NCBI GenBank assembly: GCA_024228115.1
Contig: JAAETT010000167.1
Span: 1-32,733, forward strand
Reading direction: 5' to 3'
DNA from: a bacterium
Lineage (GTDB): Bacteria; Myxococcota_A; UBA9160; UBA6930
Length of the DNA stretch: 32,733 bases
The first letter of the stretch is position 1. Every line of letters starts with the position of its first letter. The notes beneath the pieces are model-generated. The model was given only the letters and a program-made list of their open reading frames with translations, did not search any database and had not been told where the DNA came from. Shown piece after piece: positions 1 to 32,733 of the stretch. The position numbers and the translations under genes were made by a program.

Positions 1-353
<353 letters not shown>

Positions 354-369
354 CTGGGAACTACTGAGA

Positions 370-454
370 TGGTGGAGAGGGGAGGATTCGAACCTCCGAA
401 GTCATAGACAGCAGATTTACAGTCTGCCCCGTTTGGCCGCTTCGGTACCTCTCC
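370..454 (-). tRNA. tRNA-Tyr (anticodon GTA)
   Basis: Minus-strand class II tRNA with a long variable arm. The acceptor stem is GGAGAGG/CCTCTCC, the anticodon stem-loop is CAGACTGTAAATCTG (anticodon GTA), and the T-arm is GGAGGTTCGAATCCTCC. CCA is encoded at 370-372. It corresponds in order to E. coli tyrU. Confidence 0.96.
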
Positions 455-708
455 ACGCCTCTCGAGGACGCGCCTCGATCGAATTGTTGCCCCCGCCATG
501 TGTTAGTGAATCAAAACGCACGAGAGCGTAAGACCTACCATCGCTCGCCTCGCCGATTTGCGCGGCTCTTGTGCTGCGCAACCTCCGACGAGGGACCGTG
601 GCGAGATCGAACGCTGTCGTTCTCGTTGATCAATGTGTTGTGCGGCCGAAATTGCGCCGCCCCTCTAAGCCCTGAACCCGGCCTCGAACGGTCTCATGCT
701 GCGCACCC
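455..708. other. Long spacer inside the tRNA cluster, no gene recognised
   Basis: A 254-nt gap separates tRNA-Thr(TGT) from tRNA-Tyr(GTA), while the other spacers in the cluster are 11-16 nt. A short plus-strand open frame (500-730) runs antisense into a tRNA and has no recognisable content, so I do not call it. No further tRNA, terminator or known RNA was recognised. It may hold a second promoter for the downstream tRNAs and tuf, or an unrecognised small RNA. Confidence 0.5.
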
Positions 709-785
709 TGGAGCTGGCGGAGGGACTTGAACCCACGACCTGCGGATTACAAATCCGCTGCTCTAGCCAACTGAGCTACGCCAGC
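709..785 (-). tRNA. tRNA-Thr (anticodon TGT)
   Basis: Minus-strand cloverleaf. The acceptor stem is GCTGGCG/CGCCAGC, the anticodon loop is TTTGTAA within CGGATTTGTAATCCG (anticodon TGT), and the T-arm contains GGGTTCAAGTCCC. CCA is encoded at 709-711. It is the first tRNA of the cluster and corresponds to E. coli thrU. Confidence 0.95.
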
Positions 786-868
786 CTGAGGCCGACCGAG
801 CCGGGATGATAGACACAGCCTCACCGACCCGCAACGCGCAAACGACTCCATTCCGGGGACTTACGAGG

Positions 869-1621
869 CTAGTCGCTAGCGAACCCGAACGCCTTGGCAG
901 CCCCGGCCCGTCGGACCCCCTCGAAGAGCAGAACTGCGGCGGCCGTCGAGACATTCAGGGATTCGACCTTGCCGAGCATGGGAATTCCCACCCGGAAATC
1001 CACCGCATCGCGCACACCCTGCCGGAGGCCCCGGTCCTCCGCTCCAAGCACGTAGACGAGCGGGCCCTCCCAGCTACGGGCGTCCATCTCATAGAGAGAG
1101 GCACCGTCCGCATCGGCGCCGATCGACCAGTAGCCATGCTCGCGCAGCGCCTCGAGTGCCCGCTTGAGGTTGGGAACACGCCCCACGGGGAGATGTTCGA
1201 TCGCGCCGGCACTCGCCCGGGAGACCGCCGGGGTCAGGGCTGGCGCGTGGCGGCGCGTCAGAAGCAGGCCGGAGCAGCCACACGCCTCGGCCACCCGGGC
1301 CACGGCGCCGACATTGTGCGGATCCTCGACCCCGTCGAGTGCGACCAACCACGGGCTCTCCGCGCGGGCCTCGGCGAGCAACGGCTCCAGATCGTGCTCG
1401 GGAAGCGCCCCGGCCTCGAGCCGAACGCCCTGGCTCTCGTCCCGGCCACCGCCCTGCGAACGCAGGTCGGCCACGGGGAGCTTCCGCTCCTCGGCAAGCC
1501 GTCGGATTTCTGCCAGTTCGCGCCGCTCCTCACGCCCGGGCTTGAGCTCGAGCCGCCGGAGTTCCCTCCGACCTGCCCGCAGAGCCTCCAACACGGAATG
1601 GACCCCGGTCAGCCACTCCAT
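869..1621 (-). CDS. rlmB: 23S rRNA (guanosine-2'-O)-methyltransferase RlmB (TrmH/SpoU family)
   Basis: Predicted SPOUT methyltransferase that 2'-O-methylates G2251 (E. coli numbering) in the peptidyl-transferase P loop of 23S rRNA, using S-adenosylmethionine. The 250 residues match the usual length. An N-terminal substrate-binding region (about 1-75) is followed by the SpoU catalytic domain. Motif 1 is NVGAVARVAEACG (103-115). Motif 2 is VYVLGAEDRGLR (189-200). Motif 3 is IPMLGKVESLNVSTAAA (213-229), which forms the trefoil knot and cofactor pocket. It lies just upstream of the tRNA-tuf cluster on the same strand, so translation-related genes are grouped. TrmH-type tRNA methylases share the motifs, but the overall length and the MEWLTGVHSVLEAL opening favour RlmB. 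Confidence 0.92.
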   Translation of the reverse strand: MEWLTGVHSVLEALRAGRRELRRLELKPGREERRELAEIRRLAEERKLPVADLRSQGGGRDESQGVRLEAGALPEHDLEPLLAEARAESPWLVALDGVEDPHNVGAVARVAEACGCSGLLLTRRHAPALTPAVSRASAGAIEHLPVGRVPNLKRALEALREHGYWSIGADADGASLYEMDARSWEGPLVYVLGAEDRGLRQGVRDAVDFRVGIPMLGKVESLNVSTAAAVLLFEGVRRAGAAKAFGFASD

Positions 1622-1794
1622 CTTGAGGACATTCCTTGCGAGCTTGCGTCTTGGGCGCGGTGGGGGCGATTAGGCTTCATCCAGGGGGGCAACATCGCAG
1701 GCAACCCTCCTCTCCGCATCCTTCGGCTGGAGCCAACACCGCAAACGATTGAGGTTGCAGGTGTTTTGACTCGAACCGGATGCTCCGGGAGTCC

Positions 1795-3195
1795 CTACGA
1801 AAGCGCCTCTCGGCGATGGGCCCGCAGGGATTCGAGGACCTGATCCGGGTCTTCCACTCTCGGGTGTTTCTTCACCTCGAACTCCAGGTAGGCAACCAAC
1901 TCCCCGAGCGCGCCCATCAGCTGCTCCTCCCGGTTTCCAGGCAGTTTGAGTGCACGCCCGACCAGGACGTCCGCGTCCAGCCCGCCATTCGAAGTCAGGC
2001 TCACGCCGGTAAGCAGTGCCGGAAAACGGCCCGTCGCGTCGTCGAGCACCCGGTCGAGCCGATCCACGACCGCGGCTTCATCGCCTTCACTCTCCACGAG
2101 CACGCCCACCAGCTCGGCGATCAGCTTCGCAAGGGAACCGACCCGCGCGCGCAACGCTTCCTGATCGACACCTTCCGGGCCATACTCCCCGAGCAGGCCG
2201 CTGGTCTCCGGCAGCCGCATCAGCTGTACGGCACCGACCAGACGAAGCAGCTGAATACTCCGAGCGGCTGAGGCGGGATCGAAATCCAACACCCGGCACA
2301 CCTCGTCGAACGAGCGGCCGACGCCGATGGCATCGGCCAAGGCCCGCTCGTTCCCGCCGAGATCCGATCGGAAGCTCTCGACCCGGGCCAGGCCCACGCG
2401 AGGATCTCGCAGCACGGTCAAGAACTTGGTCAGTTCGTCGTTTCGCTGAAGACCCTCGTCCACGAGCCGCGCCGTCTCGAGTGCCAGGCGAACCACATTG
2501 TCAGGCTCGACCTCGCCCTCCCAGAACCAGACGGTGCCGCTGGCGTAGGCGAAGAGCGAGCGGACGACTTCTGCGACCTGATACTTCACCCCATTCCAGA
2601 GCTCACGGGGAGAGAGCAGACTGCACTCGACCAGGACCTTGCCGAAGCGGTCCCCGGCATCGGCGGGCCGAAACCGCCGCTCGGCTTCGCGCAGCTGCCC
2701 CAGATCGATCACGCCCGCGCGGAGCAGGCACTCGCCGAGGCGATCCACCCGCTGATTCGAGGAGGCGAAGATCACTTCGCCGCGGTCGAAGTACACGATC
2801 TTGCGGTGGTCCCGATATCGGAAGCGCAGCAGGCCGGAGCGTTCTGCGACGTGAATCGATCGGAGCACGGATGCGAGCGGAAAGGTCTCGATTTCCGCTC
2901 GAAGGACCGGCGCCGAACGGGGCAGGCCTTCCTCGTCATCGAGCCCCCGTGCCAAGGTGACCGTCGTCGGCCCGACCTCCAGCAGACCGAGGCGATCTCC
3001 CTCAGGCAGACCCAGCCGCTCGATCAGCGCATCTCCCAGCGTTCCCAGATCTCCGGCCACAAGCGTCCCCCACGTCGGCCGGTTCGGCCGCGACGCTTTT
3101 CCATCGACCGCGGGCGGCTTTCCCTTGAGGATGGGCCGCCAGTCGGGGCTCAAGTTGCCGGTCGGTGAGGGCGAAGCGAGAGGAGGGGGAAACAT
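1795..3195 (-). CDS. DUF4388 (PATAN-domain) protein
   Basis: A cytosolic protein with a DUF4388/PATAN domain, a family frequent in Myxococcota and relatives and often linked to two-component and GTPase signalling. The diagnostic stretch reads FPLASVLRSIHVAERSG, then LLRFRYRDHRKIVYFDRGEV and IFASSNQRVDRLGECLL: the typical 'gain of colour' strand pairs followed by a helical DUF4388 tail. The C-terminal half is helical with a winged-helix-like patch but no catalytic motif. The start is uncertain. ATGs at 3195/3198 would overlap the start of the divergent PilZ gene, and the first 30 residues are low-complexity and proline-rich. A GTG at 3060 behind GGGGGA is a sensible alternative (421 residues). 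Together with the PilZ neighbour, a role in surface or motility signalling is plausible but unproven. Confidence 0.8.
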   Translation of the reverse strand: MFPPPLASPSPTGNLSPDWRPILKGKPPAVDGKASRPNRPTWGTLVAGDLGTLGDALIERLGLPEGDRLGLLEVGPTTVTLARGLDDEEGLPRSAPVLRAEIETFPLASVLRSIHVAERSGLLRFRYRDHRKIVYFDRGEVIFASSNQRVDRLGECLLRAGVIDLGQLREAERRFRPADAGDRFGKVLVECSLLSPRELWNGVKYQVAEVVRSLFAYASGTVWFWEGEVEPDNVVRLALETARLVDEGLQRNDELTKFLTVLRDPRVGLARVESFRSDLGGNERALADAIGVGRSFDEVCRVLDFDPASAARSIQLLRLVGAVQLMRLPETSGLLGEYGPEGVDQEALRARVGSLAKLIAELVGVLVESEGDEAAVVDRLDRVLDDATGRFPALLTGVSLTSNGGLDADVLVGRALKLPGNREEQLMGALGELVAYLEFEVKKHPRVEDPDQVLESLRAHRREALS

Positions 3196-3196
3196 C

Positions 3197-3589
3197 ATGA
3201 CGGACTCGTTCGACCGATCCCGCCGGCATCGCCGCGTAACGGTGCACGTCCCGGTACACATCACGACCATCGATCCGGAAACGGATCCGCGCACCGGGCA
3301 TTCCTACTTCCGCGATACGCGAGAGTATGTGGCGAACGTGTCCCGCGGCGGTGCGTTCATCCGCACGGATGATCCGCCCTCCCCGGGCCAGCGCGTCCTC
3401 GTCCAGATCCATGTGCCCGACGAAGCGCCGGTCGAGACGATCGGTCGAATCGCCTGGTCGAAGCGTGTGATCGCGCCCGCCGGTGAGACCGAGGACGACG
3501 AAGCCGGGGCTGGCATCGAGTTCATCGCCGAGTCGAACAGGCTCAAGGAAATCACCGACGCCCTCGACCTGCCCTCAGAGGAACGCTAG
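3197..3589 (+). CDS. PilZ-domain protein (probable c-di-GMP receptor)
   Basis: A stand-alone PilZ protein of 130 residues, predicted to bind cyclic di-GMP. The N-terminal RSRRHRRVTVHVPV supplies an RxxxR-type motif. The second signature follows as YVANVSRGGAFIRTDDP, the equivalent of (D/N)xSxxG. The rest is a six-stranded barrel (VLVQIHVP, ETIGRIAWSK) and a C-terminal helix. The ATG at 3197 is preceded by a strong ribosome site (AGGAGGGGG, 3181-3189), which fixes the start. It is divergent from the DUF4388 gene and convergent with tRNA-Leu across a giant palindrome that begins 2 nt after the stop codon. Many Myxococcota single-domain PilZ proteins have this size. The partner or output is not evident. 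Confidence 0.9.
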   Translation: MTDSFDRSRRHRRVTVHVPVHITTIDPETDPRTGHSYFRDTREYVANVSRGGAFIRTDDPPSPGQRVLVQIHVPDEAPVETIGRIAWSKRVIAPAGETEDDEAGAGIEFIAESNRLKEITDALDLPSEER

Positions 3590-3590
3590 C

Positions 3591-3697
3591 CGAGCAAGTC
3601 AACAGCGGGGACGGGGTTTACAATTGACTTTTCGGAGGGGGCTCCGCCCCCTCCGAAAAGTCAATTGTAAACCCCGTCCCCGCTGTTGACTTGCTCG
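3591..3697. repeat. Giant palindromic repeat, copy 1 (52-bp perfect arms)
   Basis: A perfect 52-bp inverted repeat (3591-3642 with 3646-3697) around a 3-nt loop, TCC. It is modular: outer arm 3591-3601, a 29-bp core 3602-3630 (beginning ACAGCGGGGACGGGGTTTAC), and an apex arm 3631-3642 ending AGGGGGC. The same 29-bp core occurs in the hairpin at 22522-22620 with different outer and apex arms. It sits between the stop of the PilZ gene and the 3' end of tRNA-Leu, so it could act as a bidirectional terminator. The size and sharing suggest a dispersed REP-like element. No coding capacity. Confidence 0.95.
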
Positions 3698-3706
3698 CTT
3701 GGAGGT

Positions 3707-3792
3707 TGGTGCCCGGAGCAGGACTCGAACCTGCACGGCCAATGGCCAGACGATTTTAAGTCGTCCGCGTCTACCCGTTCCGCCATCCGGGC
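3707..3792 (-). tRNA. tRNA-Leu (anticodon TAA)
   Basis: Minus-strand class II tRNA with a long variable arm. The acceptor stem is GCCCGGA/TCCGGGC, the anticodon stem-loop is GACGACTTAAAATCGTC (anticodon TAA), and the T-arm contains CAGGTTCGAGTCCTG. CCA is encoded at 3707-3709. Its 3' end lies 9 nt from palindrome copy 1. An unknown gene ends 4 nt upstream of its 5' end. Confidence 0.95.
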
Positions 3793-3796
3793 GCCG

Positions 3797-4099
3797 TCAG
3801 CCGGCGATCTCGATCCGCTCCCGCACGCCATCCTGCGCCAGCAACTCCTCGAGGGTGTCGCGGTCGAGAAGGGTCGTGCGCTGGTAGCCCCACTCGGGAG
3901 ACTCGATCTCCAGCCGATAGATTTCGCGCGGCCGCTCGAAGATCTGGCGAATGCGCACCGTGTGCTCACCGCCCTGGATCTCGGCCATGAGCGAGAGGAG
4001 AATTCTCTCGACGCGCCGCGCCGAGCGCACTGCAGGATGCAGGTGCTGCTCAAAAGCGCGATTGCGGCTCGGAATTCGGAAGCGGCCCGGCTGAGTCAT
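3797..4099 (-). CDS. Small protein of unknown function
   Basis: A 100-residue basic/acidic soluble protein that I do not recognise. It begins MTQPGRFRIPSRNRAFEQHL, has a helical middle (ARRVERILLSLMAEIQGG), then beta-like segments (IYRLEIESPEWGYQRTTLLD) and a helical end. No signal peptide or membrane segment is seen. The ATG at 4097-4099 is chosen. An upstream in-frame ATG (4160-4162) would place the N-terminus inside a strong hairpin (4147-4172) that more likely ends the hsp20 transcript. The gene stops 4 nt before tRNA-Leu on the same strand, so the two may be co-transcribed. GC-rich third positions and a frame without internal stops support coding. Confidence 0.55.
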   Translation of the reverse strand: MTQPGRFRIPSRNRAFEQHLHPAVRSARRVERILLSLMAEIQGGEHTVRIRQIFERPREIYRLEIESPEWGYQRTTLLDRDTLEELLAQDGVRERIEIAG

Positions 4100-4146
4100 C
4101 CACAAGAGGATGCCCCTCAGGCTCGCCGTGTTCAAGCACGATCCGA

Positions 4147-4172
4147 CGGCGGCCCGAAACATCGGGCCGCCG
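4147..4172 (-). terminator. Hairpin downstream of hsp20, possible terminator
   Basis: A perfect 11-bp stem (CGGCGGCCCGA/TCGGGCCGCCG) with a 4-nt loop, 28 bp past the hsp20 stop codon. There is no T-rich tract after it in the minus-strand direction, so it is at best a weak or Rho-aided terminator. Confidence 0.4.
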
Positions 4173-4200
4173 GGAGCAAACCAGCGGGGATCGCTGCTGC

Positions 4201-4641
4201 TCAGTGCACGGCGACGGGAATCTGACGCGGCTTGCGACGCTCGATCTTGGGGACGCGGACGCAGAGGACGCCATCCTTGAACGTCGCTTCGATCTTCTCG
4301 ACGTCGACCTCCTCGCGGAAGACGACGGCGCGGGCAAACTTGCCGCTGCGGCGCTCGGCACGGACCAGCCGCCTTTCGGAGGCCTCGCCTTCTGAAGCCT
4401 CGCCTCCGGAAATTTCGGGTACGGAGCGCTCACCCCGAATCGTGAGCGTGCCTTCGTTGAAGGCCACGTCCACCTCTCCCTGCTTCACGCCGGGGAGATC
4501 GGCCAGGATCTCGTATCGATCGGCGTGCTCCAACATATCGATCGCAGGTGTGAAGAACTCGCTGGGGGCCGCGCTCTGCAGCGCTCCATCGAGCTCACTG
4601 AACCAACGATCGAATCTCGTGGGAAGGGAAACGGTTCGCAT
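4201..4641 (-). CDS. Small heat-shock protein, Hsp20/alpha-crystallin family
   Basis: An ATP-independent holdase chaperone that keeps unfolding proteins soluble. About 146 residues. A short N-terminal arm (MRTVSLPTRFDRWFSELDG) precedes the alpha-crystallin domain, FTPAIDMLEHADRYEILADL through the conserved LPGV and the GTLTIRGERS strand. The C-terminal end of the domain is FKDGVLCVRVPK, followed by a tail with an IPV-type motif (RQIPVAVH) that normally docks subunits into oligomers. Two tandem ATGs (4644 and 4641) follow AAGGAGG; the second has the better spacing. No CIRCE or clear heat-shock promoter was seen. An acidic/serine insert (GGEASEGEASERR) lies in the loop before strand 6. Confidence 0.93.
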   Translation of the reverse strand: MRTVSLPTRFDRWFSELDGALQSAAPSEFFTPAIDMLEHADRYEILADLPGVKQGEVDVAFNEGTLTIRGERSVPEISGGEASEGEASERRLVRAERRSGKFARAVVFREEVDVEKIEATFKDGVLCVRVPKIERRKPRQIPVAVH

Positions 4642-4710
4642 CATGCTTCCTCCTTGTGGAGGATGTCTATGCACCTACGCGAAGCTGTCAAACCCGAAAT
4701 AGCGTCCCCG

Positions 4711-6138
4711 CTACCTGCGCCAGAACGCGGGAGAGAAGATCACCATCAGCGTGAAGATCTCGAGCCGTCCGGCAACCATCAAAAGGCAGAGGCTTAGCTT
4801 CACATAGGCAGGGAGATGCGCGAAGTTGCCGGCGGGCCCCACCGCGCCGAAACCCGGCCCGACATTCGAGACCGCGGTGAGCGAAGTGGACACGGCCGTC
4901 ATCACGTCGTAGCCCGCGGAGCCGACGACCAGGGAGCCCAGGAACGTCAGCAACAAGTAGGCGATGAAGAACACGCCCACGCCGGCGATCACATCGTCGG
5001 CGATCGCCCGATCATTGAAGCGCACGGTGTGAACCGCATGGGGGTGGATGATCCGTCGCAGCGCGACCTGGAACGAGCGCAAGCCGAGCACGACACGCAT
5101 CAACTTCAACCCACCCGACGTCGACCCGGCCATGCCGCCGAGCGCCAGGAGCGGAACGAGCAGCAGTTGTGGGAGCGCGGGCCACAATTCGTAGTCGGCG
5201 GTGCCGTAGCCGGTGGTCGTCAACAACGAGACCACCTGGAAGGCCGCATCCCGGAGTGGTGCAGTTTCCCCCGCGGAAGCCAGCCCCACCGCCACGACGC
5301 CGATCCACGCGGCCGCAGTCGCCACATAGAAGCGCAACTCCGAATCCCGGAAGACCTGCCGGAAGCGCCCCATCAGCAGCTGATGGTGGAGCACGGAGTT
5401 TATTCCGGCGGCAAACATGAAGAAGACGACCAGCCACTGAATGAGCGGCGAGAACGCGCCGAGAGAGGCCGACCTGGTCGAGAAACCGCCGGTGGAAAGC
5501 GTCGTCAGGGCATGACAGAGCGCATCGAAGGGCCCCATCCCCGCAGCCCACAGGGCCAGGAAGGCGACCCCGGTAAGACCCACGTAGATCAGCCAGAGCC
5601 GACGCGCGGTATTGGCGACCCGGGGCGTGAGCTTGTCGGTGATCGGGCCGGGAACCTCCGCCTTGAACATCTGCATGCCGCCAATGCCGAGCAGCGGGAG
5701 GATGGCGACCGCGAATACGATGATGCCCATGCCGCCGATCCACTGACTGAGCGAGCGCCACAGATGAAGGGCCCGCGGAGCGCTCTCCAGATCGGTCATC
5801 ACGGTGGAGCCTGTGGTCGTGAAACCTGCGGAGGATTCGAAGAGCGCGTCGACCGGGCCGAGCACGCCCGACAACATGTAGGGGAGCGCGCCGAAAGTCG
5901 AAGCGACCAACCAGCCTCCTGCCACGACCAGGAAGGCATCGCGATTGCGCATGCGCCGATTGGGTGCCCGTGCGGAGATCGCCAGAGGCAGGCCGAGCAC
6001 CGCTGCGGTGATCGCGCTCAGCAGATAGGGCGAGAAGGGTTCACCCGCTGCCAGAGCCGCGAGCGTTGGAATGCCGAGCAGCCCGGCCAGCCCTACCAGT
6101 AGCCAGCCCAGGATCTCCAGATCCAGGAGCAGGTTCAC
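4711..6138 (-). CDS. trkH: TrkH/KtrB-family potassium uptake channel subunit
   Basis: An inner-membrane K+ translocating subunit of 475 residues, the usual TrkH length, with about ten membrane spans in four pore-loop repeats. The selectivity-filter segments are visible: SAGFTTTGSTV, TLSTGGFSTRSASLG, LTTTGYGTADYELWP and SNVGPGFGAVGP. The family signature GGMGIIVFAVAILPLLGIGG is present, and the protein ends in a complete C-terminus (IFSPAFWRR). The gating partner TrkA/KtrA is not encoded in the window, although the two are often adjacent. The ATG at 6138 follows a GGGGG ribosome site. The gene is followed by hsp20 and preceded by a TetR regulator, all on the same strand. Confidence 0.95.
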   Translation of the reverse strand: MNLLLDLEILGWLLVGLAGLLGIPTLAALAAGEPFSPYLLSAITAAVLGLPLAISARAPNRRMRNRDAFLVVAGGWLVASTFGALPYMLSGVLGPVDALFESSAGFTTTGSTVMTDLESAPRALHLWRSLSQWIGGMGIIVFAVAILPLLGIGGMQMFKAEVPGPITDKLTPRVANTARRLWLIYVGLTGVAFLALWAAGMGPFDALCHALTTLSTGGFSTRSASLGAFSPLIQWLVVFFMFAAGINSVLHHQLLMGRFRQVFRDSELRFYVATAAAWIGVVAVGLASAGETAPLRDAAFQVVSLLTTTGYGTADYELWPALPQLLLVPLLALGGMAGSTSGGLKLMRVVLGLRSFQVALRRIIHPHAVHTVRFNDRAIADDVIAGVGVFFIAYLLLTFLGSLVVGSAGYDVMTAVSTSLTAVSNVGPGFGAVGPAGNFAHLPAYVKLSLCLLMVAGRLEIFTLMVIFSPAFWRR

Positions 6139-6212
6139 TGTCCCCCCTTTCGAGCGGGACTAGCTTCACGCCCTCAGGCGCAGCTCGCAATGGCGGGCGT
6201 CTGGGTTCGAGA

Positions 6213-7148
6213 TCAGTCGGCCGGCGGTAGACAAGTCTCCAAGAGAGCCGAGGCGAAGACCCGAAGCTCCCGATCGAGTGCCTCATCGCTCACGCCAGGC
6301 CGCGCCGATGCGGGCAGAGCGGCCAAGGACGGTAGACAGGCCAACGCGAATGCCGCCGGGGCAAAGCGAGCCGGATCGCTCAGGGAAGAGGAGCGGAGAA
6401 GAAGCGCCCGGAGTTCGGCGAGCCGGTGAGCGGCCGCCAAGGCGTTGACGGGGGACGAATTCGAGTCCTGTTGCCACAGCGGCGCCAGCTCCTCCACGAG
6501 GGGATGCTCGCTCGCGGGCGCCTTGAGCGCGCGGTTCCAGGCCTCGCCAACGTGCTGGACCAGGCTCGCCAATGTCACATCCGGTTGCGGATTCACCGCC
6601 GCCTGGAACGTCACCGCTTGCGTAGCCGCCATCAGCACCCACAACGCGGCGCCCACATCATCGCGACGCAGTCCGGGCCAATGCTTGACCGCCAGCTGCT
6701 GAAGGGCCGTCGGGAAAACCGATTGAGCCTCGAGGACCCGGGCCAGCGCCGATTGGCCATACAGCTCACCGCACTCGCTCTCAAGGGTGCGATGCACGTG
6801 CGCGTCCGTCCACCGGCTCTGCAGGAGGAATTCCACGAGGGCTCCAAGCGCCTGGCCAAGCGGCTCGCCCGCCCCCTTGGCCAGGCAATCCCCGACCAGC
6901 TCGTCCTCGACAGCGAGGCTCTGATCGATCAGTGTCCGGACCACCGATTCCTTGTCCGCGAAATACTGGTAGAGCGAGCCCACGCTGTAGCCCGCGATCT
7001 GCGCGATTCGATTCGTCGAGGCCGCGTCATAGCCGTCCCGACGGAGGACACGATCGGCCGCCTCGAGAATCGATTTGACGGTTTGCCGCGAGCGAGCCTG
7101 AATCGGCTTCTTGCGGAGATGCCTACGGGACGGAGATGTGGCCAACAC
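6213..7148 (-). CDS. TetR-family transcriptional regulator
   Basis: A DNA-binding repressor of 311 residues, longer than typical TetR proteins (about 200). The N-terminal domain has RKKPIQARSRQTVKSILEAA and the recognition helix segment IAQIAGYSVGSLYQYFADKE, a textbook TetR HTH. The ligand-binding half is all-helical. About 100 extra C-terminal residues (from LAPLWQQDSN) are helical and unassigned. The start is taken as GTG at 7146-7148, because AGGAG lies 6 nt upstream; the longer frame upstream has no ribosome site. It is divergent from the TPR/barrel-sigma-protease operon, and a 7-bp palindrome lies between them, so it may control that operon or itself. The ligand is unknown. Confidence 0.88.
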   Translation of the reverse strand: MLATSPSRRHLRKKPIQARSRQTVKSILEAADRVLRRDGYDAASTNRIAQIAGYSVGSLYQYFADKESVVRTLIDQSLAVEDELVGDCLAKGAGEPLGQALGALVEFLLQSRWTDAHVHRTLESECGELYGQSALARVLEAQSVFPTALQQLAVKHWPGLRRDDVGAALWVLMAATQAVTFQAAVNPQPDVTLASLVQHVGEAWNRALKAPASEHPLVEELAPLWQQDSNSSPVNALAAAHRLAELRALLLRSSSLSDPARFAPAAFALACLPSLAALPASARPGVSDEALDRELRVFASALLETCLPPAD

Positions 7149-7280
7149 AGCGTACTCCTGCGCGAGTTTGACCCTAAGGGCCGTTGACCGTTGGTGATCG
7201 CGACTCGCATTTGGGTTCCCCAGAGCGGAGAAAAACTGGAACCCTAGCGGGCCCGACGGGCCACTCACCGGGTACACGGC

Positions 7281-7297
7281 GACCTGTCGAACAGGTC
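7281..7297. promoter_or_regulatory. Inverted repeat in the divergent promoter region, possible TetR operator
   Basis: GACCTGT-CGA-ACAGGTC is a perfect 7-bp inverted repeat with a 3-nt spacer, in the 229-bp gap between the TetR gene and the surface-system operon. TetR regulators often bind such palindromes between divergent genes. A GGAAC (7305-7309), the kind of -35 element used by ECF sigma factors, lies just downstream toward the operon, but no convincing -10 was found. Function is inferred. Confidence 0.35.
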
Positions 7298-7377
7298 CCC
7301 CGGGGGAACATCTTCTACCCCGTTCAAATTCTGGACCCTTCTGGTGTTAGGGTTCTTCCCGAGGCCATTTCCGGAAC

Positions 7378-9063
7378 ATGAGCCAACCCTGGAACGAGAT
7401 GCAGGTTGCGGTTGAACCGCAGGGCCCGAGACGATCGCCGCGCCATCTCTGTGCGCCGCTGATCGTGCTGGCGCTCGTCTCGGCGGCGGCCGAGGCGGTT
7501 GCGGCCGATCGCGAGCGTCTGTTGGCCCGGGTGGCCGAAGGACGATGCGGAGCCGCCCTGCCCGATCTGCGGTCCATGCCGCTCGCGGCGGACCTCGAGT
7601 TGTGGTGGGCCCGGGCTCTCTGTGAGAACGCCGAAGGCAACCCCGGCGCTGCCCTGGAGGCCGTCCGAGCCGCCGCAGCCCTCGGAGTCGCAGGTCCGGA
7701 GCTCGCTCTCCAGGAGGGCATCGCTCAATTCCAGCTCGGCGATCTCGCAGCCGCCGATGCGGCTCTCGCCGTCGCGGCCGCGGGCGACGCCTCCCCACCC
7801 GAGCGTCTGCTCTACCAGGGACTGGTCGCCCTGGGCCTCCGGCGTCCCGAAGAAGCGACGCACGCCTTCGACGCCGCCCGGCAGCTCGACCCGGTCCATG
7901 TGGAGCCCGTGGCTTCCTTCTATGCGGGCCGGGCGCGGGCCGAGATGGGGCAAGAGGGGGAGGCCCGGGCCGCCCTGGAGCGAGTCCAGAGAGAATGGCC
8001 CGGCACCTCATGGGCTGAACAGGCCACGCGGACCCTGGAGGCTCTCGACGAGGAGCAACCCGGCCCCTGGCTCCTGCTCGAGCTTGGCGGCGAGTACGAC
8101 GACAACGCGGTGTTGCGCGGCGCGGGCGTGCGGTTGCCCGAAGAGATCCAAGGACAGCAGGACACCCGCTTCAGCTGGCGAGCGCAGACCGGCGCCAATC
8201 TGTGGAACGAGGGCCCGTGGGCGCTAGGGGCCATGCTCGATGTCAGCGGCCAGGTCCATGACGACCTGAGCGAGTTCGACCACACGGAACCCCTGCTCAG
8301 TCTCTGGCTCGATCGTTCACTGGGCGTGGACACGCTGGCGCGAATCGAGCTGACCACGAGCTACGCGTGGGTCGATGGTGATCCCTTCCGATCGGCTCAA
8401 GCGGCGGCCTTCACCCTGCACCACGCCTGGAACGAGCGCTCTGCCACTTCCGTCCGGCTCGGCCTGCACCGGGACGACTACCGGTTCTCGGATGACGACG
8501 TTCCGGACGGCCCGGGCCGTCCGGGTGCTGCGTGCCTCGACCCGGGCGACATCGTCTGCTCGCCCCCAGGGCTCGACGAGAGCCGAGCCCGGAACCGGGA
8601 CGGTCAAGGCAGCTGGATCGGTGCGTTGCAGGAGTTCCAGCTCAGCGAGCGCCTCAACGCCTGGGCCGGTTACCGGTTCCACCACTACTCAGCCCGCGGC
8701 CAGGAGTACTCCTTCAATTCCCACGACTGGGAGCTCGGCATGCGCGTGGCCTTGCCCGCCCGCTTCGATCTCGAGGCATCGGGCCGCTATCTGATTCGCG
8801 ACTACCGCCACCCCAGCACCTTCCCCGAACCGGATGCCTTGATCGCCGGGCTCCAGTACGGCCTTTCCTCCAGTGACCACCACGAGCGCATGTTGCAGAC
8901 CCGCCTCGTGCTGGGTCGCGCACTCGGCCGCCGCCCGAGGGTCGAGGCGCGTTGGATCCACGAGCGGGTCCGCTCCAACGTATCCGTGTTCGACTATCGT
9001 CGCGATCAGTTCGGGGGCTTCGTGATCCTCGCCCTGGGAAGCGTCGAAGGAGGCGCCTCATGA
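7378..9063 (+). CDS. Outer-membrane protein: TPR domain plus beta-barrel
   Basis: A predicted exported outer-membrane protein of 561 residues. The signal peptide is RRSPRHLCAPLIVLALVSAA to about residue 43 (AVA|AD). Residues 45-225 form helical TPR-like pairs (ALEAVRAAAALGVAGPELAL, DLAAADAALAVA, PEEATHAFDAARQLDP). From about 230 to the end, alternating amphipathic strands rich in W/Y/R indicate a beta-barrel (LLLELGGEYDDNAVL, LNAWAGYRFHHYSARGQ, LEASGRYLIRDYRHP). This architecture is that of the surface lipoprotein assembly modifier (Slam/DUF560) type, which moves cargo to the cell surface. It heads a five-gene operon and overlaps the next gene by ATGA. The family link rests on architecture only. 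The C-terminus lacks the usual terminal aromatic residue. Confidence 0.8.
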   Translation: MSQPWNEMQVAVEPQGPRRSPRHLCAPLIVLALVSAAAEAVAADRERLLARVAEGRCGAALPDLRSMPLAADLELWWARALCENAEGNPGAALEAVRAAAALGVAGPELALQEGIAQFQLGDLAAADAALAVAAAGDASPPERLLYQGLVALGLRRPEEATHAFDAARQLDPVHVEPVASFYAGRARAEMGQEGEARAALERVQREWPGTSWAEQATRTLEALDEEQPGPWLLLELGGEYDDNAVLRGAGVRLPEEIQGQQDTRFSWRAQTGANLWNEGPWALGAMLDVSGQVHDDLSEFDHTEPLLSLWLDRSLGVDTLARIELTTSYAWVDGDPFRSAQAAAFTLHHAWNERSATSVRLGLHRDDYRFSDDDVPDGPGRPGAACLDPGDIVCSPPGLDESRARNRDGQGSWIGALQEFQLSERLNAWAGYRFHHYSARGQEYSFNSHDWELGMRVALPARFDLEASGRYLIRDYRHPSTFPEPDALIAGLQYGLSSSDHHERMLQTRLVLGRALGRRPRVEARWIHERVRSNVSVFDYRRDQFGGFVILALGSVEGGAS

Positions 9064-9599
9064 AACGACGAGTTCCCTTCCCTCTGGGAATCGCAATCCT
9101 CGGGATCGCATTCCTCGGCCTGAGCCTGCCCGGGGCCGTGAGCGCCGTGGGGCTCACGCCCGCGGGGCCCTGCGCAAGATCGGATGCCCTGAGCCTCAGC
9201 ATCGGTGCTGGAGAGCCCGAAAATTCGGCGGATGTAGCGCGCATGAAGGGTGGATCCTCTCAGGTCGCTCGTACGAGTCAGACTTTGGCGACAACCGGAG
9301 GTTCCAGCACGCCGGCCCAGGCCGTAGGACCCGCGCGGCATCGCTTCGCCCCGACCTCGGTCGGCGCGGGCCTTCCTCCCAACACCGCGGGTCTCGGCCC
9401 TCCGAGCACGGCCCGCACCTCCCATCCGGGTGCCTGCGGCAGTGCGGGCAGTATCTGCGGGGGCCGGGTCGCACCCAACCCGCAGGCGGTCGTCAGTACA
9501 CGAACGACACCCCGAAGCCGCCCGCGGCGCCTGCCTCCGATCGTCGTGGACCCCAGTGTGGGTACCGGCTGCGGCCCTCCCGGGTTCGGTTGCCCGTAG
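9060..9599 (+). CDS. Small secreted Pro/Gly/Ser/Cys-rich protein, unknown function
   Basis: A 179-residue protein that I do not recognise. The signal peptide is clear: MKRRVPFPLGIAILGIAFLG followed by LSLPGAVSA|VG. The mature part is low-complexity (many A, G, P, S, T, R) with paired cysteines near the end (GACGSAGSICGG, GTGCGPPGFGCP). The start codon overlaps the stop of the TPR/barrel gene (ATGA, 9060-9063), so translation is coupled. The next gene, an ECF sigma factor, begins 23 nt after its stop. Its position beside a Slam-like barrel makes it a candidate cargo. That is inference; the only direct facts are the signal peptide, the coupling and the composition. Confidence 0.6.
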   Translation: MKRRVPFPLGIAILGIAFLGLSLPGAVSAVGLTPAGPCARSDALSLSIGAGEPENSADVARMKGGSSQVARTSQTLATTGGSSTPAQAVGPARHRFAPTSVGAGLPPNTAGLGPPSTARTSHPGACGSAGSICGGRVAPNPQAVVSTRTTPRSRPRRLPPIVVDPSVGTGCGPPGFGCP

Positions 9600-9622
9600 T
9601 CCGAAATGCAAAGGCACATCCT

Positions 9623-10192
9623 GTGAACGACGATCGACATGACCGGATTCTGCTCGCCAAGACTGCGGCGCAAGACGAGGCGGCGTATCGCGACCTGTTC
9701 GAGCGTTACTACCCCCGCGTGTTTGCGTTCGTGAATCGGCGGTTGGGCAGCCCGGAGCTCGCCGAGGAGGCCGTTGCGGATACGTTCTTCGAAGTCTGGC
9801 GAGGTGCCACCGGTTTTCAGGCGAAATCCCGCGTGTCCACATGGATCCTTGGCATCGCAACCTTCAAGTGCCGGGAGACCTACCGCTCCCAGGGGCGGCT
9901 GAAGCGCTCAGCCGTGGTCTCGACACCGATCGAGCATCTGGAGACGGTCGCCGGAGAAATGGATCCGGAGGCGCGTCTCGTCGCCCGCGACGAACTGCGT
10001 TGGGCGAAGTACCGGATCGAGGAGCTTCCGGAAGACCAGCGCAAGGTCGTCGAGCTCTCGATCGTCGAAGGCCGCAGCACCGACGAAGTCGCCCGGCGCC
10101 TGCGGGTCTCCGGCGGCACGGTGAAATCTCGCCTCTCTCGCGCACGCAAGCATCTGCGCGCACAAACCCATTCGAACGGAAAGGAGGGCTGA
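9623..10192 (+). CDS. RNA polymerase ECF sigma-70 factor
   Basis: A group 4 (ECF) sigma factor of 189 residues that would redirect RNA polymerase to stress or envelope promoters. Region 2 is FERYYPRVFAFVNRRLG with EEAVADTFFEVWRG, the -10 recognition helix. Region 4 is LPEDQRKVVELSIVEGRSTD followed by EVARRLRVSGGTVKSRLSRA, the -35 HTH. No region 1 or 3 is present, as expected. The start is taken at GTG 9623, which has AAAGG just upstream; an in-frame TTG at 9590 would overlap the preceding gene. The anti-sigma gene starts 2 nt after its stop, the usual sigma/anti-sigma pairing. It probably controls its own operon. Confidence 0.93.
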   Translation: MNDDRHDRILLAKTAAQDEAAYRDLFERYYPRVFAFVNRRLGSPELAEEAVADTFFEVWRGATGFQAKSRVSTWILGIATFKCRETYRSQGRLKRSAVVSTPIEHLETVAGEMDPEARLVARDELRWAKYRIEELPEDQRKVVELSIVEGRSTDEVARRLRVSGGTVKSRLSRARKHLRAQTHSNGKEG

Positions 10193-10194
10193 CG

Positions 10195-10824
10195 ATGGCC
10201 ATGTCTCGTACCGCCTCGTGCCCCGCCGAGGTCCTCGACTGGATCGCCTGGTATGCGGAACCCGAACTCCCGAGCAACGTACGCGGGGTGATCGATCGCC
10301 ACGCGGCCGAATGCCTGGCCTGTCGCGAAGAGCTCTCCTGGATCCAGGACGAGACGGATCTCGCGGGCGGTGACGCTCCCGATGCCGAACGCTTCTTCAG
10401 CCAGGTGCTGCAGCGCGTGAAGAAACAGGTGGATGTCTCCCGACCCGCACCGCGACGCCCCCATCGCCAAGGGAGCAATCTTCTGGCTGCGGCCGCCGCG
10501 GCGTTGATCCTGGTCGGCGGCGCCTGGCTCGGCCTCTCGCGCGCGGTGCCCGAACCGCTCTTCACCGCAGCCGCTCCCGCGCTGAGCGTGGAAACGCTGC
10601 CCACGGTCGAGGTGATCTTCCGGGACGAGACGTCCTGGGCGGAGATTCGCGAAACCCTCGCGCGGCTGGATCTCAGCGTTGTCGCCACCCCTGCAAACAC
10701 CTCGGGAAGACTGCGACTGGCGGTCGCCAATGGGGCGATTGGGGCGGACGCAGAGCTGGATGACGCCCTCTCCGCCCTGCGCGCGAGCGGCCTCACCCGC
10801 TTCGCCGAACGCGCGCTTCGCTAG
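10195..10824 (+). CDS. Membrane anti-sigma factor with zinc-finger domain and propeptide-like exported tail
   Basis: A 209-residue single-pass protein predicted to sequester the sigma factor encoded 2 nt upstream. The cytoplasmic N-terminus has the ZAS/zf-HC2 motif H36-x3-C40-x2-C43 (RHAAECLACREEL). One membrane span covers roughly residues 96-114 (LLAAAAAALILVGGAWLGL). The exported C-terminus (about 135-205) is a small alpha/beta domain: VEVIFRDETSWAEIRETLAR, then LRLAVANG and a closing helix (LDDALSALRASG). That pattern resembles the I9/propeptide fold of subtilases, and a subtilase is the next gene. This suggests, by inference, that the protease or its cargo is sensed through this domain. 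AAGGAGGG upstream supports the ATG at 10195. Confidence 0.88.
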   Translation: MAMSRTASCPAEVLDWIAWYAEPELPSNVRGVIDRHAAECLACREELSWIQDETDLAGGDAPDAERFFSQVLQRVKKQVDVSRPAPRRPHRQGSNLLAAAAAALILVGGAWLGLSRAVPEPLFTAAAPALSVETLPTVEVIFRDETSWAEIRETLARLDLSVVATPANTSGRLRLAVANGAIGADAELDDALSALRASGLTRFAERALR

Positions 10825-10844
10825 CGGGCACCCCCACCTACCCG

Positions 10845-12094
10845 ATGCGCTTCCTCTCTACGCTGCTCTGCTCGCTGAGCCTGCTCCTCCCCCTCACGAC
10901 GTGGGCGGAAGAAGGCGAGGAGGCGTGCGCTCCGCTTCCGGAATCGGCGCCGCGGATCAGCAAAGCGCTCGATGAACCGGTCGGAGCCGAAGGGGCGACG
11001 GTCTTGTTGGTCCTGCCCCGCACAGCACTCGACGGCCTGGACGATCCTTCGTCGATTTTTGCCGAAGGCGTAACGATCGTCGATTCGTTCTGGAGCCCCA
11101 TTCTCTGCGCGTCGATTTCGAGGGTGCGCGGGCCGGCCGGGCTACGCGCCGGCTCGCTCGTCCCGGGTCTGCCGGAAGGTGGCACGGTCACGCCGGACGA
11201 CACCTACTCGACCAGCGCGGCAATCGCCGAAGACGCCCTGAGCGGACCTGACCCCTACCGGCCCCTGCAGTACGCCCTGGACGACCTCGACCTCGATGAA
11301 GCGCGCACCATCAGCGCCGGCGCCGGCGCCCGCATCGCCGTCCTCGACTCCGCCCCGGAAACCGACCACCCGGATCTCGCGCGGGTGGAAATCGTCACCC
11401 AGATCGTACCCAACGGCCCTGCCCACCATGGCACGATGGTCGCCGGCATCTTGAGCGCCAAGCCCGACAACCGTTTCGGAATCGCCGGCATCGCGCCCGA
11501 GGCCGACATCCTGGCGATCCCGGTTTGCATCGCGGGCCCACCGAACCGCAGCGATGCCTGCGCGCTCTTCGACGTGGTTCGCGGCCTCGACGCCGCCTGG
11601 GAACGCCGCGCCCACATCGTGAACCTCTCGCTGGCCGGGCCCACGAACCCGCTACTGCAAGCCGCGACCGATCGGCTCGACAGTCTGGGGGTATCGCTCG
11701 TCGCGGCGGTGGGAAACGATTCGAGCGAGGAAGCGCTCTATCCGGCGGCCTACACCAGCGTGATCGGCGTGGGGGCCACCGGCCGCGAAGGGGCGCCCTA
11801 CCCGGAAGGCAACCGCGGCCCGGGCCTCGACTCACCGCACCCGGCGTCGACATCGTCTCCACCGCTCCGGGCGGCGGGTTCGCCTTCGCAAACGGAACGA
11901 GCATGGCCACCGTCCATGTGTCGGGCGTTCTCGCACTGCTCGCATCAGCCACAGGCGATCTCCAGGAAGCGCGCCGAACCCTTCTGCTGGAAGCCCATCG
12001 CCATCCGAAGGCCAGCAGCCAGGTAGGCGTCCTGCCATCGGTCTGTGATCTGCTCGAAAAACTCGAGCACCCCTGCCGCTCCTCCACGCCCTGA
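10845..12094 (+). CDS. Subtilisin-like serine protease (S8), frameshifted
   Basis: An exported S8 peptidase. The signal peptide is MRFLSTLLCSLSLLLPLTTW-AEE. A prodomain-like stretch runs to about residue 135, followed by the catalytic domain: Asp168 (RIAVLDSAPETDHPDL), His195 (HHGTMVAGI) and the oxyanion Asn region (LVAAVGNDSS). The upstream frame loses the family pattern after 11831 and would stop at 12026. The remaining part (LTAPGVDIVS and the Ser loop NGTSMATVHVSG, Ser353) continues in the +2 frame to 12094. Restoring one C at about 11831 (GAC-CTC in place of GACTC) joins both into a normal protein of about 416 residues. It is the last gene of the sigma/anti-sigma/barrel operon. Either an assembly error or a recent lesion. 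Confidence 0.88.
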
Positions 12095-12156
12095 GCGATC
12101 CCACGGACTCACGGGACGGCCCGTGCGATAGACTCGTCGCCCCGAAGGAGGAACCC

Positions 12157-12570
12157 ATGGGCAGCGCCAGCGTGAAGAAGAACCTCGATGTTTCAGCCGA
12201 CGCCCTATGGAAAGTCGTCGAGGATTTCGGCGACACCAGCTGGATGCCCGAGGGCACGCAGGTCGAACTCATCGGCGCGGGCTCCGGAATGGCCCGGCTG
12301 ATTGGCCCCCCCGGCCAACAGATCCGCGAGCAACTCGAATCCGTCGACGAAGCCAGCCGCACGCTCGTCTACACCATTCCCGAGAACGTCCCGTTCCCGG
12401 TGACCAACTACCGGGCCACGGTGCAGGTGCGAGAGGCGGGCGCGGGCAGTGAGCTGAGCTGGGCCTCCGAATTCGAACCCGAGGCTGGCGCCGAAGAGAC
12501 GGCCCCCGCTGCGATCGAGGGGATGTATGCCGTGATGATCGGGTGGATCGGCGAGAGAGCCACCCGCTAG
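12157..12570 (+). CDS. SRPBCC-family (Bet v1/polyketide cyclase-like) protein
   Basis: A 137-residue cytosolic protein of the START/Bet v1 helix-grip fold, which binds hydrophobic small molecules. It opens SVKKNLDVSADALWKVVEDF, with the typical strand-helix 'ADALWKVV.DFG', then GAGSGMARLIGPPG, an EQLESVDEASRTLVYTI strand pair and a long C-terminal helix. It resembles polyketide cyclase/dehydrase or 'SRPBCC family protein' entries. The substrate is unknown. The ATG at 12157 is preceded by AAGGAGG. It is separated from the protease operon by 62 nt and converges with the glycosyltransferase gene, 16 nt away. Confidence 0.85.
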   Translation: MGSASVKKNLDVSADALWKVVEDFGDTSWMPEGTQVELIGAGSGMARLIGPPGQQIREQLESVDEASRTLVYTIPENVPFPVTNYRATVQVREAGAGSELSWASEFEPEAGAEETAPAAIEGMYAVMIGWIGERATR

Positions 12571-12586
12571 CGGCGAACCACCTCCA

Positions 12587-14440
12587 TTATTTCCTGTACC
12601 GCCAGACGTGTCGGGTGCGGTCCTCCGAGAACCCCGGAAGGACGGCCACCTTCTCGAAGTGCTCCGCATCCTCGACGATCTGCATCAGGTCTTCGTGGCG
12701 CTTCCATGCCATGCCCAGGCGGCCGAGGTTCACGTACAACTCGTCGCCCGTTTCCTGGGCTTCCTGCATGTGTTGGAGCAGGGCTTCGGTGGTGCGGACT
12801 TCTTGTACCTGGGGGTCGTAGTAGGACGGACCGGAGGTCCAGCCCAGGGTGGTGATGCGTTGGTTCTCTTGCGCCAGGGGATCGCGGATCGGCCGAGTGA
12901 GCTCCACGGAATCCCGAAGCGGGAAATACGGACGCGTCCATTGGGTGTGATGCACGGGCCAGGCGAGTGCGAACGCAAGGCCCAGGAACAGGACCGCCAG
13001 GATCCTGCCCGCCCACGGCTTGCGGAGAGCCTGGCCGACCCCGTCCAGCCCGAGCGCCACCAGCATGGCGGCGGCTGGAAGGGCGAAGGAGAGGTACCAG
13101 ACGTAGAGGTGATCGGCGTGCAGGTAGGACTGGAACCAGGTGAGCGGTGCCGCCAAGAGCAGGACAGCCGCGACGCCCGCGCGCAGGCCCCCTGCTCGTG
13201 CCAGGCGGAACGCTCCGAAGAAGAGTGCGGACACGGACAGGAAGATGACCGAGCCGAGGAGTGCGCCGGGCGCTCCCCCGAGGCGGGGATAGAAGAAGGC
13301 CGCCTCCGGATTCGGTCTTCCCCATTCGACACCCGCCAGCAGGAAGCAACCCACCTCGCGCAGGAAGCGTATGCCGAGATCGGAGTGTCCCCTCCTCGTC
13401 TCTGCGTATTCCAGGAACTGCACGATGTTCGGGGTCATCATCAGCCCGAAGAAGAGTGCCCCCGCGGAGCCGACGAAGACGAGCCGCGTGAGTTGGGAGC
13501 GCAACTCCGGCGTGCCGCGATCCCGCGCCCACAGGAAGCCCACGACGACGGCGTTCAGCACGACCGCGTGATACAGCGTGGCCGGGTAGGTCCAGAGCAA
13601 CAGGAGTTGGCCGACACCGAACGCGATCCAGCGGCGCCAGGTGCCCCGGCGACACACGGCGATGGCGAGCAGCAGCGTGACCGAAACCAGGCACATGGCC
13701 AGGGAATAGCCCCGCGCCTCGGACAGGTAGCGGATGTGCCATGGATGGAGGGCGAGGATCCAGGCGGCCATCACTCCGGCCCCGGCGAAGCCGAGCCGCC
13801 ACAGAAGCCAGGCGACGGCGGCGATCGATCCCGCACCAGCCAACATCGCGGGAATGCGAAGTGCGGTTTCCGAAACGAAACGCACCGGCGGATCCGTGAC
13901 GGCGGCCCAGACACTTACCGAGGCGCGGGCCAGCAGGCTGTGGACGACGTGGTTGTTGGGCTTGCGGTAGTACCAGAAGGTGTCCCGCAGCTTGACCTCT
14001 TTCGCTTCGAGCTGACCATCGCGGGGGTCTTCGACATAGCCACCCCAGATCGAGCGTCGAACGTTGTAGAGCTCGTCATCCCAGAGGCTGTCATCCATGC
14101 GCGGTACACCGGCGGCGATTCCGGTGAGAACGGCCAGGAGCACGGCGCCGATCACCCATTTCGAGGGCCGGGGCGGCGGGGCCAGATCGAGACGCTCCGG
14201 TGCCGCCAACCGATCGAACCAGAGATGCACGGTCGCGAGCAGCGCCGCAGTGACGACGGCCACACCGGCCGCGACCCAGTAGCCGTAGGCGATCCAGAGA
14301 TCGATGGGACGGATCGGCTTCCCGTTCGGGCGTCGATCGACCGCGCCCTCTTCCCATGGGTGGTCGCCGAAGATCAGGTGCAGCACCAGCACGAGCAGGA
14401 CCGCGCCCAGGGCAATGCGCATGGGACGGGCAACCTTCAT
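12587..14440 (-). CDS. GT-C-fold membrane glycosyltransferase (GT39/ArnT-like)
   Basis: An integral membrane protein of about 617 residues with around ten or more hydrophobic spans, predicted to move a sugar from a polyprenyl-phosphate donor to a lipid or protein on the periplasmic side. The first extracytoplasmic loop carries the acidic DDSLWDDELYNVRRS motif typical of GT-C enzymes (DE/DD catalytic pair). Multiple spans follow (WVIGAVLLAVLTGIAAGV, LYHAVVLNAVVVGFLWA), and a soluble C-terminal domain (WTSGPSYYDPQVQEVRTT to the end) closes it. The ATG at 14438-14440 is used. The longer open frame upstream only reads through palindrome copy 3 and is not real coding sequence. It lies downstream of the Mo-hydroxylase operon but is separated from it by that palindrome. 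Confidence 0.82.
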   Translation of the reverse strand: MKVARPMRIALGAVLLVLVLHLIFGDHPWEEGAVDRRPNGKPIRPIDLWIAYGYWVAAGVAVVTAALLATVHLWFDRLAAPERLDLAPPPRPSKWVIGAVLLAVLTGIAAGVPRMDDSLWDDELYNVRRSIWGGYVEDPRDGQLEAKEVKLRDTFWYYRKPNNHVVHSLLARASVSVWAAVTDPPVRFVSETALRIPAMLAGAGSIAAVAWLLWRLGFAGAGVMAAWILALHPWHIRYLSEARGYSLAMCLVSVTLLLAIAVCRRGTWRRWIAFGVGQLLLLWTYPATLYHAVVLNAVVVGFLWARDRGTPELRSQLTRLVFVGSAGALFFGLMMTPNIVQFLEYAETRRGHSDLGIRFLREVGCFLLAGVEWGRPNPEAAFFYPRLGGAPGALLGSVIFLSVSALFFGAFRLARAGGLRAGVAAVLLLAAPLTWFQSYLHADHLYVWYLSFALPAAAMLVALGLDGVGQALRKPWAGRILAVLFLGLAFALAWPVHHTQWTRPYFPLRDSVELTRPIRDPLAQENQRITTLGWTSGPSYYDPQVQEVRTTEALLQHMQEAQETGDELYVNLGRLGMAWKRHEDLMQIVEDAEHFEKVAVLPGFSEDRTRHVWRYRK

Positions 14441-14479
14441 GGGCGCGCAGGCTACCGGGGTGAGGCCCATTCCGCATTT

Positions 14480-14590
14480 CCGATCCGGAAGCGGGGACGT
14501 TCTTTCCGCAGTTTCCGTTGTTCGCTTTCCTGCTCTGCGGGAAAGCGAACAACGGATACTGCGGAAAGAACGTCCCCGCTTCTGGATCGG
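14480..14590. repeat. Giant palindromic repeat, copy 3 (54-bp near-perfect arms)
   Basis: Inverted repeat of 14480-14533 with 14537-14590 around a 3-nt loop. The imperfections are one T-T mismatch (14513/14557) and two G-T pairs (14487/14583, 14531/14539). It carries AGCGGGGACG (14490-14499) like copies 1 and 2, but the interior (TTCTTTCCGCAG, then a GTTCGCTTTCC stem) is unrelated. It lies between the end of the 2Fe-2S subunit gene (stop at 14598) and the glycosyltransferase start, so it would uncouple or terminate that transcript. Confidence 0.93.
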
Positions 14591-14597
14591 GTTGCCT

Positions 14598-15095
14598 CTA
14601 CGCGGGTGCACCCGCTTCGGGTGGATTCCTGATCTCCGCTGCTGCATCGAGGATCGCTCGAATGATCTTGTCGTAACCCGTGCAACGGCAAAGGTTTCCG
14701 GCCAACCAGAAGCGCACCTCGCGCTCGCTCGGATCCGGCTCCCGCTCTAGCAAGGCCTTGGCCGCCACCACGATCCCCGGCGTACACACGCCGCATTGGA
14801 GGCCCGCGTGCTCGAGCAGCTTCTGCTGAATGGGGTGGAGGCCTTCGGGCCCTGCCACACCCTCCACCGTCCCGACCGAGCGGCCCTGGACCTCGGCCGC
14901 GAGGGTGAGGCAGGAGCAGACCAGCCGACCGTCCAGCGTGACCGAACACGCACCGCAATCTCCGGTGCCGCAGCCCTCCTTCGTACCTGTGAGTTCCAGC
15001 TCGTCCCGCAGCACATCGAGCAGGGTCTGATGGGGCTCACACAGGAAATCCGTCTCGTCGCCATTCAGACGGGTGGTGATGTGCATGCGAGTCAT
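14598..15095 (-). CDS. 2Fe-2S subunit of a molybdenum hydroxylase (xanthine dehydrogenase/CoxS family)
   Basis: The small iron-sulfur subunit, 165 residues, passing electrons from the Mo site to FAD. The N-terminal plant-ferredoxin-type cluster uses Cys42, Cys47, Cys50 and Cys62 (EGCGTGDCGAC and LVCSC). The second cluster uses Cys101, Cys104, Cys136 and Cys138 (QCGVCTPG, NLCRCTGY). All eight ligands are present. The ATG at 15095 has GGAGAG upstream and overlaps the FAD-subunit stop by ATGA, so it is translationally coupled. It is last in the order large subunit, MoaD-like, FAD subunit, 2Fe-2S. The substrate (purine, CO, aldehyde or other N-heterocycle) cannot be decided from sequence here. 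The ATG of M4 is a minor alternative start. Confidence 0.95.
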   Translation of the reverse strand: MTRMHITTRLNGDETDFLCEPHQTLLDVLRDELELTGTKEGCGTGDCGACSVTLDGRLVCSCLTLAAEVQGRSVGTVEGVAGPEGLHPIQQKLLEHAGLQCGVCTPGIVVAAKALLEREPDPSEREVRFWLAGNLCRCTGYDKIIRAILDAAAEIRNPPEAGAPA

Positions 15096-15970
15096 GAGGG
15101 CTCTCCTGCGGCGCGGCGTGCCGCGATGCCAATGGCGCGTTTCAACAGCACGCCCACCACGTGGGTGCGATAGGCCGCGGGAGCGCGGACGTCATCGATC
15201 GGCCGGCAAACCGCTCGGACCGCAGCGACCGCCGCCTCCAATGCAGCCTCGCCGAGATCGCTTCCCACCAGGGCCTCGGCGGCCTCCTCCACGCGGAGCG
15301 CGGTGGGCGCCACCGCGCCGATGGCAACCCGGGCATTGCGGCAGCGCCCATCTTCGCCCAGCTCGAGCTGAGCCGCCGCACCCGCAACGGCGATATCCAT
15401 CTCGGTTCGGGGAATGAAACGCAGGTAGGCATCCGCCGTCCGGGCAGGCGGGCGCGGGACGCGAAGTTCTACGAGGAGTTCGCCGGGGGCGAGCACCGTT
15501 TCGCCGGGGCCGGTGCAGAACCGTTCGACCGGTACCTCCCGCGTTCCGGCCGGGCCCGCAATGAGGCAGGTCGCATCGGCGGCGATCAGCACAGGCACGC
15601 TATCGGCCGCAGGCGAGCCGTTGCAAAGGTTCCCGCCCAGGCTGGCTCGGCCCTGGACCTGCTCGGAGCCGATCAGCTCAGCCGCCTCGACCAGGCCCGG
15701 AAACAACGCACGCACCTCGGGCCGCTCGCGCAGTTCGGCGGTGGAAAGGGCTGCACCCAGGCGCAAGTGCTCGGTTCCGAGCTCGCAGATCATCAGGGCA
15801 GGGATGCGCTTCACATCGACGATCAGCCTCGGGCTGCACCGGCCCATCCGCATCTGCACGATCAGATCCGTGCCGCCTGCCAACACCCGGCCCTCGGGCC
15901 CTGCATCGGCCAGCAGGGCCACGGCGGCTTCGACATTCTCCGGAGCGGCATAGGCCGCACTCGCACTCAA
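15092..15970 (-). CDS. FAD-binding subunit of a molybdenum hydroxylase (CoxM/XdhB-like)
   Basis: The medium flavoprotein subunit, 292 residues. FAD-binding motifs are LAGGTDLIVQMRMG near residue 31 and ASLGGNLCNGSPAADSVPVL near residue 109. The C-terminal CO-dehydrogenase flavoprotein domain follows (GAAAQLELGEDGRCRNARVA). The start is TTG at 15970, supported by AGGAG five nt upstream that overlaps the TAG stop of the MoaD-like gene, an unusual start but a strong site. It overlaps the 2Fe-2S gene by ATGA. The gene order and subunit set match xanthine dehydrogenase or carbon-monoxide-dehydrogenase-type enzymes. Confidence 0.93.
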   Translation of the reverse strand: MSASAAYAAPENVEAAVALLADAGPEGRVLAGGTDLIVQMRMGRCSPRLIVDVKRIPALMICELGTEHLRLGAALSTAELRERPEVRALFPGLVEAAELIGSEQVQGRASLGGNLCNGSPAADSVPVLIAADATCLIAGPAGTREVPVERFCTGPGETVLAPGELLVELRVPRPPARTADAYLRFIPRTEMDIAVAGAAAQLELGEDGRCRNARVAIGAVAPTALRVEEAAEALVGSDLGEAALEAAVAAVRAVCRPIDDVRAPAAYRTHVVGVLLKRAIGIAARRAAGEPS

Positions 15971-15978
15971 GGGAACTC

Positions 15979-16227
15979 CTAGCCGCCCGCGATCGCGGGA
16001 AGAAAATGCAGCTCGCCGCCGGCCGGCACCGGCTCGAGCCAGGGATCCTGGATGAGCTCGCCATCGATGGCCACGGCGAAATCCTGCCCAAGCTGCTCGC
16101 GGAAACCGGGGAAGCGCTCGTCGAGGGCACCGACCACGGCGCGGACACTGCCCGCCGGCACATGGACGTGCAGTTCGCCCTCACAAAGCGCACGAAGGGA
16201 AGCCGGTATCTCCACGAGACAACTCAT
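15979..16227 (-). CDS. MoaD/ThiS-like sulfur-carrier protein
   Basis: An 82-residue ubiquitin-fold protein ending in Gly-Gly (HFLPAIAGG), the hallmark of MoaD/ThiS sulfur carriers, in which the terminal Gly is thiocarboxylated. The middle matches the fold (GSVRAVVGALDERFPGF, then DGELIQDPWLEPVPAGGELH). The family members provide sulfur for the molybdopterin dithiolene. The ATG at 16225-16227 overlaps the large-subunit stop by ATGA. It sits between the large and FAD subunits, a less common place, and may serve dedicated cofactor maturation of this hydroxylase. No matching MoaE or MoeB is present. Confidence 0.85.
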   Translation of the reverse strand: MSCLVEIPASLRALCEGELHVHVPAGSVRAVVGALDERFPGFREQLGQDFAVAIDGELIQDPWLEPVPAGGELHFLPAIAGG

Positions 16228-18493
16228 GAATTCCCGCCGCGGCCTTCTTGGAGCGCCGCCAGCAGGCGCGGCGGCGAGATCGGAAGGCTCGTCATGCGCA
16301 GCCCCACCGCCTGGCGAATCGCATTCGCGACGGCGGCCAGGGGCGCCACGATGGGCGTTTCTCCAACCCCGCGCACGCCGTAGGGGTGGTTCGGATTCGG
16401 CACCTCGACCAACACGGTCTCGATCATCGGAAGGTCGGAGGCCACCGGCACCCGGTAGTCGAGGAAACCCGGATTCTCGAGCACGCCCTGGGCATCGAAG
16501 ACGAACTCCTCGTTCAGCGCCCATCCAATACCCTGGGCCGCCCCACCCTGCATCTGACCTTCGACATAGCTCGGGTGGATGGCGCGGCCGGCGTCTTGAA
16601 CCGCGGTGTAGCGGAGCACGTCCACCCGCCCCGTCTCGGGATCGACTTCGACATCGCAGAGATGGGTGGCGAAGCTGGGCCCGGCGCCGCGGGCCGTGAG
16701 CTGGGCCTGCCCGTTGATCGGCCCTCCCGTCCTGCCCGCCTGGCGAGCCACCTGGGCCACCGTGAGAGGCTCGTCCGAGAGGCCCGAGCCCTCCGCCGGA
16801 ACGCAGCGGCCATCGACGAAATCCACCTGCTCCGGATCACATTCCCACATCTTCGCGGCCCGCTTTCGCAGCTCACGCACCACCTGACGACAGGCCTCGA
16901 TGACGGCCTGGCCGGTCGCGAAGGTGACACGGCTGCCGCCGGTCAGATCCGTGAAGCCCACGGAATCGGTATCCGCAACGACCGGGCGCACGTGGTAGAC
17001 ATCGATCCCCAGCTCTTCGGCGGCCATGATCGCCAGCGAAGCGCGCGAGCCGCCGATGTCCGGATTCCCGGTCGCGACCACTGCGGTGCCATCTTCGTTC
17101 AAGTGCACCTCGGCGCTCGAATTCAAACCGGCGTTGAACCAGAAACCGACCGAGACACCACGACCCTGGTTGGGGCCGAGCGGGGCCCGGTAGTGGGGGC
17201 AATCGCGTGCGGCTTCGAGCGTTTCGATCAGGCCGACCCGCTTGAACTTCGGCCCGTAGGGTGTCTTGGTCCCCTCTTTGGCCGCGCAACCCAGGCGCAA
17301 ATCGATCGGATCGATCTCGAGCTTCTCCGCCAACTCGTCGAGGGCTCTCTCGATGGCGAAGGCCGCCTGGGGAGCGCCGGGTGCCCGATAGGCCGCCGTG
17401 CGCGGCTTGTTGCATACGACGTCGAGGGATTCGATCGCGTAGTTGGGGATATCGTAGGGCGCGAGCACGGTCATCGCGGCCGCGCCGGCCGGGGAACCGG
17501 GGAAACCGCCGGCCTCGAAACACATGCGCACGCGCGCCGCCGTGAGCGTTCCGTCTCGGAGGGCACCCAGCTCGATCTCCGCATGCGTGGCGGCGCCGGG
17601 GCCGGTTGCGCGGAAGACCTCCTCCCGGTTCATCACCATCTTCACGGGCCGCCCCGCCTTGCGCGCGAGCAGGATTGCCAGGGGCTCCTGGTACACGGTC
17701 GTCTTGCCGCCGAAGCCTCCGCCGATTTCACTGGGGATGACCTTGAGCTGGGACACATCCAGGCCGAGCAGCGCAGCGCAGCGCAGTAGGCCCGCACCAT
17801 GAAGGCGCCCTGGGTGCAGCACCAGAGGACCGATTGCCCGTCCGCGCCGGTGTGGGCCAACGCCGCATGGGGCTCGATGTAGCCCTGGTGGACGGTCTGG
17901 GTGCGGTAGCTGCGTCGCACCACCACGTCCGCGTCGGCCAGGCCGGCGGCGACGTCGCCGCGATCGTATTCGGTGATGGCCGCGACGTTCGTCGGCCCCT
18001 GGTCCTCGCCACCGCGGGTCTTCAGGTCTTCGTGGAGGATCGCTGCGCCGGGCGCCATCGCGTCGTCCAGATCGAGCACGACCGGGAGCGGCTCGTACTC
18101 CACCTCGATAGCGCGGAGGGCCCGCTCGGCCAGGGCCTCGCTGGTGGCAGCGACCGCTGCGACCGCGTGGCCGTGGTAGAGCACCTTTTCCCGAGCCAGC
18201 ACGTTGCGAGAGAGATGCGCCAGATTCGTCGGGCCGGGGCCCGGCTCGACCTCGGGCAAATCCGCTGAGGTGGCGACGGCCTTCACCCCCTCCATCGCCA
18301 TGGCTGCGCGGGGTTCGATACGAACGATGCGCGCGTGAGCGTGGGGGCTCCGCAGGACCCGCCCCCACAGCATGCCAGGTAGCGAAAAATCCGCGCCGAA
18401 CTGGGCGCGGCCCGTCACCTTGTCCACACCGTCGTGCCGAATCGGCCGGGTGCCCACCCAGCGGAACTTGCGCTCGCCGTTCTCCTCGCCCAC
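16224..18493 (-). CDS. Molybdopterin-binding large subunit, xanthine dehydrogenase family, frameshifted
   Basis: The catalytic subunit (CoxL/XdhA-type). It begins MGEENGERKFRWVGTRPIRH from a GTG at 18491-18493 with GGAGG upstream. The N-terminal hammerhead domain reads VLRSPHAHARIVRIEP and later ITEYDRGDVAAGLADAD. The Mo-binding part has IPSEIGGGFGGKTTVYQEP and GGSRVTFATGQAVIEACRQ. The active-site glutamate motif RGVGETPIVAPLAAVANAI is near the end. The reading frame breaks at 17768-17786, where GCTGC (minus strand) is repeated three times. Removing one 5-bp unit restores a continuous product of about 754 residues, normal for the family. The two halves are therefore found in different frames. 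Minus-strand frame upstream of 18493 is shadow. Confidence 0.92.
17768..17786. repeat. 5-bp tandem repeat causing a frameshift in the large subunit
   Basis: GCAGC occurs three times in a row, followed by a partial GCAG copy. The continuous reading frame of the large subunit needs one unit fewer. A slipped-strand gain of one 5-bp unit explains the shift. Confidence 0.8.
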
Positions 18494-18514
18494 GCCTCAC
18501 CTCCGGGCGGGAGC

Positions 18515-18562
18515 GTACCCCAAGCCAGCCGCTGCTACGTACCGCAAGCCAGCCGCTGCTAG
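18515..18562. repeat. 24-bp tandem direct repeat in a divergent promoter region
   Basis: Two adjacent 24-bp units (18515-18538 and 18539-18562), both beginning GTACC and containing AAGCCAGCCGCTGCTA, with mismatches at unit positions 6 and 24. They lie between the Mo-hydroxylase operon (start 18493) and the CCA-adding gene (start 18574). They could be a regulatory duplication or simple slippage. Confidence 0.75.
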
Positions 18563-18573
18563 CTTCCTCCTCG

Positions 18574-19929
18574 GTGGAACTGCATCTTTCCAATCCGGCG
18601 GTTCGACAGACCATGCACATCCTCTGCGAGGAGGTGGCCGAAGCCGGCGGCCGGGCTCTGGCGGTGGGCGGCTGCGTCCGCGATAGCGCCCTAGGCCGGG
18701 CGGCCCAGGATGTCGACGTCGAAGTCTTCGGCCTCTCCCCGCAGCGGTTGCGCGAAGTGTTGGCTCGCCGCCTATCCGCCGTGGAGGTGGGCCGGGCCTT
18801 TCCGATCTTCCACCTCCGCGGGCTGGCGATCGACATCGCGGTCCCCAGGCGGCCGGGCGAGCGAGACCAATGGGATCCGGACGCGACACCGGAAACGGCT
18901 GCACTGCGACGAGATTTCACCCTGAATGCGATTGCCGTCGATCCGCGAACCGGCGAGGTCATCGATCCGCTGGGAGGCTTGGAGGATTTGAAGGCCCGGC
19001 GACTGCGCCACACTTCGGTCCGTTTCGACGATGACCCGCTGCGGGTGCTTCGCGCGATGCGGCTGGCCGCCCGCTTCCAACTCGAGGTCGCTCCGGAAAC
19101 CACCCTGCGATGCCGGCGACTCGACCCGAAGGGGCTGCCTCGCGAGCGGATCTTCGGCGAGTGGCGGAGGCTCGTGCTCGAGGGGGTGGAGATCTCCCGG
19201 GGCCTGCAATTCTTGCGCGATTGCGGCTGGACCCGCAGCGTGCCGGAACTCGAAGCGTTGATCGACGTGCCCCAGGATCCGACCTGGCATCCGGAAGGTT
19301 GTGTCTGGACGCATACCCTCCACTGCATGGATGTCTTCGCGGCGGAGCGCAGCGGGAACGAACGGGATGACCTGATCGTCGGCCTGGCGGTGTTATGCCA
19401 CGATCTCGGCAAGCCCCAGACCACCCGCCGCGAGGGAGATCGGGTGCGCGCGATCCGGCACGAGCAAGCAGGCGAAGCGCCGACCCGAAGCCTGCTCGCC
19501 CGCTGGACCCACGAGGCCGCGCTGGTCGAGGAAGTCGTCCCCTTGGTTCTCGCCCACCTGACACCGGTTCAGCTCTTTCAGGCGAAGGCGGGGGATGCGG
19601 CGGTGCGGCGGCTCGCGCAGCGAGCGGGCCGCATCGACCGGTTGGTCCGCGTGGCCTCGGCGGACCAGAAGGGGCGCCCTCCCCTGGCCGTCGTTCCCTT
19701 CGAGGCTGGGGAGTGGCTGCTCGGCCGCGCCGCCGCGCTCGACGTCTGCCACGCGCCCCCCGAAGCCGTCGTCCTTGGACGTCACCTGATCGAGCTGGGG
19801 CTCTCGCCGGGGCCGGATTTCGGGCCGGTGCTCGCCGCGTGCTATGGGGCCCAGCTCGACGGGAGCTTCGCCAGCCCGGCCGAAGGCCTGGTCTGGGCAC
19901 GGAAGGAGATCGAGCGGCGCGGCCTCTGA
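18574..19929 (+). CDS. cca: tRNA nucleotidyltransferase (CCA-adding enzyme) with HD domain
   Basis: A class II nucleotidyltransferase of 451 residues that repairs or adds CCA ends of tRNA. The head domain has the GGCVRD motif (ALAVGGCVRDSALG) and the catalytic acidic pair DVDVEVFG. The neck motif is RRDFTLNAIAVDPRTGEVID, and RVLRAMRLAARF is the typical neck helix. The C-terminal HD domain supplies a metal site (TLHCMDVF, VLCHDLGKPQTT), as in bifunctional enzymes with phosphohydrolase activity. The start is GTG at 18574 with no clear ribosome site. It is divergent from the Mo-hydroxylase operon and converges with the NahK-like gene, 9 nt away. Distinguishing CCA-adding from poly(A) polymerase or A-adding enzymes needs comparison of motif C. 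Confidence 0.9.
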   Translation: MELHLSNPAVRQTMHILCEEVAEAGGRALAVGGCVRDSALGRAAQDVDVEVFGLSPQRLREVLARRLSAVEVGRAFPIFHLRGLAIDIAVPRRPGERDQWDPDATPETAALRRDFTLNAIAVDPRTGEVIDPLGGLEDLKARRLRHTSVRFDDDPLRVLRAMRLAARFQLEVAPETTLRCRRLDPKGLPRERIFGEWRRLVLEGVEISRGLQFLRDCGWTRSVPELEALIDVPQDPTWHPEGCVWTHTLHCMDVFAAERSGNERDDLIVGLAVLCHDLGKPQTTRREGDRVRAIRHEQAGEAPTRSLLARWTHEAALVEEVVPLVLAHLTPVQLFQAKAGDAAVRRLAQRAGRIDRLVRVASADQKGRPPLAVVPFEAGEWLLGRAAALDVCHAPPEAVVLGRHLIELGLSPGPDFGPVLAACYGAQLDGSFASPAEGLVWARKEIERRGL

Positions 19930-19938
19930 AGTGTGGGT

Positions 19939-21000
19939 TCAGGCCCCAGCGGCCCGAACCAGCGCGGCCTCCATCGCCTGGTGTTGGCTCTCCATGGACG
20001 CCAGCAGGCGCAGATGGACACGGGTGCGCCGCAGATTGTGCGCGGGATCGCGAATGCGGAAGTAGCGATCGCCATCCAGGAAATCCGTGAGGAAGCGGAC
20101 CGCGAGTTCGTACGTCATGACCTGGGGCCCGACGGCCAGGCTGGCCCGCTCGGCGGGGGTCATCAGGGCGCCGGCCGTCTCGAACCATCCATCGGCGAGG
20201 GCACCGAACACGTCGATGCGCAGGCTCACCTTGGCCAGATCCGCCTCGTCCTCGAGCGCAGCGTTGCCTGCCGAGCGCACCAGATCTCCGAAATCCCACG
20301 CCAGCAGACCGGACATCACCGTGTCGAGATCGACCACGGCGACCGCTCGGCCCGTGGCCCGATCGAAGAGCACGTTGTTGGCCTTGGTATCGCCGTGGAT
20401 CACCCGCTCGGGGAGGGCTCCCTGGGCGAGCGCTCGCGCCAATGGCGCGCGGCTTCGCAGCCCCTCGATCTCGGGGCCGACCTCGGTCACCCGGCCCACC
20501 CGATCCTCCGCGATCGCGGTTTCCAGCGTTTCGAGCCGTGCAGCGGTGTCGTGGAAATCCGGCAGGGTCGCGTGGAGCGGCGGACCTGGTAGATCCGCCA
20601 GTCCCGAGACGAAGGCGCCGAACGCTCGGCCGATTTCCCGGGCGACCGTGACGTTCTCGACGAGATCGAAGCTCTCGGTGTTCCGCACCCGCTCCCAGGC
20701 GCGCCAGACCTCACCCTCGGGCGTGCGCAGGAGCACCTTGCCTTCCTGCGTTGCCAGGAGCTCCGGAACCCATGCAGAGACGCCTCCATGCCGGGCCACG
20801 CGCTGCATGTTCTCCATCAACGCTTCCGGGCCCTTGAAGACTTCCGTATTGAGCCGTTGCAACACGATGGCGCGAGGGCCGTCGTCGGTTTCTACGTCGA
20901 CCCCGAAGGTGGCATGGATGTGGCCGTTGCCGAGTGGTGCGCACATCTGCACCCGGCCGGGGACGAAGGCCGCGGCCACCGCTTCGAGCGCGTCGCTCAA
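19939..21000 (-). CDS. APH-fold kinase resembling N-acetylhexosamine 1-kinase (NahK)
   Basis: A cytosolic phosphotransferase of 353 residues from the TTG at 20998-21000, whose last base pairs overlap the upstream stop (TTGA). A start at 21051 would be longer. Early on there is LQRLNTEVFKGPEALMENMQ, strikingly like NahK proteins. The catalytic loop is VIHGDTKANNVLFD and the metal-binding stretch is VVDLDTVMSGLLAWDFGDLV. NahK phosphorylates GlcNAc/GalNAc at O1 in lacto-N-biose/galacto-N-biose metabolism. None of the accompanying pathway genes is nearby, so the real sugar or alcohol substrate is open. It is translationally coupled to a 3-TM protein. Confidence 0.85.
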   Translation of the reverse strand: MSDALEAVAAAFVPGRVQMCAPLGNGHIHATFGVDVETDDGPRAIVLQRLNTEVFKGPEALMENMQRVARHGGVSAWVPELLATQEGKVLLRTPEGEVWRAWERVRNTESFDLVENVTVAREIGRAFGAFVSGLADLPGPPLHATLPDFHDTAARLETLETAIAEDRVGRVTEVGPEIEGLRSRAPLARALAQGALPERVIHGDTKANNVLFDRATGRAVAVVDLDTVMSGLLAWDFGDLVRSAGNAALEDEADLAKVSLRIDVFGALADGWFETAGALMTPAERASLAVGPQVMTYELAVRFLTDFLDGDRYFRIRDPAHNLRRTRVHLRLLASMESQHQAMEAALVRAAGA

Positions 21001-21308
21001 CTCGGCAGCCAGACGGCGGCAGCTCCGGCACCCAGCACCGAGAGGCCCCACATGAGAGCGAGCCCCGCAACGAAGCCGCGGCGGCCCGTTCGCCAGAAGC
21101 GAACGCCTTCTCGAACGCTGGCCACGATCAGGATCGCGAGGGCTGCGAGCGCAAACGGGTTCCGATTGGCCAGGGCGAGCATCAGCACGGCAGCCCCATT
21201 GGTGGCCACGATCGCCACCACGACGATCAGGATCGGGCGCAGCGCTGGATCCGTGACCCAGTTACGTAGCCACTCGTCCAGGCTGGTCGGTTCGTGCTCC
21301 TCCTCCAC
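20997..21308 (-). CDS. Small integral membrane protein (about 3 TM), unknown function
   Basis: A 103-residue hydrophobic protein that I do not recognise. An acidic N-terminal tail (MEEEHEPTSLDEWLRNWVTD) precedes membrane segments at about 25-47 (ILIVVVAIVATNGAAVLMLA), 50-66 (FALAALAILIVASVR) and 78-100 (FVAGLALMWGLSVLGAGAAA). Its stop overlaps the start of the NahK-like kinase, so the two are likely made together. No family motif is visible. Confidence 0.65.
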   Translation of the reverse strand: MEEEHEPTSLDEWLRNWVTDPALRPILIVVVAIVATNGAAVLMLALANRNPFALAALAILIVASVREGVRFWRTGRRGFVAGLALMWGLSVLGAGAAAVWLPS

Positions 21309-21346
21309 AGGCGCGAACGTATCGCACCGTCAGAAAGACGCAGGAC

Positions 21347-21559
21347 TCAGCGTCGGCGGCGCATCGCTCCTACGACCAGCACGGCTCCGAGTGCGAACGC
21401 GGCGGCGGCCGTCGGCTCGGGCACGGCCGGCAGAGGCTTGGGGCGGACGACCACTGGCTTCACCGTTTTGATCGGGACTTGTTTCACGACCTGCGCCACG
21501 GCAACGTGGCTGAGCAGGATGACGAGGAGGGGAAGGATGCGGTACAGGATCCACTTCAT
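21347..21559 (-). CDS. Miniature PEP-CTERM protein (predicted exosortase substrate)
   Basis: A 70-residue exported peptide. It begins with the signal peptide MKWILYRILPLLVILLSHVA-VAQ, then only some 25 mature residues rich in Val, Lys and Pro (VVKQVPIKTVKPVVVRPKPL). It closes with a PEP-CTERM sorting signal: VPEP at about 46-49, a hydrophobic helix (AFALGAVLVVGAM) and a basic tail (RRRR). PEP-CTERM substrates are cleaved and anchored by exosortase (EpsH/XrtA family), usually in exopolysaccharide producers. The start ATG (21557-21559) has GGAG upstream. Exosortase itself is not in the window. Short open frames like this are often missed by gene finders. Confidence 0.72.
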   Translation of the reverse strand: MKWILYRILPLLVILLSHVAVAQVVKQVPIKTVKPVVVRPKPLPAVPEPTAAAAFALGAVLVVGAMRRRR

Positions 21560-21641
21560 GGAGGTCTCCAGGGCAACGGGTTCTGAGGGAACTCGACCAC
21601 AGCTATCCTGAAGTCTTGGGATTTTTTCCCTCGGAGAAGCC

Positions 21642-22523
21642 ATGCCCATTTCGACCCTGCCCTTCGGCCGTACGGGCCACGAGAGCACCCGCATCCTGTT
21701 CGGGGCCGCCGCGCTCGCCGCGATGCGCCAGGAAAAAGCCGATGCCGTCCTGGAGCAGCTCCTCGAGGCGGGGATCAACCACATCGATACCGCCGCTTCC
21801 TACGGCGAGGCCGAGCTGCGCATCGGCCCCTGGATGCGCGAGCACCGGGAGCGCTTCTTCCTTGCCACCAAGACGGGCGACCGGGGGAAGACCGCTGCCC
21901 GCGAGAGCCTCCACCGTTCGCTCGAACGCATGCGGGTGGATGCGGTCGATCTGATCCAGCTACACAATCTGGTGACCGACGACGATTGGACGACCGCACT
22001 CGGCCCGGACGGAGCGCTGGAAGCCCTGGTGGAAGCGCGGGACGAGGGTCTGGTCCGCTTCATCGGCGTGACAGGCCATGGCACCCGCGTGGCCGCGATG
22101 CACCTGCGCAGCCTCGACCGGTTCTCGTTCGATTCCGTCCTGTTCCCGTACAACTACACGATGATGGCGCAGCCGGACTACGCCGCGGATGTCGAAGCGC
22201 TTATCTCCCGCTGCGAAGAGGAGAACGTCGCACTCCAGACGATCAAATCCGTGGCGCGCCGCCGCTGGAACGGTGACGAGACACGCCGCTTCAGCTGGTA
22301 CGAGCCGCTCCTCGACCCGGAGCCCGTACGCCGAGCCGTCCACTACGTACTGGCCCGGGAGGGTCTCTTCCTGAACACCTCCAGCGACGCCCGACTCCTC
22401 GCAACGACCCTCGCCGCCGCCGCCGAGGAACCCATCGCCCCGCCGAGTGAAGAACTCGAAGCCGACATCACCCGCTACCAGATCCAGCCCCTCTTCACCC
22501 CCGGCGCCCACGACTCCATCTAA
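21642..22523 (+). CDS. Aldo/keto reductase
   Basis: A soluble NADP(H)-dependent oxidoreductase of 293 residues with the (beta/alpha)8 AKR fold. The catalytic tetrad is Asp49 and Tyr54 (HIDTAASYG), Lys77 (LATKTGD) and His108 (IQLHNL). The sequence starts MPISTLPFGRTGHESTRILF, with typical G-x-T region spacing and an RFIGVTGHG strand. Physiological substrate unknown. The stop codon lies within the first bases of palindrome copy 2. It is divergent from the PEP-CTERM gene (82 nt apart). It ends convergently with the SDF-family symporter gene. Confidence 0.92.
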   Translation: MPISTLPFGRTGHESTRILFGAAALAAMRQEKADAVLEQLLEAGINHIDTAASYGEAELRIGPWMREHRERFFLATKTGDRGKTAARESLHRSLERMRVDAVDLIQLHNLVTDDDWTTALGPDGALEALVEARDEGLVRFIGVTGHGTRVAAMHLRSLDRFSFDSVLFPYNYTMMAQPDYAADVEALISRCEEENVALQTIKSVARRRWNGDETRRFSWYEPLLDPEPVRRAVHYVLAREGLFLNTSSDARLLATTLAAAAEEPIAPPSEELEADITRYQIQPLFTPGAHDSI

Positions 22524-22620
22524 CGCGACAGCGGGGACGGGGTTTACAATTGACTTGTTGCAAGGGGGCAAAGCCCCCTTGCAACAAGTCAATTGTAAAC
22601 CCCGTCCCCGCTGTTGCGTT
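22522..22620. repeat. Giant palindromic repeat, copy 2 (48-bp arms)
   Basis: Inverted repeat 22522-22569 with 22573-22620 and an AAA loop. Every position pairs except one G-T wobble (22527/22615). It contains the same 29-bp core as copy 1 (22528-22556; right arm 22586-22614) with a different apex (GTTGCAAGGGGGC against TTCGGAGGGGGC) and a different outer arm. It begins inside the aldo/keto reductase stop codon and ends 3 nt before the symporter stop, so it separates convergent genes. Confidence 0.95.
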
Positions 22621-22623
22621 CAG

Positions 22624-23913
22624 TTAGTTGCCGGCTTCGGGGTCGGCGTAGATCGCCGCGTCGAGCTGGCCTTCGCCCTTGGCGACGATGCAGGTGACGG
22701 CGGCGTCGCCCGTGATGTTGACGGCAGTGCGGACCATGTCGAGGAGACGGTCGATACCGATGATCAAGCCGATGCCTTCGACGGGTAGACCGACCTGGCG
22801 GAGCACCATGGCGAGCATGACCAGGCCCACGCCGGGAACGCCGGCGGTGCCGATCGAAGCCAGGGTCGCCGTGACCACGACCATCAGGTAGCCGCCGGGG
22901 CCAATATCGATGCCGTAGGCCTGGGAAATGAAGACCGTCGCTACGCCCTGCATGATGGCCGTGCCGTCCATGTTGATCGTGGCACCGAGCGGGACCGTGA
23001 ACGAGGCGACCCGGTTGTCGACACCGAGGCGGCGCTCGGCGGTGCGGAGCGTCACCGGCAGGGTGGCGCCGGAACTCGCCGTACTGAAGGCCACGACCTG
23101 GGGCGAGCGCATCTTGCGGAAGAACATCCTGGGATCGAGCCGCCCGAGCACGGTGAGGAGTGCGGGATACACGCCGAGGCCGTGCAGGAGCAGAACACCG
23201 AGCACGACGAAGAAGTATTTGAGCAACGGCTGAAAGGCTTCGAATCCCTGCTCGGCGAAGACCTTGGCGATCAGACAGAACACGCCGATCGGTGCGATGC
23301 GCATCAGCAACCCGACCAGCCGCATGACGACGGCGTTGGCATCTTCGAAGAAGCGGAGCATGCGCGCTCCCGCCTCCCCGGCCATCGTCATGGCCAGGCC
23401 AAAGAGCACGGCGAAGACGATGATCTGGAGCATGTTGCCCTCGGCCATCGCGTGAATCGGATTGGTCGGGAAGATCTGGATCAGCGTGTCGGCGAGCGAC
23501 GGCGCGGCACGCCCCTGGAACTCCACGTCGGTCGGAAGGTCGAAGCCGGCCCCGGGCTGGATCAGGATCGCTCCGGTGATCGCGAGGGTGATCGCCACCG
23601 CGGTGGTGAAGAGGTAGAGCAGCAACGTGCGACCACCGAGCCGACCGAGGCGGGAGATGTCGTCCAAGGCCGCGGTTCCACACACCAACGAAACGAGAAC
23701 CAGCGGCACCACCAGCAGCTTCAGACTCGCAAGAAAAACGGCGCCGCCGACGTGCAACAGGCCCTGCACCACGAACTGGGAGGCGTATCCCGCATCGGAC
23801 AGGCCGAACGCATTCAAGGCCAGCCCCACCACCAGACCTGCGCCCATTCCGACCAGGATCCTGCGGGTCAGCCCACTCGCTCCGATATCATCCTGCGGCT
23901 CCGCGCTCGCCAT
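22624..23913 (-). CDS. Dicarboxylate/amino acid:cation symporter (SDF/DAACS family)
   Basis: A multi-pass inner-membrane symporter of 429 residues, similar to DctA/GltP, taking up C4-dicarboxylates or acidic amino acids with H+ or Na+. Hydrophobic segments are spread along the protein. The SDF signature FSTASSGATLPVTLRTAERR is followed by NMDGTAIMQGVATVFISQ, the transport-domain NMDGT motif. The ATG at 23911-23913 follows GAGGGGG. It is downstream of the Nudix and acyl-CoA dehydrogenase genes on the same strand with a 49-nt gap, so it may be the last gene of that transcript; palindrome copy 2 follows it. The exact substrate cannot be told. Confidence 0.92.
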   Translation of the reverse strand: MASAEPQDDIGASGLTRRILVGMGAGLVVGLALNAFGLSDAGYASQFVVQGLLHVGGAVFLASLKLLVVPLVLVSLVCGTAALDDISRLGRLGGRTLLLYLFTTAVAITLAITGAILIQPGAGFDLPTDVEFQGRAAPSLADTLIQIFPTNPIHAMAEGNMLQIIVFAVLFGLAMTMAGEAGARMLRFFEDANAVVMRLVGLLMRIAPIGVFCLIAKVFAEQGFEAFQPLLKYFFVVLGVLLLHGLGVYPALLTVLGRLDPRMFFRKMRSPQVVAFSTASSGATLPVTLRTAERRLGVDNRVASFTVPLGATINMDGTAIMQGVATVFISQAYGIDIGPGGYLMVVVTATLASIGTAGVPGVGLVMLAMVLRQVGLPVEGIGLIIGIDRLLDMVRTAVNITGDAAVTCIVAKGEGQLDAAIYADPEAGN

Positions 23914-23962
23914 GGCACCCCCTCGTGGGCTCAGGATAGGGGACGCATCGCGGCGGTCCGAG

Positions 23963-24757
23963 TCATCCGACGATCTCGGCCCGCTCCTCCCAATCCTCGG
24001 GCTTCGTGCCCCGCCGAAGCACGCGTGGCAGGATGGTGGGAATACCCCGGGGATCCACTCCCGCCTTGGCGCGAACGAGCGCCTCGGCCGAGGCGTAGCC
24101 ACACATCGCCTTCAGGTTGGCGAGCGTGGGCGAGATCATCGGCAGCTCGCCCGTCGCATTCCGGGCCAACGCATCCTCCGGCCGAATCCACTCGCTGTGG
24201 ACCGCCTCATGTCCATCGTGGATGGCCTCTTGATGCTCGGGCGCGAGCGCCACGAAGAAGCGCGTGTCGTAGCGGTTCGGACTGTCCATCGGGGTGATCC
24301 AGTGGGCGACGTAGGCCAACCGATCGGTGGCAAGCGCAAGCCCCTCCCGGGCACAGAGATCCTCGAGTGCGCCCTTCTCCCCTCCGTTCAGCCTGGCGCG
24401 ATCCGCACCCAGCCGTTTGCGGACGGCCGGGTCGCGCAACTCGAGAAGCCGCTCGTCCTCCCGCGTCGCGAGCAACAGGCCCGCCTCCTCGAAACACTCG
24501 CGAACGGCCGCCACCCAGTAGGCCAGGCCGCCGGCCGGGACGTTCAAGGTCAGGTTGGCTTCGAGGGAACCCGGCCCCCGGCACAGAGCCGTCGCGGCAG
24601 GGCCGGCGTCCGCGGCGTCCACCTTGCCGCCCGGGAAGACCCAGAGCCCGCCGAACATCCCGAAGGCCGAACGCTCCATCATGAAGGCTTCGACCCCTTC
24701 GTCCCCGTCGCGCACGAGCATCACGGTGGCCGCAGCTTTCGGAACGACTCCGCTCAT
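23963..24757 (-). CDS. Nudix hydrolase with interrupted Nudix box (NUDT19-like)
   Basis: A 264-residue Nudix-fold hydrolase. The Nudix box is split: GG at 43-44 (WVFPGGKVDAAD) and the RE-EE part at 86-91 (VRECFEEAGLLL) are about 42 residues apart, where the canonical box has 14. An insert of this sort in the box is known from NUDT19/RP2-type enzymes, some of which are CoA diphosphatases. Its ATG overlaps the upstream acyl-CoA dehydrogenase stop by ATGA (24754-24757), which would fit acyl-CoA/CoA turnover. The true substrate is not shown by sequence. No signal peptide. Confidence 0.85.
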   Translation of the reverse strand: MSGVVPKAAATVMLVRDGDEGVEAFMMERSAFGMFGGLWVFPGGKVDAADAGPAATALCRGPGSLEANLTLNVPAGGLAYWVAAVRECFEEAGLLLATREDERLLELRDPAVRKRLGADRARLNGGEKGALEDLCAREGLALATDRLAYVAHWITPMDSPNRYDTRFFVALAPEHQEAIHDGHEAVHSEWIRPEDALARNATGELPMISPTLANLKAMCGYASAEALVRAKAGVDPRGIPTILPRVLRRGTKPEDWEERAEIVG

Positions 24758-25929
24758 CGGGGGAGCTGCACCAGATTTCGCGAAATGATCATCCGCTGCA
24801 CCTGCCCCGTGCCTTCGACGATGTCCATCGCCTTGACGTCCCGGTAGAGCTTCTCGATCAAGTGGTCGCCCCGCGCGCCGACCGTGCCGATCAACTCCAT
24901 GCCGAGGGTCGTCGCCTCCTGCCCGACCTGGGCCGCCAATGCCTTCGACATCGACGCCTCCACCAGGTTGGCTTGCTCCCGGTCGGCGAGCCAGCCTGCG
25001 CGCAAGCACATCAAGCGGGCCATGCGGAGCTTCCTGGCCATCGCCTCGATCCGATCCCGCACGCGCGCGTCGCCCGTTCGCTCGTGGGCACGCGCGAACG
25101 CCAGGGCTTCGTCGAGGGCGGCGCGCCCGATCCCGACGGCGTTTGCAGCGATCACGGGCCGCCCGGCATTGAACGTGCGCATGGCCGTCTTGAATCCGGC
25201 TTTGCCCTCATGGCGCTTCTCGCCACCGAGGAGGTGGGAAGCCGGCACGCGGCAATCGTCCAGCAGGAAGGACGTGGATTCGTAGGCCTTGAGACCCATC
25301 TTCTTCTCGATCTTGAAGCCGCCCAAGCCGGGCGTGCTCCGCTCGACGAAGAAGGCGCGCTGGGCCGCCCTGCCCTTCGTCGGGTCGAGGGTGGCCTGGA
25401 CCAGGATCCAATCCGCCCGGCTGGCGTTACCGATGAAGCATTTGGCGCCGTTCAGGATCCATCCGTCGCCGTCCTTGCGCGCCTGGGTAGAGATGGCCGC
25501 GGCGTCAGAGCCCGCCCCAGGTTCGGTCATCGCGAAGCACGCCCAACGCGGTCGATCGAGTTCGAGGAAGGAACCCAGGAACTGCTCCTTCTGCGCCTCG
25601 GTGCCGAGCCCGAGCACGTTGCCCTCGGGAAGGCCAACACCGGGGTTCGCGACGCCGATCCCCCGATCCCAGTACGCCCCTTCCTCCGCCAACAAGAGGC
25701 TCTGCACCGTGGTGCGGCGCGGGCCCGGATCCCGCCGACGGCCTCTCGGTCCCAGCCAGCGGGTGCGGCCCTCACCGCGTGCGATGAAGCGGGTGAAATA
25801 GCCATGATCGGGCGGAAGCGGCGCCCCGTTGCGATCCGCTTCGAGCCCGGCTGGGCGGACCTCCTTGCGCCCGATCTCGCGCGCTCCGGCGAGCAGTTCG
25901 CGGGTCGCCTCGTCGATTCCGAAATCCAC
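24754..25929 (-). CDS. Acyl-CoA dehydrogenase (FAD-binding, catalytic type)
   Basis: A flavoenzyme of 391 residues that dehydrogenates acyl-CoA thioesters in beta-oxidation or a related pathway. Family motifs are CFAMTEPGAGSDAAAISTQA (FAD/substrate), GFKIEKKMGLKAYESTSF (middle beta domain) and VEGTGQVQRMIISRNL, which places the catalytic Glu in the expected position. The start is GTG at 25927-25929, with GGAGAGG upstream lying in the tail of the preceding gene. It is one base away from the other acyl-CoA dehydrogenase gene, and it overlaps the Nudix gene by ATGA. Substrate chain length is unknown. Confidence 0.93.
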   Translation of the reverse strand: MDFGIDEATRELLAGAREIGRKEVRPAGLEADRNGAPLPPDHGYFTRFIARGEGRTRWLGPRGRRRDPGPRRTTVQSLLLAEEGAYWDRGIGVANPGVGLPEGNVLGLGTEAQKEQFLGSFLELDRPRWACFAMTEPGAGSDAAAISTQARKDGDGWILNGAKCFIGNASRADWILVQATLDPTKGRAAQRAFFVERSTPGLGGFKIEKKMGLKAYESTSFLLDDCRVPASHLLGGEKRHEGKAGFKTAMRTFNAGRPVIAANAVGIGRAALDEALAFARAHERTGDARVRDRIEAMARKLRMARLMCLRAGWLADREQANLVEASMSKALAAQVGQEATTLGMELIGTVGARGDHLIEKLYRDVKAMDIVEGTGQVQRMIISRNLVQLPR

Positions 25930-25930
25930 C

Positions 25931-27019
25931 TCAAACCTCTCCGTGGGAAAGCAGAATCGACTCCGGCCCGGTACAGAGCAGCCGGCCCGCATCTTCTCGC
26001 GCAGCATCGAAACCGCCGTAGCCCTGGGAAAGCGTGCGGGCCTCGCGCATGAACTTCTCGACCGGATAGTCCTGCATGAAGCCGTGGCCACCGAGGATCT
26101 GCACACCACTCGGCCCGATCAGGCGCGATGCCTCGATCGTCTCTGCAAAGGCTGCGGCGGCCTCCGCTTCGGCGGGGAAGCCTGCGTCGATGCGCCACGC
26201 CGCCTCCTGAACCAGCAAGCGCGCCCCATCGAGCGCCATCTGCATGTCCGTGATCAGGAACGCCAGCGCTTGATGGTGGGCAATGGGTCTGCCAAAGGCT
26301 TCCCGCTCGAGCGCATAGGCCCGAGAGAAATCACAGGCCGCGCGAAGCACGCCAATCAGGAGCGACGCTGCATGAAGGCGGGAACGCGCGCGGGCACGCA
26401 TCACCCCGGCCGCGCTCTCGAAACGTGCCTCGATCGGCGCGCCCCGGAGCGTGAGAGCCGATGCACCCGCTGCCCGAAGGCCCGCACCACGAATCGTCTC
26501 GAGTTCGATGCCCTGCCGGACAACGAACGCCTCGTCCTCCCCGAGAAGAACCAACAGATCCACGCGATCGGCCGGAACCCACGGCACCTCGCCATCCAGC
26601 TGGTCCCCCTGACAGACGAATCGCGCATCCCGAAGGTCCACCAGAACGGCACGTTGCTGGACAGCGTCACTGCCCAGCAAGCTGCCGAGCCAGCGATCAA
26701 CCGCCTCGTCACCCCCCAGCTCCGCCAGTGGGTACAAGGCAGCGCCGATTGGATCGAGCGCCAAGGCGGCACCGGCGTCCGCAGCTGCCAGCTCTTCGTT
26801 CACCAGGACTCGCGCCAGACTGCCGAGCCCGGCGCCGCCGGCCGCTTCCGGCATTTCGAGACCGGCCAGGCCGATCTGCTCGAACGCGGCCCGCACGGAG
26901 GGGCTGACCCCCCGAGCGTGCTCCGCTTCGCGCAGGGCCGGCGTCAACGCCTCCTCCGCAAAGCTCCGTGTCGTTTCGACGAGTAGCGCCAGCTCTTCAC
27001 CCGGATCCAGATCGAACAT
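25931..27019 (-). CDS. Acyl-CoA dehydrogenase-like protein lacking the catalytic Glu region
   Basis: A 362-residue acyl-CoA dehydrogenase-family protein. The N-terminal helices are typical (FEQIGLAGLEMPEAAGGAGL) and so is the C-terminal LGGHGFMQDYPVEKFMREAR, but the segment after it (TLSQGYGGFDAARED) does not carry the EGT motif with the catalytic Glu. The TEPGAGSD-type FAD motif is also absent from the middle domain. It precedes a partner with both motifs and abuts it by one base. Paired alpha2-beta2 acyl-CoA dehydrogenases (for example mycobacterial steroid enzymes) use one catalytic and one non-catalytic chain; that would fit. The ATG at 27019 lacks a strong ribosome site. It is divergent from the VOC gene. 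Confidence 0.85.
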   Translation of the reverse strand: MFDLDPGEELALLVETTRSFAEEALTPALREAEHARGVSPSVRAAFEQIGLAGLEMPEAAGGAGLGSLARVLVNEELAAADAGAALALDPIGAALYPLAELGGDEAVDRWLGSLLGSDAVQQRAVLVDLRDARFVCQGDQLDGEVPWVPADRVDLLVLLGEDEAFVVRQGIELETIRGAGLRAAGASALTLRGAPIEARFESAAGVMRARARSRLHAASLLIGVLRAACDFSRAYALEREAFGRPIAHHQALAFLITDMQMALDGARLLVQEAAWRIDAGFPAEAEAAAAFAETIEASRLIGPSGVQILGGHGFMQDYPVEKFMREARTLSQGYGGFDAAREDAGRLLCTGPESILLSHGEV

Positions 27020-27056
27020 GGCGCAAGGGTATCGCGTTCGGCCTACGCTCGGCTGC

Positions 27057-27737
27057 ATGAAGCTCGCCAAATCGTGCGTCGATATCGCCCTGTTCACGGG
27101 CACGGCCCAGCCGATGCTCGATTTCTGGCAGGGCGAAGTCGGCCTGCCCTACGAAGAGCCGCTCGCGACCGGCGGCGGCAACCTCCAGCATCGCCACGAT
27201 CTCTGCGGCTCCGTCCTCAAGTTGAACCACGCGCGAGATGGCGTGCCCGATGCCCCGGCGGCTGGCTACCGGGAGTTGTGGATCGCCCGAAGCGGCACGA
27301 CACACCCTCGACAGCTCGCCGACCCGGATGGGAACCGGGTCGTCCTCGTCCCGCCGGGCACCGAAGGGGTCGACCAGATCGCGATCCGCATGCAGGTGCG
27401 AAGCGCCCCCTCATTCGAGCATTGGTTCGGCGATGTCCTCGGCTTCGAAGCCCTGGCCCCTGGCTGCTTCCGCTGCGGCGAAACGCTCTTCTTCTTCGAA
27501 GAGTCGCCCGACGCCACCCTCCAAACGGGCATCCGCGGCCCGGGCTACCGCTACCTCACGATCCAGGTCTGGAGCTGCGACGACGAACATCGCGGTGTGC
27601 TCGAACGCGGCGGGACCGAGGGCATGCCTCCGCGCACCCACGGCGATGTCGCACGCTTCTCGATGGTTTGCGACCCAGACGGCAACTGGGTCGAGCTCTC
27701 GCAACGGGCATCCCTCACCGGGCCGCTTCCGAAGTAG
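27057..27737 (+). CDS. VOC-superfamily (glyoxalase-like) protein, two VOC modules
   Basis: A 226-residue cytosolic protein made of two vicinal-oxygen-chelate halves. The first begins KSCVDIALFTGTAQPMLDFW and closes with ADPDGNRVVLVPPG. The second has SFEHWFGDVLGFEALAPG and ends CDPDGNWVELSQR. The repeated DPDGN-x-V/E motif marks each half. Family members include glyoxalase I, dioxygenases and resistance proteins; no metal set was resolved well enough to name a reaction. The ATG at 27057 is chosen over a frame start at 27018 that would overlap the neighbouring dehydrogenase start. It lies 37 bp from the divergent acyl-CoA dehydrogenase operon. Confidence 0.85.
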   Translation: MKLAKSCVDIALFTGTAQPMLDFWQGEVGLPYEEPLATGGGNLQHRHDLCGSVLKLNHARDGVPDAPAAGYRELWIARSGTTHPRQLADPDGNRVVLVPPGTEGVDQIAIRMQVRSAPSFEHWFGDVLGFEALAPGCFRCGETLFFFEESPDATLQTGIRGPGYRYLTIQVWSCDDEHRGVLERGGTEGMPPRTHGDVARFSMVCDPDGNWVELSQRASLTGPLPK

Positions 27738-27750
27738 CCGTACCGCCCGT

Positions 27751-28326
27751 TCAGGAAGGGCGGCGTCGGATCGGGCCGAGCATCGTACGCGGGTTCCAGA
27801 TCGCCGCCAAATTGCTTTCGCCCGGGAGCGGTTTCACTTCGGAGACGCGCGCGTAGTCCGCAGCTCGTGTTTCGGGCAGCGTCCCGAACACCCGATCCCA
27901 GAAGCGGGTCGTCACACCGTGGTAGGCCTTCGCGTTCACGAAGTGGTGGGCCAGATGGTGCTGGTGGAGGAGGCGCTGGCGAGGTGTTCTCGGCGCTCGG
28001 AAATGAATGCGCCAATGGATGTACTCGTAGCGCACGAAGCCAGCGAGCAGAGCTGCAAAGAAACAACTCCCAAAGACCAGCCCCGCCGCCAGCACGGCCA
28101 GGCCCCAGAGCAGGCCTGCGACCGGTACCCAGGCGATCGGCGACGTGAACACGGCACGCGGCTCGATATGGTGCCCACCATGCAACGGCGTCACGAACGT
28201 TCGGTAGCGATGGCTGAGGATCCCGTGCACCAGGTACTCGACGAAGCCCCAGGCGAAGAAGCCCAGGCCGGCGGCCACGGCACATCCGAAGAGGGTCACG
28301 GCGAGACCCAGATCGGGGAGGTCCAT
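27751..28326 (-). CDS. Fatty-acid hydroxylase/sterol desaturase superfamily membrane protein
   Basis: An integral membrane non-heme di-iron-type protein of 191 residues. It has about four hydrophobic segments and the histidine motifs of the superfamily: HGILSH, HGGHH, HQHHLAHHF and HGVTTRFWDRVFGT. Members hydroxylate or desaturate lipids. The ATG at 28324-28326 overlaps the end of the DUF3604 gene by 31 bp. A GTG at 28297-28299 with a GTGA overlap is an alternative start. It is co-oriented with DUF3604 and converges with the VOC gene, 13 nt away; a small hairpin (CCGCCC/GGGCGG, 27743-27763) lies at the junction. The lipid substrate is unknown. Confidence 0.85.
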   Translation of the reverse strand: MDLPDLGLAVTLFGCAVAAGLGFFAWGFVEYLVHGILSHRYRTFVTPLHGGHHIEPRAVFTSPIAWVPVAGLLWGLAVLAAGLVFGSCFFAALLAGFVRYEYIHWRIHFRAPRTPRQRLLHQHHLAHHFVNAKAYHGVTTRFWDRVFGTLPETRAADYARVSEVKPLPGESNLAAIWNPRTMLGPIRRRPS

Positions 28327-30245
28327 GCCCGCTCTTGAATCGTCTTGGGCACCCTGGGGTCGCGGCACCCGTCCGGGCGCGCGTCCTCGGGCAGCGCAAG
28401 GCATTGCCAGGTCGACCAGCGACAGCTCGGATTTTCCACGACCCGAGCGTAGTAGACCGCCGGCTGGTCTGCGTCAAAGGACGGGTCCGTCCATAATGCG
28501 CATAACGCCTCGGCGCCCGCACCCCGCGGCGTGCAGGTTTCGAGGTCCACGTCTGCATCGTTCGCCCGGCCGGCCACATCGGTGACCTGTTGATGGAAGC
28601 CTCCGTCATCGCCGACCCACCCCTTGATGATCTGGATGCGCTGAAGCAGGCCACCCGGATGCTCCGGGGTTCCGGGATCGCGCAGGGCAGAAACGGCAAA
28701 CACCGGCGCATCCGCGTGGGCGGGGCGTCGACCGAGATCCCCTCCCATCGGCACGCCCTGGGCGTATCCGATTTCTACGGCGCCCGGTCTTTCACACCAA
28801 TCGGCCGGCAGCGACCAGCTCCCGAAGAAGCGCGCGGAGATGCGCGGCCCGCTGGTCGCGAAAGCCTCCCTGCGCTTCATGGCGTCGAAGATCGCTTCGC
28901 GGGTGTTCTCCTCGGCCCAGACCGCGGCCAGGCCACCAGGGTTCCAGGTCAACCCGGGCTGCATGGCTTCGCCGGCGGTGAGGCGTTCCCGCGGCGTGGA
29001 GTTGAATTTTCCCCGGTAGGCGTACTCGGCAACGGCTCCCGGCGTTCCTCGGTGGGTATCCGTGCTACCGATGAAACCGAATTTCAACGGGTTGATGTCG
29101 ATCCTCGCCTCCTCACGCAAACCTTCGATCAATGCGTAGCGGGCATGGTCCATCCTGGAGATGCAGCCGCGGCCGGCCAGGGCGCCAGAGCCCGTCCCCT
29201 CTTCACAATCCTCGAGCTCCCTTCCCCGCATGTCCCGGGTCTTCTCGAAGCCGCAGAGTTCGTCCGTTCCGCCGAGCACCTGGAACATCCCGTTGCGGCA
29301 CTCGCTCTCGCCCTTGATCTGCATCATCTCGACGATCGGCTCGAGGCGCGCTTGCAATGCAGCGTGTTCTCTTTGTTCTTCCAGTGGAAGATCGAGATAG
29401 GCAATCGACAGGGACTGGCCATTCGAGAGGTTCGGGTTGTGGGGGATGGCGATGGCATCACAACCACTTCCCGTTTCGAGACAGAGATCCCGCAGTTTTC
29501 GCCGAAGTTCGGGCTCCGTGGGTGTATCGAGCCAGGAGAACGGAATCTCCGGCGCCACCTCACTGCGCAGGATCACATTGCGATGGATCTTGGTGGAATC
29601 GGGCGATCGGCTGTATTCCCAAGCGTGAAAGCTGGTGAAGGTGCAAGCGCTGCTGCGGTCGTAGTGACGCTCCGCCGCGGCCCGGAGCTGGCCCCAGACC
29701 AACGCCAGGGTCCGGCGACAACGTCCTCGATCCCTCCCGCATACCTCGGACGAACGACCGGAGAGGCCCACCAATCCAGAGATGCTGGCCGGTAGGCCCT
29801 TCAGCCGAAGCAATCGAGAGAGCCAGCTGCGCTTCTCGCCTCGAAAGATCTGGCACGACGCGCTTGCATACACCTCCGGTGAGAGCTTTGGACGCGCACA
29901 GAGTGCGACCTCGGAAAGCCATTCCGCATGATCGGTGACCGCTGCAAAATCGAGGGGGCGATCGATCCGACCCGCCGGAATCTGCATGCCCCGGGCGAAC
30001 CTGTACGCCTGGTCGGGTGTCGTCAACGTGCCGCGCACGCGCGCGTCCATTGAAAAGGCGGTGTGAACATGAAGATCGCCGTACAAAGGCCGGCGTAGGG
30101 AATCCCGTTGCGCGCATGCCTCACGAGCGGATGCTTCGACCGGCCTGGCAGGGCCCGGCGGGGGCGCCCACTCCTCGGTCGGCAGGTCGAGACCGCACGA
30201 GACGAGCAGCAAGAACACGGCAAAGGCCGGGAAACGGGCAATCAT
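28296..30245 (-). CDS. DUF3604-family lipoprotein (PHP-like metal-dependent)
   Basis: An exported lipoprotein of 649 residues. The N-terminus is MIARFPAFAVFLLLVSCGLD, with a lipobox (LVSC). The DUF3604 domain begins with the metal-binding GDLHVHTAFSMDA, then VTDHAEWLSE, SFHAWEYSRS, IPHNPNLSNGQSL and FIGSTDTHRGTPG, a set of His/Asp motifs like those of PHP phosphoesterases. Function of the family is not established. The ATG at 30243-30245 is preceded by GGGAG; the longer open frame upstream overlaps the divergent synthetase gene and is not used. It is divergent from the acyl-CoA synthetase (53 bp) and followed by an overlapping membrane hydroxylase gene. Confidence 0.92.
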   Translation of the reverse strand: MIARFPAFAVFLLLVSCGLDLPTEEWAPPPGPARPVEASAREACAQRDSLRRPLYGDLHVHTAFSMDARVRGTLTTPDQAYRFARGMQIPAGRIDRPLDFAAVTDHAEWLSEVALCARPKLSPEVYASASCQIFRGEKRSWLSRLLRLKGLPASISGLVGLSGRSSEVCGRDRGRCRRTLALVWGQLRAAAERHYDRSSACTFTSFHAWEYSRSPDSTKIHRNVILRSEVAPEIPFSWLDTPTEPELRRKLRDLCLETGSGCDAIAIPHNPNLSNGQSLSIAYLDLPLEEQREHAALQARLEPIVEMMQIKGESECRNGMFQVLGGTDELCGFEKTRDMRGRELEDCEEGTGSGALAGRGCISRMDHARYALIEGLREEARIDINPLKFGFIGSTDTHRGTPGAVAEYAYRGKFNSTPRERLTAGEAMQPGLTWNPGGLAAVWAEENTREAIFDAMKRREAFATSGPRISARFFGSWSLPADWCERPGAVEIGYAQGVPMGGDLGRRPAHADAPVFAVSALRDPGTPEHPGGLLQRIQIIKGWVGDDGGFHQQVTDVAGRANDADVDLETCTPRGAGAEALCALWTDPSFDADQPAVYYARVVENPSCRWSTWQCLALPEDARPDGCRDPRVPKTIQERAWTSPIWVSP

Positions 30246-30298
30246 CGAGAACTCCCGCGGGACGGATAGCACCGCTGCGGTGGCTAGACTGCCCCCCG

Positions 30299-31774
30299 AT
30301 GGGCAACCTCTACGATCTCCTCCGCAGCCGCTTCGAGGGCGATTCGGAACGGCCCTTCCTCGCCGTACCCGGAGCCGAGCCGCGAAGCTATGCCGCTCTC
30401 GATTCCCGATCCTCTGCGTTTGCCGGCGCATTGATCGAATCCGGCTTGGAACCCGGCGACCGGGTCGTCGTGCAGGTCGACAAATGCCCGGATGCGGTCG
30501 CACTCTACCTGGCATGCCTGCGCGTTGGCGCCGTGTACGTCCCCCTGAACGTGGCCTACACCCCCGAAGAGGTTCGGTACTACCTGGCAGACGCCACACC
30601 TCGCGTCGTCGTCACGGCCCCCGGAAGCGAACCCGAACTGGATGCCTGGCTGACCCTCGATACGGAAGGCCACGGCAGCTTGCCCGAGTTGGCGGCGGGC
30701 CGATCCCACACCGGGGTCCTTCCGCGCGATTCGAACGACATCGCCGCGATGCTCTACACCTCCGGCACCACCGGACGACCCAAGGGCGCCCTGCTCACCC
30801 ACGGTAACCTGGCATCGAACGCGCTCAGCTTGAATTCGCTGTGGGGCTTCGGCTCGAAGGACGTTCTGCTTCACGCCCTGCCTGTCTTTCATGTCCACGG
30901 CCTCTTCGTCGCCCTGCACTGCGCGATGCTTTCGGCGGCCCGGGTCCTCTTCCTGCCTCGCTTCGACCCGGGCGCCATTCGCCGTGGGATGCGCGAAGCC
31001 ACCGTGATGATGGGTGTGCCAACCTTCTACAGCCGGCTGTTGGCCGATCCCGATTTCGGCCGTGCCGATTGCGCCAACATGCGCTTGTTCATCTCGGGCT
31101 CGGCGCCACTCTCGGAAACCGTCTTCCGTGCCTTCACCGAACGCACGGGCCATACGATCCTCGAGCGCTACGGCATGACCGAGGCCGGCATGATCACATC
31201 GAACCCGTTGGAGGGAGATCGAAAGCCCGGCACGGTGGGCTTCGCATTGCCGGAGGTCGACGTGCGGGTGGTCGACGAAGCGGGCGGCACACTTGGGCCG
31301 GGCGACGTGGGTGCGGTAGAAGCCCGTGGCCCCAACCTGTTCGCCGGCTACTGGCAGATGGAAGACAAGACACGGGAGGCCTTCCGCGCCGATGGTTGGT
31401 TTCGCACAGGAGATGTCGGCAGTCTCGACGCCGAGGGCCGCTTGCAGTTGGCGGGCCGCGCCAGCGACATGATCATCTCGGGCGGCCTCAACATCTATCC
31501 GAAAGAGATCGAGCTCTGTCTCGACGAAGCCCCGGGGATCGGCGAATCCGCCGTCGTAGGCTTGCCCGATTCGGACTTCGGCGAGCAGGTCGCCGCGTTC
31601 GTGGTTCCTCTCCCCGGCATCACTCTCGAAGGGGCCGATGTCTACCGGGCTGTCGAAGGCCGCCTGGCGCGCTTCAAGCATCCGAAGCAGGTCTTCATCG
31701 TCGACTCGCTGCCGCGCAATGCCATGGGCAAGGTGCAGAAAGCGGCTCTGCGCAAGACCCACGGCGGCGCCTGA
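30299..31774 (+). CDS. Acyl-CoA synthetase, AMP-forming (malonyl-CoA synthetase MatB-like)
   Basis: An ANL-superfamily ligase of 491 residues that adenylates a carboxylate and forms its CoA thioester. The P-loop-like motif is LYTSGTTGRPKGALLTHGN. Later motifs are ERYGMTEAGM, GWFRTGDVGS and, near the end, the catalytic lysine region MGKVQKAALRK. LPVFHVHGLFVALHC is the segment typical of malonyl/methylmalonyl-CoA synthetases. The ATG at 30299 is selected; the longer frame (from 30017) overlaps the divergent lipoprotein gene. It is followed by a rhodanese gene 43 nt downstream on the same strand. MatB activity is inferred from motif resemblance only. Confidence 0.9.
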   Translation: MGNLYDLLRSRFEGDSERPFLAVPGAEPRSYAALDSRSSAFAGALIESGLEPGDRVVVQVDKCPDAVALYLACLRVGAVYVPLNVAYTPEEVRYYLADATPRVVVTAPGSEPELDAWLTLDTEGHGSLPELAAGRSHTGVLPRDSNDIAAMLYTSGTTGRPKGALLTHGNLASNALSLNSLWGFGSKDVLLHALPVFHVHGLFVALHCAMLSAARVLFLPRFDPGAIRRGMREATVMMGVPTFYSRLLADPDFGRADCANMRLFISGSAPLSETVFRAFTERTGHTILERYGMTEAGMITSNPLEGDRKPGTVGFALPEVDVRVVDEAGGTLGPGDVGAVEARGPNLFAGYWQMEDKTREAFRADGWFRTGDVGSLDAEGRLQLAGRASDMIISGGLNIYPKEIELCLDEAPGIGESAVVGLPDSDFGEQVAAFVVPLPGITLEGADVYRAVEGRLARFKHPKQVFIVDSLPRNAMGKVQKAALRKTHGGA

Positions 31775-31817
31775 TCGAGCTATCGTCTCGGGACCAGGCC
31801 GTGCCGGGGGAGAGACG

Positions 31818-32234
31818 ATGCCGATCGACAAGGGATCCCAGGAACTGATCGCCGAAGCCAATGCCCGGATCGAGACGATCCCGCCGGAAGACGCGATCGG
31901 GCTGTTCGGGGACGAACGCGTACAACTCGTCGATTTGCGGGACATCCGGGAACGTCAACGCGACGGCTTCATCCCGAGTTCCTACCACGCACCGCGTGGC
32001 ATGATCGAATTCTGGGTCGATCCGGAGAGCCCGTACCACAAGAAGATCTTCGACGAACCGAAGAAGTTCATCTTCTACTGCGCAAGCGGCTGGCGCTCGG
32101 CCCTGGCCACCCGCGCCGTCCAGGAAATGGGCCTCGCGCCGGTCGCCCACATAGGCGGCGGCTTCAGCGGTTGGGAAGAGGCCGGTGGCGAAGTGATGAA
32201 GACCGAAGACGGACGAGAGCCGAGGCGCTCGTAG
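31818..32234 (+). CDS. Rhodanese-domain sulfurtransferase
   Basis: A single-domain rhodanese of 138 residues. The active-site loop is Cys88-A-S-G-W-Arg93 (FYCASGWRSALATR), preceded by VQLVDLRDIRERQRDGFIPS and followed by HIGGGFSGWEEAGG, the standard rhodanese end. Proteins of this kind transfer sulfane sulfur to cyanide or thiol acceptors. The ATG at 31818 has GGGGGAGAG upstream. It converges with the selenoprotein gene (15 nt between stop codons) and may be co-transcribed with the synthetase. Confidence 0.92.
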   Translation: MPIDKGSQELIAEANARIETIPPEDAIGLFGDERVQLVDLRDIRERQRDGFIPSSYHAPRGMIEFWVDPESPYHKKIFDEPKKFIFYCASGWRSALATRAVQEMGLAPVAHIGGGFSGWEEAGGEVMKTEDGREPRRS

Positions 32235-32249
32235 AGCAAAGCGGACGCG

Positions 32250-32589
32250 CTAGAGCGCGTCGCTGTACACATCCTCGTTGAAGCCAACCAGCACCGTCTT
32301 GCCCTTGCGGATCGTCGGTGCTCGCAAGTTGCCCGTGGGTCCGAGCATGGCATCCACACACGCCTTGGGCGCCTTGCCGCCGGGCTTGAAGGTGTCGACC
32401 TTCTTTCCCTTGGCAACGATCACCTGGCTGGCTCCCTTGGCAAGCTCGGCTGCATCCTTGCGGGAGAGCTTCCGGGAGGCCGGGGATGGTCTCGCGAACC
32501 TCGATGCCCTGTGCGTCCAGGAACTTGGACGCTCGCGTGCAGGAGGTTCAACCCTTTCGGTGGTAGTACCAGTCGATTCGCTTGGCCAT
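32250..32589 (-). CDS. ArsC-family selenoprotein (in-frame TGA as Sec, UxxC), frameshifted
   Basis: A thioredoxin-fold ArsC-like protein of about 112 residues. It begins MAKRIDWYYHRKG, then a TGA at 32548-32550, then TSCTRASKFLDAQG. The TGA sits where the first redox Cys of a CxxC motif belongs, giving U-T-S-C, and a SECIS-like hairpin follows. After GIEVRETIP the frame shifts: one G too many in GGGG (32482-32485, plus strand) must be removed to give IPASRKLSRKDAAELAKG and the diagnostic end LGPTGNLRAPTIRKGKTVLV-GFNE, ending at the TAG 32250-32252. The Sec reading is strongly supported by position; the frameshift is either an assembly error or decay. A standard gene caller will miss this gene. 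It converges with the rhodanese gene. Confidence 0.8.
32496..32549 (-). promoter_or_regulatory. SECIS-like hairpin after the selenocysteine TGA
   Basis: Starting inside the TGA, GAACCTC (32549-32543) pairs with GAGGTTC (32502-32496). On the same axis, GCGTCC (32532-32527) pairs with GGACGC (32518-32513) around the 8-nt loop AAGTTCCT. The loop begins 21 nt after the TGA, within the range reported for bacterial SECIS elements, which bind SelB. An internal loop separates the two stems. Computed by hand pairing only. Confidence 0.65.
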
Positions 32590-32733
32590 GCCCACTAGCC
32601 CGGACTATGCATGAAAATCAGTTGAGAAGCTGACTTTCGATGGTTCCAGGGTGCTGTGCGGCGATTGATCCTGACGGATGTCGCTTACGGTGGATGAGGC
32701 TCGGTCCTCGGCGCAAATTCGGGGCGTGCCTCG
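32590..32733. other. Right edge, no gene recognised
   Basis: The last 144 bases are upstream of the ArsC-like gene and should hold its promoter. No open frame of note, RNA or repeat was recognised before the window ends. Confidence 0.5.

Follow-up and report, generated by a model that had tools for sequence, protein, structure and literature searches.

A known ArsC-like selenoprotein gene, probably damaged recently, beside an IS-like repeat in a bacterial genome

The window (i.e., the whole stretch of 32,733 nucleotides that was analyzed) carries on its minus strand an ArsC-like selenoprotein gene that is read in two segments. The first segment (32482 to 32589, codons 1 to 36) was identified by translation in the ATG frame and by alignment to relatives, and encodes MAKRIDWYYHRKG-U-TSCTRASKFLDAQGIEVRETIP when its in-frame TGA is read as selenocysteine (Sec, U). 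Translation of the minus strand from the ATG at 32589-32587 gave MAKRIDWYYHRKG, the TGA at 32550-32548 and then TSC, just as an earlier reading made from the letters of the window (the sequence-only reading) had described it. The TGA (minus strand, 32548 to 32550) is codon 14 and occupies the place of the first cysteine of a CxxC redox motif, and every relative that could be read has a stop codon or TGA there. The TGC at 32539 to 32541 (minus strand) encodes the resolving cysteine C17, an invariant column in an alignment of 28 sequences. The four codons TGA-ACC-TCC-TGC are read as U14-T-S-C17, i.e., the UxxC redox motif of the NCBIfam family NF041106.

A Sec-decoding apparatus had been presumed for the organism, with a genome search named as the check. 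By this search, SelA (455 bits), SelB (285 bits), SelD (353 bits) and a tRNA-Sec with a TCA anticodon (71.3 bits) were all detected in the genome (97% complete), which is thus a Sec-decoding genome. The selD gene is itself a selenoprotein gene, with a TGA in the active-site motif CGUAAK (LARTCG-TGA-AAKIGP; locus L048 on contig G000:C360, reverse strand, at the start of the match).

A bacterial SECIS hairpin was located downstream of the TGA at 32513 to 32532 of the minus strand (GCGUCCA-AGUUCC-UGGACGC). Nucleotides 32532-32526 pair with 32519-32513 to form a 7-bp stem, and the 6-nt loop AGUUCC (32525-32520) has a G at its second position. The rules quoted for bacterial SECIS elements in a 2026 review (PMC13188914) are a stem of 4 to 16 bp, a loop of 3 to 9 nt with a G in the first two positions, a distance of 16 to 37 nt from the UGA and an energy of at most -7.5 kcal/mol; the hairpin, at 22 nt from the UGA and -10.9 kcal/mol, lies within all of these limits. 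The element was further delineated by pairing, consensus folding and codon conservation. Among 29 aligned sequences, 99.5% of the cells of the stem were paired, compared to 24 to 36% when the arms were slid, and compensatory changes on both sides were observed at one pair. Codons +5 to +8 (CGA GCG TCC AAG) varied much less than would be expected from codon usage, with TCC, for instance, in 40 of 40 sequences. The sequence-only reading had drawn a two-stem hairpin (32496 to 32549) with its apical loop 21 nt after the TGA. A hairpin does follow the TGA and its 7-bp upper stem is conserved; the spacing was measured at 22 nt, and the lower stem (32549-32543 with 32503-32497) can be formed by the window and the nearest relative, G003, and by none of the other relatives folded. 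A two-stem SECIS was rejected, as the consensus fold retained only the upper stem.

The family to which the gene was assigned is an established one, as the sequence-only reading had stated for ArsC-like selenoproteins. NF041106 ('ArsC family (seleno)protein', ArsC_rel_Se_1) was matched at 118 bits against a cut-off of 85 when both reading frames were joined; the single halves scored 67.7 and 31 bits, each below the cut-off. The window gene shares with this family the full-model profile match, the UxxC motif, a single TGA at codon 14, a SECIS directly downstream and the C-terminal LGPTGNLRAP, and departs from it in two respects, a shift of the frame by 1 nt after codon 36 and an IS-like element 9 nt before the start. 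The family is listed in the same review (PMC13188914) as 'Arsenate reductase-like protein', with UxxC. 'Arsenate reductase 2' (cd03032, UxxC) of the Global Ocean Sampling survey (PMC2398784) is of the UxxC ArsC/Spx type and, judged by its description, is probably the same group. The arsenate reductase selenoproteins of the TIGR00014 type (PMC1088965) share the ArsC superfamily and have Sec at the catalytic cysteine position, but their motif is UxxS whereas that of the window gene is UxxC. Scores to other models remained below threshold, namely 27.2 bits for Spx/MgsR (TIGR01617; curated cut-off 75) and 19.9 bits for Pfam ArsC (PF03960; gathering score 24).

The gene was present in the genomes of 42 of the 61 relatives, and each listed match had exactly one TGA, the C-terminal half of the window copy excepted. 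From a total of 475 matches, 80 loci from named genomes were retained; they were distributed over Deltaproteobacteria/Myxococcota, Gammaproteobacteria, Acidobacteria, Planctomycetota, Eisenbacteria and others. The motif LGPTGNLRA could be read exactly enough in 75 of these 80 loci, and a stop codon was found at the Sec position in all 75. When 284 genomes were sampled across the phylum, 47 were above the cut-off, and every match above it carried one TGA. The stop-free matches in this sample were all below the cut-off and mostly resembled ordinary ArsC/Spx proteins; in three, a 99-aa open frame begins immediately past the U position and, judged by this arrangement, these may be further Sec copies. 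Alignment with homologs, one of the checks proposed, placed Sec at this position across several phyla. Neither a cysteine ortholog nor a residue other than cysteine or Sec at the motif position was seen among the relatives read, and no viral homologs were found. One relative (G044) has the ArsC-like Sec gene in duplicate (L025 and L064). In another (L061, G058:C611) the C-terminus departs from the family immediately past LGPTGNLRA, and this copy may be frameshifted as well. No conserved operon was evident, as each gene neighbor was limited to a handful of the 80 loci at most; the most frequent real neighbors, a histidine phosphatase and a TetR-like regulator (both identified by eye), occurred at 8 of them.

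These results bear on the nature of the TGA. In the raw six-frame list of open reading frames no frame runs through it, as fits an ordinary stop or some other sense codon within an open reading frame that arose by chance or is a pseudogene remnant unrelated to Sec. Such a reading is set against a complete Sec machinery in the same genome, a conserved SECIS, a TGA in every readable relative of the family and the existence of a curated model for that family, and we regard it as extremely improbable. A chance TGA or ordinary stop was ruled out on the basis of the conservation in relatives, the SECIS and the machinery, and chance is excluded as the source of the TGA and the hairpin. The TGA that replaces the first cysteine of the motif is therefore, as first proposed, a real Sec codon, supported by machinery, hairpin and homologs that carry Sec.

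The continuity of the gene did not withstand the same scrutiny. The sequence-only reading had the downstream part keep the family end in one frame, over a span (32250 to 32589) that is 340 nt in length and no multiple of 3. After codon 36 the ATG frame continues into unrelated residues (...RETIP|GLPEALPQGCSRACQG...) and stops at 32166-32164. The family sequence ASRKLSRKDAAE...LGPTGNLRAPTIRKGKTVLVGFNEDVYSDAL was found instead in the next frame (32480-32253), followed by a TAG stop at 32252-32250, and the quoted end LGPTGNLRAP lies there, one frame away from the ATG. This second coding segment (32250 to 32480, minus strand) is an open frame with 97% identity over residues 34 to 112. The frameshift was mapped to a CCCCGG run (32480 to 32485, minus strand) that has one nucleotide more than in the relatives, as judged from side-by-side sequences and from relatives that are read in one frame, and BLAST against G003 placed just one inserted nucleotide in the window, at about 32480. 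No indel was observed at this point in the approximately 40 relatives read, including G003 with its 96% identical protein. Thus, the relatives are open in one frame apart from the TGA and the window copy is not, an extra base that breaks this copy having been overlooked. As the 1-nt frameshift splits the Sec half from the C-terminal half, the results do not support the view that the selenoprotein is encoded by this gene in its present form.

We compared both halves to G003 by codon. Codons 1 to 34 differed by 6 synonymous and no non-synonymous changes and the second segment by 13 synonymous and 3 non-synonymous changes, giving 19 synonymous versus 3 conservative non-synonymous differences in all. 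By these counts, both halves were under strong purifying selection until very recently, with no sign of long decay, which fits either a very recent lesion or an artefact. A protein search of the own genome returned the two halves of this copy only, and thus no second copy that could replace the damaged one.

Directly before the start codon lies a mobile-element-like repeat that had also been missed. Next to a CTAG target-like site (32595 to 32598) lies one end of a high-copy IS-like element (32599 to 32733), which is cut by the contig end and adjoins the gene 9 nt upstream of the ATG. The boundary of the repeat is sharp and is shared with 20 further contig ends of this genome, always at CTAG apart from one TTAG. 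At least 40 matches to the repeat were found in this genome, almost all of them at contig ends. The repeat exists in at least three sequence variants and breaks the assembly at dozens of places (L188 to L207). At the corresponding place G003 carries the CTAG but no repeat, and its alignment to the window stops at 32598. From this arrangement, the repeat resembles an IS that has used a CTAG as its insertion target. The other end of the repeat, a target duplication and a transposase were not recovered in the genome. An IS1380 transposase was considered as the source of the repeat and rejected, as the genome gave only fragmentary matches below the cut-off, none of which carried the repeat end. 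A Shine-Dalgarno-like motif precedes the start codon in 35 of 36 relatives and is absent in G003 and the window. Since G003 also is without a clear Shine-Dalgarno sequence, its loss is not attributable to the IS, and the weak leader probably predates the insertion.

Two side observations concern other regions of the window. A gene for the large subunit of a molybdenum hydroxylase (xanthine dehydrogenase-like; about 16227 to 18493, minus strand) is frameshifted by one extra copy of the 5-nt tandem unit TGCGC at 17771 to 17775, and the corresponding frame is open in a relative (G004). At the left contig end, tRNA genes for Thr, Gly, Tyr and Thr lie beside a GTPase fragment (EF-Tu/SelB-like) on the minus strand (193 to 785 and 26 to 103). 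The match of the stretch at 26 to 103 recurs in contig C166 at an identical position, as would be expected if a duplicated tuf gene broke the assembly.

The predicted protein was modeled by AlphaFold as a confident thioredoxin-type fold (pLDDT of 93.6), with UxxC at the start of helix 1. The closest solved folds were ArsC-related and Spx proteins (such as PDB 1z3e, 3ihq, 3gkx and 2m46), which have the same predicted fold with VIA Z scores of 8 to 9 and are 16 to 27% identical to the predicted protein over the structural alignments. In a profile alignment, the CxxC of Spx aligns with the UxxC of the family, with cysteine in place of Sec. In the intact relatives, SelB with Sec-tRNA-Sec would read the UGA of codon 14 as Sec with the aid of the downstream hairpin, and the product would be a small thioredoxin-fold oxidoreductase. 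Its selenol at U14 may attack a disulfide or similar substrate, with C17 acting to resolve the intermediate. The word 'arsenate' in the family name likely reflects resemblance in fold only, as the Pfam ArsC score is below the cut-off, and support for arsenate reduction goes no further than the fold. In the window copy, the extra nucleotide after codon 36 would lead normal decoding to a wrong-frame C-terminus, and the IS-like element would have severed whatever lay upstream when it landed next to the start.

Taken together, we interpret the locus as a copy of NF041106, a known selenoprotein gene, that was recently damaged in this lineage, with a probability of about 0.6. The frameshift itself is judged somewhat more readily explained as a real, recent inactivating mutation than as an assembly error. 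In favor of a real lesion, we counted the second frameshift within the same window, in the molybdenum hydroxylase gene, and the IS-like element that adjoins the 5' end of the gene. The principal competing explanation is that the living organism has an intact gene and makes a normal UxxC selenoprotein, the extra base being a sequencing or assembly error or the path of a minority strain. The indel is confined to this assembly and missing from the nearest relatives, all invariant residues are kept in both halves with mostly synonymous divergence, and the base lies in a C/G run near a contig end of a 700-contig assembly, all of which speak for an error of this type. Contig ends overlap by about 140 nt, which suggests a short-read k-mer assembly; single-base indel errors are rare in such assemblies, and the frameshift site, about 250 nt inside the contig, is beyond the overlap zone. 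SelA, SelB, SelD and several translation GTPases of the same genome, moreover, have open frames. We thus consider an intact gene a serious though less probable explanation.

A different way of keeping the gene functional would be a programmed or leaky +1 frameshift at CCC-G of codon 36, such that the mRNA is recoded twice, by Sec insertion and then by a slip, and the full protein is made. Known +1 slip sites include proline codons CCC that precede G or C. In the window copy, slippage by +1 past the CCC codon would yield the exact family sequence (ETIP|ASRKL), and purifying selection persists in both frames. Yet the extra base is found in no relative, leaving no conserved shift site or stimulator, and for one indel in one genome, mutation or error is the simpler explanation; double recoding is accordingly rated as very unlikely.

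The gene belongs to an ordinary and already known selenoprotein family, and its novelty is low. The family appears to keep Sec rather than swap it for cysteine, as all readable relatives use Sec. The locus also serves as a warning that matches bearing a TGA need to be checked for frameshifts. Double recoding, if true, would mean that a broken-looking gene still makes a full selenoprotein. If the damage is real, a copy with two fresh defects in a genome with full Sec machinery would represent a snapshot of selenoprotein loss.
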